64,000 bases of DNA from Actinomycetes bacterium (GTDB lineage Bacteria; Actinomycetota; Actinomycetes; Nanopelagicales; Nanopelagicaceae). The stretch spans positions 1 to 64,000 of the forward strand of contig JANXZB010000102.1 in the NCBI GenBank assembly GCA_025355765.1, written 5' to 3'. This document shows positions 1 through 64,000 of this stretch, in pieces. Numbering within the stretch: the first letter of the stretch is position 1; every line of letters begins with the position of its first letter. The position numbers were made by a program, and so were the translations under genes. The notes beneath the pieces were generated by a model. The model was not told where the DNA came from. It saw nothing but the letters and a program-made list of their open reading frames with translations, and did not search any database.

Positions 1-261
1 CGTTGTGATCTTTCCGGACGCGAGTGGTCGTTTTGATTTCGTCGGATTCATCCTATCGCGATCTAGATCGCGGATGTCATTGACTATGTATCCAACGCTG
101 GAAATGAAGCAGAAGGCTATAAACGCAAGGAGCGTTTTCCAAGGGGTATCGCCATGGAAAATCTTCCCAGCTGCAACGGGGGCGGCAAATACAAGCAGAT
201 TTTTTGCCCATTGCTTCGGGCGCATCGTTATTACTAGGGGAGAGATGATTCCTGTTGCCAC
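1..261 (-). CDS. Decaprenyl-phosphate phosphoribosyltransferase (UbiA family), N-terminal part
   Basis: Partial gene running off the left edge (87 codons visible). The translated N-terminus has a lead of about 12 residues, then MRPKQWAKNLLVFAAPVAAG, a hydrophobic segment, and NDIRDLDRD followed by NPTKSKRPLASG. The aspartate-rich NDxxDxxxD motif and the RPKQWxKN start are hallmarks of UbiA-type prenyltransferases of the DPPR synthase subgroup, which move phosphoribose from PRPP to decaprenyl phosphate for arabinose-containing cell-envelope polymers. It is an integral membrane enzyme. I chose the GTG at 261; an in-frame ATG at 225 (MRPKQW) is the alternative and no strong ribosome site separates them. 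The subgroup assignment rests on the N-terminus only. Confidence 0.7.
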   Translation of the reverse strand, partial: MATGIISPLVITMRPKQWAKNLLVFAAPVAAGKIFHGDTPWKTLLAFIAFCFISSVGYIVNDIRDLDRDRMNPTKSKRPLASGKITT

Positions 262-360
262 TGGCTTACACCCGATCAAAAATCGCTGTTGACCTTGCTG
301 GTCATGATTGATTCTAACCCTAAGAAAGAAATGCATCCGATTATTGAACTGGGTTCCAAG

Positions 361-648
361 TCACTTAAGTAGTTTCTGAGCATCCTTGGTAAGTGCGTAG
401 AAGGCCCATTTGCCTCGTTGTGTACGAGTGAGTAATCCGGCTTCAACGAGCAACCTGAGATGGTGGCTCACGGTGCTCTGTGCAAGCCCGGTCTCTGGAG
501 TCAGATCGCATACACAGGCTTCGGCGTTTTCTCCTGCGGCTACAGCCATCATCAATGAAAGGCGAGTGCCGTCACCGAGGGCTTTGAATTGTTCGGCTAA
601 CTTCTCGACATCCTTTGGCGATCTGGTGAGAGCGATTGTTTGGGCCAC
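361..648 (-). CDS. arsR: ArsR-family metalloid-responsive repressor
   Basis: A 95-residue winged-helix regulator. The LGDGTRL helix is followed by a Cys pair in ACVCDLT (C45, C47), the metalloid-binding motif of ArsR/SmtB arsenic sensors, then the recognition helix with STVSHHLRLL (about 58-67) and the GKWAFYAL wing. As(III) binding should release it from the operator between it and the divergent acr3. The start is GTG at 648. A TAAGAT hexamer (660-655 on the reverse strand) lies 6 nt upstream and there is no Shine-Dalgarno, so translation is probably leaderless. Operator and neighbour both fit autoregulated control of arsenite export. Confidence 0.9.
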   Translation of the reverse strand: MAQTIALTRSPKDVEKLAEQFKALGDGTRLSLMMAVAAGENAEACVCDLTPETGLAQSTVSHHLRLLVEAGLLTRTQRGKWAFYALTKDAQKLLK

Positions 649-662
649 GCAGCAATCTTACA

Positions 663-690
663 TTGACATTGTTCGATATGACGATAGGGT
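663..690 (+). promoter_or_regulatory. Promoter of acr3
   Basis: TTGACA (663-668) and TAGGGT (685-690) are separated by 16 bp and followed by an AGGA ribosome site and the GTG start at 724. The -35 box is a perfect consensus match. Assigned by eye. Confidence 0.6.
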
Positions 691-702
691 TCTCATATCG
701 AA
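672..702 (+). promoter_or_regulatory. ArsR operator (inverted repeat)
   Basis: TTCGATATGA (672-681) and TCATATCGAA (693-702) form a perfect 10-bp inverted repeat with an 11-bp centre. The left arm lies in the acr3 promoter spacer and the right arm over the expected transcription start, a position that would block the promoter. It sits between divergent arsR and acr3, which makes ArsR the obvious ligand. Confidence 0.7.
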
Positions 703-723
703 ACCTATCTATTTGAGGATCCG

Positions 724-1788
724 GTGAGCCAGATTAAGAAAAGCACCGTAGGAAATCCGCTTTCTCAACTCTCAAAAGTCAATCGGTTTTTACCATTGTG
801 GATTCTTTTATCTATGGCTGCAGGACTCTTGCTGGGCAAGGCTCTTCCAGGTATCAACAAGGTGCTCACCGCGATTCAAATTCAAAAGACCTCTCTTCCC
901 ATCGCTCTGGGCCTGTTCATCATGATGTACCCGGTGTTGGCCAACGTCCGCTATGAGGAGATGGGCCACCTGCGCTCGGATAAAAAGCTCCTCGTTTCCT
1001 CATTGATCCTCAATTGGCTTGTCGGCCCGGCCTTGATGTTCTCGCTGGCTTGGATTTTCTTAGGAGACAAACCCGAATATCGAACTGGGCTCATTGTTAT
1101 TGGTCTAGCGCGATGTATCGCGATGGTTCTGATTTGGAATGACCTTGCCTGCGGCAGTCGAGAAGCCGCTGCACTTTTGGTGGCGATCAATTCGATATTC
1201 CAGATTGTTGCCTACGCCCTCCTGGGTACTTTCTATCTCAAGGTCTTGCCCACTTGTCTGGGGCTGGATTCTTTCTCCGTTTCGTTCTCAACCTGGGACA
1301 TAACCAAGGCGGTCTTGATTTTCTTGGGAGTTCCACTCATCGCCGGATATTTCTCGAGAAAAGTTGGAGTTCGTAACAGAGGTATTCATTGGTATGAGGA
1401 GAAATTCATCCCGCGGGTTGCTCCCTTTGCCCTGTATGGACTGCTCTTCACAATAGTTTTGATGTTCGCCTTGCAAGGTCGAGCAATCATTGATTCACCT
1501 GGAGTAGTCATCCAGGTCGCTCTTCCTTTATTGATTTACTTCTTAATCATGTGGGGTGTTTCCTATATTTTCGGCAAAGCGGTCGGTTTGCCGTATGAGA
1601 AGGCAACGACATTGGCCTTCACTGCGGCTGGAAATAACTTTGAGCTGGCGATTGCGGTGAGTATCGGGGTTTGGGGAATTACATCAGGCCAGGCGATGGT
1701 TGGTGTTATCGGCCCCTTAATTGAAGTTCCAGCACTGGTGGCACTTGTCTACATTTCACTATGGCTACGAAAGAGGTATTCCCGATGA
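724..1788 (+). CDS. acr3: ACR3-type arsenite efflux permease
   Basis: A 354-residue membrane protein with about ten hydrophobic segments that exports As(OH)3 across the plasma membrane using the proton-motive force. Diagnostic motifs are RCIAMVLIWNDLA, with the essential cysteine of transmembrane segment 4 at C131, and AGNNFELAIAV, with the conserved glutamate near E307. The start is GTG, with AGGA about 6 bases upstream. Divergent arsR and the shared palindrome imply induction by arsenite. The stop overlaps an ATG (1785) that was probably the start of the ruined arsC gene. Length and motifs look intact, so arsenite export should still work even though arsenate reduction at this locus is lost. 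Confidence 0.95.
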   Translation: MSQIKKSTVGNPLSQLSKVNRFLPLWILLSMAAGLLLGKALPGINKVLTAIQIQKTSLPIALGLFIMMYPVLANVRYEEMGHLRSDKKLLVSSLILNWLVGPALMFSLAWIFLGDKPEYRTGLIVIGLARCIAMVLIWNDLACGSREAAALLVAINSIFQIVAYALLGTFYLKVLPTCLGLDSFSVSFSTWDITKAVLIFLGVPLIAGYFSRKVGVRNRGIHWYEEKFIPRVAPFALYGLLFTIVLMFALQGRAIIDSPGVVIQVALPLLIYFLIMWGVSYIFGKAVGLPYEKATTLAFTAAGNNFELAIAVSIGVWGITSGQAMVGVIGPLIEVPALVALVYISLWLRKRYSR

Positions 1789-2098
1789 GAAAACCCAATG
1801 CGAGAGAACCCAATGCGAGAGAACCCAATGCGAGAGAACCCAGGGTGCAATAGAAGTTCGCTCAGCTGGCACGCAACCGGCCAGTGAAGTTAATCCAGTT
1901 GTCGTGGCAGCGATGAAAGATAGCGATGTCGTCATCACGATGGGGTGCGGGGATGCCTGCCCCTATTTTCCAGGCAAGAGGCACCTGGACTAGAAGTTGG
2001 CCGATCCGGCATGGGAGACTTTGGAGGCGATCGGCCCGATCCGAGATGAGATCCAGGCCCTGGTCCGAGCCCTGATTGCGGAGATCACGCCTCACTAA
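1785..2098 (+). pseudogene. arsC: Arsenate reductase (low-molecular-weight phosphatase fold), degraded
   Basis: A remnant in the place where an acr3 operon usually carries arsC. The ATG overlapping the acr3 stop opens a frame that ends after 22 codons. The recognisable body is in another frame: IEVRSAGTQPASEVNPVVVA, then a jump straight to SDVVITMGCGDACPYFPGKR, then HLD, a TAG stop at 1991-1993, then a readable tail (KLADPAWETLEAIGPIRDEI and on) to TAA at 2096. The N-terminus with the catalytic P-loop cysteine is missing and replaced by three copies of a 15-bp repeat. A middle segment is deleted, and a tryptophan codon usual after LD has become TAG. Several independent lesions make sequencing error an unlikely cause. 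Confidence 0.85.
1792..1842 (+). repeat. 15-bp tandem repeat, 3.4 copies
   Basis: AACCCAATGCGAGAG is repeated perfectly at 1792, 1807 and 1822, with a partial fourth copy (AACCCA) at 1837. It lies at the broken 5' end of the arsC remnant and looks like replication-slippage expansion at the deletion junction. Confidence 0.9.
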
Positions 2099-2119
2099 GT
2101 GGGCTCATTGGAGAAGGAC

Positions 2120-2149
2120 TTGCCCCTGTCAGGGCTTGGGGCTATTTTT
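2120..2149 (+). terminator. Possible rho-independent terminator and overlapping promoter before the SOS cassette
   Basis: GCCCC (2122-2126) can pair with GGGGC around 2138-2142, with CCCTGTCAGGG inside, and a run of five T follows (2145-2149). This would end ars transcription. The same bases hold a possible promoter for the next gene: TTGCCC (2120-2125), 17 bp, TATTTT (2143-2148), giving a start near 2156. Both readings are by eye. Confidence 0.45.
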
Positions 2150-2167
2150 CGAACATATGTTCGAAAA
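2146..2167 (+). promoter_or_regulatory. LexA operator (SOS box)
   Basis: A perfect 22-bp palindrome whose core TTCGAACATATGTTCGAA (2148-2165) matches the actinobacterial LexA site TCGAAC-N4-GTTCGA. It overlaps the start codon (2157) of the DUF6504 gene and the expected transcription start, so LexA would directly block the translesion cassette downstream. Confidence 0.9.
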
Positions 2168-2495
2168 CTCTCATTCAGCCCAGGAGCCCATCTCTGATCC
2201 GGCTCCTGTCATCAGGCGTGCCCAAGTCAGCCAAGTCGGACCCCATGAAGTCTTAGCCGATGGATCCACCCCAGTGGAGTTCACATTCCGAGGTAGGCGC
2301 TTTCGTATCCATAGCGTTCTTTCCAGATGGTGCGAGGCAGGGGGGTGGTGGAACCGCATCAGCGATGGCATCTATCGCCCCGACGATGGCGCGCGCGCAC
2401 TCTGGAGAGTCGAGGCAGCTCCCATCGGAGCCCTTACTACCTTTGAGATCGAACGCGATGAGATCACTGGCACTTGGCGTATCACGGTTCTTTGA
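2157..2495 (+). CDS. DUF6504 family protein of the translesion-synthesis cassette
   Basis: A small 112-residue protein. The C-terminal half has FRGRRFRIHSVLSRWCEAGGWW, then ALWRVEAA and TGTWRITVL. This matches as I recall it the pattern of DUF6504 proteins found beside dnaE2 and Y-family polymerase genes in actinobacteria. No enzymatic function is known to me; an accessory role in mutagenic repair is inferred from its position. The only in-frame ATG ahead of the conserved part lies in the middle of the LexA palindrome, with no Shine-Dalgarno nearby, which suggests leaderless translation. The stop TGA overlaps the next start (TGATG). Confidence 0.7.
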   Translation: MFENSHSAQEPISDPAPVIRRAQVSQVGPHEVLADGSTPVEFTFRGRRFRIHSVLSRWCEAGGWWNRISDGIYRPDDGARALWRVEAAPIGALTTFEIERDEITGTWRITVL

Positions 2496-5400
2496 TGAGC
2501 ACATTCGTTCATTTACGTGCATGCAGCGCCTACTCACTTAAATACGGCACTACCCAACCGCGTGACCTGGTTGCCCGTGCACGTGAGCATGAGATGCCGG
2601 CTCTAGCACTTACTGATCGCGATGGCTTGGCTGGTGCAATTCGTTTTGCGCAGAGTTGTGTCGATTACGGGGTTGCCCCAATTATCGGAATCGACCTTGC
2701 AATGGAAACGCCACGTGCACTTTCTAGAGATACAAAGACTCTTTCGCGCATCACTCTCTTGGCGCACGGTGATGGCGGTTGGCGCTCGCTCACTCGATTG
2801 CTGACTTCTTTGAACACATATAAGACACTCGAGCCAAGTCGTGCTCCCGTTCTTACTCTGGATTTCCTTCAGCAATTTAGCGAGTACAGCACGAATCTTC
2901 TGGCACTGCATGGCCCTGAATCACCAGTTGGCCTGGCTATTGCGTCGCATCGCAGCGATCTTGCTCTTGAATGTTTTGCGCAGACGCGCGAACTCTTTGC
3001 CGATAATGCAATCGAATGTGTCTCGCACCTGGTTGCAGGGGCCGGACCTCGATCTACTGCCCATGCTGGGCGATCATTGATTTTCGCACGCGATCATAAG
3101 ATCGCCGCGGTCATCACCAATGCGGTTCGTATGCGCGAACGTGAGGACGGCCCTATCGCCGATATCTTGGATTCTGCGCGGCAGCTAGTTCCCTTGCATA
3201 CTCGCCACGTCGAACGGAAAAACGCAGAAGCATTCCTTAAATCAAGTGCCGAGATGGTTGCCCTTGCCGAAGAGATTTCGCGGGCAGCGGGGGAGCGCAC
3301 CGCACGCGAGCTTCTTGCCACAACGCATGAATGGGCAGAACGGGCCGTTCTTTCTCCAACCCGTGATATTGGTCTAGGCGGTATTCATCTCCCCGAACCG
3401 CACATCGTCGGTGCCGATTCTTCCTTGCAGATGCAATCTATATTGCGCACTCGTTCAGAGGCTGGCCTGCATTGGCGCTACAGCGATAGCGCCACGATTG
3501 CGCAGGCGCGTCAACGTCTCGACGACGAACTCGCAACGGTTGCAACACTGGGTTACGAGTCTTATTTCCTCACCGTTGCCGACATCACGGATATGGCCCG
3601 CGATGTTGGCATCCGTGTGGCAGCGCGTGGCAGCGGTGCAGGATCGCTCATATGTCATCTTCTTGGGATCTCCGGAGTCGATCCATTGCGACATGGGCTC
3701 TTGATGGAGCGCTTCTGCTCACCCCTTCGCCTGGCTCTTCCTGATATCGATATTGATGTCGAATCCGCTCGTCGATTGGAAATCTATGATTTAGTTTTCA
3801 AACGGTATGGCGACCCTAAGTGGAGTACGCCCGGCAACACTTCCCGCTGTGCCACTGTTGCGATGGTTGATACATACCGAGCTCGCCATGCCATCAGAGA
3901 CACTGGCGCAGCCCTTGGACTTCCCTTTGTTGAGATCGATCTCATAGCCAAATCTCTTCCGCATATCCGCGCTCGCAATATTTCACAGGCACTGGCAAGC
4001 CTTCCCGAACTGCGCGGCCTCAATCTCAAAAGCCCTTTAACCGCAATGACCATCTCTCTGGCAGAACGACTCGATGGTCTTCCGCGCCACTTGGCGATGC
4101 ATCCTTGCGCTGTTGTTCTATCCGACGGAGCTTTTCTTGATCGCGCACCTTTGCGCATCAATGCAGGTGGTTATCCGATGGTGGAATTCGACAAAGATGA
4201 TGTCGAGGCGGTTGGTCTTCTCAAACTCGACATACTTGGGGTTCGTATGCAATCCACTATTGCCTATGAGATCTCTGAAATCGAACGGACCGAACAGGCT
4301 GTCGACATCGACGCCATTGCATTGGATGACCAGCCAACCTTCGATCTCATCGCCTCAACCCGGACTCTAGGAATTTTTCAAGTTGAAAGCCCGGGTCAGC
4401 GCGAACTTGTCGGAAAGCTCGCTCCGCAAACTTTCACCGACTTAATTATCGACATCTCCTTATTTCGGCCAGGGCCGGTGAAGAGCGACATGATTTCACC
4501 CTTTCTCCGTGCTCGCCACGGTTGGAGCCCGGCCCAGATCATCCATCCTGACCTCTATGACGTCTTGCACGAAACCGAAGGTGTCGTCGTTTTTCATGAA
4601 CAGGTGATCCAGATTATTGCGATCCTTACGGGAGTCTCTCTTGCGCAGGCGGATGAGAAAAGACGAGCGCTAGGTGATAGGGAAGGACAACAGGAAGTCT
4701 GCGATTGGTTTTATCCCACAGCGTTGGCTCGCGGGTATGAGATCCATACAGTGGAAGCCGTGTGGGATATTTTGCGCGCCTTCGCATCCTTTGGCTTCTG
4801 CAAAGCACACGCGGCAGCATTTGCGCTTCCGACCTACCAATCGGCCTGGCTCAAAGCCCACTATCCCGCTGCCTTTATTGCCGGGGTCCTGACACACGAC
4901 CCTGGCATGTATCCCAAACGCTTGATCCTTGATGATGCACGTCAGGCAGGTATTGGGATTGCCCCGATAGATGTCAATCGATCTTCTTCTACTTATCGTG
5001 TCGAGCGAGTTGATCCGAGTACTGCCCGAGTGCCAGCAGTGGCCTTTGACGGTAAGAGCACTGGGCGCCCTCTTACCTTGCCTGATGCGCGAGGGTATGC
5101 AATACGGGTATCACTTGCTGATTTATCGGGGATCAGTAGCGATGAGGTGGAGTCGATAATCGCCGGGCAGCCATATCTGGATCTCTCTGACTTTCATTCT
5201 CGATCGGGTGCATCTTTTCCGACAACAGAGAAATTAATCTTGGTCGGAGCCTTTGACGAGATACATGAAATTGACCAAGGAAGAATCAATCGTCGGGATC
5301 TGCTTCTGCATTTGAGCGACCTCCACCGATCTCCAGTCCGATCCCAAACTCGATCATCATTGGGTGGATCGCAACTCAACTTCGGCTTCACTCCACCCGC

Positions 5401-5860
5401 CCTTATCTCAAGCGGTCTTCCAGACCTGGACGCCAGCGAAAAAGTGCGTCACGAGATGAATCATTTAGGGATGGATGTCTCCCGCCATCTTCTGGAGTTT
5501 TATGCAGACTTTCTCAATGAGATTGGGGCGGTGCGATCCACAGACCTCCTTGCTCAAAGATCAGGTTCGTCGGTACTGGTTGCTGGCGTGAAGGTCGCCA
5601 GACAGAGCCCCCCAGTGCGCTCAGGCAAGCGCGTTATCTTTCTGACTATCGACGATGGATACGGCTGCAATGACGCCACTTTCTTCGACGATGCCCAACG
5701 CAATTACGCTGATGTCCTTTTTAGCTCGTGGTTATTTTTGGTACGCGGAGAAGTCCGCCGCACTGGCCCAAGGGGTGTCTCACTGCGCGCAACTGGGGCA
5801 TGGGACCTCCGTGCTGCTTACGAAAAGCATCTGCAAAGTAGAAGTACGCTCGTAATATGA
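2495..5860 (+). CDS. dnaE2: Error-prone DNA polymerase III alpha subunit (DnaE2/ImuC type)
   Basis: A 1121-residue C-family polymerase, distinct from the replicative copy at 30023. The order is an N-terminal PHP domain, the palm with PDIDID (416-421) and the third acidic residue in LLKLDILG (about 579), the finger region with FGFCKAHAAAFAL, a putative beta-clamp motif QLNFGF (about 960) and a C-terminal OB fold. The PHP metal site is altered: HLRACSAYSL where the replicative enzyme has HLHVHTEYSM, and LTDRDG in place of TDHG, so phosphoesterase activity is unlikely. It lies between the DUF6504 gene and dinB with overlapping codons on both sides, under the LexA box, so it should be DNA-damage induced and act in translesion synthesis. 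Confidence 0.85.
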   Translation: MSTFVHLRACSAYSLKYGTTQPRDLVARAREHEMPALALTDRDGLAGAIRFAQSCVDYGVAPIIGIDLAMETPRALSRDTKTLSRITLLAHGDGGWRSLTRLLTSLNTYKTLEPSRAPVLTLDFLQQFSEYSTNLLALHGPESPVGLAIASHRSDLALECFAQTRELFADNAIECVSHLVAGAGPRSTAHAGRSLIFARDHKIAAVITNAVRMREREDGPIADILDSARQLVPLHTRHVERKNAEAFLKSSAEMVALAEEISRAAGERTARELLATTHEWAERAVLSPTRDIGLGGIHLPEPHIVGADSSLQMQSILRTRSEAGLHWRYSDSATIAQARQRLDDELATVATLGYESYFLTVADITDMARDVGIRVAARGSGAGSLICHLLGISGVDPLRHGLLMERFCSPLRLALPDIDIDVESARRLEIYDLVFKRYGDPKWSTPGNTSRCATVAMVDTYRARHAIRDTGAALGLPFVEIDLIAKSLPHIRARNISQALASLPELRGLNLKSPLTAMTISLAERLDGLPRHLAMHPCAVVLSDGAFLDRAPLRINAGGYPMVEFDKDDVEAVGLLKLDILGVRMQSTIAYEISEIERTEQAVDIDAIALDDQPTFDLIASTRTLGIFQVESPGQRELVGKLAPQTFTDLIIDISLFRPGPVKSDMISPFLRARHGWSPAQIIHPDLYDVLHETEGVVVFHEQVIQIIAILTGVSLAQADEKRRALGDREGQQEVCDWFYPTALARGYEIHTVEAVWDILRAFASFGFCKAHAAAFALPTYQSAWLKAHYPAAFIAGVLTHDPGMYPKRLILDDARQAGIGIAPIDVNRSSSTYRVERVDPSTARVPAVAFDGKSTGRPLTLPDARGYAIRVSLADLSGISSDEVESIIAGQPYLDLSDFHSRSGASFPTTEKLILVGAFDEIHEIDQGRINRRDLLLHLSDLHRSPVRSQTRSSLGGSQLNFGFTPPALISSGLPDLDASEKVRHEMNHLGMDVSRHLLEFYADFLNEIGAVRSTDLLAQRSGSSVLVAGVKVARQSPPVRSGKRVIFLTIDDGYGCNDATFFDDAQRNYADVLFSSWLFLVRGEVRRTGPRGVSLRATGAWDLRAAYEKHLQSRSTLVI

Positions 5861-7026
5861 GTACCGCGACCATTCTCCACGTCGACATGGACGCTTTCTA
5901 TGCCTCCGTTGCCGAACGCGATGATCCTTCCCTCAAAGGCAAGGCAGTGGTTGTCGGAGCCGGAGCACGCGGTGTTGTTCTGTCTGCAAATTACCAAGCG
6001 CGCACTTTTGGAATCCATGCTGCAATGCCAGTGGGAAGGGCCCAACGCATGGCACCGCACGCAATTTTTGTCACGCCAGATCACTCTCGCTATAGCGAAG
6101 TCTCTGCACGCATAATGGAAATCTTCCATTCATACACCCCTCATGTAGAGCCACTCTCACTTGATGAGGCCTTTCTCGATGTCACCGGCTCAAAGCGTTT
6201 GCTCGGAACGGGACGCCAGATTGCTACTGCGATTCGTGCAAAGGTGGAGGCGCAAGAAGGCATCACATGTTCTGTAGGGATTGCGCCCTCAAAGTTCATT
6301 GCCAAACTTGCATCGAGCCGGTGTAAACCTGATGGAATGCTCGAAATCCCCGCAGATCGCATCCTGAATTTTCTCCACCCATTGCCCGTCTCTGCTATTT
6401 GGGGAGTGGGGCCAAAAACAACGGAAGCACTCGAACGTTTGGGCCTGCGAACTGTTGAAGAAGTTGCGCACACGTCCCGCGCGACTTTGATTCGTGCGTT
6501 AGGCGAAGCCGGCGGGTCCTCTCTTTATGAATTGGCTTGGGGACGCGATTACCGAGACGTTGTTTCGGATGAACCTGATAAGAGCATTAGCGCAGCAGAA
6601 ACGTTTGCCCGAGATATTGATGATCAAGAAATAATTTTGCGAGAGTTCTTGCGCCTCAGCGAAAAAGCTACCCATCGACTGCGTGAAAGAGAACTTTTTG
6701 CCAAGACGATTTCAATAAAAGTGCGCTATGCAGATTTCACAACGATCAACCGCTCCAAGACATTGCCGCTGGCTATCGATAGCACGCACGAAACGTATGA
6801 AGTGGTGAAGAATCTCTTTCTAGCCCTGCACCTCGATCGGGCACGCCTGCGCCTTGTAGGAGTTGGCCTGGAAAATCTCCAATCCCAAGCCTCCGAACAG
6901 CTGGTTCTGGGTTCCCGAGAGCGAGGTTGGAGAGAGGCCGAGGGAGCCATTGACCGCGCCCAGGCTCGTTTTGGCCCCGGAAGTGTCCGGCCTGCGCGTT
7001 TGATGCGTAAAGATGGTGAGAAATAG
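5857..7026 (+). CDS. dinB: DNA polymerase IV (Y family)
   Basis: A 389-residue translesion polymerase with intact catalytic residues: D10 in VDMDAFYASV and D103/E104 in LSLDEAFLDV, plus the helix-hairpin-helix stretch IWGVGPKTTEALERLG and a little-finger domain. EQLVLG near 347-352 resembles a beta-clamp binding motif. The start ATG overlaps the dnaE2 stop (ATGA). In the usual actinobacterial ImuA'-ImuB-DnaE2 mutasome the Y-family partner ImuB has lost its catalytic residues; here the partner looks active and no ImuA' is present. It is likely SOS-induced as the last gene of the cassette. Confidence 0.95.
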   Translation: MSTATILHVDMDAFYASVAERDDPSLKGKAVVVGAGARGVVLSANYQARTFGIHAAMPVGRAQRMAPHAIFVTPDHSRYSEVSARIMEIFHSYTPHVEPLSLDEAFLDVTGSKRLLGTGRQIATAIRAKVEAQEGITCSVGIAPSKFIAKLASSRCKPDGMLEIPADRILNFLHPLPVSAIWGVGPKTTEALERLGLRTVEEVAHTSRATLIRALGEAGGSSLYELAWGRDYRDVVSDEPDKSISAAETFARDIDDQEIILREFLRLSEKATHRLRERELFAKTISIKVRYADFTTINRSKTLPLAIDSTHETYEVVKNLFLALHLDRARLRLVGVGLENLQSQASEQLVLGSRERGWREAEGAIDRAQARFGPGSVRPARLMRKDGEK

Positions 7027-7122
7027 AACAGCCGGCATGTGGAAAATTTCAGTGTGCATTGCGAGGGTAGATGTTCTATTGTGGGCTCATCACAGTCAAG
7101 ATTGTGAGCAAAGGAGGGTGAA

Positions 7123-7479
7123 ATGCCGCTTTCAGAACACGAGCGCAAACTCCTTGCCCAAATGGAGGAAGCCCTCTCCGCTGATGATCCACACCTAGTA
7201 TCCACTCTGACCGGTACCCGCCTCTATCCCGGGCGTAACAGAGTTCTCCTTGGTGTTGCCCTGACGGTCATTGGTATTGCCACAATATTTGCCGGCTTGA
7301 TCTCCAAGACAACACCGGTTGGAATTTTGGGATTCTTGATTTCCCTCGGCGGGGTCACCTTGGCAATTTCGGGACTATCTGGGGTCGGCGCGTTGCGTCC
7401 ACCCACCAAGCGCGCTCGCAAGGGTGGACTCAACACCCGTCTAGAAGACCGTTGGGAACGGCGTAACTACGATCAGTAA
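7123..7479 (+). CDS. DUF3040 membrane protein
   Basis: A 118-residue protein. An N-terminal charged helix (MPLSEHERKLLAQMEEAL) is typical of DUF3040, followed by two membrane segments (about 41-60 and 66-86) and a basic C-terminal tail. In actinobacteria this gene commonly lies just upstream of mraZ and the division cluster, as here; its function is unknown. A strong AAAGGAGGG ribosome site precedes the ATG by a few bases. A terminator follows, so it is transcribed separately from mraZ. Confidence 0.85.
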   Translation: MPLSEHERKLLAQMEEALSADDPHLVSTLTGTRLYPGRNRVLLGVALTVIGIATIFAGLISKTTPVGILGFLISLGGVTLAISGLSGVGALRPPTKRARKGGLNTRLEDRWERRNYDQ

Positions 7480-7498
7480 GAAAGAGCTCATGTGCTGC

Positions 7499-7519
7499 GC
7501 CCCTGATGGGGCTTTTTTT
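7499..7519 (+). terminator. Rho-independent terminator after the DUF3040 gene
   Basis: GCCCC (7499-7503), loop TGAT, GGGGC (7508-7512), then seven T (7513-7519). Confidence 0.85.
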
Positions 7520-7530
7520 CTGCCCTTTCC

Positions 7531-7620
7531 TGGGTTCAGGGTGGGTAAAGGTGGGCGGCAGGGGAGAAAAATGGTTCAGGGTGGTTGAAAAGGGAGAGAA
7601 ATGGAGTAAAGTGGAGTAAA
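7531..7620 (+). promoter_or_regulatory. Array of nine 10-bp-phased TGG/GGG boxes (likely MraZ sites) with the mraZ promoter
   Basis: Nine consecutive 10-base units starting at 7531, 7541 and so on to 7611 all have G at their third and fourth positions. They begin TGGG, GTGG, GTGG, GGGG, ATGG, GTGG, AGGG, ATGG, GTGG; the last two read ATGGAGTAAA and GTGGAGTAAA. MraZ proteins are known to bind short TGGG or AAAGTG-type direct repeats about one helical turn apart in their own promoter. A promoter lies inside the array: TTGAAA (7585-7590), 16 bp, TAAAGT (7607-7612). Confidence 0.65.
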
Positions 7621-7648
7621 GCACGCGGACCTGGGGAAGGGGACCATC

Positions 7649-8080
7649 ATGTTTCTTGGCACCCACGAACCACGTCTGGATGAGAAGGGCCGTCTTATCC
7701 TGCCGGCCAAATTCCGTGAGGAACTAGCGAGTGGCCTGGTCATCACAAAGGGTCAAGAGCGTTGCCTCTACGTTTTTCCCTCGGCTGAATTTGCCTCCAT
7801 TACGCAGACTTTGAGAGCGGCACCTGTCACCGCCAAATCTGCCCGCGACTACATGCGCGTGATGTTCGCGGGCGCCCACGATGAAATTCCCGACCGCCAA
7901 GGTCGAATCACAATCCCACAGGGACTTCGCACCTACGCCTCACTTGGAAAAGAGTGCGTCGTCATTGGTGCAAATACGCGAGTGGAAATTTGGGATGCGC
8001 ACTCATGGCGTGAATACCTCGCCGATCGCGAAAAGGGCTTTGCCGAAGTGTCAGAGGAGGTATTCCCCGGACTCTTCTAG
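7649..8080 (+). CDS. mraZ: Transcriptional regulator MraZ
   Basis: A 143-residue protein with two SpoVT/AbrB-like repeats, each carrying the DxxGR signature: DEKGRLILP (11-19) and DRQGRITIP (82-90). MraZ forms ring-shaped oligomers and represses or tunes the division and cell-wall operon from repeats in its own promoter; those repeats are seen immediately upstream. The ATG follows the purine-rich stretch GGGGAAGGGG (7633-7642). A 178-base gap holding a structured RNA separates it from rsmH. Confidence 0.95.
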
Positions 8081-8104
8081 ATCAATCGAGTGGATCTCTC
8101 TTGT

Positions 8105-8178
8105 GGCCACCGCCGACCTTATGAATCGGCACCCCTTCCCCGGTGCCGACCAAATAGTTCCGTCGGCCGGCGGTGACC
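8105..8178 (+). ncRNA. mraW RNA motif, structured leader of rsmH
   Basis: The outer stem pairs 8105-8118 with 8165-8178 (14 bp with two A/C mismatches). The inner stem is perfect: TCGGCACC (8126-8133) with GGTGCCGA (8142-8149), closed by the loop CCTTCCCC (8134-8141). A hairpin with a CUUCCCC loop ahead of mraW/rsmH in actinobacteria is, from memory, the published mraW RNA motif. The loop is complementary to the mraZ ribosome site (7633-7640) and, with one G-U pair, to the rsmH site GGGGGAG (8249-8255). Function is unproven. Confidence 0.7.
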
Positions 8179-8258
8179 AGAGGAGAGAAGTTCGATAAAG
8201 AAAAGCGTTAAGGCACATTTGGGATTACTGCAGATTCTATAAAGTTAAGGGGGAGTGG

Positions 8259-9203
8259 ATGGCTCAGCACGTTTCTGTTTTGCTTGATCGTTGCATTGAA
8301 TTGCTTTCCCCCGCAATTGAAAGAAGCAAAAATCCCGTTGTCGTTGATGCAACTTTGGGCCTAGGCGGACATACCGAAGCGCTCCTAAACAAATTTCCGA
8401 AACTAATCGTGATCGGAATTGACCGGGACAAAGATGCAATCGCCCTTGCCACTTCGCGCCTAGAGATGTTCGGCGAGAGATTCAAAAGCGTGCACGCCGT
8501 GTATGACCAGATTCAAGCGTGCATCGAGAAGTTTGGTTTTTCGAAGGTGGATGGCATCCTCTTCGATCTCGGAGTTTCCTCCATGCAATTGGATGAATCC
8601 GAGCGCGGTTTTTCTTACTCAAACGATGCCCCCCTTGATATGCGCATGGACAGAAGTCAGGGACGAACCGCCGGAGACATCATCAATTCTGGCGATCGCG
8701 AGGAACTCATCATGATCCTGCGAAAGTACGGAGAAGAAAGATTTGCTCCACGCATCGTTGATGCAATTATTCGCCGCCGCGAAATTTCCACTATGGACTC
8801 AACAGCGGAGTTAGCAGAACTGGTCAAGGAGAGTATTCCTGCGGCTACTCGCCGAACTGGTGGCAATCCGGCCAAGCGGACTTTCCAAGCCCTTCGCATC
8901 GCCGTAAATGATGAGCTGGGTGCGCTGACAAGGGCGATTCCAGCATCCCTTGACTCATTAGTTGTTGGAGGCCGTCTAGTTGTCATGTCATTTCAATCCC
9001 TTGAAGATCGCATTGTCAAGGAGTTCTTTATTGCGGCCAGTGAGTCCAAAACGCCTCGCGAACTTCCAGTAGAAATCCCGGAACTTGCCGCCAAATTCAT
9101 GCTGGTGGTTCGAGGCAAAGAGACTCCATCGGATGCTGAACTTGTCCAGAATCCTCGGTCTGCATCTGTTCGGCTGCGCGCGATTGAACGGGTGGCCGCT
9201 TAA
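8259..9203 (+). CDS. rsmH: 16S rRNA (cytosine(1402)-N(4))-methyltransferase
   Basis: A 314-residue SAM-dependent methyltransferase that modifies C1402 in the ribosomal P site. The SAM site is VVVDATLGLGGHTEALL (27-43), followed by IGIDRDKDAIALA and the family motif DGILFDLGVSSMQLDESERGF. The C-terminal MSFQSLEDRIVKEFF motif is present, so it is full length. The ribosome site AAGGGGGAG lies a few bases before ATG and may be masked by the mraW RNA loop. The stop overlaps the ftsL start (TAATG). Confidence 0.97.
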   Translation: MAQHVSVLLDRCIELLSPAIERSKNPVVVDATLGLGGHTEALLNKFPKLIVIGIDRDKDAIALATSRLEMFGERFKSVHAVYDQIQACIEKFGFSKVDGILFDLGVSSMQLDESERGFSYSNDAPLDMRMDRSQGRTAGDIINSGDREELIMILRKYGEERFAPRIVDAIIRRREISTMDSTAELAELVKESIPAATRRTGGNPAKRTFQALRIAVNDELGALTRAIPASLDSLVVGGRLVVMSFQSLEDRIVKEFFIAASESKTPRELPVEIPELAAKFMLVVRGKETPSDAELVQNPRSASVRLRAIERVAA

Positions 9204-9607
9204 TGGCACTTCCAGCCCTAGCACCGGCGATCACGCGATCTAGACAGATCGTTGCGGGAAAATCCTCGCGCGCTGTTTTGCGACTCGTTCCGGACATGAA
9301 TACCGGAGAGAAGGCTGATCGAAAGACATTCGTCATTTTTCTCTCGATAGTCGGCGGAATTGGCCTGCTCGTTTTGTTGGCAATCAACACCATGCTTGCC
9401 CAAGATGCATTCGAGTTGCACCGCCTCCAAGCTCAAGCAACCACTTTGAGTGATCAGCGCGAGGCCGTGATGCGCCAGATCGATCTGGCCTCGTCCCCAG
9501 AAGTTCTGGCAGCTCGGGCCATCGCACAAGGAATGGTTCCCTCGCAGAGCCCGCGATTTTTATCGTTGAATTCCTCGACATCGATTCCTGCAATCCCCAA
9601 TAGGTAA
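9203..9607 (+). CDS. ftsL: Cell division protein FtsL-like
   Basis: A 134-residue bitopic protein: cytoplasmic N-terminus (1-42), one membrane segment (about 43-63), then a periplasm-side heptad-like helix (LHRLQAQATTLSDQREAV) that fits the FtsL/DivIC coiled coil. Sequence conservation in this family is low, so the call rests on topology, size and position between rsmH and ftsI. It overlaps rsmH by one base and ends two bases before ftsI, which implies translational coupling. Confidence 0.8.
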   Translation: MALPALAPAITRSRQIVAGKSSRAVLRLVPDMNTGEKADRKTFVIFLSIVGGIGLLVLLAINTMLAQDAFELHRLQAQATTLSDQREAVMRQIDLASSPEVLAARAIAQGMVPSQSPRFLSLNSSTSIPAIPNR

Positions 9608-9609
9608 AC

Positions 9610-11421
9610 ATGGCCGACTTTTCACTATCGCGTTCTCGGATAGGAATCTTGCTTTTCTCCGTCCTCTTCTTTCTGGGACTTCTAGTTCTTCGACTTGTCG
9701 ACATTCAAGCGGTGCAGGCACATACATATGCGGTGCGGGCCGCTAACGAAATGTCGACGATTTCCGTAATGCCGGCGCTCAGGGGATCGATCACAGATAT
9801 CAACGGCGTGGAGTTCGCTCGCAGTGTTTCAGCAATAAATGTTGTCGTAGACCAGACACTTATTTCCGATCCGACCAAATTCGCCGAAATTGCCGCCCCG
9901 ATACTTTCAATGAAGTCGGCAGATGTCGCAAAACTCGTGACTGGGAAAAGAAGATGGAATCTCGTGGCTCGCAATGTCACTCCGGCAACTTGGGTATCGC
10001 TCAAGAATGCATTCGCCGCTTACAACCAAGGTCTGGGCCGGAAAGATATCTCGAAGCGACTCTTCGGCTTCTACCCAGAGCGTGGCTACACACGCGAGTA
10101 TCCATCGGGTGACCTCATTGGCTCACTTGTCGGGTTCGTAAACCAAGCTGGAGTTGGAGCGACTGGTTTGGAATCAAGTTTGAACACCATGCTCACTGGC
10201 GTTGAGGGAAAGTACAGCTATGCCAATGGTTACGGTGCCGAAATCCCTGGATCACAGCAAGAGTTGGTGACCGCAAAAACGGGAACGACCGTGCGATTGA
10301 CGATCGATCGCGATGTTCAATGGGTTGCCTCACAAGCGATTTCAGATGCGGTTAAGGCCTCTCACGCAATTAGCGGCACGGTAATCGTCATGGATCCCAG
10401 AACGGGGCAGATTCTTGCGCACGCCACGGCACCGACGTTCGACCCGAATAACACAAAGAATGTCTCACTTGCTTTGATGAGAAATCCTTCAGTTCAAGAT
10501 GTCTATGAACCTGGTTCAACTGGAAAGATTGTGACGATGTCGGCGGCCTTAGAAGAAAATAAGATCACGCCCACCACCACCTTTAATGTTCCTGACTCAA
10601 TCAAGGTATCTCGAAGAACTTTCCGCGATCACGAACATCACTCGGTAGAGCAGTTAACCCCCACTGGGATTTTGGCAATCTCCAGCAACGTGGGAGCGAT
10701 AAAGGTGGGAGAGACGCTCAGCAATTCAACTCTCTATGGCTATTTGAAGAAATTTGGCGTTGGAGCTAATACTGGTTCGGGTCTTCCAGGTGAATCACAA
10801 GGGGTGCTGCCCGATGTTGCCAATTGGAGCGGAACGACTGCACCGACTGTTGCCTTCGGCCAAGGTTATTCAGTGACCGCAATGCAGGCTACGAGCATTT
10901 TCGCCACCATTGCCAACGACGGGGTCCGAGTGTCTCCCACGGTTATCGCGGGGACCAGTGACTCAGACGGTCACTTCACGCCGTCGTCAACTCGCGACGG
11001 CGTGAGAGTGGTGAGTTCTGCAACGGCTGCTGAGTTACGGTTGATGATGGAGAGTGTGGTCTCTGCAAATGGCACAGCCCCCGAGGCTGCAATCCCAGGT
11101 TATCGCGTTGCTGGAAAGACAGGTACGGCCCAACGAGTGGATGAAACATGCCATTGCTACCGTGGTTATACGGCATCGTTCATTGGCTTTGCCCCTGCCG
11201 ATAAACCGAGGTACGTAATAAGTGTGACGATTCAGGGCCCTCAGGGAATTCACTGGGGCGGTACATTGGGCGGTCCAGTCTTCAAAAAGGTTATGTCCTT
11301 CGTACTCGAGTCACGACATGTGTCTCCGACCAATACTAAATTCATCCCGTATCCTCTTAACGGATCCCAAGTTGCAAAGATGCAATCAGTGGCTGTTGGC
11401 GCATTAAAAGGAAAACATTGA
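9610..11421 (+). CDS. ftsI: Septal peptidoglycan transpeptidase (class B penicillin-binding protein)
   Basis: A 603-residue bitopic PBP. A membrane anchor (about 11-30) is followed by the pedestal domain and the transpeptidase domain with SxxK at S303-K306 (PGSTGK), SxN at S358-N360 and KTGT at 503-506. It cross-links peptidoglycan at the septum with FtsW. There is no C-terminal PASTA domain. TGATG joins it to murE. Confidence 0.95.
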   Translation: MADFSLSRSRIGILLFSVLFFLGLLVLRLVDIQAVQAHTYAVRAANEMSTISVMPALRGSITDINGVEFARSVSAINVVVDQTLISDPTKFAEIAAPILSMKSADVAKLVTGKRRWNLVARNVTPATWVSLKNAFAAYNQGLGRKDISKRLFGFYPERGYTREYPSGDLIGSLVGFVNQAGVGATGLESSLNTMLTGVEGKYSYANGYGAEIPGSQQELVTAKTGTTVRLTIDRDVQWVASQAISDAVKASHAISGTVIVMDPRTGQILAHATAPTFDPNNTKNVSLALMRNPSVQDVYEPGSTGKIVTMSAALEENKITPTTTFNVPDSIKVSRRTFRDHEHHSVEQLTPTGILAISSNVGAIKVGETLSNSTLYGYLKKFGVGANTGSGLPGESQGVLPDVANWSGTTAPTVAFGQGYSVTAMQATSIFATIANDGVRVSPTVIAGTSDSDGHFTPSSTRDGVRVVSSATAAELRLMMESVVSANGTAPEAAIPGYRVAGKTGTAQRVDETCHCYRGYTASFIGFAPADKPRYVISVTIQGPQGIHWGGTLGGPVFKKVMSFVLESRHVSPTNTKFIPYPLNGSQVAKMQSVAVGALKGKH

Positions 11422-12914
11422 TGGAAAGACCCCTCACGCGCAACGAAAGATCACTGCGCTCCGTGGCAGGTCTTCTCTCGACAGATCTCGTTGGCAATGA
11501 CGTCAAGATTTCCGGATTGACTCACTCGAGCAAAGAAATAGAACCAGGTGATATTTTCCTTGCCTTTCCGGGGGCCAAGACGCATGGTGCACGATTTGCT
11601 TCTGAGGCAGCGCAAAAGGGAGCCCGCGCAGCCCTCACCGATGCCGCCGGGGCTGCCATCATCACGGAGATTTCATGCAATCTGCCGATAGTTGTTGTTG
11701 GTGACCCTCGACGGGCCGCCGGGATACTCAGTTCTTGGTTTTACGAAGAGCCAATGCGCGATGTGTATTGCGTTGGGATTACTGGCACCAATGGAAAAAC
11801 GACAACGACCACCCTCCTGCACCAAATTTGGACTCGAGCCGGTAGAGAGAGTGGACTTATCGGAACCGTAGAAACTCGAATCGGAACTGATTTGCTCAAA
11901 AGCAAGAGGACAACTCCAGAGAGTTCTGATCTGCAGGCACTCGTTGCCACAATGCGAGAGCGCCACGTGCGCAATCTGGCGATGGAAGTCTCCAGTCATG
12001 CAATTTCACTAGAGCGAATGCGGGGATCGCATTTCGCGCTCGCCGCTTTTACGAATCTAACCCAAGATCACTTAGATTTTCATGAAACCATGGAGGCCTA
12101 TTTCCAGGCAAAAGCATCATTATTCTCTTTTGAATACGCAGATCTGGCCATGATCAATATTGATGATCCCTATGGAGCGCGCTTAGCGCTGAGCAGTGAA
12201 ATTCCAGTGCGAACAATTTCCCGAAGAAATCAAGGGGCTGATTGGAGTTATGTCAGTGCGCATGCACATTTGCGAGGATACGACGTGTGCATTCGCGGAC
12301 AAGGAGGAATCCTTATTGAAGGCGTCCTACACCTGCATGGTGATTACAACTTGGACAACGCCCTGATGGCTGTAGCGCTAGCCTTTGAGAGCGGAGTGGA
12401 CCCAATAGAAATTGCGGCGATTTTGCCTACGCTAACTAGCGCGCAAGGACGCCTGGAGCCAGTAGATGTAGGACAGGATTTTGCGGCCTTCGTTGATTAT
12501 GCGCACTCACCCGATTCAGTCTCAAGGGTGCTAGAAGCTTGTAGATCAATGACGACTGGGAAAGTGATCGCGGTTTTGGGGTGCGGTGGCGATCGCGACT
12601 CATCCAAACGACCTCTTATGGGAAGAGCGCTTTCCAACGGAAGCGACGTTGCAGTTTTCACAAGCGATAATCCGAGGTCAGAGGATCCGCTGACGATTCT
12701 CGAACAGATGACGGAAAGCTTAGTGGTCGCTGAACCTGACAAAGTAATCTCAGATAGACGAAGCGCTATCGACTACGCGGTATCGCGGGCAGGTGCCGGA
12801 GACGTCGTCGCCATTTTGGGCAAGGGCCATGAAACAGGCCAGGAGAGTGTGGGAATCATTACACCATTTGATGACCGACTGGCTTTGGCACAAGCAATTG
12901 AGTCGCGCCCATGA
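11421..12914 (+). CDS. murE: UDP-MurNAc-tripeptide synthetase (meso-diaminopimelate adding)
   Basis: A 497-residue Mur ligase that adds the third stem-peptide residue. The ATP loop is GITGTNGKTTTT (about 119-130). The substrate-selecting motif is DNPR (416-419) in FTSDNPRSEDP, the form associated with meso-diaminopimelate rather than lysine. The ATG at 11421 is used because it overlaps the ftsI stop; an in-frame TTG three bases upstream is less likely. ATGA links it to murF. Confidence 0.95.
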   Translation: MERPLTRNERSLRSVAGLLSTDLVGNDVKISGLTHSSKEIEPGDIFLAFPGAKTHGARFASEAAQKGARAALTDAAGAAIITEISCNLPIVVVGDPRRAAGILSSWFYEEPMRDVYCVGITGTNGKTTTTTLLHQIWTRAGRESGLIGTVETRIGTDLLKSKRTTPESSDLQALVATMRERHVRNLAMEVSSHAISLERMRGSHFALAAFTNLTQDHLDFHETMEAYFQAKASLFSFEYADLAMINIDDPYGARLALSSEIPVRTISRRNQGADWSYVSAHAHLRGYDVCIRGQGGILIEGVLHLHGDYNLDNALMAVALAFESGVDPIEIAAILPTLTSAQGRLEPVDVGQDFAAFVDYAHSPDSVSRVLEACRSMTTGKVIAVLGCGGDRDSSKRPLMGRALSNGSDVAVFTSDNPRSEDPLTILEQMTESLVVAEPDKVISDRRSAIDYAVSRAGAGDVVAILGKGHETGQESVGIITPFDDRLALAQAIESRP

Positions 12915-14296
12915 TCGCGCTGACCTCGAGGCAAGTGGCCGATATTGTTCAAGGTGAGTTGTACGGAGCCGGCGACATACTTATTAGCAAGGAACCAGTT
13001 TTCGATTCGCGTGAAGTGCTGCCTGGTTCCATCTTCTTGGCTCTTAAAGGGGATTTCCGCGATGGACATGATTTCGCTGAATCTGCCATTGAGCAAGGCG
13101 CCGCCCTAGTCCTTGCCAGCCATCGTGTGGATGTGCCCTGCGTTGTTGTTCCTGATGTTCTGCGTGCTTTGGGAGATCTGGCACATTACGTTCGATCCCA
13201 CCTTCCAAATTTGAAGGTGATTGGGATTACTGGATCGCAAGGAAAAACAACGACTAAAGATCTTCTGGCGTGGATACTCCGCATGCAAGCCGAAACGGTG
13301 GCAACTTTTGCATCGTTTAACAATGAATTGGGCGCGCCGTTGACTCTTCTTCGGTGCACTGAATCGACCCAGTATTGCATTTTGGAGATGGGCGCCCGTC
13401 ACGTGGGCGATATCAAAGCCTTGTGCCAGATTGCCAAGCCCGACATTGGAGTTGTGCTGGAGGTTGGCAGGGCTCACGTCGGAGAGTTTGGTTCCCTTCA
13501 AGCAGTTGCCGAAACTAAATCGGAATTGGTGAAAAATCTCAACGAAAATGGAATTGCGATCTTGGGCAGATACGACGAATTCACCCCCAGGATGGCAGAC
13601 GGGTTGAAGATTCAGGTTCTCACTTTTGGGCAGACGCATGAAGCTCAAGTTCGGGCAGCAGATATCGATATTCGAGAAGGACGTGCACACTTTGACCTGG
13701 TGACTCCACAAGGCAGGCAAGCCGTGGCACTTCGACTTGTTGGGGCGCACCAGATTCCAAATGCGCTGGCTGCTGCTGCGGTCTGCACGGCTTTGAACAT
13801 CCCAATCGATGTGATCGCCGGTGGGCTTTCGACTGCAGAACTTCAGAGCAAATGGCGGATGGAACTTCACGAGGTCGCGAATCTTCTTGTAATCAACGAT
13901 GCCTACAATGCAAACCCAGATTCAACGGCAGCAGCACTGCGGACCCTCTCATTCTTTGCACAGGAAAGAGGGGGCCAATCCTGGGCATTCTTAGGTCGAA
14001 TGCATGAACTCGGAGCTTCGTATCTCGAAGAGCACGCACGAATAGGTATGTTGGCTCATTCATTAGGCATAGACAATCTAGTCTGCATCGGTGCGCCCGA
14101 ATTCGCCCTTGATCTCCCCAACGATTGCGAGATGGATGTTCACCTTTGCAGCACCAAGGAGGAGGCGCTGGCGATCTCCAATTATTTTTCTCCAGGTGAT
14201 GTCGTGCTAGTAAAGGCCTCGCGCGCGGAAAAACTGGAAGAATTGGTTACGTTGTTGATTGAGAAATGGGAGCAGAGAGTGGGCGAAGATCAATGA
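12911..14296 (+). CDS. murF: UDP-MurNAc-tripeptide:D-Ala-D-Ala ligase
   Basis: A 461-residue Mur ligase that completes the cytoplasmic pentapeptide precursor. It has the N-terminal uridine-binding domain ([17 protein letters not shown]), the ATP loop [13 protein letters not shown] (about 105-117) and the C-terminal motif [10 protein letters not shown]. Four-base overlaps with murE and mraY indicate coupled translation. Confidence 0.95.
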
Positions 14297-15351
14297 GGGA
14301 AATTCTCATCTCTGGAGCGATCGCGCTTTTTGTCAGTTTATTCGGAACCCCTTTCCTGATCCGTCTGCTTGCGCGCAAAGGATACGGACAGATCATTCGA
14401 GACGACGGACCGACCAGCCACCACACCAAACGCGGGACGCCGACCATGGGCGGCATCATCATCATTCTTGCCTCACTTCTTGGATACTTTCTAAGCCATG
14501 CGATCACACAAGTATCAGTAAGTGTTTCCGCCCTGTTGGTAATGGGACTTTTCGTCTCTTTGGGCGCCTTGGGTTTTGCAGATGATTGGCTGAAAGTCTC
14601 TCGGCAAAAATCTCTCGGCTTGACGGGCAGACAGAAGATTCTGGGGCAGACTGTTTTTGCCGCAATATTCGGCGGTCTAGGTATCCATTTTGCTGATTCG
14701 CACAGCCTCACACCTATTTCTCTCTTCCTGTCTACAGTGCGAGATACATCTCTGAAGCTCGGTCCCATCATTGTGGTCATCTTGATCATCGTCATGGTGA
14801 CTGCAACGAGCAACGGGGTAAATCTCACCGACGGTCTCGATGGCCTAGCAACTGGTGCATCAGTCATGACTTTTCTGGCTTTTGTTCTTATCGGGGTCTG
14901 GGAGTTCGGTGAAGGTTGCTACGTGACGGCAGGAACAAACTGCTATCTGGTTCGCGATCCCCTTGACCTTGCCGTGCTTGCTGCCTCCCTTGCGGGGGCG
15001 TGCACCGGTTTCCTCTGGTGGAATGCCTCGCCTGCAAAGATATTCATGGGCGATACCGGTTCCCTTGCCCTTGGTGGCGCGCTTGCTGGATTTGCTGCCA
15101 CCCTACATATTGAGTTGTTACTGGTACCCCTGGGTGGACTTTTTGTCATCATCACGATGTCGGTCATAATCCAGCGCGTGTATTTCAAACTGACACATGG
15201 CAAGCGAATATTTAAGATGGCCCCTCTTCACCATCACTTTGAACTGTTGGGCTGGGGTGAGGTCACCATTCTTCTTCGCTTCTGGATCATTGCCGGCCTT
15301 GGAGTTGCCCTAGGACTTGGCCTGTTTTACGCCCAGTGGGTTGCGAGGTAG
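14293..15351 (+). CDS. mraY: Phospho-MurNAc-pentapeptide transferase
   Basis: A 352-residue polytopic enzyme that makes lipid I from UDP-MurNAc-pentapeptide and undecaprenyl phosphate. Catalytic motifs are [19 protein letters not shown] near the N-terminus, [10 protein letters not shown] with the metal-binding aspartates (180, 183), [11 protein letters not shown] (about 251) and MAPLHHHFE. Start ATG 14293 overlaps the murF stop (ATGA); a possible upstream in-frame start at 14266 would lie deep in murF and is rejected. Confidence 0.96.
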
Positions 15352-15353
15352 CG

Positions 15354-16730
15354 ATGAAGCTGGCCGATTTGGCACAGGCAAAGGTGCTCATTATCGGAGG
15401 AGGTGTCACTGGAATCTCTGTTGCAGAGATTCTGGAGAACATCGGAAGCCAGATCTCGATTTTGGATGAAGATGCCAGCTTGTTGGCCGATGAGCGTTTT
15501 GTTACATCCGAGTATGCGCTCGCGGAAACGTGGGATCTCGCCGTCATCTCTCCAGGATGGCGACCAAATCATCCTCTGGTGCAGGCGCTAAACGAGCGCG
15601 GAATCCGTCTTATTAGCGAAATTGATTTGGCATGGCACTTGAAGTGCGAATTGCGGCCTCATCAGAAGTGGCTGGCAATTACCGGAACCAACGGAAAGAC
15701 GACTACAGTCGAAATGACTGCCGCAATGATTCAAGCAGGCGGTCGCACCGCCAAAGCGTGTGGAAACGTCGGAGATACGGTCGTTGGCGCGGTTGAAGGC
15801 AAGGTGGATTACGACTTCCTTGTCTTGGAATTATCTTCATTCCAATTGCACTGGAGCGAACTTCCAGAGTTCCATGCCTCTGTCATCCTCAATATCGCCG
15901 ATGATCACACTGATTGGCACGGTAATTTTGAGAACTACGTGAAGGCCAAACTACGAATCCTTGATAGATCCCAACTAGGAATTCTCAATGGCGGCGATAT
16001 TGCAGTTGTGGAGAACACGTCTACCTGGAAGGGAAAGAAGGTTTTCTTCTCTCTGAATTCGCCCAAGCCAGGGGAGATAGGAGTTGTAGAGGATCTATTG
16101 GTTGATCGTGCTTTCGTATCTGACACGGATGAAGCCGAGATGATTGCCGAACTGGTAGACATTCAACCGATGTCACCGCACAATGTCTCCAACACCCTTG
16201 CCGCTGCTGGTCTAGCACTGAGTGTGGGTGTTTCGCATTCATCGATTCGCCAGGCTATTCAAGCTTTCCGTCCCGGACGACATCGCATTGAACTCATCGG
16301 AGAAAAGGACGGCGTCGCTTGGATCAATGATTCAAAGGCGACCAACCCACACGCCGCCACAGCGTCGTTGAAGTCCTTCCCTTCGATTATCTGGATTGCT
16401 GGCGGCCTTGCTAAGGGCGCCTCTATGCACGGACTGGTCTGCGAGGCTGGCGGGAATATCAAGGCAGCGATACTTATAGGCAAGGATCGCGAGTTAATCG
16501 CCCAAGAATTAATCGAGAATGCCGGACATGTGAGAATCATTCGAGTTGATGAGGGCAGTGGCGAGGATACTTCTCTCATGGAGAAAGTCGTCATGGAAGC
16601 GGCGAAATTGGCTCACAATGGGGACACGGTCCTGATGGCCCCGGCTTGCGCTTCGATGGACCAATTCATTTCTTATGCAGATCGCGGAGACCAGTTTTGC
16701 CAAGCCGTGAAGAAATTGGTGATCCAATGA
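15354..16730 (+). CDS. murD: UDP-MurNAc-L-alanine:D-glutamate ligase
   Basis: A 458-residue Mur ligase that adds D-glutamate. The N-terminal Rossmann segment is VLIIGGGVTGISVAEIL, the ATP loop is ITGTNGKTTTVEM (about 107-119), and the C-terminal domain has NDSKATNPHAA. ATG 15354 follows the mraY stop by two bases, with GAGG just upstream. The stop overlaps the ftsW start. Confidence 0.95.
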   Translation: MKLADLAQAKVLIIGGGVTGISVAEILENIGSQISILDEDASLLADERFVTSEYALAETWDLAVISPGWRPNHPLVQALNERGIRLISEIDLAWHLKCELRPHQKWLAITGTNGKTTTVEMTAAMIQAGGRTAKACGNVGDTVVGAVEGKVDYDFLVLELSSFQLHWSELPEFHASVILNIADDHTDWHGNFENYVKAKLRILDRSQLGILNGGDIAVVENTSTWKGKKVFFSLNSPKPGEIGVVEDLLVDRAFVSDTDEAEMIAELVDIQPMSPHNVSNTLAAAGLALSVGVSHSSIRQAIQAFRPGRHRIELIGEKDGVAWINDSKATNPHAATASLKSFPSIIWIAGGLAKGASMHGLVCEAGGNIKAAILIGKDRELIAQELIENAGHVRIIRVDEGSGEDTSLMEKVVMEAAKLAHNGDTVLMAPACASMDQFISYADRGDQFCQAVKKLVIQ

Positions 16731-17881
16731 GTCGATCAAAAAGCTTCTTATCTCAGCCGATTAGTTCGTACTATCTGTTGCTCGTCAGTGCGGCATCGTT
16801 GACAGGACTTGGACTTGTCATGGTTTTGTCCGCTTCGTCCATCCACTCTTTAGAGACCAGCGGCTCCTCTTTCTCTATTGTTTTGCGTCAAATGGAGTTC
16901 TTGGCAATTGCCCTTCCCTTGGGTTTTGTCGCCTCCCGCCTCTCTGTCGCAAAATGGAAGTTTGTAGCCAGGTTCTCCCTGATCGGATCGGTTTCCCTTC
17001 TAACTCTTTTACAAATTCCCGGGCTTGGCAACACAGTCAACGGCAACACCAACTGGATTATTGTCGGCCCGATTGTCTTTCAGCCCAGTGAGTTCGTGAA
17101 ATTCTTTATGATTTTGTGGGCTGGTTCAATGCTCGCCAAACACGAAGAAGCAAGGGCCGTTCGCTCCAATGTCATCGCAATACTTGTCCCTACCTTTTTC
17201 GCCATCATGGCATTGATCATGCTCGGCAATGACCTCGGCAATGCAGCTATCTTTGCGGCCATATTGGTCTGTCTTCTCTTTATCTCAGGGATTCGCCTTC
17301 GGTTAATTGGTTTCACAGCGGTGCTTGGAGTCGCTCTGGTTGGTGCACTGATTGTCACGGTACCTAACCGAATGCGTCGACTTTTGGCCGTCATGCATCC
17401 GTTCTCTCCTGAGTTCTACAAATTGTCTGGATGGCAACCAGCACACAGCATTATGGGCCTAGCCAGTGGCGGGCTCTTCGGGGTTGGACTTGGAGCCAGC
17501 CGACAAAAATGGGGCAACTTGGCTGAAGCTCATACAGACTTCATCTTTTCAGTCATCGGCGAAGAATTGGGATTGGTGGGAACCCTGGTAGTTCTCTTCC
17601 TTTTTGCTGCAATGATCTTTGCAATCTTCAAGATTGCGATCCGAGCATCAGATCCGATGATTCGGTATACGTGCGCGGGAATCGGCTGTTGGATTACGGT
17701 CCAAGTCATTCTCAATATTGGATCGGCAACCAGCGTTCTGCCAGTGGTAGGAGTGACTTTGCCTCTGTTGTCTTACGGTGGATCCTCCCTCGTGGCCATT
17801 TACCTAGCACTCGGTTTTGTGATTGGCGCTGCCTTGCGTGATCCAGTAATTAATCCATTAGCAAAGGCATCCAAAAAGTGA
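16727..17881 (+). CDS. ftsW: Septal peptidoglycan glycosyltransferase (SEDS family)
   Basis: A 384-residue polytopic protein with about ten membrane segments that polymerises lipid II at the septum together with the PBP encoded by ftsI. Family motifs include QPSEFVKFFMILWAG, AEAHTDFIFSVIGEELGL and LPLLSYGGSSLVA. ATG 16727 overlaps the murD stop; an upstream in-frame ATG at 16646 would extend into murD and adds no conserved sequence. Confidence 0.95.
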   Translation: MSRSKSFLSQPISSYYLLLVSAASLTGLGLVMVLSASSIHSLETSGSSFSIVLRQMEFLAIALPLGFVASRLSVAKWKFVARFSLIGSVSLLTLLQIPGLGNTVNGNTNWIIVGPIVFQPSEFVKFFMILWAGSMLAKHEEARAVRSNVIAILVPTFFAIMALIMLGNDLGNAAIFAAILVCLLFISGIRLRLIGFTAVLGVALVGALIVTVPNRMRRLLAVMHPFSPEFYKLSGWQPAHSIMGLASGGLFGVGLGASRQKWGNLAEAHTDFIFSVIGEELGLVGTLVVLFLFAAMIFAIFKIAIRASDPMIRYTCAGIGCWITVQVILNIGSATSVLPVVGVTLPLLSYGGSSLVAIYLALGFVIGAALRDPVINPLAKASKK

Positions 17882-18978
17882 GTGATGTGGCCAATCGCAC
17901 GATTGTCTTTGCCGGCGGTGGGAGTGCAGGCCATGTTGAACCCGCCCTTGCAGTGGCGCGCGCTTGGAAGGTGAAGCACCCGAATGATGCGTGCGTCTTC
18001 TTGGGCACCCCCTTAGGTCTGGAAAACACTCTTGTCCCCGCAGCCGGGTTTACATTGATCAATATTGAGAAAGTCGTGATGCCGCGGAAGTTTAATTTCG
18101 ATATTGTGAAAATGCCCTTGCAATTGTTTCGGGCCGTGAAGTCAGCCAAGATAATTATTGATGGCACCGACGTGCTCATCGGCTTTGGAGGATATTTGTC
18201 GGCTTCGGCATATTTGGCCGCCCGTTTGGCCCGGGTGCCAATCGTGGTGCATGAGGCAAATACAAAGGTGGGATGGGCCAATCGTCTGGGTGCACTACTC
18301 ACCAAGAATCTCGCCGTAGCTAGCCCATTTATCTCCGGACCTTTTGCGCGCGCAACGGTGACGGGTATGCCATTGCGCTCTGACGTGAAAGCGGCTTATT
18401 TTTCCGCCGCAGGGGACTGGTCAGCGAGTCGAAACAGGGCCAAGAAGGAGATGGGTTGGAAAGTTGGTCAACCGGCGCTCTTGATTCTGGGGGGATCTCA
18501 AGGATCGAGTTTCATTAATTCTCAGGTTGCCAAGGCTCTGCCGTTCTTAATCAACAAAGGCATACAAATCCTTCACTCTGTGGGAGCCAGCAGCGAACTC
18601 CCTAAGAATTTCGGTGATTACGAAGCAGTCCCATACATTAACGACATGGCCACCGCGTATTTATCCGCAGATGTAATCCTGGCGCGAAGCGGCGCGGTTA
18701 CTTGTGCTGAAGTGGGAGCCCTTGGCCGAATGGCAATATTCGTTCCATTGCCAATTGGAAACGGCGAGCAAGCTCGAAATGCCGATCATTTGGTCTCACG
18801 AGGCAGAGCGGTTGTCATTTCACAGAAAGATTTTTCCTCAGAGTGGCTTGTTGACCATATTGACGAAGTGATTGAGCAAGGCAGACAACTCCCAGAACCG
18901 GGTGACAGTAGAGATTTGCAGGCGGAAGAGAGAATTGTCGACCTCGTAGAAAATGTTGTGCGAGGAAGTTCCCGATGA
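17878..18978 (+). CDS. murG: Undecaprenyl-PP-MurNAc-pentapeptide GlcNAc transferase
   Basis: A 366-residue GT28 glycosyltransferase that turns lipid I into lipid II at the inner face of the membrane. The N-terminal GGGSAGHVEPA (13-23) is the membrane-proximal loop, and the C-terminal domain has ILGGSQGSSFIN and RSGAVTCAEVGALG for UDP-GlcNAc. It starts with GTG inside the ftsW stop (GTGA) and ends in ATGA with murC. Confidence 0.95.
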   Translation: MSDVANRTIVFAGGGSAGHVEPALAVARAWKVKHPNDACVFLGTPLGLENTLVPAAGFTLINIEKVVMPRKFNFDIVKMPLQLFRAVKSAKIIIDGTDVLIGFGGYLSASAYLAARLARVPIVVHEANTKVGWANRLGALLTKNLAVASPFISGPFARATVTGMPLRSDVKAAYFSAAGDWSASRNRAKKEMGWKVGQPALLILGGSQGSSFINSQVAKALPFLINKGIQILHSVGASSELPKNFGDYEAVPYINDMATAYLSADVILARSGAVTCAEVGALGRMAIFVPLPIGNGEQARNADHLVSRGRAVVISQKDFSSEWLVDHIDEVIEQGRQLPEPGDSRDLQAEERIVDLVENVVRGSSR

Positions 18979-20363
18979 AGCGGTCCTTGAAGGATTTGGC
19001 GAATAGACGCGTTCATTTCATTGGCGTTGGCGGGGCAGGGATGAGCGGGCTTGCCAGGATCATGGCCTCTGAAGGTATTCATGTATCAGGTTCTGATATC
19101 AAGGAGTCTTCGGTTCTGACTGCTCTCCAGACAATAGGCGTTGAAATTAAGGTAGGGCACGACTTCGCCAATGTCGTTGGGGCAGATTTTGTCGTCTATT
19201 CGAGCGCTATCGACAGCGAGAATTCAGAGTTAGTCGCAGCAAGGGCGCAACAGATTCCGCAATTAACTCGAGCCGAGGCACTTGCCATCTTGATGTCTGA
19301 GTCAAAGAGCGTGGCGGTTGCAGGAACCCATGGGAAGACCACGACGACTTCGATGCTTACGGTTGCCATTCAAAGTTGCGGAGAGGATCCATCTTTTGCC
19401 ATCGGTGGAATTCTGAAAGCGTCTGGATCAAATGCTCATAAGGGCACAGGTGAATTCTTTATCGCCGAAGCAGATGAGTCGGACGGATCCTTTGTTGAAT
19501 ACCACCCGTTCGGAGCAATTGTGACGAACATCGAACATGATCACGTGGATTTCTTCAAGACTCCAGAATCCGTCATCCTCGCTTTTGAGGACTTCGTCGG
19601 CACAATTTCGCCCGATGGATTTCTCGTTTATTGCGCTGATGACAAGGGTGCCAAAGCCCTTGGCGAAAACGTGACTCGATGCAAGACAATCTCATACGGA
19701 GTGGATCCGTCGGCAGACCTGCACGTTGATCAGATTGATTTGATTCCGGCAGGCTCTCGGGCGCGCGTGCTCTGGAGGGGACGATCGATAGGACACCTGG
19801 AATTGCAGACGCCAGGACATCACAATTTGCTCAATGCCGCAGCGGCTTTGGCGGCCGGATTGGCCCTGGGCCTGCCAGCGGCTCAATTGATCGGCGGACT
19901 TTCCACCTTCCGCGGGACTGGTCGGCGATTTGAACTTAGAGGCCAAGTCCACGGCATACGCGTAATCGATGACTATGGTCACCATCCGACCGAAATTGAT
20001 GTGACGTTGACTGCGGCCAATAGATATGCAACCGACGGACGGGTCTTGGTGATCTTCCAGCCGCATCGATACTCAAGAACTCGCGCCTTTGCCAAAGAGT
20101 TCGCACATGCTCTTGAGAAAGCCGATCAAACTTGGGTTCTGGAAGTGTACGGATCAAGTGAAAAACAAATACCCGGTGTAAGCGGACAATCGATTACCAA
20201 ACTTATGAAAAATGGAATTTATGAACCGAATTTCATGGCAGTTGTCGCCTCAGTTGTCGCAGAGGCTAACCCCGGGGACGTAATTTTGACACTGGGTGCC
20301 GGGGACGTAAGTTCATTAGGTCCGATAATCATTGAGGCGCTAACCGCGAGGTTCAACAACTAG
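18975..20363 (+). CDS. murC: UDP-MurNAc:L-alanine ligase
   Basis: A 462-residue Mur ligase that adds the first stem residue. It has HFIGVGGAGMSGLA at the N-terminus, ATP loop AGTHGKTTTTSML (about 115-127), EADESDGSF and the C-terminal DDYGHHPTEI signature. It overlaps murG by four bases and ftsQ by one (TAGTG). Confidence 0.96.
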   Translation: MKRSLKDLANRRVHFIGVGGAGMSGLARIMASEGIHVSGSDIKESSVLTALQTIGVEIKVGHDFANVVGADFVVYSSAIDSENSELVAARAQQIPQLTRAEALAILMSESKSVAVAGTHGKTTTTSMLTVAIQSCGEDPSFAIGGILKASGSNAHKGTGEFFIAEADESDGSFVEYHPFGAIVTNIEHDHVDFFKTPESVILAFEDFVGTISPDGFLVYCADDKGAKALGENVTRCKTISYGVDPSADLHVDQIDLIPAGSRARVLWRGRSIGHLELQTPGHHNLLNAAAALAAGLALGLPAAQLIGGLSTFRGTGRRFELRGQVHGIRVIDDYGHHPTEIDVTLTAANRYATDGRVLVIFQPHRYSRTRAFAKEFAHALEKADQTWVLEVYGSSEKQIPGVSGQSITKLMKNGIYEPNFMAVVASVVAEANPGDVILTLGAGDVSSLGPIIIEALTARFNN

Positions 20364-21052
20364 TGCCCGGAACAAAAAAATTACACACAGGATCCCGTAC
20401 GCGCATGGCACTTGCCATTGCCTTCATTGTCATAGTCTCGGCCGCATATGTGCTGGGGTGGTCTTCACTTTTCACCGTGAAGCAAGTGGTTGTAGTCGGT
20501 GCTCCCAATCCATCTGAAGCCTTTGCCATCCAGCACAGCGTCCACCTAGGTGACAAAATGGCCCGCCTCGAAACGCATACTTTGACGAGATCTCTGCAGA
20601 AATACACATGGCTCGATCATTCAAATGTAAGTAGAAATTGGCTCAAGGGAATAGTGACAGTTTACGTCTGGACGAGGACCCCGATTGCGCAATTCCAAAC
20701 TCACTTAGTAGATACCGACGGAGTGATATTCGATCTCCCAAGTGCTGATATTTCGCACTTGCCCAGCATCACCGGAACGAGCGGTGCTTCGGCGAAATTT
20801 GCCGTGAGCATTTTGAATGAGCTGCCCGATGAATTGCGCGTGCAAGTTGTGGCCATTCTCGTGCATGGAAGTGTTTCGGCGATTCTCTCGATCAAGAATC
20901 CAACACTCAAGAGAGTGTTGACTGTAGCTTGGGGAGATCAGACGAATATGTCCCTGAAAGTGCAAGTTTTTCAGGCACTTATTGCACTTCCGGAAAATTC
21001 CAAAATTACCGAGATCGATCTTTCTGCACCACACGCGCCGATTGTTAAATAA
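20363..21052 (+). CDS. ftsQ: Cell division protein FtsQ
   Basis: A 229-residue bitopic protein: short basic cytoplasmic tail, a membrane segment (about 14-32), then a POTRA domain beginning at LFTVKQVVVVGAPNPS and a beta domain. It scaffolds FtsL/FtsB-type partners in the divisome. The GTG start overlaps the murC stop. Function is assigned from topology, the POTRA pattern and location between murC and ftsZ. Confidence 0.9.
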   Translation: MPGTKKLHTGSRTRMALAIAFIVIVSAAYVLGWSSLFTVKQVVVVGAPNPSEAFAIQHSVHLGDKMARLETHTLTRSLQKYTWLDHSNVSRNWLKGIVTVYVWTRTPIAQFQTHLVDTDGVIFDLPSADISHLPSITGTSGASAKFAVSILNELPDELRVQVVAILVHGSVSAILSIKNPTLKRVLTVAWGDQTNMSLKVQVFQALIALPENSKITEIDLSAPHAPIVK

Positions 21053-21171
21053 GTTTTTAACCTTCCGTGTCGGTGTTTGCGCCGATGTGCGCGGCGCTCT
21101 ACTTTCGTCTTATCAGAAAGCAGAACCGTAATTCTCAAGTTGAGGTTCATGGTTCATAAGGAGGATACATC
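21053..21171 (+). promoter_or_regulatory. ftsQ-ftsZ intergenic region
   Basis: 119 bases hold the ftsZ leader. AAGGAGG is placed ideally for the GTG at 21172. TCTCAAGTTGAGG contains a short CTCAA-G-TTGAG inverted repeat about 40 bases upstream. TACTTT and TTATCA hexamers could be -10 boxes, but no pair with a good -35 stands out. A dedicated ftsZ promoter here is usual in actinobacteria. Confidence 0.4.
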
Positions 21172-22305
21172 GTGGCTTCACCGCAGAATTATTTAGCTGT
21201 CATCAAGGTCGTCGGTATCGGCGGCGGCGGGGTCAATGCGATCAATCGCATGATTGATGTTGGACTCAAAGGCGTTGAGTTCATTGCAATCAATACAGAC
21301 GCACAACATCTCTTGATGAGTGATGCCGATGTGAAATTAGATATCGGTCGCAAATCCACGCGCGGACTTGGCGCAGGTGCTTCACCTGAAAGAGGTCGCG
21401 AAGCAGTTCTCGATCACGTTGATGACATCGAAGAAGCTTTACGCGGAGCGGACATGGTTTTTGTTACGGCCGGCGAAGGTGGCGGAACTGGTACGGGCGG
21501 TGCACCGATCGTTGCGAAGATCGCTCGCGAATTGGGAGCTTTGACAATTGGTGTTGTGACACGTCCCTTCTCCTTTGAAGGAAAAGTTCGAGCATTGCAA
21601 GCAGATATCGGCATCGATGAGCTTCGCGCAGAACTTGATACTCTAATAGTGATTCCAAACGATCGTCTTCTGGCGATTTCTGATCGTTCGATTACGGCGG
21701 TTGAGGCATTCAAAAGTGCCGATCAGGTTCTGCTTTCTGGCGTGCAGGGAATTACAGAGATCATCACTCAACCAGGATTAATTAATCTTGATTTCGCCGA
21801 CGTAAAAAGCATCATGACCAATGCCGGTTCGGCCCTCATGGGCATCGGTTCGGCGCGTGGCGAGAATCGCGCAGTACGTGCCGCAGAATTGGCAATTTCG
21901 AGTCCGCTGCTTGAAGCCTCCATTGATGGCGCAATGGGCGTTCTCCTTTCGGTAGCTGGTGGTTCAGACCTTGGTCTCTTTGAGATTAACGAAGCCTGCG
22001 AGTTGGTTCAGTCGGCTGCTCACCCAGATGCAAAGATCATTTTCGGCACCACCATTGATGATGCATTAGGCGATGAAGTTCGAATCACTGTGATTGCTGC
22101 TGGTTTTGATGGGGGAGCACCCAAGAAAGTCTCCATGCCAGTCATTGATGCAAATGCCCTGAGCGGCAAAGCTGATCCGATCAGCCAGAACGATCCGTTG
22201 GCCGTTGCGTTGGATCTCGAGGAATCAATGCCTTCGCGGCATCGAGTGACATTCGAGCAGTTAATAGCCGAGGATGAGATCGACGTTCCTGATTTCATGA
22301 AGTAG
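21172..22305 (+). CDS. ftsZ: Cell division GTPase FtsZ
   Basis: A 377-residue tubulin homologue that forms the Z ring. It has [17 protein letters not shown] near the N-terminus, the tubulin signature GGGTGTG (about 103-110), the T7 loop [11 protein letters not shown] and a C-terminal tail ending [10 protein letters not shown], the peptide that docks SepF and FtsW. The start is GTG with a strong AAGGAGG. SepF is encoded 1.4 kb downstream; no ftsA is present, as is normal for actinobacteria. Confidence 0.98.
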
Positions 22306-22311
22306 CCATTA

Positions 22312-22983
22312 TTGGTCCAGACACTTTTTACCAATCGCATCGGTGGGGTTAGCTCTTCTCCCTATGAGAGCAACAACCTTGCCCTTCACGTGGGCGATAA
22401 CAGTGTCTCGGTTTCAGGTAACCGTCGATTGATTCGGGCTCTTGTTGGCCCGACGCAGTATATGAACCAGACGCACGGGAATAATGTGGCTCTTGTCGAT
22501 GCGCCCACCGATCATGAGCCGAACGCCGACGCCCTAGTGACTAGCGAAACGGGAATTGCTCTGGCGGTCTTGGTGGCCGATTGCATCCCTCTTCTATTGT
22601 GGGATGAAGTCGAGAACGTCATCGCGGTCGCTCATGTGGGTCGAAAGGGCCTTGTCAATGAAGTGGCGATGAAGACGATAGAGGTCATGAACACATTGGG
22701 GGCAGAGCGAATTCATGCGATGCTGGGCCCGTCAATCTGTGGAGACTGTTACGAAGTCGGTCGAGACATTTATGACGAAGTGGGCACCGCTTTTCCAAGG
22801 GCAAGATCACTCACCGCCGCAGGCACCCCTGGTCTCGACCTTCCCGCTGCTCTGTCCTTCCAATTATCAGGTGTAGTGGTCAGTGTCTCCCGTTCGCCGA
22901 TTTGCACTGTCGAGAATCCCAACTACTTTTCCTACAGACGAGATGGCAAGACTGGCCGCCAAGCCGGATTGATTTGGCAATGA
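22312..22983 (+). CDS. pgeF: Peptidoglycan editing factor / purine nucleoside phosphorylase (YfiH family)
   Basis: A 223-residue YfiH-type protein. The catalytic pattern is present: MNQTHGNNV (His), VADCIPLLL (Cys) and AHVGRKG (His). The usual GWRG of the last motif reads GRKG. Family members act on adenosine and have a role in peptidoglycan quality control. It lies next to ftsZ, its common place. The start is uncertain: TTG 22312 is six bases after the ftsZ stop and puts the conserved NRIGGVS at residue 8; no clear ribosome site is seen. ATGA couples it to yggS. Confidence 0.88.
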   Translation: MVQTLFTNRIGGVSSSPYESNNLALHVGDNSVSVSGNRRLIRALVGPTQYMNQTHGNNVALVDAPTDHEPNADALVTSETGIALAVLVADCIPLLLWDEVENVIAVAHVGRKGLVNEVAMKTIEVMNTLGAERIHAMLGPSICGDCYEVGRDIYDEVGTAFPRARSLTAAGTPGLDLPAALSFQLSGVVVSVSRSPICTVENPNYFSYRRDGKTGRQAGLIWQ

Positions 22984-23663
22984 TTTCTCGAGCAGATGAG
23001 ATTTCATCAAACCTGGATTCAGTACGAAGTCGAATCGTGCATGCTGCCGAAGGTGCCTGGCGCGATCCCGCGGAAATTACGTTGATAGCGGTGACAAAAA
23101 CCTACCCGGCATCAGATGCGCAGATCCTGCAGAAATTGGGAATGACAGATTTTGCCGAGAACCGTGATCGCGAAGGGGCAGAAAAGTCGGCAATTGTTCC
23201 GGGCAGATGGCACTTCCAAGGCCAGATCCAGAGCAACAAAATATCCTCGATTGCACACTGGGCCGACGTGGTGCATTCGCTGGATGATCCACGGCACTTG
23301 CGCCTGCTTGCTGCCGCGGTTCCTGAAGGAAAGAGGCTCTCGGTCTTCATCCAAGTCTGCCTTGACCCACAACCCGGGCGTGGCGGGATATTGCCAGAAA
23401 ATCTATCTCCACTTGCGGAATTGGCGCTAGGGCAGTCATCGTTGAGATTGGAGGGGTTGATGGCAGTGGCTCCATTAGGAGAGATTCCTGAGAGTGCTTA
23501 TTCGCGCCTGGCACGAATTCACATTGATTTTCGCCAACAATTCCCCTCGGCTGCCGGCCTATCGGCGGGAATGAGCGGTGATTTTGAGACCGCCATTGAG
23601 CATGGTGCGACACATCTGCGCGTAGGCAGTTCAATCCTCGGTTCCCGCTCCGACCTTCGGTAG
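22980..23663 (+). CDS. yggS: PLP homeostasis protein (YggS family)
   Basis: A 227-residue PLP-binding protein of the alanine-racemase N-terminal fold. The cofactor lysine is K40 in LIAVTKTYP. WHFQGQIQSNK and the C-terminal MSGDFETAIEHG and RVGSSILG follow the family pattern. It buffers pyridoxal phosphate. ATG 22980 overlaps the pgeF stop. The stop codon is part of a TAGCCT hexamer that may be the -10 box of sepF. Confidence 0.93.
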   Translation: MISRADEISSNLDSVRSRIVHAAEGAWRDPAEITLIAVTKTYPASDAQILQKLGMTDFAENRDREGAEKSAIVPGRWHFQGQIQSNKISSIAHWADVVHSLDDPRHLRLLAAAVPEGKRLSVFIQVCLDPQPGRGGILPENLSPLAELALGQSSLRLEGLMAVAPLGEIPESAYSRLARIHIDFRQQFPSAAGLSAGMSGDFETAIEHGATHLRVGSSILGSRSDLR

Positions 23664-23666
23664 CCT
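23661..23666 (+). promoter_or_regulatory. Possible -10 box for leaderless sepF
   Basis: TAGCCT, seven bases before the sepF ATG (23674), with no Shine-Dalgarno in between. No convincing -35 box. Confidence 0.4.
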
Positions 23667-23673
23667 TTTACCT

Positions 23674-24153
23674 ATGGCTAATGCATTGCGAAAAATGGCG
23701 AATTACCTGGGTCTTATGGATGACCCGGACCTCGGAACCGAAGAACACTCTGATCAAGTCTTTGCTCAACCCAAGACTGCCGAGCAGAAATACAAGAGTG
23801 CGATTCGCCCCGCAACTTTGGTGATCGCACCTGTTGCCCCGCCAGCGGCGGCAGTGCAGCTAGATCTTCCTGTTCTGGATCGAATCGTGACGTTGCATCC
23901 TCGTTTCTACAATGAGGCGCGCACTATTGGTGAGCAATACCGTGAAGGAAATCCAGTCATCATCAACTTATCCGACATGGACGAGTCAGAACGTAAGCGT
24001 CTTGTCGATTTTGCAAGTGGCCTCGTTTTTGGTCTGCACGGAACAATCGAACGTGTGACATCCAAGGTCTTTCTGCTGTCTCCGGCGAATGTCCGGGTAA
24101 GTAGCGAGGACAAGACTGCGGCTGCTGAGGCAAGTTTCTTCAACCAGAGCTGA
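23674..24153 (+). CDS. sepF: Cell division protein SepF
   Basis: A 159-residue Z-ring anchor. The N-terminal amphipathic helix MANALRKMANYLGLMDD binds membrane; a variable linker precedes the SepF domain with NPVIINLSDMDESERKRLVD and FASGLVFGLHGTIERV. It tethers FtsZ to the membrane in actinobacteria, which lack FtsA. It probably has its own leaderless promoter. Confidence 0.95.
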   Translation: MANALRKMANYLGLMDDPDLGTEEHSDQVFAQPKTAEQKYKSAIRPATLVIAPVAPPAAAVQLDLPVLDRIVTLHPRFYNEARTIGEQYREGNPVIINLSDMDESERKRLVDFASGLVFGLHGTIERVTSKVFLLSPANVRVSSEDKTAAAEASFFNQS

Positions 24154-24155
24154 AG

Positions 24156-24440
24156 ATGGTCCACATCGGTTCCTATCTTGTTCTCATTCTGCGCCTGTTC
24201 TTATTGGCCCTCCTTGGCAGGCTGATTCTCGATTATGTTCGGCTCTTCTCTCGTTCCTGGCGGCCTCGTGGCGTCATGCTCTTCGTCGCGGAAACCATTT
24301 ACGCAATAACGGATAAACCAACGGCCCTTGTCCGTCGTTTTATTCCACCACTTCGCCTCGGTGCAGTGAGTCTGGACCTATCATTTCTCGTTCTTTTCTT
24401 CGCCGTCCAGCTTCTCATACCTCTGGTCAGTCGAATCTAA
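24156..24440 (+). CDS. yggT: YggT family membrane protein
   Basis: A 94-residue protein with two YggT-type membrane segments (about 5-25 and 71-92) and the family motif around ITDKPTALVRRFIPP. Function is not established; it is nearly always in the division cluster after sepF. Its TAA overlaps the reverse-strand ileS stop by three bases. The gene that normally follows, divIVA, is absent. Confidence 0.9.
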   Translation: MVHIGSYLVLILRLFLLALLGRLILDYVRLFSRSWRPRGVMLFVAETIYAITDKPTALVRRFIPPLRLGAVSLDLSFLVLFFAVQLLIPLVSRI

Positions 24441-27400
24441 TTCGCTTTCTTCAAACTCGCACTTAGTCCCAGGTCGTTCTCACCGAGGGTCATGCTTGTG
24501 TCAAGATTCATCTCAAGGGCCAAAACTTCATTCTGGATGTGCTCCTTGGCCGCGGCGATCGCAGCGAGAACATCCGCATTGACGTTGTAGGCAACGTGGA
24601 TTCGGTCGCTTATTTCAAAACCCTGGTTCTTTCGAGTCTCTTGTAGGAATCGAATCACCTCTCGCACTTGCCCCGCGGCGATGAGCTCTGGGGTCAGAGT
24701 CAGATCCAGTGCGACACTTTCGCCGTCATGGCTTGCCACTGTCCAACCGCTCTTTGGTTGTTCGGTGATAACAAGATCCTCGGGTTCAATATTCCACTGG
24801 CCATGTGCGCTAGTGAGAGTCTTGGACCCCGTCACGCGGATCTCTTTGACAAGTTCCTCTGCCGGAAGCAAAATGATTACTCCCGCAATTTCTTGGACTG
24901 CTGCGCCGTACTTGCTGCCTAGCGAGCGAAAGTTTGCTTTCACGCTGACGTCTACTAGGTCGCCATCGGCGGCGATGTCTTCCAAATGGATGACGTTGAG
25001 TTCTTCGGCGATTTGAGCCTTCATCGCATCAGGCAACTGGTTCCAGCCAGCGGCGGCAATCAGTGCCCGCCCTAGTGGCTGGCGAATTTTGACTGAAGAT
25101 TCGGCTCGGGCCGCGCGGCCCAGTTCGACGATGCGACGAGTCTGGGCCACCTGAGCCGAGAGCGTTGCATCGATATCGCCCAAACTGGCCACCGGAAAGT
25201 TCGCCAGATGAACGGATTCGCAAAGAGATGAATCAACAGGGCGAAGTAGTTCCTGCCAGACGTGTTCGGTAATGAAGGGAACCATGGGGGAGAGCAACAT
25301 GGTCAAGGTGTGCATGCATTCGTGCAAAGTGGCAAGCGCGCTGGGATCACCATCCCAGAATCTCCTGCGAGAGCGCCGGACATACCAATTGGAAAGGTCA
25401 TCGATAAATGTCGCGAGAGCTTTGCCAGCCAATTGCGAATCAAAGTTGGCGAGTGCATGGTCCACTTCGATGATGAGCTCTTGCAATTCGGAATAGATCC
25501 AACGATCCATGAGGGGGCGATCTTTGATGTTGGGGGTCTGGTCCAAAGTGAAATGTGATGCCTTGGCATATAGGGCGAGGAAGGAGACAGTGTTCCAATA
25601 TGTCAGAAGCGTTTTGCGAACTACATCGCTGATTGCGTCATGGCCGACGCGCCGCGGAGCCCACGGCGAGCCTGCCGCCAGCATGTACCAACGCACTGCA
25701 TCGGCTCCGTGCTGATCCATTAACGGCATAGGCGCTAGGACGTTGCCTAAGTGCTTGCTCATTTTGCGACCGTCCTTATCAAGAATGTGTCCAAGACAGA
25801 GCACAGTTTCGTAAGAACTTTTTTCAAATACGAGTGTTCCTACTGCCATAAGTGTGTAGAACCATCCACGAGTTTGATCTATCGCCTCGCAGATGAAGTC
25901 AGCCGGGTAGGCCGCTTCGAACTTCTCTTTCGATCCTTCCTTGTGCGGGTAGCCCCATTGAGCAAAAGGCATTGCACCTGAGTCATACCAACCATCGATG
26001 ACTTCGCTCACGCGCATCATTGGCGATTGGCATTCAGAGCAGGCCCACGTGATGTCATCCACGTACGGACGATGTGGGTCGAGTGAATTCAATTCAGATC
26101 CGGCCAAATCGCCAAGTTCCTTAAGGGAGCCGATGCAGACCATATGGCCGTTTTCGCATTTCCAAATAGGAAGTGGAGTACCCCAATATCGATTTCGAGA
26201 GACAGCCCAGTCAATATTGTTATTGAGCCAGTCCCCATATCTCCCTGCTTTGATTGTTTCTGGGTACCAATTGGTCTTCTCGTTCTCGCGGATCATCTCC
26301 TCTTTGATCGAGGTGGTTCTGATATACCAAGATGGCTGCGCGTAGTAGATGAGGGCAGTGTGGCAGCGCCAGCAGTGCGGATATTGATGCTCGTACGGCT
26401 CATGTTTGTAGAGAAGGCCCCTGGTTTTAAGCTCTTTTACGAGGGCCTTGTCGGCGTCCTTGAAGAAGACGCCTCCAACAACATCCACATCTGGAAGGAA
26501 AGTTCCATCACTTGCGATGGGGTTGACCACTGGAAGGCCATAGGCACGGCAGACAGCGAAATCATCGGCTCCGAATGCAGGGGATTGGTGAACTAGTCCC
26601 GTCCCGTCATCTGTTGTGACGTAGTCGGCCAGGACAACAAAGTGTGAATCGGGAATATCCACGTAGTTGAAGGGTCGACTATATGTGGTCCGTTCAAGGT
26701 CTTTGCCGTTGATGTGAAGAAGCACCGTGACATCACCTTTAAGGAAACTGACAAGGTTCTCTGCGATTACCAAAACTTCTTTGGCGCCGTCTACTTCCTC
26801 CTCGACCACGAGGTAGGTGACATCTGGGTTTACCGCAACCGCAGTATTTGCTACAAGAGTCCAGGGAGTCGTGGTCCATACCAACAGTGAAGCGTTGAGT
26901 TTGGCCAGCGGACCCGAAGTGATCGGCATACGTACATAGACGGACGGGTCGGTTACAGTCTCATAGCCTTGGGCAAGTTCGTGATCTGATAGTCCTGTCC
27001 CGCAGCGAGGGCAGTATGGGGCAACGCGGTGATCTTGGACCAGCAGACCTTTCTGCCAAATCTGCTTGAGACTCCACCACACGCTCTCTACATATTCAGG
27101 AGACATCGTCCAATAAGCTTGATCAAAATCGACCCAGAATCCCATTCGATTTGTCATCTTTGTGAACTCACCAACGTGGCGCTGCACCGATTCGCGGCAC
27201 TTGCTGTTGAACTCAGCAATCCCATATTTCTCGATATCACCTTTGCCGGTGAAGCCGAGTTCCTTTTCGATGGCAATCTCTACTGGCAGCCCGTGACAAT
27301 CCCAGCCAGCTTTTCGAAAGACATATTTGCCCTTCATGGTTTGATAGCGCGGGAATACATCCTTGAATACTCGCGCTTCAATGTGATGAGTTCCGGGGGC

Positions 27401-27562
27401 GCCATTTGCCGTCGGTGGACCCTCGTAAAAAGTCCACGGCTCTTGCCCGGCGCGCGCCTGCAAGCTTTTGTCAAAGATGGAGTTGTTTCTCCAAAAATCT
27501 AGGATTGAGTGCTCCATTGCGGGCAGATCAATATGCGCCCCAATTGCACGGTACTTACTCAT
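24437..27562 (-). CDS. ileS: Isoleucyl-tRNA synthetase
   Basis: A 1041-residue class I synthetase. The HIGH-equivalent motif reads PTANGAPGTHH, the connective core has RKAGWDCHGLPVE, and KMSKH (DGRKMSKHLGNV) is the KMSKS signature. The CP1 editing domain and the C-terminal anticodon-binding part are complete. The GTHH form resembles the eukaryote-like IleS2 class seen in many actinobacteria (inference). Expression should be controlled by the T-box leader upstream, which can hide the GGAGGGA ribosome site 6 bases before the ATG. It is inverted relative to its division-cluster neighbours. Confidence 0.97.
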   Translation of the reverse strand: MSKYRAIGAHIDLPAMEHSILDFWRNNSIFDKSLQARAGQEPWTFYEGPPTANGAPGTHHIEARVFKDVFPRYQTMKGKYVFRKAGWDCHGLPVEIAIEKELGFTGKGDIEKYGIAEFNSKCRESVQRHVGEFTKMTNRMGFWVDFDQAYWTMSPEYVESVWWSLKQIWQKGLLVQDHRVAPYCPRCGTGLSDHELAQGYETVTDPSVYVRMPITSGPLAKLNASLLVWTTTPWTLVANTAVAVNPDVTYLVVEEEVDGAKEVLVIAENLVSFLKGDVTVLLHINGKDLERTTYSRPFNYVDIPDSHFVVLADYVTTDDGTGLVHQSPAFGADDFAVCRAYGLPVVNPIASDGTFLPDVDVVGGVFFKDADKALVKELKTRGLLYKHEPYEHQYPHCWRCHTALIYYAQPSWYIRTTSIKEEMIRENEKTNWYPETIKAGRYGDWLNNNIDWAVSRNRYWGTPLPIWKCENGHMVCIGSLKELGDLAGSELNSLDPHRPYVDDITWACSECQSPMMRVSEVIDGWYDSGAMPFAQWGYPHKEGSKEKFEAAYPADFICEAIDQTRGWFYTLMAVGTLVFEKSSYETVLCLGHILDKDGRKMSKHLGNVLAPMPLMDQHGADAVRWYMLAAGSPWAPRRVGHDAISDVVRKTLLTYWNTVSFLALYAKASHFTLDQTPNIKDRPLMDRWIYSELQELIIEVDHALANFDSQLAGKALATFIDDLSNWYVRRSRRRFWDGDPSALATLHECMHTLTMLLSPMVPFITEHVWQELLRPVDSSLCESVHLANFPVASLGDIDATLSAQVAQTRRIVELGRAARAESSVKIRQPLGRALIAAAGWNQLPDAMKAQIAEELNVIHLEDIAADGDLVDVSVKANFRSLGSKYGAAVQEIAGVIILLPAEELVKEIRVTGSKTLTSAHGQWNIEPEDLVITEQPKSGWTVASHDGESVALDLTLTPELIAAGQVREVIRFLQETRKNQGFEISDRIHVAYNVNADVLAAIAAAKEHIQNEVLALEMNLDTSMTLGENDLGLSASLKKAN

Positions 27563-27780
27563 CCCAATCCCTCCACTTCACCGACTTGCAGTGATGTCCA
27601 TTGGAGGGACGCACTCGATATACGAGTCCGCGGTACCACCCGCCTTGCATGCCCTTAAAAAAAGAAGGGGCATACCTCTTTTCTCTCTTCGCGAATCGGG
27701 TCTACCCCACAGCGATAGATTGCTGTGGCTCTTCCGACAGGCTCAGAGGTGATTGCCTCGTCACTGCCCTTGGCGCGAAG
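27563..27780 (-). promoter_or_regulatory. T-box riboswitch (translational type) in the ileS leader
   Basis: On the reverse strand the conserved T-box core GGTGGTACCGCGGA spans 27640-27627. Upstream elements are a candidate specifier stem GAGG-cAATCA-CCTC with the isoleucine codon ATC at 27753-27751, a perfect hairpin at 27728-27707 (CCACAGC/GCTGTGG) and one at 27673-27649 (ATGCCC/GGGCAT). Downstream, TCCCTCC (27609-27603) is complementary to the ribosome site GGAGGGA (27574-27568). There is no terminator T-run after the core. Uncharged tRNA-Ile should free the ribosome site, the mode known for actinobacterial ileS T-boxes. Confidence 0.92.
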
Positions 27781-27831
27781 GTTTCAGTGTATTCCATCGC
27801 GCGTAGAGTGGCGTTTTCTTCCAAATCAGCA

Positions 27832-27837
27832 TAGGTT
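27832..27837 (+). promoter_or_regulatory. Possible -10 box of the traR-family gene
   Basis: TAGGTT lies seven bases before the GTG start at 27845. No Shine-Dalgarno follows, which fits leaderless initiation. The -35 region is not clear. Confidence 0.4.
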
Positions 27838-27844
27838 ACGCGCC

Positions 27845-28564
27845 GTGGTAGTCAAGAAAAAGAGTGTCAAAGCGGGCGTCAAGAAGGCCCCTGCCAAGAA
27901 GGCTGTTGCCAAAAAGGCCGCCGTGAAAAAGCCGGCAGTCAAGAAGGCCCCTGCCAAGAAGGCCGTTGCGAAGAAGGCTCCTTCTTCCAAGGCAGCCAAG
28001 AAGGCCCCCGGTCGCCCCTTCCCTTCCAAAACGGTAGCTGCCCCGCCAACGGTTGCCCCGCCGGCCCCGGCTGCGGTAGCCGAAGAGCGACGCCTTGTGA
28101 TGCCTCCTCCTCCTCGTCCGACAAAGAACGGCAAGAAAGTGGCGCCATTGAAGCCCATCAAAGCCGCCCCCACTCCAGTTGTTGTTTCTGATAACGAGGC
28201 ACCGTGGTCATCAGCTGAGTTAAAAGTTGTTCGCGCCGAATTGGCAAAAGAATTGGTCCGGCTCAGTTCTGAATTAGCAGATGTCGAACTTGAAATGGAC
28301 GCTCTTATTCGCGAATCAGGTGAGGGCGCCGGTGATGATCAGGCCGATGCTGGCACCAAGACATTTGAGCGAGAGCACGAAATGTCCCTTGTTATTAACG
28401 CGCGAGACATGGTTTTGCAGACCGAACGAGCCATCGAACGCATTGACGACAAGAGCTACGGGCGTTGTGAAGAGTGCGGTAATGCGATCGGAAAGGCTCG
28501 ACTTCAAGTTTTCCCACGTGCCACCTTGTGCATGCTCTGCAAACAGAAGGAAGAACGGCGCTGA
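27845..28564 (+). CDS. TraR/DksA zinc-finger protein with lysine-rich N-terminal tail
   Basis: A 239-residue protein with a two-part layout. Residues 1-55 are tandem KKAPAKKAVAKKA-like repeats resembling histone H1 or the HupB tail, followed by an Ala/Pro-rich linker. The C-terminal third has a predicted coiled-coil (VRAELAKELVRLSSELADVE) and a C4 zinc finger (C208, C211, C229, C232) of DksA/TraR type. Proteins of this build lie upstream of lspA in many actinobacteria; a role at RNA polymerase or DNA is inferred, not shown. GTG 27845 is the first plausible start; the in-frame sequence upstream belongs to the T-box leader. Low-complexity codons explain a 26-bp duplication inside the gene. Confidence 0.85.
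   Translation: MVVKKKSVKAGVKKAPAKKAVAKKAAVKKPAVKKAPAKKAVAKKAPSSKAAKKAPGRPFPSKTVAAPPTVAPPAPAAVAEERRLVMPPPPRPTKNGKKVAPLKPIKAAPTPVVVSDNEAPWSSAELKVVRAELAKELVRLSSELADVELEMDALIRESGEGAGDDQADAGTKTFEREHEMSLVINARDMVLQTERAIERIDDKSYGRCEECGNAIGKARLQVFPRATLCMLCKQKEERR
27878..27963 (+). repeat. 26-bp direct repeat, 60 bp apart, within the lysine-rich tail
   Basis: The 26 bases at 27878-27903 (starting GTCAAGAAGGCCCCTGCC) recur exactly at 27938-27963. They encode VKKAPAKKA twice. This is an internal duplication of coding sequence, not a mobile repeat. Confidence 0.85.
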
Positions 28565-28566
28565 CA

Positions 28567-29088
28567 TTGCGCCGAAAGTATCCAATTTGGGGCAGCGTCC
28601 TTCTCGTGGCGGCGCTGGTCTGGGCAACTGACTTTGTCAGCAAGAATTGGGCGATCAATTCTCTGGCTGGGCGCGAACCTCGCAAGATCCTAGGGGATTT
28701 CCTCAAACTGACTTTCACCAAGAATTCAGGGGCGGCATTTAGTTTTGCAACGGGTGGGACTGTATTGCTCGCAACTTTTGCAATCCTTGTTATTTTGGCC
28801 ATTGGTTACTGGGCACCGCGGATCACATCCAGGCGGTGGGGGATTGTTCTAGGGCTCGTCCTGGGTGGAACCCTGGGCAATCTCAGCGATCGAATCCTTC
28901 GAGCCAACGTTGGAACTGGTGTCATGAAGGGTCAGGTCATTGATTGGATTGAACTGCCTCATTGGCCAGTCTTTAACCTGGCTGACTCATCGATCGTGAT
29001 TGCTGCCGTTTTGGCCAGTTATCTTTCCATCCGCAATATTTCTCCGCTAACAAAGAATGTTCGAGGTGGTGATCAAGATGACTCGTGA
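28567..29088 (+). CDS. lspA: Lipoprotein signal peptidase (signal peptidase II)
   Basis: A 173-residue membrane aspartyl protease that removes signal peptides from prolipoproteins. The catalytic aspartates are in GNLSDRI and FNLADSS, and four membrane segments are visible. The start is inferred as TTG 28567, two bases after the traR-family stop; no ATG or GTG lies between that stop and the first conserved segment. It overlaps rluD. Lgt, which acts one step earlier, is encoded at 44304. Confidence 0.93.
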   Translation: MRRKYPIWGSVLLVAALVWATDFVSKNWAINSLAGREPRKILGDFLKLTFTKNSGAAFSFATGGTVLLATFAILVILAIGYWAPRITSRRWGIVLGLVLGGTLGNLSDRILRANVGTGVMKGQVIDWIELPHWPVFNLADSSIVIAAVLASYLSIRNISPLTKNVRGGDQDDS

Positions 29089-30016
29089 GTTTCGCTCGCT
29101 AGAAATACCAGAAGGAGTTGACGGGTCCAGAGTAGATAGTGCTCTCACTCGCGTTCTCGGATTATCCAGAACCACCATTGCCCGTCTTCTGGATACCGGG
29201 GAGATCACCTCCAACGGAGCGCCCATGCAGAAATCTGATCGAGTTCTCGCAGGCCAAGTTATCGAAATCCTCATGCCTGACACCACCGTTGGCGAGCCGA
29301 TCCCTTTGACGCCTATCGAAGGTTTATCCGTCGTTTATGATGACGATTCAATCGTGGTGATCAACAAGCCCGTCGGCTGCGCGGCCCATCCGAGTCCTGG
29401 ATGGACTGGGCCAACAGTCGTCGGCGCTCTGACGGCGGCGGGTTACTCGGTTTCGACAAGTGGCGCTGCCGAGCGCGCGGGGATCGTTCACCGACTCGAT
29501 GTTGGAACGAGCGGTTTGATGGTTGTTGCCAAGACTGATCAGGCCTACTCATTCATGAAGAGTGCGTTCAAAAACCGTGAAGTGGAGAAGATTTATCACG
29601 CTCTTGTGCAAGGACATATGGATCCGTCCACGGGAACAATTGATGCACCTATCGATCGACACCCGAAAGAGGATTATCGCTTTGCCGTCGTAGCCGATGG
29701 CAAGCAGAGCATTACTCACTACGAAGTAATCGAGTACTACCGCGCCGTCTCTCTAGTTAAAGTCGAACTTGAGACCGGCAGGACCCATCAGATCCGCGTT
29801 CACTTCTCTGCACTTCGACACCCTCTTGTGGGAGATCTCACCTACGGGGCAGATCCCACCCTGGCGGCCCGCTTGGAAATGTCACGTCCTTGGCTTCATG
29901 CCCTAGAACTGCGCTTTCGTCATCCGCTCACCAACGCCCTCATGGACTTTCGGGCCCCGTACCCCGCGGATTTAGATCGAGCGCTCGCGTTGCTTGACTC
30001 ATCCGTACTCCCGTAA
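29078..30016 (+). CDS. rluD: RluA/RluD-family rRNA pseudouridine synthase
   Basis: A 312-residue enzyme with an N-terminal S4 RNA-binding domain (RVDSALTRVLGLSRTTIARLLDTG) and a catalytic domain with the HRLD motif (GIVHRLDVGTSGLMVV, D141). It modifies uridines in 23S rRNA; the exact sites cannot be read from sequence. ATG 29078 is preferred over ATG 29057 because GAGGTGG lies 8 bases before it. Confidence 0.92.
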   Translation: MTREFRSLEIPEGVDGSRVDSALTRVLGLSRTTIARLLDTGEITSNGAPMQKSDRVLAGQVIEILMPDTTVGEPIPLTPIEGLSVVYDDDSIVVINKPVGCAAHPSPGWTGPTVVGALTAAGYSVSTSGAAERAGIVHRLDVGTSGLMVVAKTDQAYSFMKSAFKNREVEKIYHALVQGHMDPSTGTIDAPIDRHPKEDYRFAVVADGKQSITHYEVIEYYRAVSLVKVELETGRTHQIRVHFSALRHPLVGDLTYGADPTLAARLEMSRPWLHALELRFRHPLTNALMDFRAPYPADLDRALALLDSSVLP

Positions 30017-30022
30017 GGACTA

Positions 30023-33000
30023 GTGTCACCAATCGTGGCCTCTTTTGTTCATCTCCATGTACACACCGAGTATTCAATGCTCGATGGGGCTGCCCGCGTT
30101 GCTGATCTAGTCGGCGAAGTTGCCACACAGGCGATGCCAGCAATTGCGATGACCGACCACGGAAACGTATTTGGAGCATTTGATTTCTACAAGCAAGCAA
30201 AGAAAGTCGGCGTAAAGCCGATAATCGGCATTGAGGCCTACGTTGCCCCTGAATCCAGATTTGATAAGCGCCGCGTCAAGTGGGCCGAAGGTGGCGAGGA
30301 TGATGTCTCTGGTGGAGGCGCCTATACGCATATGACACTTCTTGCAGAGAACAACGAAGGCCTTGCCAATCTCTTTCGTCTTTCCTCCTTAGCCTCCCTC
30401 GAGGGGTATTACTACAAACCACGCATGGATCGCGACCTTCTGTCCAAGCACAACACCGGACTTATTGCGACTACAGGATGTGCCGGCGGGGAAATTCAAA
30501 CGCGACTTCGAATGGGAGCTTACAAAGAGGCCGCCAGGGCTGCCGGTGAACTGCGCGACATTTTTGGCCCTGAGAATTTCTATCTTGAAGTAATGGACCA
30601 CAACATCGCGATTGAATCCCGAGTCATGGCCGATCTGCTTAAGTTGGGCAAGGATTTGCATCTGCCTTTGCTCGCGACGAACGATCTTCACTACACGCGA
30701 AAAGAAGATGCGGCTTCACATGAAGTTTTGCTCTGCGTTCAATCAGGTTCGACGTTGGCCGACCCCAAGAGATTCAAATTTGAAAATGACGAGTTCTATC
30801 TGAAAACTCCAGAGCAAATGCGCGAACTCTTCAAGGATATTCCAGAGAGCTGCGATAATACGTTGCTCGTCGCCGAACGGTGCAACGTGACCCTACGTGA
30901 AGGAGAGAACCTTCTTCCGAAATTCACAGTGCCCGAAGGTGAAACTGAAGATACTTGGCTTCGCAAGGAAGCAATCCGTGGCTTGACTGAAAAGATGGGT
31001 GGCCAGATTCCCGGCGGACACATGGAGCGTCTTCAGTACGAACTCGACGTCATGATTAAGATGGGCTTTCCTGGGTATTTTCTCGTGGTTGCAGACCTTG
31101 TCGGCCATGCGAAAAAAGAGGGGATCCGAGTTGGCCCGGGTCGAGGCTCTGCCGCAGGCTCGTTGGTCTCGTACGCCCTTGGAATCACTGCGTTGGATCC
31201 AATTCAACATGGGCTTTTGTTTGAACGATTCCTTAATCCAGAGCGCATTTCGATGCCCGATATTGACTTGGACTTTGACGAGCGACGTCGCGGCGACATG
31301 ATCCGTTACGCAACGGTGAAATATGGTGAGGATCGAGTAGCTCAGATCATTACCTACGGGACGATCAAGTCAAAGCAAGCGATTAAGGATTCAAGTCGAG
31401 TTTTGGGTTACCCGTACGCAATTGGTGAAAGATTGACGAAGGCCTTGCCTCCTTCGATCATGGGCAAAGATATTTCGTTGGCCGGTGTATTCGACTCCAA
31501 GAATGATCGCTATGTCGAAGCCGGTGAATTCCGCGCTCTGTATGAATCCGATCCGGATTCAAAGCGAGTGGTGGATACGGCCCTCGGCCTTGAGGGATTG
31601 AAGCGCCAGTGGGGAGTGCATGCAGCGGGGGTCATCCTTTCGCGCGAACCACTCCTTGATGTGATCCCAATTCATCGTCGAGAAGCCGATGGAGCAATCA
31701 TCACCCAGTTCGATATGGGTGCCTGTGAGGCTACTGGTCTTCTCAAAATGGACTTTCTTGGCCTGCGAAACCTTTCGGTCTTGGATGATTGCTTGCTCAA
31801 TATCAAGGCGAACAGGAATGAGGATGTAGTTCTTGAATCCCTCACCTTGGATGATCCCAAAACATTCGAATTACTTGCTCGAGGCGACACTCTTGGCGTC
31901 TTCCAACTCGACGGTGGTCCAATGCGCGCCCTATTGCGTTCGATGGCACCTGATTCCTTTGCCGATATATCCGCCGTTATTGCGCTGTATCGACCTGGTC
32001 CAATGGGAGAAAATGCGCACAACAACTACGCCGATCGCAAGAATGGTCGGAAAAGTGTCGAGCCTATTCATCCTGAACTTTCGCTACCTTTGCAAGAAAT
32101 TCTCGGTAATACCTACGGCTTAATTGTCTATCAAGAGCAGGTTATGGCTATTGCCCAGAAGGTGGCGGGGTTCTCTCTCGGACGTGCGGATCTACTCCGC
32201 AAAGCGATGGGAAAGAAAGATCGCAAGATTCTGGATAAAGAGTATGTATTTTTCCAGGAGGGCATGAAAGCAAACGGTTTCAGCGACGGCGCCATCGAAA
32301 AATTGTGGCAGACACTCATTCCCTTCTCCGACTACGCCTTTAACCGCGCACATAGTGCGGGGTACGGTGTGGTCTCCTATTGGACGGCTTACCTGAAGGC
32401 AAATTACCCGACGGAATATATGGCCGCCCTCCTCACTAGCGTGAGGGATGACAAGGACAAGTCTGCTCTCTATCTCAGTGAGTGTCGCAGAATGGGAATT
32501 CAAGTTCTCCCTCCCGATGTAAACGAATCAAACTCTGAGTACACACCGCGCGGCGTCGACATACGTTTCGGCCTTGCCGCCATCCGCAATGTCGGCGAGG
32601 GTGTGGTCGCAACAATTAAGAGATCGCGAGAGCAAAAGGGACGCTTCGCATCCTTTGGAGACTTCCTTGCAAAAGTTGATGCGCAGGTTTGCAATAAGAA
32701 GACGATTGAATCATTGATCAAGGCAGGCGCTTTCGACTCCTTTGGCGTATCTCGCAAGGGCTTGATGAGCGTTCACCTGGAGGCGATTGACTCGATTATC
32801 GAAACCAAGCGCGCGGAGGCGATTGGTCAGTTTGATCTCTTCGGAGGTGAAACGATCGAGAATATTTCCGACATTGAATTGGATATTCCGGCAGGGGAAT
32901 GGGAGAAATCTCAATTGCTCGCTTACGAACGCGAGATGCTCGGTCTCTATGTCTCCGACCATCCTTTACTAGGAATCGAGCACATTCTGCGGATGTCCAC

Positions 33001-33526
33001 GGATGTGTCTATCAGCCAACTTCTCGATGATGTCACCTCGCAGGATCGAATGGTCACCATCGGCGGTCTCGTCACGAGCATCCAGCGGAAAGTGACTCGG
33101 CAAGGGGCTTCATGGGCAATTGTCACCATCGAAGACTTGGAGGGATCGATAGAGGCTCTCTTCTTTTCAAAGACGTATACGCAATATGCATTGACTTTGA
33201 CGGAAGACCGCGTTGTTGTGATTCGAGGACGAGCAGATCGGCGAGAGGACCAACTTCGCTTCACTGCCCTTGAAATGAATTTTCCCGAGATATCCCAAGG
33301 CGCCCTGGGTCCCTTTATCATCAAGATGCCCATCGTTCAGTGCACTCCACCTGTTGTGGATCGCCTTAAGGAGATTCTGAGAACCCATCCCGGAGCGCGG
33401 GAAGTTCATTTGCAACTCGATGATCACGGCAAGAGCACGGTCTTGAAATTGGAAGCAAAGGTCACCGCATCGCCAAGTTTGAGCGCCGATCTCAAGGCAA
33501 TCCTTGGACCGGACTGTCTGGTCTAA
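30023..33526 (+). CDS. dnaE: Replicative DNA polymerase III alpha subunit
   Basis: A 1167-residue replicative polymerase. The PHP domain is intact (HLHVHTEYSMLDG and MTDHGN). The palm carries PDIDLDF (412-418) and LLKMDFLGL, the fingers have FNRAHSAGYGVVSYWTAYLK, the clamp-binding motif is QFDLFG (from Q936), and a C-terminal OB fold follows. The start is GTG, six bases after the rluD stop. The contrast with the polymerase at 2495, whose PHP and other residues differ, identifies this one as the housekeeping copy. Confidence 0.97.
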   Translation: MSPIVASFVHLHVHTEYSMLDGAARVADLVGEVATQAMPAIAMTDHGNVFGAFDFYKQAKKVGVKPIIGIEAYVAPESRFDKRRVKWAEGGEDDVSGGGAYTHMTLLAENNEGLANLFRLSSLASLEGYYYKPRMDRDLLSKHNTGLIATTGCAGGEIQTRLRMGAYKEAARAAGELRDIFGPENFYLEVMDHNIAIESRVMADLLKLGKDLHLPLLATNDLHYTRKEDAASHEVLLCVQSGSTLADPKRFKFENDEFYLKTPEQMRELFKDIPESCDNTLLVAERCNVTLREGENLLPKFTVPEGETEDTWLRKEAIRGLTEKMGGQIPGGHMERLQYELDVMIKMGFPGYFLVVADLVGHAKKEGIRVGPGRGSAAGSLVSYALGITALDPIQHGLLFERFLNPERISMPDIDLDFDERRRGDMIRYATVKYGEDRVAQIITYGTIKSKQAIKDSSRVLGYPYAIGERLTKALPPSIMGKDISLAGVFDSKNDRYVEAGEFRALYESDPDSKRVVDTALGLEGLKRQWGVHAAGVILSREPLLDVIPIHRREADGAIITQFDMGACEATGLLKMDFLGLRNLSVLDDCLLNIKANRNEDVVLESLTLDDPKTFELLARGDTLGVFQLDGGPMRALLRSMAPDSFADISAVIALYRPGPMGENAHNNYADRKNGRKSVEPIHPELSLPLQEILGNTYGLIVYQEQVMAIAQKVAGFSLGRADLLRKAMGKKDRKILDKEYVFFQEGMKANGFSDGAIEKLWQTLIPFSDYAFNRAHSAGYGVVSYWTAYLKANYPTEYMAALLTSVRDDKDKSALYLSECRRMGIQVLPPDVNESNSEYTPRGVDIRFGLAAIRNVGEGVVATIKRSREQKGRFASFGDFLAKVDAQVCNKKTIESLIKAGAFDSFGVSRKGLMSVHLEAIDSIIETKRAEAIGQFDLFGGETIENISDIELDIPAGEWEKSQLLAYEREMLGLYVSDHPLLGIEHILRMSTDVSISQLLDDVTSQDRMVTIGGLVTSIQRKVTRQGASWAIVTIEDLEGSIEALFFSKTYTQYALTLTEDRVVVIRGRADRREDQLRFTALEMNFPEISQGALGPFIIKMPIVQCTPPVVDRLKEILRTHPGAREVHLQLDDHGKSTVLKLEAKVTASPSLSADLKAILGPDCLV

Positions 33527-33535
33527 TCGAATATG

Positions 33536-33549
33536 TGGGCTCAAGCCCA
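33536..33549 (+). terminator. Weak hairpin after dnaE
   Basis: TGGGCT-CA-AGCCCA forms a short perfect hairpin ten bases after the dnaE stop. No T-run follows, so termination here is uncertain. Confidence 0.3.
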
Positions 33550-33562
33550 ATCTCTCTGCCTC

Positions 33563-33568
33563 TAGACT
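33563..33568 (+). promoter_or_regulatory. Possible -10 box of the his-trp operon
   Basis: TAGACT about 40 bases before the hisD ATG, the same hexamer seen ahead of the tRNA at 53443 and of polA. No clear -35 box. Confidence 0.35.
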
Positions 33569-33607
33569 TGGTCCCTACCGATCGGATGAGAGAAATGAGC
33601 GCAGGCG

Positions 33608-34915
33608 ATGATACGTACCGTTGATTTCCGCGGTCGATCCCTCTCTAAAGCCCAGTATCGAACCGAACTGCCGAGGGCCACACTGGATGTAGCCCAGGCC
33701 ATGGATCTCATTGCCCCAATTCTGACTCGGGTAGCAAAAGGGGATGAGAAAGTCCTTCTGGATCTAGCCCAAGAATTTGACGGCGTGCGGCCAGATTGCA
33801 TCCGAGTCCCACGCGAAGTAATTGAGCTGGCCCTGACTGCGCTCGATCCCGCGATCCGCACAGCGTTGGAGGTGTCGATCGCCCGGATAGTTCACGTTCA
33901 CCAGAGCCAGAGGCGTGATGAAACGCTGACTCAGGTAGTCGACGGTGGCACGGTCACCGAAAGATGGATTCCCGTGGATCGTGTCGGCCTTTATGTTCCG
34001 GGAGGGCGCGCGGTTTATCCCAGCAGTGTGATGATGAATGTTATTCCTGCCCAAATCGCTGAAGTTGGCAGCATTGCCGTTGCCTCCCCACCCCAAAAAG
34101 ATTTCGGCGGTTGGCCCCATCCAACAATTTTGGCCACCTGCGCACTCCTTGGGATTTACGAGGTCTATGCCGTCGGAGGAGCACAGGCAATCGCCCTATT
34201 TGCTTACGGCATGGAAGGGGTTTGCGAACGGGTGGACATGGTGACCGGGCCCGGAAATATCTACGTGGCTGCTGCAAAGCGCGCACTGCGTGGGATAGTC
34301 GGCATCGATTCCGAAGCCGGACCTACCGAGATTGCGATACTCGCCGACGAGAGCGCGGTTGCCTCCGACGTGGCAGCGGACATGATGAGCCAAGCAGAGC
34401 ATGACACGATCGCAGCCGCCGTACTTGTGACCACATCAATGGACTTGGCTCTGGCCGTCGAAAATGAAATCCGCGCCCGTGTGCCCAAGACGAAACATTC
34501 CAAACGAATTGCCGAAGCGCTATCTGGCATTCAGTCGGCAATAGTCCTCGTGGACTCAATCGATCAGGGACTCGACGTTGTGAACGCATACGCTGCAGAG
34601 CACCTGGAAATCCAGACGGCTCACGCAAGTGAGGATGCTCTGCGAATACGAAACGCGGGGGCTGTATTCATTGGTCGTTTCTCGCCCGTCTCCCTTGGTG
34701 ATTATTCAGCCGGGTCAAATCACGTTCTGCCAACTGGCGGCTGTGCCTGTCATTCAAGTGGATTGTCAGTGCAAACGTTCTTGCGTGGCCTTCACTTTAT
34801 CGAATACAGCGAGTCTGCTTTCCGAGACATCACCCCGACGGTCATCACCCTTGCGAATTCGGAAGATCTGCCGGCGCACGGTGAGGCGATGTCAGTGCGC
34901 CTGGACAAAGCATGA
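33608..34915 (+). CDS. hisD: Histidinol dehydrogenase
   Basis: A 435-residue zinc enzyme that carries out the last two oxidations of histidine synthesis. Family segments include [43 protein letters not shown] and the C-terminal [13 protein letters not shown]. It opens the his-trp run; ATGA joins it to hisC. Confidence 0.97.
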
Positions 34916-36024
34916 GCCAGAAAGAATGGCCGAGTTGGTTGCCGCTGCGCGCTGATATAAGGGGCTTGTCTGCCTATGGCGCCCCGCAACTGCCTTCGCT
35001 TGCCCAACTCAATACCAACGAAAATCCGTACCCACCATCTAAGAAATTGGTAGATGCGATCGCACGCAAAGTAGAGGAAATCGCGGGTTCGCTCAATCGC
35101 TACCCAGATCGAGATTGCATTGCCCTCAGGAAAGGATTGGCCGCATTTCTCAATTCGCGATCATTGACGCATTTATATGAAGAGAATGTGTGGGCGGCAA
35201 ACGGCAGCAACGAGATTATTCAGTCTCTATTCCTTGCCTTTGGTGGAGAAAGTGCTTTGGGATTCACACCTTCGTATTCGATGCATCCCCTTATTGCCCA
35301 AGTTACGGGTACTTCCTGGATTAACGGAGTCCGCAATTCGGACTTTTCTCTAGACGTCGAGCTTGCATGCCATCAGATCAAGACAACTAAAGCCAAATTG
35401 ATTTTTGTTACGACGCCGAATAATCCGACAGGTACTTCCATTCCATTGCGAGATATTGAAACCCTCGTAAAGACAGCGGCCGAGCTTTCAAGTCTGTTGG
35501 TAGTCGATGAGGCTTACGCCGAGTTTTCCAGTGAGCCTTCTGCCGTGACACTCCTAGATAGGTACCCGAATCTCCTGGTAATCCGCACGATGAGCAAGGC
35601 ATTTGCCTTCGCTGGCGCTCGAGTTGGATACCTGGCCGCCAACAAGGAAGTCATCAGAGCACTTGCGTTGGTTCGATTGCCGTATCACCTCAGTGCGATC
35701 ACGCAGGCAATCGCATTGGTCGCCCTTGATCACAGCGAGGAACTACTCGCCAACGTTGCCACTTTGATTGCAGACCGAGAGAAAATGGTCGTAGAACTCA
35801 AGGCTCTTGGTGCCGAGGTGATTCCCAGCAGCGCGAACTTTCTCCTCTTCACGGTTCCCTCCTCTAAAGAGATCTGGGATTCCCTGTTAGAACAGGGCGT
35901 GCTTGTGCGGGATGTGGGATTATCGGGTTACTTAAGGGTGACTATCGGCAACGCCGCTGAAAATCAAAGGTTCATCGACTCACTTGCCACTTCATTAGGC
36001 AAAACACAGGGAGGAAAAATATGA
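34912..36024 (+). CDS. hisC: Histidinol-phosphate aminotransferase
   Basis: A 370-residue class I/II PLP aminotransferase. [21 protein letters not shown] and the cofactor lysine K229 in [16 protein letters not shown] are present. It converts imidazole acetol phosphate to histidinol phosphate. Four-base overlaps connect it to hisD and hisB. Related enzymes can also serve phenylalanine synthesis, but the operon makes HisC the clear call. Confidence 0.95.
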
Positions 36025-36605
36025 GAACAGCTCATGTCGAAAGAGAGACCAAAGAATCTCATGTGCTGGTCGAACTCAACCTGGATGGCCACGGGACTAT
36101 TGATATCGACACTGGTGTTCCCTTCTTCGATCACATGTTGGGCCAACTGGGTAAGCACTCAGGATTCAACCTTCGCGTGAAGACTCAAGGAGACATCCAT
36201 GTGGACTCACATCACACAGTCGAAGACACCTCCCTTGCAGTCGGGCAGGCATTGAGAGAAGCGTTGGGAGATAAGGCAGGAATACGCCGATTCGGCGATG
36301 CCATGGTTCCTCTTGACGAAGTTCTAGTCCAGGCGGCGGTAGACCTTTCTGGCCGGCCATATTTAGTGCACCGCCAACCAGAGATCGTTGAACTCATTGG
36401 CACTTTCGATACCACCCTCGGAAAACACATTTGGGAGTCAATTGTCGCCGAAGCACATATCGCTCTGCACGTACGAGTTCTTGAAGGTCGCAACGCTCAC
36501 CACGTTCTCGAAGCACAATTCAAAGCGGTCGCACGTGCATTGCGCGATGCGGTGACCCTTGATTCGCGTGTCTCAGGAGTTCCATCCACCAAGGGTTCCC
36601 TCTGA
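36021..36605 (+). CDS. hisB: Imidazoleglycerol-phosphate dehydratase
   Basis: A 194-residue manganese enzyme with the two HxxxE-type metal motifs: [15 protein letters not shown] and DSHHTVEDT in the first half, and AHIALHV with [12 protein letters not shown] in the second. It is the monofunctional form with no histidinol phosphatase domain. GGAGG precedes the ATG. Confidence 0.97.
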
Positions 36606-36618
36606 TCGTGAGTTCTCG

Positions 36619-37227
36619 TTGATAGCAATTCTTGACTACGGTTCGGGCAATCTTCGCTCGGCACAGCGCGCTTTTGAAACCAGCGGCGCAGAGGTAATTG
36701 TCACCTCTGATCCTCGCATCGCGCTGGAGGCCGATGGCCTGGTTGTGCCCGGAGTTGGTGCCTTCCAATCTTGCATGAAGGGCCTCATACAGGTGGGCGG
36801 AGACGAAATCATCCGCGAGAGAAAGGCGAAAGCGCGACCGACCTTGGGCATATGTATTGGCATGCAGATACTTTTTAGCGAAGGCTTGGAGCCTTCACGG
36901 GAAAATGCATCAAGTACCGCTGGCGTCGGCATCTGGCAAGGAGCAGTGGCCAGATTGGTTGCTCCAGTTCTTCCGCACATGGGTTGGAATACCGTCACTT
37001 CGGCCGCCGGGTCGGTCTTATTCGACGGCGTGGAAGGTGAGTCCTTTTACTTTGTGCACTCCTATGCGGCAAAGACGGAAGTCGGCCAAAAAACGAGTTG
37101 GACCGAATACGGCGAGCGTTTCGTATCCGCAGTTGAAGATGGAGCGATGAGCGCCACTCAGTTTCATCCCGAAAAATCTGGATCGGCTGGGTTAAGACTA
37201 ATAATGAATTGGACCAAGACACTATGA
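36619..37227 (+). CDS. hisH: Imidazole glycerol phosphate synthase, glutaminase subunit
   Basis: A 202-residue class I glutamine amidotransferase. The nucleophile is C79 in [11 protein letters not shown] and the other catalytic residues are H183 and E185 in QFHPEK. It feeds ammonia to HisF. The start is inferred as TTG 36619, which puts the conserved [11 protein letters not shown] at residue 2 after a GTGAG; an ATG at 36559 would overlap hisB by 47 bases and add no family sequence. ATGA leads into the hisA gene. Confidence 0.93.
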
Positions 37228-37955
37228 CCCCGCAATATCTTGAATTGCTCCCTGCAGTTGATGTGAAAGACGGGCAAGCGGTTCGACTCGTGCAAGGGGA
37301 ATTGGCCCGCGAGACGATATACGGCGATCCATTAGAAGTGGCCCTGGAATTTCAAAATTCAGGTGCCGAGTGGCTTCACCTGGTCGACTTGGACGCAGCT
37401 TTTGGCCGCGGGAGCAATTCTGAATTGCTCGCGAAGGTCGTAGGAAAACTAGATATCAAAGTCGAGTTATCTGGCGGCATACGAGATGACGAATCCCTTG
37501 CAAGGGCACTGGCAACTGGCTGTCGGCGAATCAATTTGGGTACTGCCGCTATGGAGAATCCAGATTGGACCTCACGCGTGGTCGCCGAATTTGGAGACCG
37601 CATTGCCGTTGGCTTGGATGTTCGCGGCCGCACTCTTGCTGCCAGAGGTTGGACCAAAGAAGGCGGCGATTTGTACGAGGCACTTGAACGTCTCGATCGT
37701 GACGGATGTGCGCGCTATGTGGTCACCGATGTCGAGCGGGATGGGACTTTGACCGGTCCGAATCTTGAACTATTGAAGTCGGTGTGCGCGGCCACAGATC
37801 GTCCGGTAATTGCTAGCGGCGGCATTTCTTCACTGGCAGATATCCAAGCATTAGTCGCACTTCGTACTGCAGGAGTAGAAGGCGCGATTGTAGGCAAGGC
37901 GCTATATGCCGGCGCATTCACCTTTCCTCAGGCCTTAGCGTTAACGCGTCAATGA
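37224..37955 (+). CDS. priA: Phosphoribosyl isomerase A (HisA, probably bifunctional HisA/TrpF)
   Basis: A 243-residue TIM barrel. The catalytic aspartates are D13 (LPAVDVKDG) and D169 (VTDVERDG). R141-G-W143 ([12 protein letters not shown]) is the arginine-tryptophan pair that in actinobacterial PriA allows both the histidine (ProFAR) and tryptophan (PRA) isomerisations. No trpF is present among the trp genes just downstream, which supports the bifunctional reading. The start overlaps the hisH stop. Confidence 0.9.
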
Positions 37956-38725
37956 CCCTCTCCGTGCGGATCATTCCCTGTCTCGACGTGACCGAAGGCA
38001 GGGTCGTCAAGGGCGTCAACTTCACCAACCTCGTTGATGCGGGTGACCCTGTTGAAATGGCTTCGCTATACCAGCGTGAAGGCGCCGACGAACTCACTTT
38101 TCTGGATATTTCTGCCAGCAGTTCTGGTCGCGAAACCACTCTCGACGTGGTCCGAAAAAGTGCCGATGAAGTTTTCATTCCTCTCACAGTCGGTGGCGGC
38201 ATACGGTCAGTTGCAGATGTGAACCAACTTCTGCGGGCAGGTGCCGACAAGGTATCGATCAACACTGCAGCGATTGATCGACCAGAATTGATTGGGGAAA
38301 TCGCCGATACGTTCGGATCTCAAGTTCTCGTGCTCTCCGTGGATGCACGTCGCGCCCCAACAGATTCTGGCTTTGAAGTAACAACCCACGGCGGCCGAAA
38401 AGGAACAGGCATTGACGCCCTCGCTTGGATCGAAAAGGCGGTCAACATGGGCGTTGGCGAAATTTTGCTCAATTCCATGGACGCTGACGGAACTCGAAAG
38501 GGCTATGACATCGAGATGATTCGCGCTGCGCGATCAATATCGCGTGTTCCGCTCATCGCCAGCGGTGGCGCCGGCGCCCTGGAAGATTTCGCTCTTGCCC
38601 TCGATGCAGGAGCCGACGCACTTCTTGCTGCCAGTGTATTTCATTTTGGAGTATTCAGAATCGAAGATGTGAAGCGCTATTTGAGCCAAGCGGGTTATTG
38701 CATTCGCGAGGTGAGTAACCAATAG
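37952..38725 (+). CDS. hisF: Imidazole glycerol phosphate synthase, cyclase subunit
   Basis: A 257-residue TIM barrel that closes the imidazole ring using ammonia from HisH. It has [19 protein letters not shown] at the N-terminus with catalytic D12, VSVDARRA with the second acid, and the phosphate loops GGIRSV and [15 protein letters not shown] joins it to priA. Confidence 0.97.
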
Positions 38726-38739
38726 GGCAGAATGCGCCT

Positions 38740-39090
38740 ATGTCCGACTTATATGAACTCCCCGCAGAGGTCGAGAAACTGCTGAAGAGCCCCTTAGATC
38801 TCGTGGCGGCAATCGCCCAAGATAGCGAAAGCGGGGAAGTGCTGATGTTGGCGTGGATGAATAGGGAGGCACTTGCCGCGACAATCGCAACTGGGCGAGC
38901 CACCTACTGGAGCAGGAGTCGCAACGAACTGTGGGTTAAGGGTGCAACCTCTGGCCACACGCAGACAGTTTCATCCATTTCTCTAGATTGCGACGGGGAC
39001 GCCGTCCTTCTAAAGGTGACACAAGTCGGGGGAGCATGCCACACGGGTGAGCGCACGTGTTTTCACAACAACGTTGAGATTACGACCTGA
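38740..39090 (+). CDS. hisI: Phosphoribosyl-AMP cyclohydrolase
   Basis: A 116-residue zinc enzyme, HisI domain only with no fused HisE. It has [35 protein letters not shown] and the zinc ligands in [16 protein letters not shown] six bases before the ATG could be a -10 box for a leaderless internal start. TGATG couples it to trpE, placing histidine and tryptophan genes in one run. Confidence 0.95.
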
Positions 39091-40574
39091 TGAACATCGA
39101 AGATTTTCGCGCATATGCGAAGGAATACAACGTCATACCGGTCTGGCGCAAACTCCTAGCCGATAGCGAGACGCCCCTTGGCGTCTACCGCAAGCTGGCA
39201 AAGAACGCCCCCGGGACTTTTCTCCTTGAATCCGCCGAACACGGCGGTGTCTGGTCGCGTTATTCCTTCATTGGAGTAAGAAGCGAAGCGACACTGACAG
39301 AGAAGGACGGCGCTGCAATCTGGGAAGGAACACCTCCTTCTGGTGCTCCGTCTGGCATGCCTCCGTTGGAGGCTCTTCGGATTGCTGCTGTTCAACTTCG
39401 CTCGCCAAAGATCCAAGGCCTTCCACCGCTCACTGGTGGCCTCGTTGGCTACATGGGATATGACTGCGTTCGTTTCCTCGAGAAGTTGCCCAATCTCGGC
39501 GCCAAGGATGTTCCAGTGCCTGATCTGGCATTCATGCTCACAAGTGATCTTGCCGTGGTGGATCACAACGACGGCACTATCACTCTCATCGCCAACGCAA
39601 TCAATTGGGATGGAAGCGATGCGCACGTTGATGAGGCATGGGCTTCGGCGCAAGGCCGGTTGGATCGGATGCAAAAGGATTTGCTTGCGCCAATTCCTGG
39701 CTTTCTTGCAGAGCTTGATCGCCACTCAGTACCTAACTATAAACGTCACACTTTGGCCGATACCTATCGTTCAAATGTCGAGCGCATCAAAGCAGACATA
39801 GTCGCGGGGGAAGCATTCCAAATCGTTTTGTCGCAGAAGTTTTCCATGGAGTGCAGGGCCGACGCGCTGGACGTATACCGAATGCTCCGCCTCCACAATC
39901 CAAGCCCGTATATGTTTCTTTTGAGGCTGCGAGACGGAGTTGATGTGGTGGGTTCGAGTCCAGAGGCGCTTGTGAAAGTTACCGACGGCGAAGTCCTCAT
40001 ACATCCGATCGCTGGCACTCGCCATCGCGGAGCCTCGCCAGAGGAGGACTTCAGGCTGAGCGAGGAGCTCCTTTCTGATCCGAAAGAGCGGGCCGAACAT
40101 TTGATGCTCGTTGACTTGGGCCGCAATGATCTCGGTCGCGTGTGTGCGCCTGGCAGTGTAGAAGTGGTCGAGTTCATGCACATCGAGCGGTTCTCCCATG
40201 TTATGCATATCGTTTCGACGGTCACAGGGAAATTGGCAGCAAATTCGACTCCAATTGACGCCTTATTGTCGACATTTCCGGCCGGGACTTTGTCCGGTGC
40301 ACCGAAGCCGCGCGCAATGGAGATCATTGAAACTCTGGAGCCAACCCGGCGTGGGATTTACGGCGGAGCAATTGGCTATATAGATTTCACCGGCAACATA
40401 GATGCGTGCATCGCGATCCGTACCGCGGTTATTCATGAGCAAGTTGCATACGTCCAAGCGGGTGGCGGGATCGTTGCTGATTCAGACCCAGAAGCTGAGA
40501 ACCAAGAGACGATGAATAAGGCAGCTGCCGTGCTTGGTGCAATTACCGCTGCCAACGAGATGAAAGCTCTCTAG
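39090..40574 (+). CDS. trpE: Anthranilate synthase component I
   Basis: A 494-residue chorismate-utilising enzyme. The feedback motif FLLESAEHGGVWSRYSFIG near the N-terminus is the tryptophan-binding LLES form. The catalytic half has HPIAGTRHRG, LVDLGRNDLGRV, FPAGTLSGAPKPRAMEII and GGIVADSDPEAE. No trpG or trpD lies nearby. TAGTG links its stop to a small membrane-protein gene. Confidence 0.96.
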   Translation: MNIEDFRAYAKEYNVIPVWRKLLADSETPLGVYRKLAKNAPGTFLLESAEHGGVWSRYSFIGVRSEATLTEKDGAAIWEGTPPSGAPSGMPPLEALRIAAVQLRSPKIQGLPPLTGGLVGYMGYDCVRFLEKLPNLGAKDVPVPDLAFMLTSDLAVVDHNDGTITLIANAINWDGSDAHVDEAWASAQGRLDRMQKDLLAPIPGFLAELDRHSVPNYKRHTLADTYRSNVERIKADIVAGEAFQIVLSQKFSMECRADALDVYRMLRLHNPSPYMFLLRLRDGVDVVGSSPEALVKVTDGEVLIHPIAGTRHRGASPEEDFRLSEELLSDPKERAEHLMLVDLGRNDLGRVCAPGSVEVVEFMHIERFSHVMHIVSTVTGKLAANSTPIDALLSTFPAGTLSGAPKPRAMEIIETLEPTRRGIYGGAIGYIDFTGNIDACIAIRTAVIHEQVAYVQAGGGIVADSDPEAENQETMNKAAAVLGAITAANEMKAL

Positions 40575-40744
40575 TGTTTGCCTTTGTCGCAATCGCGATA
40601 TGCCTCATGGCACTGACTTTCTACTTCGTGCGGAAAATTATCAAGCTTCCCTCTCGATACGAGCGGCGGCCGAAGGATCTCTCGCCTTGGAATGCCCTCG
40701 ACCAAGGAATTGACCCAACAATTTCTGAAAAGCCGAATTCATGA
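40574..40744 (+). CDS. Small trp-operon membrane protein, possibly a shortened TIGR02234 relative
   Basis: A 56-residue ORF placed exactly between trpE and trpC: its GTG overlaps the trpE stop (TAGTG) and its TGA overlaps the trpC start (ATGA), so it is very likely translated. It has one N-terminal membrane segment (FAFVAIAICLMALTFYFV), a basic stretch (RKIIKLPSRYERR) and the tail SPWNALDQGIDPT. Actinobacterial trp operons often carry a membrane protein of about 200 residues here (Trp_oprn_chp, TIGR02234), whose C-terminus, as I recall, ends in a similar W-ALD-G-DPT pattern. This looks like that protein cut down to one helix and its tail. Function is unknown. Confidence 0.75.
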   Translation: MFAFVAIAICLMALTFYFVRKIIKLPSRYERRPKDLSPWNALDQGIDPTISEKPNS

Positions 40745-41514
40745 GCGTTTTGGAACAGATCATTGCTGGAGTTCGCGAAGACTTGGAGATGCGTCGGATT
40801 CCCAAGGGCAAATTATTGGAACAGGTCGCGCAAGCGGCCCCGCCTCTGAGCGCGAGTGAGTATCTTCGCGGTGCGGAAATCTCCGTGATCGCCGAAGTCA
40901 AGCGGTCCTCTCCAAGCAAAGGTGCCCTTGCTCAAATATCTGACCCGGCCGCTCTAGCGAAGATGTACGAAGATAACGGAGCATCAGTTGTCAGTGTCCT
41001 TACCGAGGCAAGGCGCTTTGGCGGATCCCTGGAAGATTTGGATGCCGTCAGAAAGAGCGTCTCTATCCCTGTCCTGCGTAAGGATTTCATGGTTGATGAA
41101 TACCAATTCTTTGAGGCCAGAGCCCACGGTGCAGATCTGGTTCTACTCATCGTTGCCGCGCTCTCACAAATTCAACTTGGTGAATTTCTCGCCCTCACTC
41201 ACGAGTTGGGGATGCAGGCTTTGGTGGAAGTTCACACTGAATCTGAACTTGAACAAGCGCTGGAAGTTTCCGCCCAGATCGTTGGGGTAAATTCTAGAAA
41301 CCTCAAGACATTGGATGTAGACAGAAACGTCTTCGCACAGTTGCTTCCTAAAATTCCCGCCCATAGTGTGAAGGTTGCTGAGTCGGGAATTTCTTCGCGG
41401 GCGGATGTGGAGTACGCCCGGTCATACGGTGCCGATGCCGTCTTGGTCGGGGAGGCTCTTGTCCGCGGGAGCGATCCCGGTGCCACGCTGCGAGCATTAA
41501 TCGGTCGAGAGTAG
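40741..41514 (+). CDS. trpC: Indole-3-glycerol phosphate synthase
   Basis: A 257-residue TIM barrel. Family motifs are [15 protein letters not shown] with the catalytic lysine, [25 protein letters not shown] and [11 protein letters not shown]. It is a stand-alone TrpC without a TrpF domain. It overlaps the small membrane-protein gene by four bases. Confidence 0.97.
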
Positions 41515-41536
41515 GGTTGGCTCATTATGGGTAATC

Positions 41537-42727
41537 ATGAATAGCGTGGAAGCAATCGGACACTTTGGCCCCTTTGGTGGGCGTTTTGTACCAGAGGCCC
41601 TCATTGGTGCGCTGGAGCAATTGGATGCAGCCCATCAAGAGGCAATGACGGATCCGCAGTTTCAAGGGGAACTTGCTCAGCTTCACCTTACATATACCGG
41701 GCGACCCAGCATCATTACCGAGGCCAAGCGATTCTCCGAATACGCCGGCGGTGCTCGGATTCTTCTCAAACGCGAGGACTTGAACCACACCGGAAGCCAC
41801 AAAATAAACAATGTTCTTGGACAGGCGCTTCTAACCAAGAAGATGGGCAAGAAGCGCATCATTGCTGAGACTGGCGCCGGACAACACGGGGTCGCCTCGG
41901 CGACGGCCGCGGCACTCTTTGGTTTGGAGTGCGTCGTTTACATGGGCGAGGAAGACACAAGGCGTCAGGCACTCAATGTGGCACGCATGAAATTGCTCGG
42001 TGCTGAAGTGATTCCAGTAAGTACCGGTTCGAAGACTTTGAAGGATGCGATCAACGAGGCAATGAGGGACTGGGTTACCAACGTTGACACGACGCATTAC
42101 CTTTTGGGAACCGTTGCTGGCCCTCATCCCTTTCCCACGATGGTCCGTGACTTTCAGAAGATCATCGGTGAGGAAGCACGTGCTCAAGTACTTGAATTGG
42201 TCGGACGTCTTCCTGATGCGGTTTTGGCCTGCGTAGGGGGAGGATCAAACGCCATCGGAATCTTCCATGCATTTATTCCAGATTTATCAGTTGATTTGAT
42301 TGGTTTTGAAGCAGGCGGCGAGGGCATAGAGACTGGTCGCCATGCCGCGACAATTACGGGTGGATCAATTGGGGTCTTGCACGGAACTCGCTCCTATGTT
42401 CTGCAAGATGAGAATGGGCAAACCATTGAGTCTCATTCGATTTCTGCAGGGCTTGATTATCCGGGAGTCGGTCCCGAACATGCGTATCTGCACGACATCG
42501 GTCGTGCTCAGTACCGCGCGATCAATGACGATCAAGCTATGAATGCGTTCGCATTGTTGACTAAGACCGAAGGAATTATTCCGGCGATTGAGAGTGCTCA
42601 CGCCCTTGCCGGTGCGATTGAGGTCGGCAAGGAGCGCGGACCCGAGGCGATACTTCTCGTGAATTTGTCGGGTCGCGGTGACAAGGACGTAGAGACAGCG
42701 GCGAACTACTTCAAGATTGATCTGTGA
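41537..42727 (+). CDS. trpB: Tryptophan synthase beta chain
   Basis: A 396-residue PLP enzyme that joins indole and serine. K89 in [15 protein letters not shown] binds the cofactor; [20 protein letters not shown] and the phosphate loop [10 protein letters not shown] are intact. The start follows trpC by 22 bases; the ribosome site is weak. It overlaps trpA. Confidence 0.97.
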
Positions 42728-43530
42728 TGACGACTCCATTAGAAAAAATGTTTGCGCAGGCGAAAACAGAAAATCGTGCCGCTTTGATCGCCTACCTCCC
42801 CGCTGGATTCCCATCGCCGCAAGGTTGCAAAGACGCAATCGCCGTTTTGGCAGAGGCGGGAGTCGATGCCGTTGAAATCGGCTATCCCTATAGCGACCCA
42901 GTCATGGATGGACCGACAATTCAGAGTGCTGCAGATATTTCCCTTCAGGCAGGCACTGGTGCCAAAGAAGTCTTTTCGACTTTGAAGTTCGCACATGATG
43001 CAGGGTTGCCGGCGGTTGTGATGACGTACTGGAACCCCATCGAGAGGTATGGGGTTGACGGATTTGCCGATGAACTGGCGAAAAATGGCGGCTCGGGAGT
43101 AATTACACCTGATTTGACCATTGAAGAATCTGCACCGTGGGAGAGTGCGGCGGCATCGGCTGGAGTCAACCGAATTTATGTCGTTGCTCCGAGCACCACG
43201 GATGCTCGACTGGCTCTAGTCACCGCTCAGTGCTCAGGTTTTGTGTATGCGGCCTCTTTAATGGGGGTCACGGGAACCCGAACGGATCTTTCCTCAAGCG
43301 GACATGACTTGGTGGCAAGAATTCGGAAAGTCACCGATTTGCCGGTGGCCGTTGGATTAGGAGTCTCTACTCGTGCCCAAGCTCAGAGCGTTGCTGGCTA
43401 CGCCGACGGCGTAATTGTGGGCTCGGCCTTTATTAAGGTCCTTCTTGAGGCAGAAAGCGAGTCCGCAGGGCTGGAGGCTCTCTCGATCCTTGCCAAAGAG
43501 TTGGTGGCCGGCGTTAGAGAAGGACGTTAG
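42727..43530 (+). CDS. trpA: Tryptophan synthase alpha chain
   Basis: A 267-residue TIM barrel that cleaves indole-glycerol phosphate. Catalytic E50 and D61 are in DAVEIGYPYSDPVMDGP. ATG 42727 is used because it overlaps the trpB stop (TGATG); a GTG at 42724 is the alternative. It is the last trp gene; no clear terminator follows in the next 95 bases. Confidence 0.96.
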   Translation: MTTPLEKMFAQAKTENRAALIAYLPAGFPSPQGCKDAIAVLAEAGVDAVEIGYPYSDPVMDGPTIQSAADISLQAGTGAKEVFSTLKFAHDAGLPAVVMTYWNPIERYGVDGFADELAKNGGSGVITPDLTIEESAPWESAAASAGVNRIYVVAPSTTDARLALVTAQCSGFVYAASLMGVTGTRTDLSSSGHDLVARIRKVTDLPVAVGLGVSTRAQAQSVAGYADGVIVGSAFIKVLLEAESESAGLEALSILAKELVAGVREGR

Positions 43531-43625
43531 ATCGCTCATATCGCGACGATCTCTATTGTTCGCTATTCTTCGAGGCGATTCATTTTCAAGAAATTGTCCA
43601 AAATTCAGGGGAAAGAGGAAAGATA

Positions 43626-44297
43626 GTGGCGAAGAAATCCGGTGGAGACAACATCACTCGCAATATTGTGATTGGAATGGTGGTATTTGTCGTTGCGGTC
43701 GGAGTGATCTTCTCTGTTGTGGGAAACAAGGCCCCTGGAGTTGGCTCGACACCCTCTAGCGTCTCCGTAGCGGATGGCTACGGAATTGCCTTCAACTCTG
43801 ATCTGAAAAATAAGCCCACCATTGATCTTTGGGAAGATTTTCAATGCCCAATTTGTAAGCAATTTGAGTTGACCAACGGCGGCTACATTCAGCAACTCAT
43901 CTCTGAAAAGAAGGCAAAAGTGGTTTACCACTTACTTTCCTTTATCGGACCCGAGTCCATCCTGGCTGCCAATGCCGGTGCGTGCGCATCTGATGAGAAT
44001 AAGTTCCTTGCTTTCCACGCCTATCTGTACACCACCCAAGGCACCGAGAATTCAGGTGTCTGGTCTAACGCCGGACTCTTAAGCGCGGGGGCAGCCGTGG
44101 GACTGTCCGATTCTAAATTCAAGAGTTGCGTGAATAAAGGCTCGTATTCCAAGTGGGTCACTACGATCGCAAACGATGGTCAGAAGAAGAACATAAACGC
44201 CACTCCAACCGTTTTCGTTAACGGCAAAGAGATTGATCGAAAGACCCAATACTTTAATCCTGTTGCATTTGCCGCTGCAGTAGAGGGCAAGAAGTAA
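43626..44297 (+). CDS. Membrane-anchored DsbA-like thiol-disulfide protein
   Basis: A 223-residue protein: cytoplasmic KKSGGDN head, one membrane anchor (about 12-32), then an extracytoplasmic thioredoxin-fold domain of the DsbA/Thioredoxin_4 type with the active site C74-P-I-C77 (LWEDFQCPICKQF) and the cis-proline loop ATPTVFVNGKEI. It probably forms or shuffles disulfides in exported proteins. GTG start; a purine-rich GGGGAAAGAGGAAAG precedes it. It ends six bases before lgt. Confidence 0.85.
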   Translation: MAKKSGGDNITRNIVIGMVVFVVAVGVIFSVVGNKAPGVGSTPSSVSVADGYGIAFNSDLKNKPTIDLWEDFQCPICKQFELTNGGYIQQLISEKKAKVVYHLLSFIGPESILAANAGACASDENKFLAFHAYLYTTQGTENSGVWSNAGLLSAGAAVGLSDSKFKSCVNKGSYSKWVTTIANDGQKKNINATPTVFVNGKEIDRKTQYFNPVAFAAAVEGKK

Positions 44298-44303
44298 CCT
44301 TTA

Positions 44304-45131
44304 ATGCGCCGTTCGATTCCTACGCCGTCGATATCCTCCTTTAGCGTAGGACCGCTTACGGTTCACTTTTATGCGCTCTGCATAATTGCGGGGATTGCAA
44401 TTGCAATCTACCTCGGAGATAAAAGGTATCGCCGCGCTGGAGGCGGCGAGAATGTCGTTGCAGATGTCGCGATTGCAGCCGTCCCTGCTGGCATCATCGG
44501 TGGAAGGCTCTATCACCTAATCACTTCTCCTGACGCTTACTTTGGTTCCCACGGTAGGCCCATGGATGCGTTCAAGATCTGGAATGGGGGGATGGGTATC
44601 TGGGGTGCAGTTGCACTTGGCACTCTTGTCGCGTGGTGGCAGCACGAACGCCTTCGCCGGCGAGGACGTGTCGGGATGCTTTCTTTTGCATCATTTGCTG
44701 ACGCATTGGCTCCGGGTCTGCTTTTTGCCCAAGCAGTAGGACGGCTGGGTAATTGGTTCAATGGCGAATTATTCGGGCGACCAACGACTCTTCCCTGGGG
44801 TTTGAAGATCCCACTGAACTTGCGCCCCACCGGTTATGAGGCCTACCAAACCTTTCATCCGACCTTCTTGTATGAAGGGCTTTGGTGTGTCTTCGTTGCG
44901 ATTATTTTAATGTTGCTCGAACGTAAATTCAAACCGGGACAAGGGTTTCTCTTCTACATTGCTGCTTACTGTGTCGGACGTCTCTTTGTTGAGTCTCTGC
45001 GCGTGGACGCTGCGCACACAATCGCTGGGCTACGAGTTAATGTGTGGATGAGCATCATTATCGCGATTCTCGCATCGGTTCTTTTTTGGCGTGCCGGGCG
45101 CGAACGAGAAATGCTTGCCGAAGACTGGTGA
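44304..45131 (+). CDS. lgt: Prolipoprotein diacylglyceryl transferase
   Basis: A 275-residue polytopic enzyme that attaches diacylglycerol to the lipobox cysteine of prolipoproteins. It has the Lgt signature GRLGNWFNGELFGRPT, a HFYALCIIAGI first segment and PTFLYEGLWC. It works upstream of LspA (28567). Confidence 0.96.
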   Translation: MRRSIPTPSISSFSVGPLTVHFYALCIIAGIAIAIYLGDKRYRRAGGGENVVADVAIAAVPAGIIGGRLYHLITSPDAYFGSHGRPMDAFKIWNGGMGIWGAVALGTLVAWWQHERLRRRGRVGMLSFASFADALAPGLLFAQAVGRLGNWFNGELFGRPTTLPWGLKIPLNLRPTGYEAYQTFHPTFLYEGLWCVFVAIILMLLERKFKPGQGFLFYIAAYCVGRLFVESLRVDAAHTIAGLRVNVWMSIIIAILASVLFWRAGREREMLAEDW

Positions 45132-45133
45132 TG

Positions 45134-45139
45134 TAGGCT
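45134..45139 (+). promoter_or_regulatory. Possible -10 box for the leaderless VIT-family gene
   Basis: TAGGCT six bases before the ATG at 45146, with no Shine-Dalgarno between. Confidence 0.45.
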
Positions 45140-45145
45140 TTCCAT

Positions 45146-45853
45146 ATGACTCTAGAGGCGCTGCAAAAACGCAATAAACAACACCGGGCACATCGAGCAG
45201 GTTGGTTGCGTGCGGCAGTTCTAGGAGCCAACGACGGTTTAGTCGCCACGGCATCTTTGATGATCGGTGTATCTGCGGCTAATGCGCATGGTTTTTTAAT
45301 TACAGCAGGAATTGCGGGCATCGTCGCCGGTGCAATGTCTATGGCAGTAGGCGAGTACGTCTCCGTGCGATCACAGAACGACATAGAGGAATCAGACCGT
45401 CTTTTGGAGATGTCCCACCTTGCTCTGGATCCTGCCGGCGAGCTCCTTGAATTGACCAACATTTATATTGACCGCGGTCTGACCCAAGAGTTGGCCCATC
45501 AAGTAGCGATAGCGATGCACGAGAAGGATCCGCTTGCTGCACACTTACGCGATGAACTCGGACAGCACCCGCATACAAAGGCCCGCCCCGTTCAAGCATC
45601 TGTTGCCTCCGCAGCCAGTTTCGTATTTGGGGGACTCATTCCGTTTCTAGGCGCCTTCGCTCCATCGCCAGGGGCTCAAGCATGGAGCATCGTGGCCTTT
45701 GCAATTGTTGGTCTCATTCTCACGGGAATCATGGGCGCCAAGACGTCAGGATCCCCCGTTCTGGCTCCGACCCTGCGCGTGGTCATCGGGGGTTGCATCG
45801 GAATGGCCATCACCGCTGGCATCGGTGCCCTGGTTCATCTCTCTGGCATATAG
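45146..45853 (+). CDS. VIT1/CCC1-family iron/manganese transporter
   Basis: A 235-residue membrane protein. The N-terminal GWLRAAVLGANDGLVATASL is the family hallmark, followed by AGAMSMAVGEYVSVRSQ and a soluble helical metal-binding region rich in Glu, Asp and His (DIEESDRLLEMSHLAL and on to about 148), then three more membrane segments. Relatives move Fe(II) or Mn(II) out of the cytoplasm; the ion cannot be decided here. Probably leaderless. Confidence 0.85.
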   Translation: MTLEALQKRNKQHRAHRAGWLRAAVLGANDGLVATASLMIGVSAANAHGFLITAGIAGIVAGAMSMAVGEYVSVRSQNDIEESDRLLEMSHLALDPAGELLELTNIYIDRGLTQELAHQVAIAMHEKDPLAAHLRDELGQHPHTKARPVQASVASAASFVFGGLIPFLGAFAPSPGAQAWSIVAFAIVGLILTGIMGAKTSGSPVLAPTLRVVIGGCIGMAITAGIGALVHLSGI

Positions 45854-45979
45854 TCTTTGGCCAACCCTCGGAGTTGGTAGGATTGCCGCTCGCGCTGGTG
45901 CTTGCATCAAGACCAACCACGAGATGATTTATTAAGGGCCACTGTCGTCCCTCACCATCGGACAACAGGAGCGCATCAC
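45854..45979 (+). promoter_or_regulatory. gltB leader region
   Basis: 126 bases. CCAAC-CCTCGGA-GTTGG makes a small hairpin just after the VIT-family stop, TAGGAT (45880s) is a possible -10 box, and ACAGGAG precedes the gltB ATG. No clear nitrogen-regulator site was found. Confidence 0.3.
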
Positions 45980-48900
45980 ATGGCAGGTGTATCGAGTCTT
46001 CCTATAGCGCAAGGTCTCTATGACCCTGCCTTTGAACACGATGCCTGCGGAGTTGCGATGGTGGCAACGCTCAATCAAGTGCCAACCCATGAGATCGTGC
46101 GGAAGGCTCTAACTGCCCTGCGCAACTTGGAACATCGAGGCGCCTCGGGGGCTGAGCCAGATAGCGGGGACGGCGCGGGAATTCTTATCCGCATACCAGA
46201 TCAATTTTTCCGGAATGTGGTCACCTTTGAACTTCCTCCTTCGGGCTCCTACGCCGTAGGCATCGCCTTCATTAGCGGGACGCAGAACCTCCACGATGAG
46301 ATTGAGGCCTTGGCCAAAGAAGAAGGTCTAAAAGTTCTGGGATGGCGAGAGGTTCCCGTGGATCCCACATCCCTTGGAAAGACGGCCCTATCTGTAATGC
46401 CCCGCTTTGAACAAATTTTTCTCAGTGGACAAGCGGGTGAGCAAGGGCTGCAACTAGATCGCATGGCTTACTGCTTGCGAAAGCGGGCAGAGCATTCCCT
46501 GCCTGTCTACTTTCCTTCGTTGTCATCCCAGACCATCGTCTACAAGGGGATGTTGACTACGGGCCAACTCGAAACCTTCTTCCCAGAACTCTCGGATGAG
46601 CGAGTTGTTTCGCCCCTTGCTCTTGTCCACTCAAGATTTTCGACTAACACTTTTCCTTCCTGGCCACTTGCGCACCCTTACCGCTTCATTGCCCATAACG
46701 GGGAAATCAACACCGTCAAAGGCAACAGGAATTGGATGCGCGCTCGCGAGGCCCTGCTTGCAAGTGATTTGATTCCGGGAGATATTTCACGTCTCTTTCC
46801 GATCGTTGACGAACACGGCAGCGACTCTGCTTCATTTGATCAAGTCCTCGAACTTCTCTATCTCGGTGGACGTTCTCTGGCTCATTCAATCTTGATGATG
46901 ATTCCTGAAGCGTGGGAGAATCACGCCTCTATGCCAGAGAAACGCAAAGAGTTCTACTCCTTTCATGCCTCTTTGATGGAACCATGGGATGGTCCAGCGT
47001 GCGTGACTTTCACAGACGGTCACCAAGTCGGAGCCGTCCTTGACCGCAATGGATTGAGACCTTCTCGTTACTGGGTGACAAAGGACGGCATTGTTGTGCT
47101 TGCAAGTGAAGTCGGAGTTCTAGATATTCCCGCAGACGAAATTGTGAGAAAAGGACGCCTTCAACCGGGGAAGATGTTCCTTGTTGATATCGAAGCCGGG
47201 CGAATTATCGAAGATGAGGAAATAAAAGACCAGCTCGCCGATTCTGCACCGTACGGAGAATGGCTCCACGCAGGAATGGTGAAGTTGGTCGACCTTCCGG
47301 CACGTGAACATATTGTCTATCCGCACTCATCCGTCGTGCGTCGCCAGAGAGCATTTGGATATACCGAAGAGGAATTGCGAATCATCATCACGCCGATGGC
47401 TCGCAACGGCTCCGAGCCGCTGGGCTCCATGGGAACAGATTCACCGATTGCTGCCCTATCGGCTAAACCCAGATTGCTCTTTGATTATTTCTCCCAACTC
47501 TTTGCTCAAGTTACCAACCCTCCGCTTGATGCGATTCGCGAAGAACTCGTCACCTCTCTCAGCGGAGCAATAGGGCCAGAGCACAATCTCCTAGACCCAG
47601 GTCCAGCTTCCTGTCGCCAGATTCAACTGGATTTTCCGGTCATCGATAACGATGAATTGGCCAAGATTATTCACGTCAATGCTGATGGCGATCATCCGGG
47701 ATTTGCAGCACATGTAGTTCGCGGACTCTTTCCTGTAGCAGGAGATGGTGCCGCACTTCGCCAGCGTCTAGAGGAGATACGAATTGAAGTCTCCCAGGCG
47801 ATAGCAGATGGTGCTCGACTTATCGTTCTTTCAGACCGTGACGGAGACGCAGACAATGCACCGATTCCATCGTTGTTGCTCACCGCTGCAGTCCATCATC
47901 ACCTTATCCGTGAGAAGACTCGCACGATGGTTGGACTGATCGTCGAAGCAGGAGATGTCAGAGAAGTTCATCACGCTGCCGTATTGGTCGGATACGGAGC
48001 AGCTGCAATAAATCCTTATTTGGCTATGGAGAGCGCAGAGGACTTGGTTCATCAAGGCGTCATCACTGGAATATCGCCAGAAAAGGCCGTTCGAAACCTC
48101 ATTAAGTCCCTTGGCAAGGGCGTTTTGAAGGTGATGTCGAAAATGGGCATATCAACAATTGCCTCATACACGGGTGCGCAGGTCTTCGAGGCAATCGGCC
48201 TTTCCCAAGAGTTGGTCGACGAGTTCTTTGTCGGCACAACATCGCGCTTAGGCGGAATCGGCCTTGATGTCATTGCCGAAGAAGCGATTGCCCGTCACCA
48301 CATTGCATACCCACCAGGCGGGGAAGTCCCCGGTACGAAGCGCCTTCCTATCGGTGGAGAGTACCAGTGGCGTCGCGAGGGCGAACCGCACCTCTTTGAT
48401 CCGGAGACTGTATTCACTCTCCAGCACTCAACGCGTAATAAGCGCTTCGATGTTTTCAAGCGGTACACGCAGAAGATTGACGAGCAGAGCAAGTCTTTGA
48501 TGACATTACGCGGACTTTTCGAATTCAACTTTGATGCTAATGCGCCCATTTCGATTGATGAAGTTGAACCAGTTGAGAGCATTCTCAAAAGGTTCTCCAC
48601 GGGTGCCATGTCGTACGGTTCCATCTCCCAAGAGGCTCACGAGACAATGGCAATCGCCATGAACCGCATCGGTGGCAAATCCAATACCGGTGAAGGCGGA
48701 GAGGATCCCTCTCGCTTCATACCGATGGATAATGGGGACTCCAAGCGCTCGGCGATCAAGCAGGTTGCCAGTGGTCGCTTCGGTGTCACGAGCGAGTACC
48801 TTGTAAATGCCGACGATATTCAGATCAAGATCGCACAGGGTGCCAAGCCCGGTGAAGGCGGACAGTTGCCAGGCAACAAGGTCTATCCATGGATCGCAAA

Positions 48901-50494
48901 AGTTCGGTACTCAACTCCAGGTGTTGGCTTGATTTCTCCTCCGCCACATCACGACATCTATTCGATCGAAGATTTAGCTCAGCTGATTCATGACTTGAAG
49001 AATGCCAACAAGAATGCGCGCATTCACGTGAAATTGGTGGCTGAGGTCGGAGTAGGAACTGTGGCAGCAGGTGTCAGCAAGGCACATGCTGATGTTGTTC
49101 TCATTTCCGGTCACGATGGCGGCACTGGTGCCTCTCCGCTGACCTCGCTCAAGCACGCAGGAGCACCATGGGAACTTGGATTGGCCGAGACTCAGCAGAC
49201 CCTTCTACTAAACGGGCTGCGCGATCGCATTGTTGTTCAAACGGATGGGCAACTCAAGACCGGTCGCGACGTAGTTATCGCCGCTCTTCTTGGAGCCGAA
49301 GAATTTGGTTTTGCAACCGCACCGCTTGTGGTTTCTGGTTGCGTAATGATGAGGGTTTGTCATTTGGACACCTGCCCCGTTGGAGTGGCAACTCAAAATC
49401 CAGAATTGCGCAAGCGTTTTACCGGCAAGCCCGAATTTGTCGAGACCTTCTTCCAATATATTGGCGAAGAAGTACGTGAGTATCTTGCACAACTAGGGTT
49501 TCGTTCCGTCGAAGAAGCCGTCGGTCGCATTGAGATGTTGAAGACGAAGAAGGCGGTCGATCATTGGAAGGCAAGTGGCTTGGATCTTGCCCCCTTGCTC
49601 ACCCGGCCCGACGTTGAGAGCACCTTGCACCAAACAATTGCTCAGGACCACGGCCTAGATGCCGCCCTCGACAATACTTTGATCGAACTGGCCGAGCCCG
49701 CCCTTGCAAAAGGCGAGCCCGTGAAGTTCGAGATTTCCGTACGAAACGTCAATAGAACTGTCGGAACAATGCTGGGTGCCGAGATCACGAGAAAATATGG
49801 TGGTCGGGGCCTGCCTGCCAACACGGTGGATATCACTTTTCACGGCTCGGCCGGACAATCATTTGGCGCCTTTATTCCGCAGGGACTGACCCTTCGACTC
49901 TATGGCGATTCAAATGACTACGTGGGCAAGGGAATTTCTGGCGGTCGAATTATTGTGGTTCCAGATGTGACGGCGACTTTCCCCTCAAACGAAAATGTCA
50001 TCGCTGGAAACGTCATCGGTTACGGTGCAACTTCAGGTGAGATCTTTATTCGAGGAGTTGTTGGCGAAAGATTCTGTGTCCGTAATTCTGGAGCGACTGC
50101 GATAGTTGAAGGAATCGGCGACCATGGCTGTGAGTACATGACGGGTGGTCAGGTTCTCGTGCTTGGTCGGACTGGACGCAATTTTGCAGCAGGCATGTCA
50201 GGTGGGCGCGCATTCGTGCTCGATCTCGACCCTGCGCTCGTGAACAACGAGATGGTTGACATACTCGCGGTTCCGCGAGATCAAAGAGATGCCGTGCGTG
50301 ACTTGGTTGCTCGGTTCTCTGACGAGACTAATTCACAAGTTGCTGCTGAGTTGCTGTCAGATTGGGATGAGGCGATCCATCGCATAGCCATGGTTATGCC
50401 ACGTGACTATGCGAGGGTGCTTAACGCCATGCAAAGGGCGCAAGATGAGGGCCTTGCATCTGATACCTATGTAATGGAGGTTGCGAATGGGTGA
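45980..50494 (+). CDS. gltB: Glutamate synthase (NADPH) large subunit
   Basis: A 1504-residue GOGAT alpha subunit. The glutaminase domain begins after a 22-residue propeptide with catalytic C23 ([10 protein letters not shown]). It is followed by the central domain, the FMN domain ([11 protein letters not shown]-like [14 protein letters not shown]), the 3Fe-4S cysteines in [16 protein letters not shown] (about 1120) and the C-terminal glycine-rich beta helix. ATG 45980 has AGGAG upstream; an in-frame ATG at 45902 would add 26 non-conserved residues. With GltD it makes two glutamates from glutamine and 2-oxoglutarate. Confidence 0.97.
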
Positions 50495-51941
50495 TCCAAA
50501 GGGGTTTTTGACAACACCTCGAGAAACGCCCACGAGGCGTCCAGTTGACGTTCGTATTCAGGATTGGAAAGAGGTTTACGAACCTCAGCCACTCGAAGTT
50601 TTGCAGAAGCAGGCTGGCCGCTGCATGGATTGCGGTATCCCGTTCTGTCATCAAGGTTGTCCGTTGGGTAACTTAATTCCTGAATGGAACGACTTGATGT
50701 GGCGGGGTGACAAGAACGAGGCCATGGCACGTCTTCATGCGACCAATAATTTTCCCGAATTCACCGGACGGCTCTGCCCTGCACCGTGTGAGACCGCCTG
50801 CGTCGTGGCGATCAACGCCGAGGCAGTGACGATTAAGCAGGTCGAACTTCGCACAATCGAAGAGGCATTTGCCAATGGCCAAGTTGTTCCACTTACTCCA
50901 GATCGACTCACGGGCAAGACCGTTGCCGTTATTGGCTCAGGTCCGGCAGGGTTGGCTGCGGCACAGCAACTAACACGTGCGGGACATACGGTGGCCGTCT
51001 ACGAGCGGGCGCCGAAAATCGGCGGGCTCATGCGTTATGGAATACCTGAATTCAAAATGGAGAAGTCGATTCTGGATCGAAGAATTGTGCAGATGGAAGC
51101 CGAAGGAACTCGCTTTCGTGCGGGAGTCGAAGTTGGCACCGAAATCACTGGTCATCAATTGCGATCTCGATATGACGCAGTCGTCCTAGCAGTCGGTGCA
51201 ACCCAATGGCGAGATCTGCCGGTCCCGGGACGTGAATTGGTTGGGGTCTACCAAGCGATGGAATACCTTCCTTGGGGAAATCTTCAGGCCTTGGGCGAAA
51301 CCGAAGAGCCCCTCATTAATGTTCAAGGCAAGCATGTTGTCATTCTCGGTGGGGGAGATACCGGTGCAGACTGTTTAGGCACTGCAATCCGTCAAGGCGC
51401 GGCAAGTGTTACGCAACTTGAGATCATGCCTCGCCCAACGGAGGAGCGACCGAGTGCACAACCTTGGCCTACTTATCCGATGATCTATCGAGTTTCAAGC
51501 GCACACGAAGAGTTGGATAACCGAATCTTTTCCGTTTCGACGGAGAAGTTCGTTGGTGATGAAAATGGAAATTTGCGCGCCCTCTCATTGGTCGAAACTG
51601 AATTCATTGACGGAAAATTCAAGCCAGTGCCAGGCACTGAGCGTGAGATTCCTGCAGATTTCATCTTCCTTGCCATGGGATTCACAGGACCTGAAAAGAA
51701 TGAACTTCTTACTCAACTCGAAGTCGAATTCGATGAACGCGGAAATATTAAGCGCGATGAAAAATATCAAACTTCTACTGATTCAGTATTCGTATGCGGA
51801 GACGCAGGTCGCGGGCAATCGCTCATTGTCTGGGCCATTGCGGAAGGACGAAGTGCAGCTGCCGCAGTTGATGAATTCCTCACAGGACACACTCAATTAC
51901 CGGCACCAATCCCACCCACAGCACGTCCGATGATGGTTTAA
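50487..51941 (+). CDS. gltD: Glutamate synthase (NADPH) small subunit
   Basis: A 484-residue flavoprotein that passes electrons from NADPH to GltB. The N-terminal iron-sulfur cysteines are C46, C49, C54, C58 and C97, C101, C105; the FAD motif is [13 protein letters not shown] (about 147-159) and a second dinucleotide fold has [17 protein letters not shown] 50487 follows ATGGAGGT by seven bases and lies inside the end of gltB. Confidence 0.96.
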
Positions 51942-51950
51942 GGTAGATGA

Positions 51951-53390
51951 ATGCGTAGAGCGAAAATAGTGTGCACATTGGGACCAGCGGTTGAGACTTC
52001 TGAAAAAGTTCACCAGTTGATTGAAGCTGGCATGAATATGGCCCGGTTGAATCTTTCCCACGGCTCATACGAAGAGCACCAAGCACGCCTAGATATGGTT
52101 CGTGCGGCTGCAAATGAACGAGGTCAGGCAGTAGCCATCCTGGTTGATTTGCAAGGGCCGAAAATTCGCCTTGCTCGTTTCGCACATGGTCCGCATGATT
52201 TGGCGCGCGGTGACATTTTCACGATCACTACGGATGAGGTTGAAGGTACGAAAGAGCGCGTTGGTACCACCTACAAGGGTCTTCCTGGCGATTGCAACCC
52301 GGGGGACCGCATCCTTATAGATGATGGCAAGGTGACTGTCGAAGTAGTTGAAGTAAAGGGCAATGACGTTGTCACCAAAGTAATTGAGCCTGGAGCCGTC
52401 AGTAATAATAAAGGTATCAACCTGCCTGGCGTGGCAGTTTCAGTTCCAGCCCTTTCCGAGAAAGACATTGAGGATCTTCGATGGGGATTAAGAGCTGGCG
52501 CAGATTTCATTGCGCTCTCCTTCGTTCGTAACGCCGAGGATATTACTGGTGTTCATAAGATCATGGACGAGATGGGAATTCGAGTTCCGGTTATAGCCAA
52601 AATTGAGAAGCCGCAAGCGGTTGAGAATCTGGAAAGCATTATTGATGCATTCGACGGGATTATGGTTGCCCGCGGTGATCTTGGCGTTGAACTTCCGATT
52701 GAGGATGTTCCCCTAGTGCAGAAGCGCTGCGTTGAAATGGCGCGCGAGTCTGCCAAGCCGGTAATTGTGGCCACCCAAATGCTCGATTCAATGATTTCAA
52801 ATTCTCGCCCCACGAGGGCCGAAGCCACCGATTGTGCGAATGCTGTTCTGGATGGCGCCGATGCTCTGATGCTTTCTGGTGAAACCAGCGTCGGAGAATT
52901 TCCGATCGAAACAGTTCAGACGATGGCTCGGATAATTGAGAAGACCGAAGAGGGCGGCCTCGACCGCATTCGCCCTCTCTCGCATAAGCCACGAACAAAG
53001 GGCGGCGCGATTACAAAAGCCGCTGCCGAAGTAGGGGAGATTGTTGGAGCTAAATTCCTCGTTGCATTTACGAAGAGCGGAGATTCTGCTCGTCGGATGG
53101 CCAGATTGAGATCGCATATCCCGATTCTGGCGCTGACTCCAGATGTCGGAACCTACAATCGAATGGCTCTTACTTGGGGTGTGGAATCTATGCTTGCCCC
53201 GGTGGTAAGCCACACAGATGAAATGGTGCGGCAGGTTGATTCTCTTCTCATTGAGTCAAAGCGAGCCGAAATAGGCGAAGTGATCATGATCGTCGCCGGA
53301 GCCCCTCCTGGAATTCCAGGATCAACCAACGCCATGCGCGTTCACCGAATTGGAGATGCCGTAGGCGGTATCGCCCCTGCTTATCGCTAG
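51951..53390 (+). CDS. pyk: Pyruvate kinase
   Basis: A 479-residue glycolytic enzyme. It has AKIVCTLGPAVET, MNMARLNLSHG, the active-site VIAKIEKPQAVENL, VARGDLGVELP and LSGETSVGEFP, with a full C-terminal allosteric domain. It starts nine bases after gltD. No clear terminator separates it from the tRNA 52 bases downstream. Confidence 0.97.
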   Translation: MRRAKIVCTLGPAVETSEKVHQLIEAGMNMARLNLSHGSYEEHQARLDMVRAAANERGQAVAILVDLQGPKIRLARFAHGPHDLARGDIFTITTDEVEGTKERVGTTYKGLPGDCNPGDRILIDDGKVTVEVVEVKGNDVVTKVIEPGAVSNNKGINLPGVAVSVPALSEKDIEDLRWGLRAGADFIALSFVRNAEDITGVHKIMDEMGIRVPVIAKIEKPQAVENLESIIDAFDGIMVARGDLGVELPIEDVPLVQKRCVEMARESAKPVIVATQMLDSMISNSRPTRAEATDCANAVLDGADALMLSGETSVGEFPIETVQTMARIIEKTEEGGLDRIRPLSHKPRTKGGAITKAAAEVGEIVGAKFLVAFTKSGDSARRMARLRSHIPILALTPDVGTYNRMALTWGVESMLAPVVSHTDEMVRQVDSLLIESKRAEIGEVIMIVAGAPPGIPGSTNAMRVHRIGDAVGGIAPAYR

Positions 53391-53442
53391 ATCTTCGCTG
53401 GGAATTCGTGACATGGTGCGTTTTCGCTAGACTATCTCGCGC

Positions 53443-53515
53443 GCCTCGGTACTCCAACGGTAGAGAGGGCAGTCTCAAACACTGCATAGTGTCGGTTCGA
53501 ATCCGACTCGGGGCA
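53443..53515 (+). tRNA. tRNA with CAA anticodon (leucine TTG codon) and class I shape
   Basis: 73 nt. The acceptor GCCTCGG (53443-53449) pairs with TCGGGGC (two G-U pairs), and the discriminator is A53515. The anticodon stem GCAGT/ACTGC is perfect, with loop CTCAAAC, giving anticodon CAA. The T arm GTCGG-TTCGAAT-CCGAC is perfect. The D stem is weak (CTC/GAG plus a C-A mismatch). The variable loop has only five bases (ATAGT), whereas bacterial tRNA-Leu normally has a long variable arm. CCA is not encoded. TAGACT (53428-53433) is a possible -10 box. Confidence 0.8.
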
Positions 53516-53516
53516 C

Positions 53517-54119
53517 ATGAATTCAGAATCCACACTCGGTGCAATCGCACCTCGCATCGTCGTCGCCGAAGATGAGGCTCTTATCCGCATGGATCTGGTG
53601 GAGATGCTCACCGAATCTGGTTACGAAGTTGTCGGGCAGGCAAGCAACGGACAAGAGGCCATTGCCCTCGTGCAAGAGCTGAAGCCGGACTTGGCAATTC
53701 TTGACGTGAAGATGCCCGTCATGGATGGGATCTCAGCGGCCGAGGCGATCATTCATGTATCGCCAGTACTCATGCTCACCGCATTCAGCCAGAAGGAATT
53801 GATCGAGCGCGCCCGTGATGCTGGGGTCATGGCCTATGTGGTGAAGCCCTTTTCAATAACAGATCTCGTACCCGCGATGGAAATTGCAATGAGCAGACAC
53901 AAGCAAATGACTTCCCTTGAGAAGGAAATCTCCGATCTTCAGGATCGTCTAGAGACTCGCAAACTGATTGATCGCGCCAAAGGGATTCTTATGACCGCCC
54001 TCAATCTCACCGAACCACAAGCCTTCTCCTGGATACAGCGCGCCGCAATGGATCGAAGGATGAGTATGAAAGAGGTCGCGATGGCAGTCATTTCGCCAAC
54101 GGCAGTCCCTGAGCGTTAA
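53517..54119 (+). CDS. pdtaR: ANTAR-domain response regulator (PdtaR type)
   Basis: A 200-residue regulator with a CheY-like receiver (phospho-acceptor D63 in LAILDVKMPVMDG, LTAFSQ and VVKPFS) and a C-terminal ANTAR RNA-binding domain (about 139-195: LIDRAKGILMTALNLTEPQAF and on). ANTAR proteins bind paired hairpins to prevent transcription termination. The only usable start, ATG 53517, is one base after the last encoded base of the tRNA, so there is no room for a ribosome site. The partner sensor kinase is not in this window. This gene commonly lies next to pyk and polA in actinobacteria. Confidence 0.93.
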   Translation: MNSESTLGAIAPRIVVAEDEALIRMDLVEMLTESGYEVVGQASNGQEAIALVQELKPDLAILDVKMPVMDGISAAEAIIHVSPVLMLTAFSQKELIERARDAGVMAYVVKPFSITDLVPAMEIAMSRHKQMTSLEKEISDLQDRLETRKLIDRAKGILMTALNLTEPQAFSWIQRAAMDRRMSMKEVAMAVISPTAVPER

Positions 54120-54125
54120 CACTAC

Positions 54126-54173
54126 GTTACAAGTTCGTTATAACTGCGGTTTTAGTGCGTAAAGGGTTGTAAC
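54126..54173 (+). promoter_or_regulatory. GTTA-type octamers upstream of the ABC transporter
   Basis: GTTACAAG (54126-54133), the palindrome GTTATAAC (54137-54144) and GTTGTAAC (54166-54173). The first two are 11 bp apart, the helical spacing of GlnR-type half-sites; the third overlaps the -35 box. Candidate activator or repressor sites; the factor is unknown. Confidence 0.35.
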
Positions 54174-54195
54174 CGAACTCTGCCACCGATAGCCT
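54167..54195 (+). promoter_or_regulatory. Promoter of livK
   Basis: TTGTAA (54167-54172), 17 bp, TAGCCT (54190-54195). Transcription should begin near 54202, giving a leader of about 38 bases. Confidence 0.55.
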
Positions 54196-54206
54196 GACGC
54201 CCTCCC

Positions 54207-54218
54207 TGTCCCGGGACA
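54207..54218 (+). promoter_or_regulatory. 12-bp palindrome in the livK leader
   Basis: TGTCCCGGGACA is a perfect palindrome near the expected transcription start. It could be an operator or form part of a leader hairpin, in which CCTGT (from 54205) can pair with ACAGG in the ribosome site (54225-54229). Confidence 0.4.
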
Positions 54219-54239
54219 CAAGTAACAGGAAGGCCATAC

Positions 54240-55511
54240 ATGAAGAAGTCCTATCGTGCTATCAGCATCGTCGCATCTGTTGCGATGGTCGCTACAGCAC
54301 TCCTAGCGGGAACTTCGGCGGCAGATGCCGCAACGAAGGTCCTCACAATTTCGTCCGATCTTCCTCTACAGGGATCATCGTTCGACTCCAATGATTCAAC
54401 AAACAAGGCAATTGCGCTCTACCTCAAGCAGATCCACTACAAGGCCGGCAAGTACACGGTCAAGTTCAAGATCTACGATGATGCAACGGCGGCTAAGGGT
54501 TCATGGGATGACGCAAAGTGCGCCGCCAACGCCCAGGCTCACGTTGCCAACAAGAGTGAAGTTGCAGTTATGGGTACTTACAACTCCGGTTGTGCAAAGA
54601 TAGAAATTCCTATCCTTAACCAGGCTCCTGGTGGAGCAATGACCATGGTCTCTGATGCCAATACCAACCCTGGTTTGACTAAGAGCTGGAACCCAGGCGA
54701 GCCAGACAAGTACTATCCAACTGGTGCTCGTAACTACGCACGTGTTTGCACCACTGATGATGTTCAGGGTTCAGCCGCTGCGCAGTTCGCAAAGTCCATT
54801 GGTGTTAAGAGCGTATATGTTCTCAACGACACACAGACCTACGGTCAAGGTGTCGCTCAGGCATTTACTACCGAGGCTGTTAAGCAGGGGCTTACTGTTC
54901 TTTCAAGCGGTGCATACGGCGAAGGCTGGGATGCAAAACAGTCCGACTACACCGCCCTATTCACCAAGATCAAGGCTCTTAACCCAGACATGATTTATGT
55001 CGGAGGAATCTTCGATAACAACGGTGGACAGTTGACAAAGGACAAGGTTGCCGTTCTTGGAGACAACACGAAGGTTAAGTTCATGGCGCCAGATGGATTT
55101 ACTGGTTACCCAGAATTCAACTCAATGCCAGAAGCTGATGGTGCTTACCTATCCTTCGCAGGTCTTTCCAGCGATTTGTTGGCGAAGATCGATCCAAAGG
55201 GTGCTGGCGCTAACTTCGTCAAGGCATACAAGAAGGAGTACAAGAAGGACCCAGTTGGTTCATATCCGGTATACGGCGTTGCAGCTGTCCAGGTTATTTT
55301 GGCAGCGATCGCTAAGTCAGACGGAACCCGCAAGGGAGTAACCAACGCAATCTTCTCTGGTTCAGGAATCACAATTCCTGCCAAGACCTCTGTTCTCGGA
55401 AAGGCGCTGACAATTAGCACTCTTTCTGGAGACACATTGGCCAAGGACGTAACCATTGAGATTGTTAAGGGCGGACAAGAGACGACTTTGAAGGCTCAGA
55501 CCGTCAAGTAA
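54240..55511 (+). CDS. livK: Branched-chain amino acid-type ABC transporter, substrate-binding protein
   Basis: A 423-residue periplasmic-binding fold type I protein (Leu/Ile/Val-binding family). An N-terminal signal peptide MKKSYRAISIVASVAMVATA ends in LLAGTSAADA-AT. A lipobox would need a cysteine where LLAG is followed by Thr, so signal peptidase I cleavage is more likely. The mature domain has the two-lobe pattern (ISSDLPLQGSS, VYVLNDTQTYGQG, YPVYGVAAVQVI). AGGAAGG precedes the ATG. Relatives bind branched-chain amino acids, urea or short amides; the ligand cannot be fixed here. Confidence 0.85.
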   Translation: MKKSYRAISIVASVAMVATALLAGTSAADAATKVLTISSDLPLQGSSFDSNDSTNKAIALYLKQIHYKAGKYTVKFKIYDDATAAKGSWDDAKCAANAQAHVANKSEVAVMGTYNSGCAKIEIPILNQAPGGAMTMVSDANTNPGLTKSWNPGEPDKYYPTGARNYARVCTTDDVQGSAAAQFAKSIGVKSVYVLNDTQTYGQGVAQAFTTEAVKQGLTVLSSGAYGEGWDAKQSDYTALFTKIKALNPDMIYVGGIFDNNGGQLTKDKVAVLGDNTKVKFMAPDGFTGYPEFNSMPEADGAYLSFAGLSSDLLAKIDPKGAGANFVKAYKKEYKKDPVGSYPVYGVAAVQVILAAIAKSDGTRKGVTNAIFSGSGITIPAKTSVLGKALTISTLSGDTLAKDVTIEIVKGGQETTLKAQTVK

Positions 55512-55529
55512 GTCGATTCAGTCTCAATA

Positions 55530-55565
55530 AACTATCGGGGTGAGCGCATGCTCACCCCGATAGTT
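55530..55565 (+). terminator. Long perfect hairpin between livK and livH
   Basis: AACTATCGGGGTGAGC (55530-55545) pairs perfectly with 55550-55565 around the loop GCAT: a 16-bp stem 18 bases after the livK stop. No T-run follows, so it may be a 3'-end stabiliser or partial terminator that keeps the binding-protein mRNA more abundant than the permease mRNA. Confidence 0.6.
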
Positions 55566-55672
55566 CTGAGATAGATAATTAAAAATCGAATTCCCCGCAT
55601 TCTTTATATATCTTTGAGTTTGTTCGTGTATTACGATGACCACCATATTGGGCAGAGCGCGAAGGAGTCTTA

Positions 55673-56713
55673 GTGTCAATTCTTGCTGCAGGGTATCAAG
55701 GCCGGCTTGACCGCCGCCGTTACTTTGAAAGAACACTCGGAACGCTAGCCGCGCTTGGTATTCTGTATTGGCTCGGAATCAACTTTGCAAAATCTCCGTC
55801 GCAATTCTTTCAAGCCTCACTGATAGGCCTGAGCAACGGTGTCCTTTATGCACTTATCGCCCTGGGTTACACATTGGTATACGGAATCATCGAGCTTATT
55901 AACTTTGCTCACGGGGACCTCTTCATGTTGGGGGCAGTTTTTTCGGCAAACTTCATGTCAATCTGGTTTGGAAAAAATCACTCCGGCGTTGTTGGCTGGG
56001 GATTTTTCTTTGCCTGTCTGCTCGCAGTCATGACATTTTGCGGCGGGTTGAATGTGGTCATTGAACGCTTCGCGTATAGACGTTTGCGTCGAGCGCCAAA
56101 GCTGGCACCGCTGATTACCGCGGTTGGTGTTTCATTCATCTTGCAGTTCATCGGTTTGCGTTGGAATGGATCGGGTCAGAAGACCTGGAACAGCATGCTT
56201 CCTAAGGGCGCTATAGAGATCTCAAATGTGAAGATTCCCTACACGACCATTCTTTCCTTCGTCATAACCGTGCCGCTGCTTCTGCTCATGTCATGGATTG
56301 TCACTCGCACACGACAGGGCAAGGCCATGCGAGCAACCGCACAAGATCAAGATGCCGCACGTTTGATGGGCATCAATGTGAACCGCACGATTTCATTCAC
56401 TTTCGCCCTCGGTGGCGCACTTGCTGGGGCAGCTGGCTTGCTTTTCCAACAGACCCGCGGACTTACGTCTTACAACTTGGGCTACCAACTTGGCCTGATC
56501 GCTTTCACCTCTGCTGTTATGGGGGGCATCGGAAATCTTCAAGGTGCCGTACTCGGAGCCTTGCTTATCGGTCTGATTCAGGGACTCAATGACGGACTGC
56601 CCATCGGCCTTGGTCAGCAATGGTCGCAGACAGTGGTCTTCTCAATTTTGATTCTTCTGATGGCATTCAAACCCACGGGTCTTTTGGGCAAAACGGTTAC
56701 GGAGAAGGTGTAA
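55673..56713 (+). CDS. livH: Branched-chain amino acid-type ABC transporter permease (LivH)
   Basis: A 346-residue inner-membrane permease with about eight segments. LSNGVLYALIALGYTLVYGI and INFAHGDLFMLGA are LivH hallmarks, and TRTRQGKAMRATAQDQDAA is the cytoplasmic EAA-like coupling loop. GTG start with AAGGAG upstream. An N-terminal extension of about 40 residues precedes the first family segment. Confidence 0.93.
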   Translation: MSILAAGYQGRLDRRRYFERTLGTLAALGILYWLGINFAKSPSQFFQASLIGLSNGVLYALIALGYTLVYGIIELINFAHGDLFMLGAVFSANFMSIWFGKNHSGVVGWGFFFACLLAVMTFCGGLNVVIERFAYRRLRRAPKLAPLITAVGVSFILQFIGLRWNGSGQKTWNSMLPKGAIEISNVKIPYTTILSFVITVPLLLLMSWIVTRTRQGKAMRATAQDQDAARLMGINVNRTISFTFALGGALAGAAGLLFQQTRGLTSYNLGYQLGLIAFTSAVMGGIGNLQGAVLGALLIGLIQGLNDGLPIGLGQQWSQTVVFSILILLMAFKPTGLLGKTVTEKV

Positions 56714-56715
56714 TC

Positions 56716-57900
56716 ATGAGTATTTTGAAGAGATCCAAAAGTGCGACAAAAGCCGGCGCTCACGCGACGAGCCAGCGAAAATGGGCAATCGGGTTCCTGA
56801 TTGCCGCCGTTTTGATCTGGGTTTTCTACACATACGTCATGGTGCATCTACCTGATGGAATTCAAACGGTTGTGCAAAACTGGTTCCCGCCGACTTCGCT
56901 CAATGAGGCTCTCGTCTGGGTTATCTGCGCTCTGGGCTTGAACATCGTCGTTGGCTACGCGGGGCTGCTCGATCTGGGCTTCGTCGCGTTCTGGGCAATC
57001 GGTGGTTACTCTGCTGGATGGTTCATGTCGGCGTTCTTTACTCAAGTTAATTTTCGAGTATTCACTACGGCGGCCAAAGCTCTTCCCGGTATCCATATAA
57101 GCTTCTGGGGCGTTATTTTTATCGGCGGACTAATTTGCGCCTTTTTCGGAATCATCATCGGCGCTCCAACACTTCGCTTGAAGAGTGACTACCTAGCTCT
57201 CGTTACCTTGGGTTTCGGAGAGATCATTCCGCAGGTCTTCACCAACGGTTCCAATATCGGCGGCTTCAACTTAACCAATGGAACTCAGGGAATTTCGCCA
57301 GTGGATAACATCGGTGTTCCAGGAAAGTCACTCGGCCCCTTCGATTTCAGCTGGAAGTTCTTCATCTTCGTCTTCTTGACGGCATTTATGGTTTTCATCT
57401 CGTTGCGCCTTCGCACAGGTCGTTTAGGTCGCGCATGGCTTGCTATTCGCGAGGATGAATTGGCAGCAAGCATGATGGGTGTTCCACTCATGCGCACAAA
57501 ACTCTCGGCCTATGCAGTGGGAGCGTTCTCGGGGGGCATTGGCGGCGTGGCATTCGCAACCCACGTTAATGGAGTCTTTGCAGATCGCTTCAATTTCTCA
57601 ATTTCGATCATCTTGCTTGCCATGGTGGTTCTGGGTGGAATGGGAAATGTCTGGGGAGTCATGGTCGGGGCCCTGCTAATTGCTTGGATTAACTCAACAG
57701 GACTGCCGGCATTTGGAGATTTAGTTAACAACACTTTCCATACCACTATTAATTTCCCTTCCTATAACTTCCTTCTCTTTGGGGGAGTTCTCGTATTGAT
57801 GATGCTCTTTAAACGCGAGGGACTGATTCCCGAATCTCGATTGAAGGCAATATTGCATGAATCAGATGACACTTCTACCAATGTTGGAGGCAGTCACTAA
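56716..57900 (+). CDS. livM: Branched-chain amino acid-type ABC transporter permease (LivM)
   Basis: A 394-residue permease. ALGLNIVVGYAGLLDLGFVAFWAIGGY and LRLKSDYLALVTLGFGEI are LivM signatures, and GRAWLAIREDELAASMMG is the coupling loop. ATG 56716 follows GGAGAAGG and is two bases after the livH stop; an in-frame ATG at 56620 inside livH is rejected. TAATG joins it to livG. Confidence 0.93.
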   Translation: MSILKRSKSATKAGAHATSQRKWAIGFLIAAVLIWVFYTYVMVHLPDGIQTVVQNWFPPTSLNEALVWVICALGLNIVVGYAGLLDLGFVAFWAIGGYSAGWFMSAFFTQVNFRVFTTAAKALPGIHISFWGVIFIGGLICAFFGIIIGAPTLRLKSDYLALVTLGFGEIIPQVFTNGSNIGGFNLTNGTQGISPVDNIGVPGKSLGPFDFSWKFFIFVFLTAFMVFISLRLRTGRLGRAWLAIREDELAASMMGVPLMRTKLSAYAVGAFSGGIGGVAFATHVNGVFADRFNFSISIILLAMVVLGGMGNVWGVMVGALLIAWINSTGLPAFGDLVNNTFHTTINFPSYNFLLFGGVLVLMMLFKREGLIPESRLKAILHESDDTSTNVGGSH

Positions 57901-58679
57901 TGTCGTCCGCACTTTTGGCAGAGAATATTGTTGTGAAGTTCGGCGGACTCACAGCCGTCAATTCAGTTACCTTTGACATTCCGAAGGGGAAGATCGTAAG
58001 CCTCATCGGGCCCAACGGAGCCGGCAAAACAACTTTTTTCAATGTTTTGACGGGACTCTATAAACCAACAAGCGGAACCGTGGTATTCGACGGCGTGGAC
58101 ATTACGGCCCGACCGCCCCACAAGATTGCCGCGAGCGGTCTAGCCCGGACATTCCAGAATATCCGCCTCTTCGGTCTGATGACGGCCGAAGAGAACGTCA
58201 TGGTTGCTATGCATTCGCACCTCAAGTCCGGCATCATCTCAACAATTCTTCGCACCCCCGGTCAACGTCGAGAAGAGCACGAAAGTCGCGAGACAGCTCG
58301 CGAACTCCTCAACTTCGTTGGCATCGGAAAATGGGCGGGGGAGTACGCCCGTAATCTCTCTTATGGCGATCAACGTCGATTGGAAGTTGCCCGTGCCTTG
58401 GCACTCAAACCCAAGGTTCTTCTTCTTGATGAGCCCACCGCCGGAATGAACCCCCAGGAATCTCGGACTTTCATTGAATTTGTATACAAAGTTCGCGATG
58501 AGCAGAATGTTTCCATCTTGCTCATTGAGCACGATATGAGCGTTGTCATGTCGGTCTCAGAGCGAATTACGGTTTTGGATCAAGGCGAGAAGATCGCCGA
58601 GGGCTCACCTGCAGACATCAAATCCAATCAACGCGTTATCGAGGCCTATCTTGGTAAATCAAAGGGAGAGAAAGCATGA
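57900..58679 (+). CDS. livG: Branched-chain amino acid-type ABC transporter ATPase (LivG)
   Basis: A 259-residue ATPase: Walker A GPNGAGKTT (37-45), signature LSYGDQRRLEVARAL, Walker B VLLLDEPTAGMNP and switch LIEHDMSVVM. The NPQE after Walker B and the YLG tail are typical of LivG. The overlap with livF (ATGA) implies equal synthesis of the two ATPases. Confidence 0.95.
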   Translation: MSSALLAENIVVKFGGLTAVNSVTFDIPKGKIVSLIGPNGAGKTTFFNVLTGLYKPTSGTVVFDGVDITARPPHKIAASGLARTFQNIRLFGLMTAEENVMVAMHSHLKSGIISTILRTPGQRREEHESRETARELLNFVGIGKWAGEYARNLSYGDQRRLEVARALALKPKVLLLDEPTAGMNPQESRTFIEFVYKVRDEQNVSILLIEHDMSVVMSVSERITVLDQGEKIAEGSPADIKSNQRVIEAYLGKSKGEKA

Positions 58680-59389
58680 GCGCTCTTCTTGAAGTTCAGG
58701 GCTTGCAAGTTGCCTATGGATCGATTCTGGCGGTCAAAGACGTCTCGCTGACGGTTAATGAAGGTGAAATAGTCACCCTCATTGGTTCTAACGGCGCAGG
58801 CAAATCAACGACGCTCCGCACGATTTCGGGATTGCTCAAACCAAAGGCCGGGACGATCACCTTCAATGGTGAGCGAATCGACGGCAAAGAGGGCCATGAG
58901 ATCGTCGCGAAAGGATTATGCCAATCTCCAGAAGGCCGGAGAATTTTCCCGCGCATGTCCGTGCGTGAAAATCTTGATCTAGGCGCTTTCTTGCGAACAG
59001 ACAAGGCTGCTATTGAGGTTGACCGAGAACGAGTTCTCGAATTATTTCCTCGCCTTCGCGAACGTATCGAACAGAAAGGTGGCACCATGTCTGGCGGTGA
59101 ACAGCAGATGCTTGCTGTTGCACGCGCGATGATGGGCGCCCCGAAACTTCTTCTTTTGGATGAGCCTTCGATGGGTCTTGCGCCAGTACTTGTTGACATG
59201 ATCTTCGAGACGATCGTAAAGATTCGCGAGCAAGGGATCACAATTTTGCTCATCGAGCAGAATGCAGCCGCCGCACTTGATGTGGCCGATCGTGCCTATG
59301 TGCTCGAATCCGGCACGATCAAGATGAGTGGAAAGGCCTCAGATCTGGCAAAGGACGAAGCAGTTACCAAGGCTTACTTGGGTGGCTAG
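58676..59389 (+). CDS. livF: Branched-chain amino acid-type ABC transporter ATPase (LivF)
   Basis: A 237-residue ATPase: Walker A GSNGAGKST (37-45), CQSPEGRRIFPRMSVRENL (a LivF trait), signature MSGGEQQMLAVARAMM and Walker B LLLLDEPSMGLAP. It is the last gene of the transporter operon and ends three bases before the convergent thioesterase gene. Confidence 0.95.
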   Translation: MSALLEVQGLQVAYGSILAVKDVSLTVNEGEIVTLIGSNGAGKSTTLRTISGLLKPKAGTITFNGERIDGKEGHEIVAKGLCQSPEGRRIFPRMSVRENLDLGAFLRTDKAAIEVDRERVLELFPRLRERIEQKGGTMSGGEQQMLAVARAMMGAPKLLLLDEPSMGLAPVLVDMIFETIVKIREQGITILLIEQNAAAALDVADRAYVLESGTIKMSGKASDLAKDEAVTKAYLGG

Positions 59390-59392
59390 TTC

Positions 59393-59812
59393 TTAGCGTT
59401 TCTCGAGAATCAAGCAAGTAATTCGCGCCGTGCAGGTGCGGTTGCCTTCTTCATCTGTGATTACCACTTCGTAGCAACATAGGGTTTTTCCCAAGATAAT
59501 TGGCGTTGCTACAGCAGTGACGGTTCCTTGGGTGACCGATCGATGGTGCGTGGCGTTGATATCGACACCGACTATCCGCCGATCCAATCCTGCATGGAGC
59601 GCAGTGCCAATCGAACCAAGACTTTCGGCGAGGACAACATTCGCCCCGCCATGGAGGAGGCCCACTGCTTGTGTGTTTCCTTCAACTGGCATTGTCGCCA
59701 CTAGGCGGGCGGGTGAAGCTTCTAGTATCTGAATCCCCATTTTCGTGTCAAGGGCACCGGCGCCACGCACGCCAAGTAACTTCATAAAATCAAAATCTTT
59801 TTGGTCGCTCAT
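59393..59812 (-). CDS. Hotdog-fold acyl-CoA thioesterase (PaaI/DHNA-CoA hydrolase type)
   Basis: A 139-residue single hotdog domain. LLHGGANVVLAESLGSIGT carries the HGG motif (54-56) and the catalytic acid E63 of the PaaI-like group; VDINATHHRSVTQGTV follows. Relatives hydrolyse aromatic acyl-CoA or 1,4-dihydroxy-2-naphthoyl-CoA in menaquinone synthesis; the substrate is undecided. ATG 59812 is chosen; an ATG at 59884 would overlap polA. TACACT (59826-59821, reverse strand) eight bases upstream suggests a leaderless start. Confidence 0.82.
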   Translation of the reverse strand: MSDQKDFDFMKLLGVRGAGALDTKMGIQILEASPARLVATMPVEGNTQAVGLLHGGANVVLAESLGSIGTALHAGLDRRIVGVDINATHHRSVTQGTVTAVATPIILGKTLCCYEVVITDEEGNRTCTARITCLILEKR

Positions 59813-59826
59813 AAACAGAAAGTGTA

Positions 59827-59845
59827 TCTGGAATAGACTTCCAGA
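59827..59845 (+). promoter_or_regulatory. Inverted repeat over the polA -10 box
   Basis: TCTGGAA-TAGAC-TTCCAGA is a perfect 7-bp inverted repeat. It contains TAGACT (59834-59839), a likely -10 box seven bases before the polA ATG (59847). The 34-bp gap between the divergent thioesterase gene and polA would hold both promoters. Confidence 0.5.
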
Positions 59846-59846
59846 C

Positions 59847-62438
59847 ATGAGCCAGCGCCTACTATTGATAGACGGACATTCCATGGCCTATCGAGCTTTT
59901 TTTGCACTTCCCGCGGAGAACTTCACGACGGCGACGGGCCAGCATACGAACGCAATCTATGGCTTTGCCACCATGCTCATCTCGCTTTTGAGGGAAGAGA
60001 AACCTACACACATCGCAGTTGCCTTCGATGTATCTCGAAAGACCTTCCGAACGGAGAAATATCCCGAGTACAAGGCGAATAGGGCGGCGACCCCCGACGA
60101 GTTTCGCTCGCAAATGTCCTACCTTCACGAATTGGTGAGCGCCTTCGGAATTTCTCAATTTGAGAGGGAAGGTTTTGAGGCCGACGACATACTTGCGACC
60201 CTTGCAAGTTATGCAGAAAGAGAAGGCATGGACGTGGTGCTCTGCTCCGGAGACCGAGACTGCTTCCAACTGGTCACTGAGAAAATCACAGTTCTCTACC
60301 CTAAGAAGGGCGTGAGCGATCTGGCGCGAATGACTCCGGATGCGGTCTTCGAGAAGTACGGAATGTCTTCTACGAGTTATCCCGAGTTTGCGGCACTGCG
60401 AGGGGATCCAAGTGACAACCTTCCGTCAGTGCCGGGAGTCGGGGAGAAGACGGCTGCGAAATGGGTTGTCGAGTATGGCAACGTCTCTAATCTCATTGCC
60501 AACATCGACAAGATTTCCGGAAAAGTCGGCGAGTCACTTCGCAGCAACATCGACATCGTCCTTCGAAACAGAGAGCTCACCCAACTTATTCACGATGTCC
60601 CTCTGGATATTCAGATTGAAGAACTTGCCTGGTCAGGGGTGGACGAAAGCAAAATTGCTCCACTCTTCGACCTCTTGGAATTTCGCACTCTCAAGGACCG
60701 CATCAAGCCTTTTACTGCGAAGGGTTCTACGCCTAAGACTGAAGCCGTAGAGCCACTCATGATGCTTGCGTTTGATCCCGATTTAGAACTTCTCACGCCT
60801 CAAGCATTGGATAGGAAGATCGCCTCACACACGGGGGAGTTGGCTATTACCTTTGAGGTTGTCGACGAAAAACTGCATAGATACGCCGTCGCCCTTTCGC
60901 CGACGGAGTCTTTCCTGGTGCACTCATCGCAGATGGGTGAGTGGATTTCAAACTCTCGGGTAAGCAAAGTGCTCCATGATGCCAAAGGTTTGGCCCGCGT
61001 GATTCCCGTGGAGGGAATCGTCTTTGACACAGCCCTCGCCGCATATGTGATCAACCCGGGAGTGCGTGCTCAAGAGTTGAGCGACGTGGTCGAGCGCTGG
61101 GGGGACGGAACGCCCATTGCCGCAAATGATTCGGAGAAGGCACTTGTTCACGGTTCGATGGCGCTTTTCAGTCTAAGAGTGTCCCTTACACAAGAACTCA
61201 AGGATCGGAACATGCTGGGTTTATACCTCGATCTCGAGCTTCCCATCGCTGAACTTCTAGCGAAGATCGAAAGACTTGGCATCGCGGTGGACAGGAAGAA
61301 ACTTGCAGAATTGCAGAACTTCTTTGCCGGCGAAGTGGAACGCGAGACTTATGCGACGTACGAAGCCGTCGGTCACGAATTCAACGTTGCCTCTCCAAAA
61401 CAATTGCAGGTCGTACTTTTTGACGAATTGAAATTGCCAAAGACTAAGAAGATCAAAACGGGTTACACAACGGACGCGGATTCCCTTGAGTGGCTTTCGC
61501 AAACCACGCAACATCCCGTGCTCGCGCATTTGCTGCGGATTCGCGAGACAAACAAATTACGTACCACTGTCGAGGGTTTGATCACTGAAATCTCAGGTGA
61601 CGGACGTATTCATACACATTTCCAGCAGACTGTGGCCGCAACCGGGAGGCTCTCCTCAACTGGACCCAATTTGCAGAACATACCTGTTCGAACCGAAGAG
61701 GGCCGGCGCATCCGTGAGTGCTTTGTGGCCGGCAAAGGATTCGACTCGCTTCTGACCGCCGATTACAGCCAGATTGAGATGCGAATCATGGCCCACCTGT
61801 CACACGATGAGCATTTGCTCGCTGCTTTCACGAAAGGTGAAGATCTCCACTCCACAGTGGCTTCAGAAGTTTTCAATGTGGAGGCTTCGCAAGTCACGCC
61901 AGAAATGCGTAGGCAGATCAAGGCGATGTCGTATGGACTTGCGTATGGTCTTTCATCATTTGGTCTTGCCGCCCAACTTGGAATATCTCCACCGGAGGCT
62001 CAAACTCTCATGGACAAGTACTTCGAGAGGTTTGGTGGAATTCGCGAGTACTTGAAGACAGTTGTCGAGCAAGCGCGCAAAGTTGGCTACACCGAGACGA
62101 TTATGGGCAGGCGGAGATACTTGCCTGATCTCCTGCATGACAATCGTCAGCGAAGGGAGGTGGCCGAGAGAATGGCATTGAATGCGCCGATTCAAGGCTC
62201 TGCCGCCGACATTATCAAGCAAGCGATGCTCAACGTCGAAAAGGTAATTGAGACAAGGAAATTGAAATCGCGCCTCCTACTTCAGGTGCACGATGAATTG
62301 ATTTTCGAAGTGTTCAAGGGCGAAGAGTCGACCCTTACCGAATTGGTTCGCGAGGCCATGGGTTCTGCATATCCACTGGATGCTCCACTTGAAGTCAGCG
62401 TTGGTATAGGTAAAAGTTGGAATGACGCGGCCCACTAG
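59847..62438 (+). CDS. polA: DNA polymerase I
   Basis: An 863-residue enzyme for Okazaki processing and repair. The N-terminal 5'-3' exonuclease domain has LLLIDGHSMAYRAFFALP and FEADDILATLA. The middle 3'-5' exonuclease fold lacks the DxE metal site (ELAITFEVVDE), so it probably does not proofread, as in mycobacteria. The polymerase domain has motif A DYSQIEMRIMAHLS, motif B RRQIKAMSYGLAYGLSSFG and motif C QVHDELIFEV. ATG 59847 puts the conserved start at residue 4; an ATG at 59745 is rejected. Leaderless translation is likely. Confidence 0.96.
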   Translation: MSQRLLLIDGHSMAYRAFFALPAENFTTATGQHTNAIYGFATMLISLLREEKPTHIAVAFDVSRKTFRTEKYPEYKANRAATPDEFRSQMSYLHELVSAFGISQFEREGFEADDILATLASYAEREGMDVVLCSGDRDCFQLVTEKITVLYPKKGVSDLARMTPDAVFEKYGMSSTSYPEFAALRGDPSDNLPSVPGVGEKTAAKWVVEYGNVSNLIANIDKISGKVGESLRSNIDIVLRNRELTQLIHDVPLDIQIEELAWSGVDESKIAPLFDLLEFRTLKDRIKPFTAKGSTPKTEAVEPLMMLAFDPDLELLTPQALDRKIASHTGELAITFEVVDEKLHRYAVALSPTESFLVHSSQMGEWISNSRVSKVLHDAKGLARVIPVEGIVFDTALAAYVINPGVRAQELSDVVERWGDGTPIAANDSEKALVHGSMALFSLRVSLTQELKDRNMLGLYLDLELPIAELLAKIERLGIAVDRKKLAELQNFFAGEVERETYATYEAVGHEFNVASPKQLQVVLFDELKLPKTKKIKTGYTTDADSLEWLSQTTQHPVLAHLLRIRETNKLRTTVEGLITEISGDGRIHTHFQQTVAATGRLSSTGPNLQNIPVRTEEGRRIRECFVAGKGFDSLLTADYSQIEMRIMAHLSHDEHLLAAFTKGEDLHSTVASEVFNVEASQVTPEMRRQIKAMSYGLAYGLSSFGLAAQLGISPPEAQTLMDKYFERFGGIREYLKTVVEQARKVGYTETIMGRRRYLPDLLHDNRQRREVAERMALNAPIQGSAADIIKQAMLNVEKVIETRKLKSRLLLQVHDELIFEVFKGEESTLTELVREAMGSAYPLDAPLEVSVGIGKSWNDAAH

Positions 62439-62445
62439 TCGCAAC

Positions 62446-63672
62446 CTATTGATTTGGCGAGGCGTTATCTTCCATTGCAAGTAGGTCCTCTTTTTTGGTT
62501 GGAATACTCCGTGCTGCCGAGAGTCGATCTCGTCCGATCGTGAGAATTGTCAGCCCGCACCCGATCGAGATGGTTGTAATTCCCAGACACACTTGAGGAG
62601 AGAATGCTTTTGATATCCATCCTCCCGCGGCTGAACCGAGAGCCATGAGTGAACCTTCCACTGTCCATAGCCAACCCATAGAAGCTGTAGCACTTCCTCT
62701 TGGCCGAACCGCCTCCATCACTTCCCAGTAAAAAACCTGAATTGCGCCACCGCATAGTCCGATAAACACTCCGACCAGCGCCATAGTCCAATCTGGTCGC
62801 GTGAATGCAAGAGGAAGGGATACTAGAAACCAGAAAGAATATGTGAACAGAAGTGCTTTGAGAGGTGAAGATCTTCTTGACACGAGTCCTCCGAGAAGGC
62901 CGCCAATAATGTTTGCAATGCCCATCGCGCTGAGAATCCAGGCCGTGCGATGCGGAACGTGTTGAAGAGTGGCAAATGCAGGTACTCCGACGTTGAAGGC
63001 ACCCCACCCAAAACCTATGAAGCAACCTTCAAACATGAGGAGCAGCATCGCTGGGTGCCTCCACAGTGGTTGACTTCCTTGATCTTTTTTTTCCGGAACC
63101 CATCTGCTCACGGCCTTGTTGAAATTCAAGGCCAAGCCACCTGTAAGCATGAGCGCCGCGCACAGAATGAGCGCACTTGACGGGTGTGACGAGAGCGCAA
63201 ATGTTGTGGCGAGTATTGGACCTATGACCATGGAAGCGTTGATGACAGACGTATCTAAGGCGTATGCGGTGCGCAAAACGTCGGCAGGAACGATGGACTT
63301 CCAGATCGGCCGGACCGAAAGATTGATCGGAGGGGCGGTAAATCCCAGGATGAAAGCTAGTACCAAGATCGACTTGGAGGTATGAGCCAAGTTGAGCAGG
63401 AGAAGCATGCTCACATAGGCAGGAACAAAGATGCGGATCGGCCACTTTTGTCCATATTTGTCGATGATGGAACCGCGGATGCCGGATGTGAAGGAACCCG
63501 AAAGGGAGTTCAAGCCGATTGCCAATCCAGCCACGGGGATTGAATTGGTCTCGTGGATGGTCTTGAAGAAGATCGAAAGTCCGACCATTCCATAGGCCAT
63601 GCGAGAGGGAAATGCGCTCAGAACCAGGGTCTTTACGTGAGGTAGGCGCAGAAGTTCCCGGTATCGATTCAT
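62446..63672 (-). CDS. Major facilitator superfamily transporter
   Basis: A 408-residue protein with about 12 hydrophobic segments in two halves; GSIIDKYGQKWPIR after segment 2 is the MFS loop motif, and GGLVSRRSSPLKA is its counterpart in the second half. The substrate is unknown; drug or metabolite efflux is only a family-level guess. ATG 63672 is preferred over ATG 63750 because the extra 26 residues are not hydrophobic or conserved in type and would overlap the rpsA promoter. It is convergent with polA (7-bp gap). Confidence 0.75.
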   Translation of the reverse strand: MNRYRELLRLPHVKTLVLSAFPSRMAYGMVGLSIFFKTIHETNSIPVAGLAIGLNSLSGSFTSGIRGSIIDKYGQKWPIRIFVPAYVSMLLLLNLAHTSKSILVLAFILGFTAPPINLSVRPIWKSIVPADVLRTAYALDTSVINASMVIGPILATTFALSSHPSSALILCAALMLTGGLALNFNKAVSRWVPEKKDQGSQPLWRHPAMLLLMFEGCFIGFGWGAFNVGVPAFATLQHVPHRTAWILSAMGIANIIGGLLGGLVSRRSSPLKALLFTYSFWFLVSLPLAFTRPDWTMALVGVFIGLCGGAIQVFYWEVMEAVRPRGSATASMGWLWTVEGSLMALGSAAGGWISKAFSPQVCLGITTISIGCGLTILTIGRDRLSAARSIPTKKEDLLAMEDNASPNQ

Positions 63673-63730
63673 AGGATTCTTTAGTCTAACCAAGAGAACC
63701 TGGCTCTGGTCTGATGAAATCACCTTCGAA

Positions 63731-63760
63731 TTGACCCAGATTGCCGCCAAACCGTACCCT
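63731..63760 (+). promoter_or_regulatory. Promoter of rpsA
   Basis: TTGACC (63731-63736), 18 bp, TACCCT (63755-63760), about 43 bases before the TTG start of rpsA. Confidence 0.5.
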
Positions 63761-63802
63761 TAGCAGCCCTATTCCTACTATTTTCTATCCCTACGGAGCA
63801 AC

Positions 63803-64000
63803 TTGAGTACCTCACCAGTAATAGCAGTAAATGATATTGGCACAGCAGAAGATTTTATGGCCGCAATCGAAGGCACCATCAGGAATTTCAATGACGGCGA
63901 CCTCGTTGAAGGAATCGTCGTACAGGTAGACCGCGACGAAGTACTGGTGGATATCGGATACAAAACCGAAGGAGTCATTCCTTCCCGCGAACTTTCCATT
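63803..64000 (+). CDS. rpsA: 30S ribosomal protein S1, N-terminal part
   Basis: The first 66 codons, cut by the right edge. The translation MSTSPVIAVNDIGTAEDFMA, then IEGTIRNFNDGDLVEGIVVQ, DEVLVDIGYKTEG and VIPSREL is the first S1 RNA-binding domain of ribosomal protein S1. It starts with TTG, with GGAG six bases upstream. Location directly after polA matches other actinobacteria. Confidence 0.95.
   Translation, partial: MSTSPVIAVNDIGTAEDFMAAIEGTIRNFNDGDLVEGIVVQVDRDEVLVDIGYKTEGVIPSRELSI

Follow-up and report, generated by a model that had tools for sequence, protein, structure and literature searches.

What does a run of nine evenly spaced GG boxes do directly in front of mraZ, and is there anything special about the number nine? 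Few bacterial regulators are as widespread as MraZ, whose gene stands first in the division cluster. The boxes were found in a stretch of 64,000 nucleotides (the window, which was analysed as a whole) from a 1.70-Mb draft assembly whose named relatives include Candidatus Planktophila and Candidatus Nanopelagicaceae. They lie immediately 5' of mraZ at an exact spacing of 10 bp, with GG at 7533, 7543, 7553, 7563, 7573, 7583, 7593, 7603 and 7613 (that is, 7533 + 10n, ending at 7614). As the initial annotation had described them, units 1, 4 and 7 read GGG in the GG frame and the remaining six units TGG. We propose that the array is very probably an expanded MraZ auto-operator heading the division and cell wall (dcw) cluster, with a conserved core and a variable upstream module.

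The boxes, all on the forward strand, are numbered 1 to 9 from the 5' end, box 9 being k=0. The outer boxes 1–3 (k=-8 to -6; 7531..7554) read TGGG at 7531, 7542 and 7552, with steps of 11 and 10 by TGG and of exactly 10 by GG, unit 1 having an alternative reading as TGGG one base earlier (7531); in the sequence and in most family members they are in phase. Outer box 4 (k=-5; 7561..7564) is a GGGG run without T. Box 5 (k=-4; 7572..7574) is a TGG just 5' of the -35 hexamer. The last four boxes were read from the sequence and from the family promoters: box 6 (k=-3; 7582..7584) is a TGG fused to the -35 hexamer, box 7 (k=-2; 7592..7594) a GGG and box 8 (k=-1; 7602..7604) a TGG within the promoter spacer, and box 9 (k=0; 7612..7614) a TGG whose T is the final base of the -10 hexamer. 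Units 8 and 9 (7602–7621) form a perfect 10-bp duplicate, TGGAGTAAAG twice, which also creates a second -10-like TAAAGC; among the relatives viewed, only G013 (with one change) and G015 have the same duplication.

The promoter that had been read as embedded in the last units, TTGAAA (7585..7590, forward strand) and TAAAGT (7607..7612, forward strand) separated by 16 nt, is indeed there and is the only sigma-70-like match in 7400–7700. The array overlaps this predicted promoter, boxes 6–9 covering it and boxes 1–5 lying upstream of the -35 hexamer. The gene that directly follows, on the forward strand (7649..8080, 143 aa), encodes the putative binder and is a Pfam MraZ (PF02381, E 5.2e-40; solved MraZ chains, E about 3e-22), in agreement with the position first given to the array. 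It is followed on the same strand by the next gene of the division cluster, rsmH/mraW (8259..9203; PF01795, E 2.6e-108). On the 5' side, the upstream neighbour is a DUF3040 gene (7123–7479), after which a terminator-like hairpin (7499..7512, forward strand) is found with a T-run to about 7519; the array therefore probably begins a new transcription unit. No RNA family was detected in 7000–8400 at Rfam gathering scores. Further upstream, at 2474–7026, a large reading frame resembling an error-prone DNA polymerase III alpha subunit (DnaE2 type, by reading only) runs straight into a gene for a dinB-like polymerase with Pfam IMS domains, both lying just ahead of the division cluster.

Such a periodicity is not expected by chance. 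With periods 5 to 21 considered on both strands, these nine boxes form the longest phased series of GG in the window, and the next longest is a run of six at period 20 within the same array. We performed the comparison with shuffled sequence that the initial annotation had called for. In 20,000 dinucleotide-preserving shuffles of the intergenic region (7480–7648), the maximum run was 8 and nine was never reached, and the maximum was 7 in 20,000 such shuffles of 7526–7626. Whole-window shuffles (n=60) gave at most a run of 5 on either strand. At the scale of the 1.70-Mb assembly, a pattern of six GG boxes at 10-bp steps matches the mraZ promoter alone, with four overlapping matches. A search of the genome with three TGG gave 14 matches, among which a candidate second array (an overlapping pair at C53:33062-33094) was dropped as chance, being inside a long reading frame that, judged by reading, resembles saccharopine dehydrogenase.

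We then compared the mraZ promoters of the family Nanopelagicaceae, to which the window was assigned from its named relatives. A total of 187 upstream stretches were assembled, of which 86 + 80 were at family level and 21 came from the rest of the class; leaving out three that were too short (G020, G101 and L077) and 23 duplicates gave 140 family and 21 class promoters. The 86 were drawn from 184 family genomes with a match, and the 80 named loci were assigned to the family by an MraZ identity of 85–93% and not by taxonomy. When aligned on the promoter, all 140 distinct family promoters possess the five promoter boxes (k=-4 to 0); because the anchor pattern itself includes GG from k=-3 to 0, the perfect scores of these four boxes are in part built in, while k=-4 and the positions further upstream lie outside it. 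The phasing is thus kept in the relatives, and this check did not refute the initial annotation.

Upstream of these five boxes, GG is found in phase in 78% (k=-5), 80% (k=-6) and 52% (k=-7) of the 140 promoters. Over these three positions, the 136 promoters with enough room have a mean of 2.12 in-phase GG out of 3, vs. 0.76 after shuffling (0 of 300 shuffles reach the observed value); when each genus is represented by a single genome (16 of these have enough room), the mean is 1.69 vs. 0.65 (0 of 2,000). Information content is about 1.0–1.7 bits in the GG columns at k=-5 and -6, vs. 0.05–0.7 bits in most flanking spacer columns. When 23 family genomes were searched entirely with a seven-box pattern, matches were found in 20 of them, and 34 of the 35 matches are mraZ promoters, judged by position and sequence, the exception being a simple tandem repeat in G018.

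The number of boxes is variable. Strict runs of five, six, seven, eight and nine boxes were counted in 22, 12, 35, 64 and 7 of the 140 family promoters, respectively, with a mode of 8; nine boxes are found in the source genome and in six other promoters. Within its own genus (20 genomes), runs range from 5 to 9, again with a mode of 8, and among representatives of each genus (n=17), eight have a run of 5, three of 7, five of 8 and one of 9. Nine, to which special significance had been given, is neither unique nor fixed, but the top of a family range of 5–9. The 30-bp rhythm of GGG units is literally present in the window but it is not conserved: of the 140 promoters, the window's own is the only one with this G/T pattern.

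Two minor observations concern the records of this comparison. In G020, mraZ begins at two contig ends (the end of C3 and the start of C81, loci L254 and L011), with starts and leaders that differ between the two; this suggests that the bin is mixed or that the gene has a second copy. In addition, L103, L105, L108, L113, L116 and others are titled Bifidobacterium breve or Streptomycetaceae and encode an MraZ 87–90% identical to that of the window, with the same promoter type where viewed; these titles look mislabelled.

The family promoters are best read as an operator in two parts, a conserved module of five boxes covering the promoter and a variable upstream module. In the inner boxes, the GG are exactly 10 bp apart. 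In the outer boxes of the relatives, TGG most often starts 1–2 nt early: at k=-7, 50 starts are at -2, 18 at -1 and 8 at 0, and at k=-6, 42 are at -2, 28 at -1 and 16 at 0. Because these outer boxes are G-runs (TGGGG), their GG also stays on the 10-bp phase, so that the protein could read either register. Steps of 11–12 bp where the modules join would agree either with an operator re-phased on the 10.5-bp helix or with two modules that are bound separately. A strict 10-bp spacing from the first box to the last is therefore not the rule in the family; in the window, the early TGG concerns box 1 alone (TGGG at 7531).

Outside the family, the arrays are shorter or placed differently. The 21 promoters sampled from other families of the class, whose anchors are weaker (15–21 of 22 letters), have runs of 3–8. 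They resemble the window in their GTGGAGTGAAGTGGAGTACAGTGG-like boxes over a TTGAC-16-TA promoter, but their boxes extend downstream, whereas those of the window's family extend upstream; a box at k=+1 is present in 90% of these promoters vs. 11% of the 140 family promoters. For the phylum, we used 28 of 115 matched genomes, namely those that had loci, minus the source genome of the window and G039, which the class sample already included. Three of the 28 loci belong to the class, with runs of 3, 4 and 6. Outside the class, 24 of 25 loci have runs of 2–4, mostly 3–4, with some doubtful start codons, in line with the three or so repeats that the initial annotation gives for known operators; the remaining locus has a run of 5 that is not box-like in appearance. 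The simplest reading is that the operator was shifted and lengthened upstream in Nanopelagicaceae. In the actinobacterial family f36 (L204–L207, L210, L211, L214, L215 and L220), an array of 3 or 4 boxes is separated from mraZ by about 247 bp, which points to a long leader, as far as the predicted start codons are right.

The type of operator is already known. Eraso et al. reportedly described in 2014, as the MraZ boxes of Escherichia coli, three TGGG-type direct repeats with a 10-bp period before mraZ, which are like those of the window in type, period and place but three instead of nine. According to the accessible text of PMC7761207, the E. coli repeats sit downstream of the -10 hexamer, whereas most boxes of the window cover the promoter or lie 5' of it. 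The same text proposes, for Burkholderia cenocepacia, four 7-nt repeats with 3-nt spacers within a fragment that MraZ binds in EMSA; the 10-bp period is common to both arrays, but these four repeats, vs. nine in the window, lie 3' of the -10 hexamer. In Mollicutes, the site is given as (AAAGTGKN3)3 in the part available of PMC5282649, which relays Fisunov 2016: direct repeats with a 10-bp unit, a GTG/TGG core and an A-rich flank as in the window, but with three core repeats vs. nine. What is new here is a number of boxes about twice the usual one, the upstream extension and the family range of 5–9. Among the titles, abstracts and passages that we covered in a mostly open-access literature, we found no report of more than four MraZ boxes or of a Nanopelagicaceae operator.

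From its sequence features, the whole array is very probably an MraZ operator. It consists of direct repeats with a TGG/GTG core at a 10-bp period, is located in the mraZ/dcw promoter, and is conserved in orthologous promoters (140/140 at k=-4, and likewise for the anchor boxes, partly by construction), next to a gene for a cognate MraZ (Pfam E 5.2e-40). Nine boxes here, and 5–9 in the family, exceed the three to four repeats published, which are a usual and not a defining number. The MraZ of the window is identical to a solved MraZ at 53 of 129 aligned residues and keeps arginines 15 and 86, one per half; residue 15 is important for DNA binding in the E. coli protein. Throughout the family, phase and the five promoter-covering boxes are kept in spite of diverging spacers, and on these grounds MraZ probably uses the outer boxes as well. 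Against this, a strict run of only five in 22/140 promoters and in 8/17 representatives of genera means that the outer module is not indispensable, and box 4 of the window is without T.

A single MraZ ring would read several boxes: the oligomer would contact one box after another along the same face of the DNA and obstruct RNA polymerase, and mraZ and the genes behind it would thereby be repressed. The upstream module (boxes 1–4 here) would probably seat additional MraZ subunits, or else a second ring, and this extra MraZ would tighten or steepen autorepression. Graded or steeper control through the outer boxes, as the initial annotation had also imagined, is a tentative idea, somewhat less probable than its opposite. 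From the portions available, octameric rings are described in PMC7761207 and PMC5282649, and repression of its cluster by MraZ is described in Mycoplasma genitalium, and cited for E. coli, in PMC8475190. The modal number of eight family boxes might then match one box per subunit of the octamer, with the promoter wrapped once at about 80 bp per turn, but we give this little credence. If true, the promoter would be wrapped like a small bacterial nucleosome and not bound linearly by part of a ring, and five-box lineages would be only partly wrapped.

Other explanations have to be weighed, the most serious being that the five promoter boxes alone are the operator and that boxes 1–4 are decayed or low-affinity copies of a past 10-bp tandem duplication. 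The presence of the core boxes in 140/140 promoters beside variable outer boxes, the 22 promoters with a strict run of only five, and the perfect duplicate of units 8 and 9, which shows that such a duplication is possible, all agree with this explanation. However, decay would blur phase and spacers alike, whereas the outer spacers have diverged with the GG phase kept, relative to shuffles, with all sequences as well as with one per genus; we thus hold it to be unlikely. The upstream boxes could also let MraZ activate from above the -35 hexamer instead of repressing, since boxes 1–5 lie there, and raised FtsZ accompanied MraZ overexpression in Mycoplasma gallisepticum according to the available part of PMC8475190. 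But the same part presents MraZ as a repressor in M. genitalium and, as cited, in E. coli, and the core boxes cover both promoter hexamers, which makes activation improbable.

Two further explanations dispense with MraZ at some or all of the boxes. The outer boxes might serve another regulator, such as MtrA, which binds the Dietzia mraZ promoter (PMC9602371, as far as its text was accessible), or DNA curvature from phased A-runs, AAAA following several boxes. The outer boxes nevertheless have the same GG core and phase as the inner ones, and AAAA is far less regular than GG, being found in 7, 28, 40 and 19 of 136 promoters in the spacers after k=-7, -6, -5 and -4, respectively; neither role seems at all probable. 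The G-rich strand might instead form a promoter G-quadruplex (G4), a reading invited by the accessible part of PMC11796246, which reports a G4 in PmraZ of Staphylococcus aureus as well as motifs of this kind in further bacteria, and by the canonical motifs at 7532–7555 and 7539–7564 of the window. This is the least credible explanation of all: the canonical motif (G3+N1-7 x4) is found in only 40/140 family and 1/21 class promoters, while the phased core is in 140/140, so that the boxes, and not the G4, are the conserved feature. Moreover, G4 folding gives no obvious reason for a 10-bp phase, and TGGG-type MraZ direct repeats would yield G4 motifs as a by-product.

If the array is an MraZ operator as proposed, its variation may bear on division control in these small freshwater actinobacteria. 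The fixed five-box core and its naturally graded upstream extension (0–4 boxes) offer a ready series for studying affinity, cooperativity and dose response.

Follow-up and report, generated by a model that had tools for sequence, protein, structure and literature searches.

The window, meaning the whole 64,000-nucleotide stretch of DNA analysed here, contains at 53443..53515 (+) a tRNALeu(CAA) of class I shape that is very probably a functional elongator tRNA for UUG that needs no long arm to be charged by LeuRS and stands in place of the long-arm form. The direct basis for this reading is the structure, the conservation, the lack of long-arm tRNALeu(UUR) in complete relatives, the synteny, the identity nucleotides and the meaning of UUG, from which we infer charging and expression. 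To our knowledge, the textbook rule is that every bacterial tRNALeu bears a long extra arm. In the mechanism proposed here, the tRNA would belong to a tRNALeu lineage with a short variable loop and would read UUG, and the cell's single bacterial LeuRS would charge it through A73 and a Leu-type core (A14, A15-U48, G18G19, A20a, unpaired 13/22, and D-loop/T-loop contacts), a route for which the long arm would be unnecessary. An arm-less CAA gene and an arm-less UAA gene would thus replace the long-arm UUR pair here and in many other Actinomycetota, with CUN codons still served by long-arm tRNALeu. As tRNALeu(UAA) could read UUG by wobble, the CAA gene may be non-essential.

The gene was identified as tRNA-Leu(caa) at 53443-53516 (+) by ARAGORN, which called no other tRNA in the window, and the Rfam tRNA model RF00005 matched 53443-53515 with 52.1 bits (cut-off 29, E 1.4e-9). 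Read by hand, the 73-nt tRNA has an acceptor stem GCCUCGG/UCGGGGC followed by U8 and A9, a D stem of 3 bp (CUC/GAG; C10-G25, U11-A24, C12-G23), a perfect anticodon stem GCAGU/ACUGC with the loop CUCAAAC, the variable loop AUAGU (53486-53490), and a T arm of GUCGG, UUCGAAU and CCGAC; the discriminator is A73 (53515), and CCA is absent from the gene. The CAA anticodon, the perfect anticodon stem and the five-base variable loop reported in an earlier note on this DNA are confirmed. With 5 nt, the variable region falls short of the at least 10 nt that define the class II (long-arm) shape. The C-A mismatch in the D stem, which the earlier note had taken as a weakness, is real (C13·A22), but it is no defect, as positions 13 and 22 are unpaired in every Leu tRNA examined, whether of class I or class II. 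The single-sequence folding energy (-24 kcal/mol, z -1.56) is unremarkable, so that energy alone is no proof of the structure; conservation and covariation provide that proof. Just upstream, the hexamer TAGACT (53428..53433, +) is kept among relatives whose upstream DNA is otherwise divergent and is likely the tRNA's own -10 element; a consensus sigma-70 scan called no full promoter at the tRNA.

The Leu tRNAs found in the draft genome of the organism itself are the window CAA gene and long-arm genes for TAG and GAG, with no long-arm CAA among them. This draft is ~92% complete and lacks other isotypes too, and the absence of long-arm UUR genes therefore rests on closed relatives. A first, stricter pattern for class II Leu(CAA) gave mostly chance matches and would miss D loops of the bldA type, and the results given here come from a looser pattern and a covariance model. 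In six relatives, three of them single-contig assemblies, the class II tRNALeu covariance model found only GAG and TAG genes and, in one of the six, CAG (84-97 bits), with no long-arm CAA gene there either; the pattern search found long-arm CAG genes in further relatives. The class I model found exactly two genes per genome in the same six relatives, one CAA and one UAA (86-98 bits), and no other match above ~56 bits. The arm-less CAA and UAA tRNAs are therefore the only tRNALeu(UUR) in the closed relatives, beside long-arm tRNALeu(CUN), and both UUR codons rely on arm-less tRNAs in the window's family. That complete relatives have no UUG-specific tRNA other than the window type also argues against the suggestion that it was kept for another job.

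Across the phylum, 120 of 396 sampled Actinomycetota genomes had class I model matches at E <= 1e-13, a count that is set by the E-value and includes weakest matches that were not read singly. A strict sequence pattern for the arm-less form matched 69 of the 396 (reversed control, 0). Among the matches listed in a scan of GTDB representative contigs, 80 of 80 titles were actinobacterial and included Streptomyces, Mycobacterium, Nocardia, Corynebacterium, and Bifidobacterium, as well as Candidatus Planktophila versatilis (Candidatus Nanopelagicaceae), which has a tRNA of the window type; this likeness suggests that the window comes from the same family. A plasmid search with the window tRNA gave no match. 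In the window's class, class I and long-arm UUR genes together number exactly two in 51 of the 60 genomes sampled, and shuffled counts reach that sum in a mean of 26 and a maximum of 40 of the 60; these counts were copied by hand from two tables, with a long-arm pattern that can miss divergent genes and with kinship among genomes uncorrected. Arm-less and long-arm UUR genes thus substitute for one another in this class. The arm-less form is widespread among actinobacteria, and in many of them it is the sole reader of UUG and UUA codons. The earlier suggestion of a normal tRNALeu that had lost its arm was right as to an arm-less tRNALeu, but the form is stable and phylum-wide rather than a local loss.

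Recoding of UUG, a role purely as a leader of pdtaR, and a pseudogene were all considered and dismissed. In the first of these, a class I tRNA of another family would have turned CAA and be charged by another synthetase, with UUG mistranslated or recoded, as the class I shape could suggest given that LeuRS usually meets class II tRNAs. This is very unlikely, since homologues have Leu opposite UUG as often as they have it opposite CUN. Homologues of 11 window genes were taken from four GC-rich genomes; in the alignments, UUG fell on Leu at 189 of 250 positions (CUC, 183/269; CUU, 235/301), and at 174 of those 189 the homologue has a CUN codon. UUG accounts for 110 of the 460 Leu codons in the tested genes, and recoding would have to be massive. 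The alignments show UUG being read as leucine. One LeuRS above the family cut-off was found per genome examined, the one in the organism's own draft being split over two contigs.

The nucleotides of the core speak against different charging as well, because the Leu core and A73 are kept and a tree of the core groups the window tRNA with Leu and not with other class I tRNAs. Among 130 distinct class I Leu sequences, positions 13/22 are unpaired in all 130 and A20a, G21, and A22 are nearly invariant; these D-arm columns lie outside the pattern by which loci were collected. A15-U48 occurs in 129 of the 130 and U54, U55, C56, and A58 occur in all class I Leu examined, although the pattern used to gather many of the loci itself prescribes positions 46-48 and a large part of the T arm, and these columns are therefore not independent. 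A73 is present in all class I Leu examined and GG (G18G19) in nearly all of their D loops. The class II Leu tRNAs (n=19) share the features at 13/22, 15-48, 20a, 21, and 22, whereas 13 pairs with 22 in 27 of the 29 other class I tRNAs in the same genome as the window. Leucylation in E. coli needs A73, A15-U48, G18G19, A20a, and the D/T-loop contacts, and the long arm is dispensable (PMC9976931). As far as can be read from the nucleotides, these elements are present in arm-less tRNALeu; the rules are those of E. coli LeuRS and may differ for the enzyme of this lineage. In the tree of core positions, with anticodon and variable region excluded, a single clade (support 0.96) holds all Leu tRNAs, arm-less and long-arm alike. 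This clade and the location of the window tRNA at the same locus as class II CAA genes point to descent shared with other tRNALeu. Every testable mark of a tRNALeu (anticodon, A73, identity set, descent and codon meaning) is found in the window tRNA, and the earlier idea of an isoacceptor with different charging is not supported, with the leucine identity set kept and UUG read as Leu.

The only other members of the Leu clade in the core tree are two odd tRNAs from the organism's own genome. The odd set to which they belong comprises G000:C32:28219 (L067), G000:C9:2065 (L070), and G000:C40:587 (L066), which are called Ala(cgc) and Val and have GGTGTA-type D arms and odd anticodon loops. Other tRNAs are called Val(aac), namely G000:C135:9378 (L071) and L138, L146, and L152 of G016, and are possibly tRNA-like genes or cases of a misread anticodon; the three of G016 seem to be without U33 in the anticodon loop.

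The tRNA gene is flanked by pyk, encoding pyruvate kinase (51951..53390, +; PF00224 and PF02887), which adjoins the tRNA at many loci, and by pdtaR, an ORF encoding a response regulator receiver domain and an ANTAR RNA-binding domain (53517..54119, +; PF00072 and PF03861). The earlier note had suggested conservation beside pdtaR as a check and had held, with reservation, that related forms may exist at this place in other actinobacteria, which proved correct: pdtaR adjoins 94 of 102 CAA loci (one of which, L089, is class II, and with one window locus counted twice) and none of the 88 loci of the arm-less UAA form. Long-arm tRNALeu(CAA) genes occupy the same pyk-pdtaR interval in other genomes, and genus g35 has long-arm CAA genes at L320 and L322 versus a class I CAA gene in G054 (L074). 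In most members of the window's family the tRNA shares its strand with pyk and pdtaR, the reverse of its orientation in most other Actinomycetes. Within this one family, L026, L027, and L030 keep the other orientation as compared with L001, the tRNA being flipped with the order of its neighbours otherwise kept.

This arrangement bears on the second alternative, in which the gene would mainly be a tRNA-like 5' leader regulating pdtaR in cis with no part in translation. PdtaR is an ANTAR RNA-binding regulator, and the tRNA abuts the pdtaR start in 36 of 39 same-strand relatives. A cis-acting leader would be expected on the same strand and upstream wherever it is kept, but the CAA gene is on the strand opposite to pdtaR in 46 of the 94 loci beside pdtaR, the layout of most Actinomycetes, with pyk on the far side wherever the locus extends so far. 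A leader cannot therefore be the ancestral function, and as the gene is also the sole UUG-specific tRNA in complete relatives, we regard this explanation as highly improbable.

Alongside its function as an elongator tRNALeu for UUG, the arm-less tRNA may have acquired a second role in the Nanopelagicaceae-like lineage. In the window, a single nucleotide separates A73 from the pdtaR start codon (C-ATG, 53516..53519, +), and the arrangement of A73, C and an in-frame start codon (53509-53520 in the window) is found in 36 of the 39 same-strand relatives (L001-L025, L028, L029, L083-L086, L186, L196, L198, L202, and L205). The N-terminus of PdtaR varies widely, yet the start position after A73 is kept; at L025, PdtaR starts with MKILVAEDE, making a later start implausible. 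There is no space for a terminator between the two genes. The simplest reading suggested by this layout is a single transcript from which 3' processing of the tRNA would free a near-leaderless pdtaR mRNA. Tentatively, and at somewhat less than even chances, we propose that the tRNA gene turned round without leaving the pyk-pdtaR interval and that maturation of its 3' end leaves pdtaR mRNA with a leader of a single nucleotide (C-AUG). If so, an ANTAR-domain regulator would rely on tRNALeu processing for its expression, and the folded tRNA would hide the pdtaR start region until cleavage.

The window tRNA is conserved and under selection. It matched 48 of 60 relatives in a DNA search, and the identical 73-nt sequence was found at 21 of the loci examined, in different genomes. 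When 20 distinct homologues, drawn from several families, were aligned, all 400 cells of the 20 cloverleaf pairs (20 x 20) were paired, and changes on both sides occurred in 14 of the 20 pairs, where shuffling gives 8.4 +- 1.2 such pairs and sliding gives no more than 5; the D-stem register 10-12/23-25 belongs to the covarying helices. A decaying tRNALeu that lost its arm, as the missing arm, the C13-A22 mismatch and some G-U pairs might suggest, is the least probable alternative of all, given the sequence identical in 21 loci, the compensatory changes in all helices, and the phylum-wide family.

Bacterial class II tRNALeu(CAA) and tRNALeu(UAA), such as Streptomyces bldA or the long-arm CAA gene of the pyk-pdtaR interval, share with the arm-less form the anticodons, A73, the Leu-type D loop, unpaired 13/22, A15-U48, and the locus of the CAA gene; they differ in a variable region of 11-17 nt versus 5 nt and in having mostly G13 or A13 versus C13. 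Pettersson and Kirsebom (2011) reportedly dealt with the tRNAs of S. coelicolor. Animal mitochondrial tRNALeu(UUR) comes closest as a precedent: it also reads UUR, lacks a long arm, and has A73 and A14 (PMC9976931). In contrast, the arm-less form is chromosomal in free-living bacteria, has a full GC-rich cloverleaf, and coexists with long-arm tRNALeu(CUN) for the same LeuRS. A short-loop tRNALeu(TAG) from M. phocaicum and M. mucogenicum (PMC6582537) is likewise actinobacterial, but it is a CUA reader in a mobile tRNA cluster beside a normal long-arm isoacceptor and not a core-genome UUR reader. For M. tuberculosis, a long variable loop is described "especially" for Leu-2, -3, and -5 in the available part of PMC11541572, which leaves the short arms of the other two unremarked; the remaining two of the five tRNALeu are consistent with short-arm UUR tRNAs. 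A Streptomyces survey gives a single Leu(CAA) gene per genome, its shape unremarked in the accessible portion of the paper (PMC4932002). No account stating outright that arm-less tRNALeu occurs generally in bacteria was found in the open literature, subscription papers aside. Arm-less sequences are already in databases as tRNA-Leu, and what appears to be new, within that literature, is the phylum-wide breach of the class II rule.

The arm-less tRNALeu contradicts the long-arm rule across a phylum that includes Streptomyces and Mycobacterium, with a bearing on isotype models and on work that treats the class II shape as the mark of tRNALeu. It also supplies natural pairs of long-arm and arm-less tRNALeu for one LeuRS, in some cases with a shared locus inside a single genus, which opens the part played by the arm in charging, editing, and decoding to direct tests.

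Homologues of the arm-less UAA form, 74-75 nt long and likewise annotated as tRNA-Leu, are present in the Mycobacterium and Streptomyces phages Kykar (L340, MG962370.1) and Yaboi (L341, NC_048730.1), from which the chromosomal form differs in not being phage-borne. In addition, 3' halves of arm-less tRNALeu(UAA) whose 5' half was not accepted by ARAGORN were observed at L175, L199 (two), L203, L216, L228, L268, and L276, and one of arm-less tRNALeu(CAA) at L281; such halves resemble what the attachment sites of integrated elements would leave.
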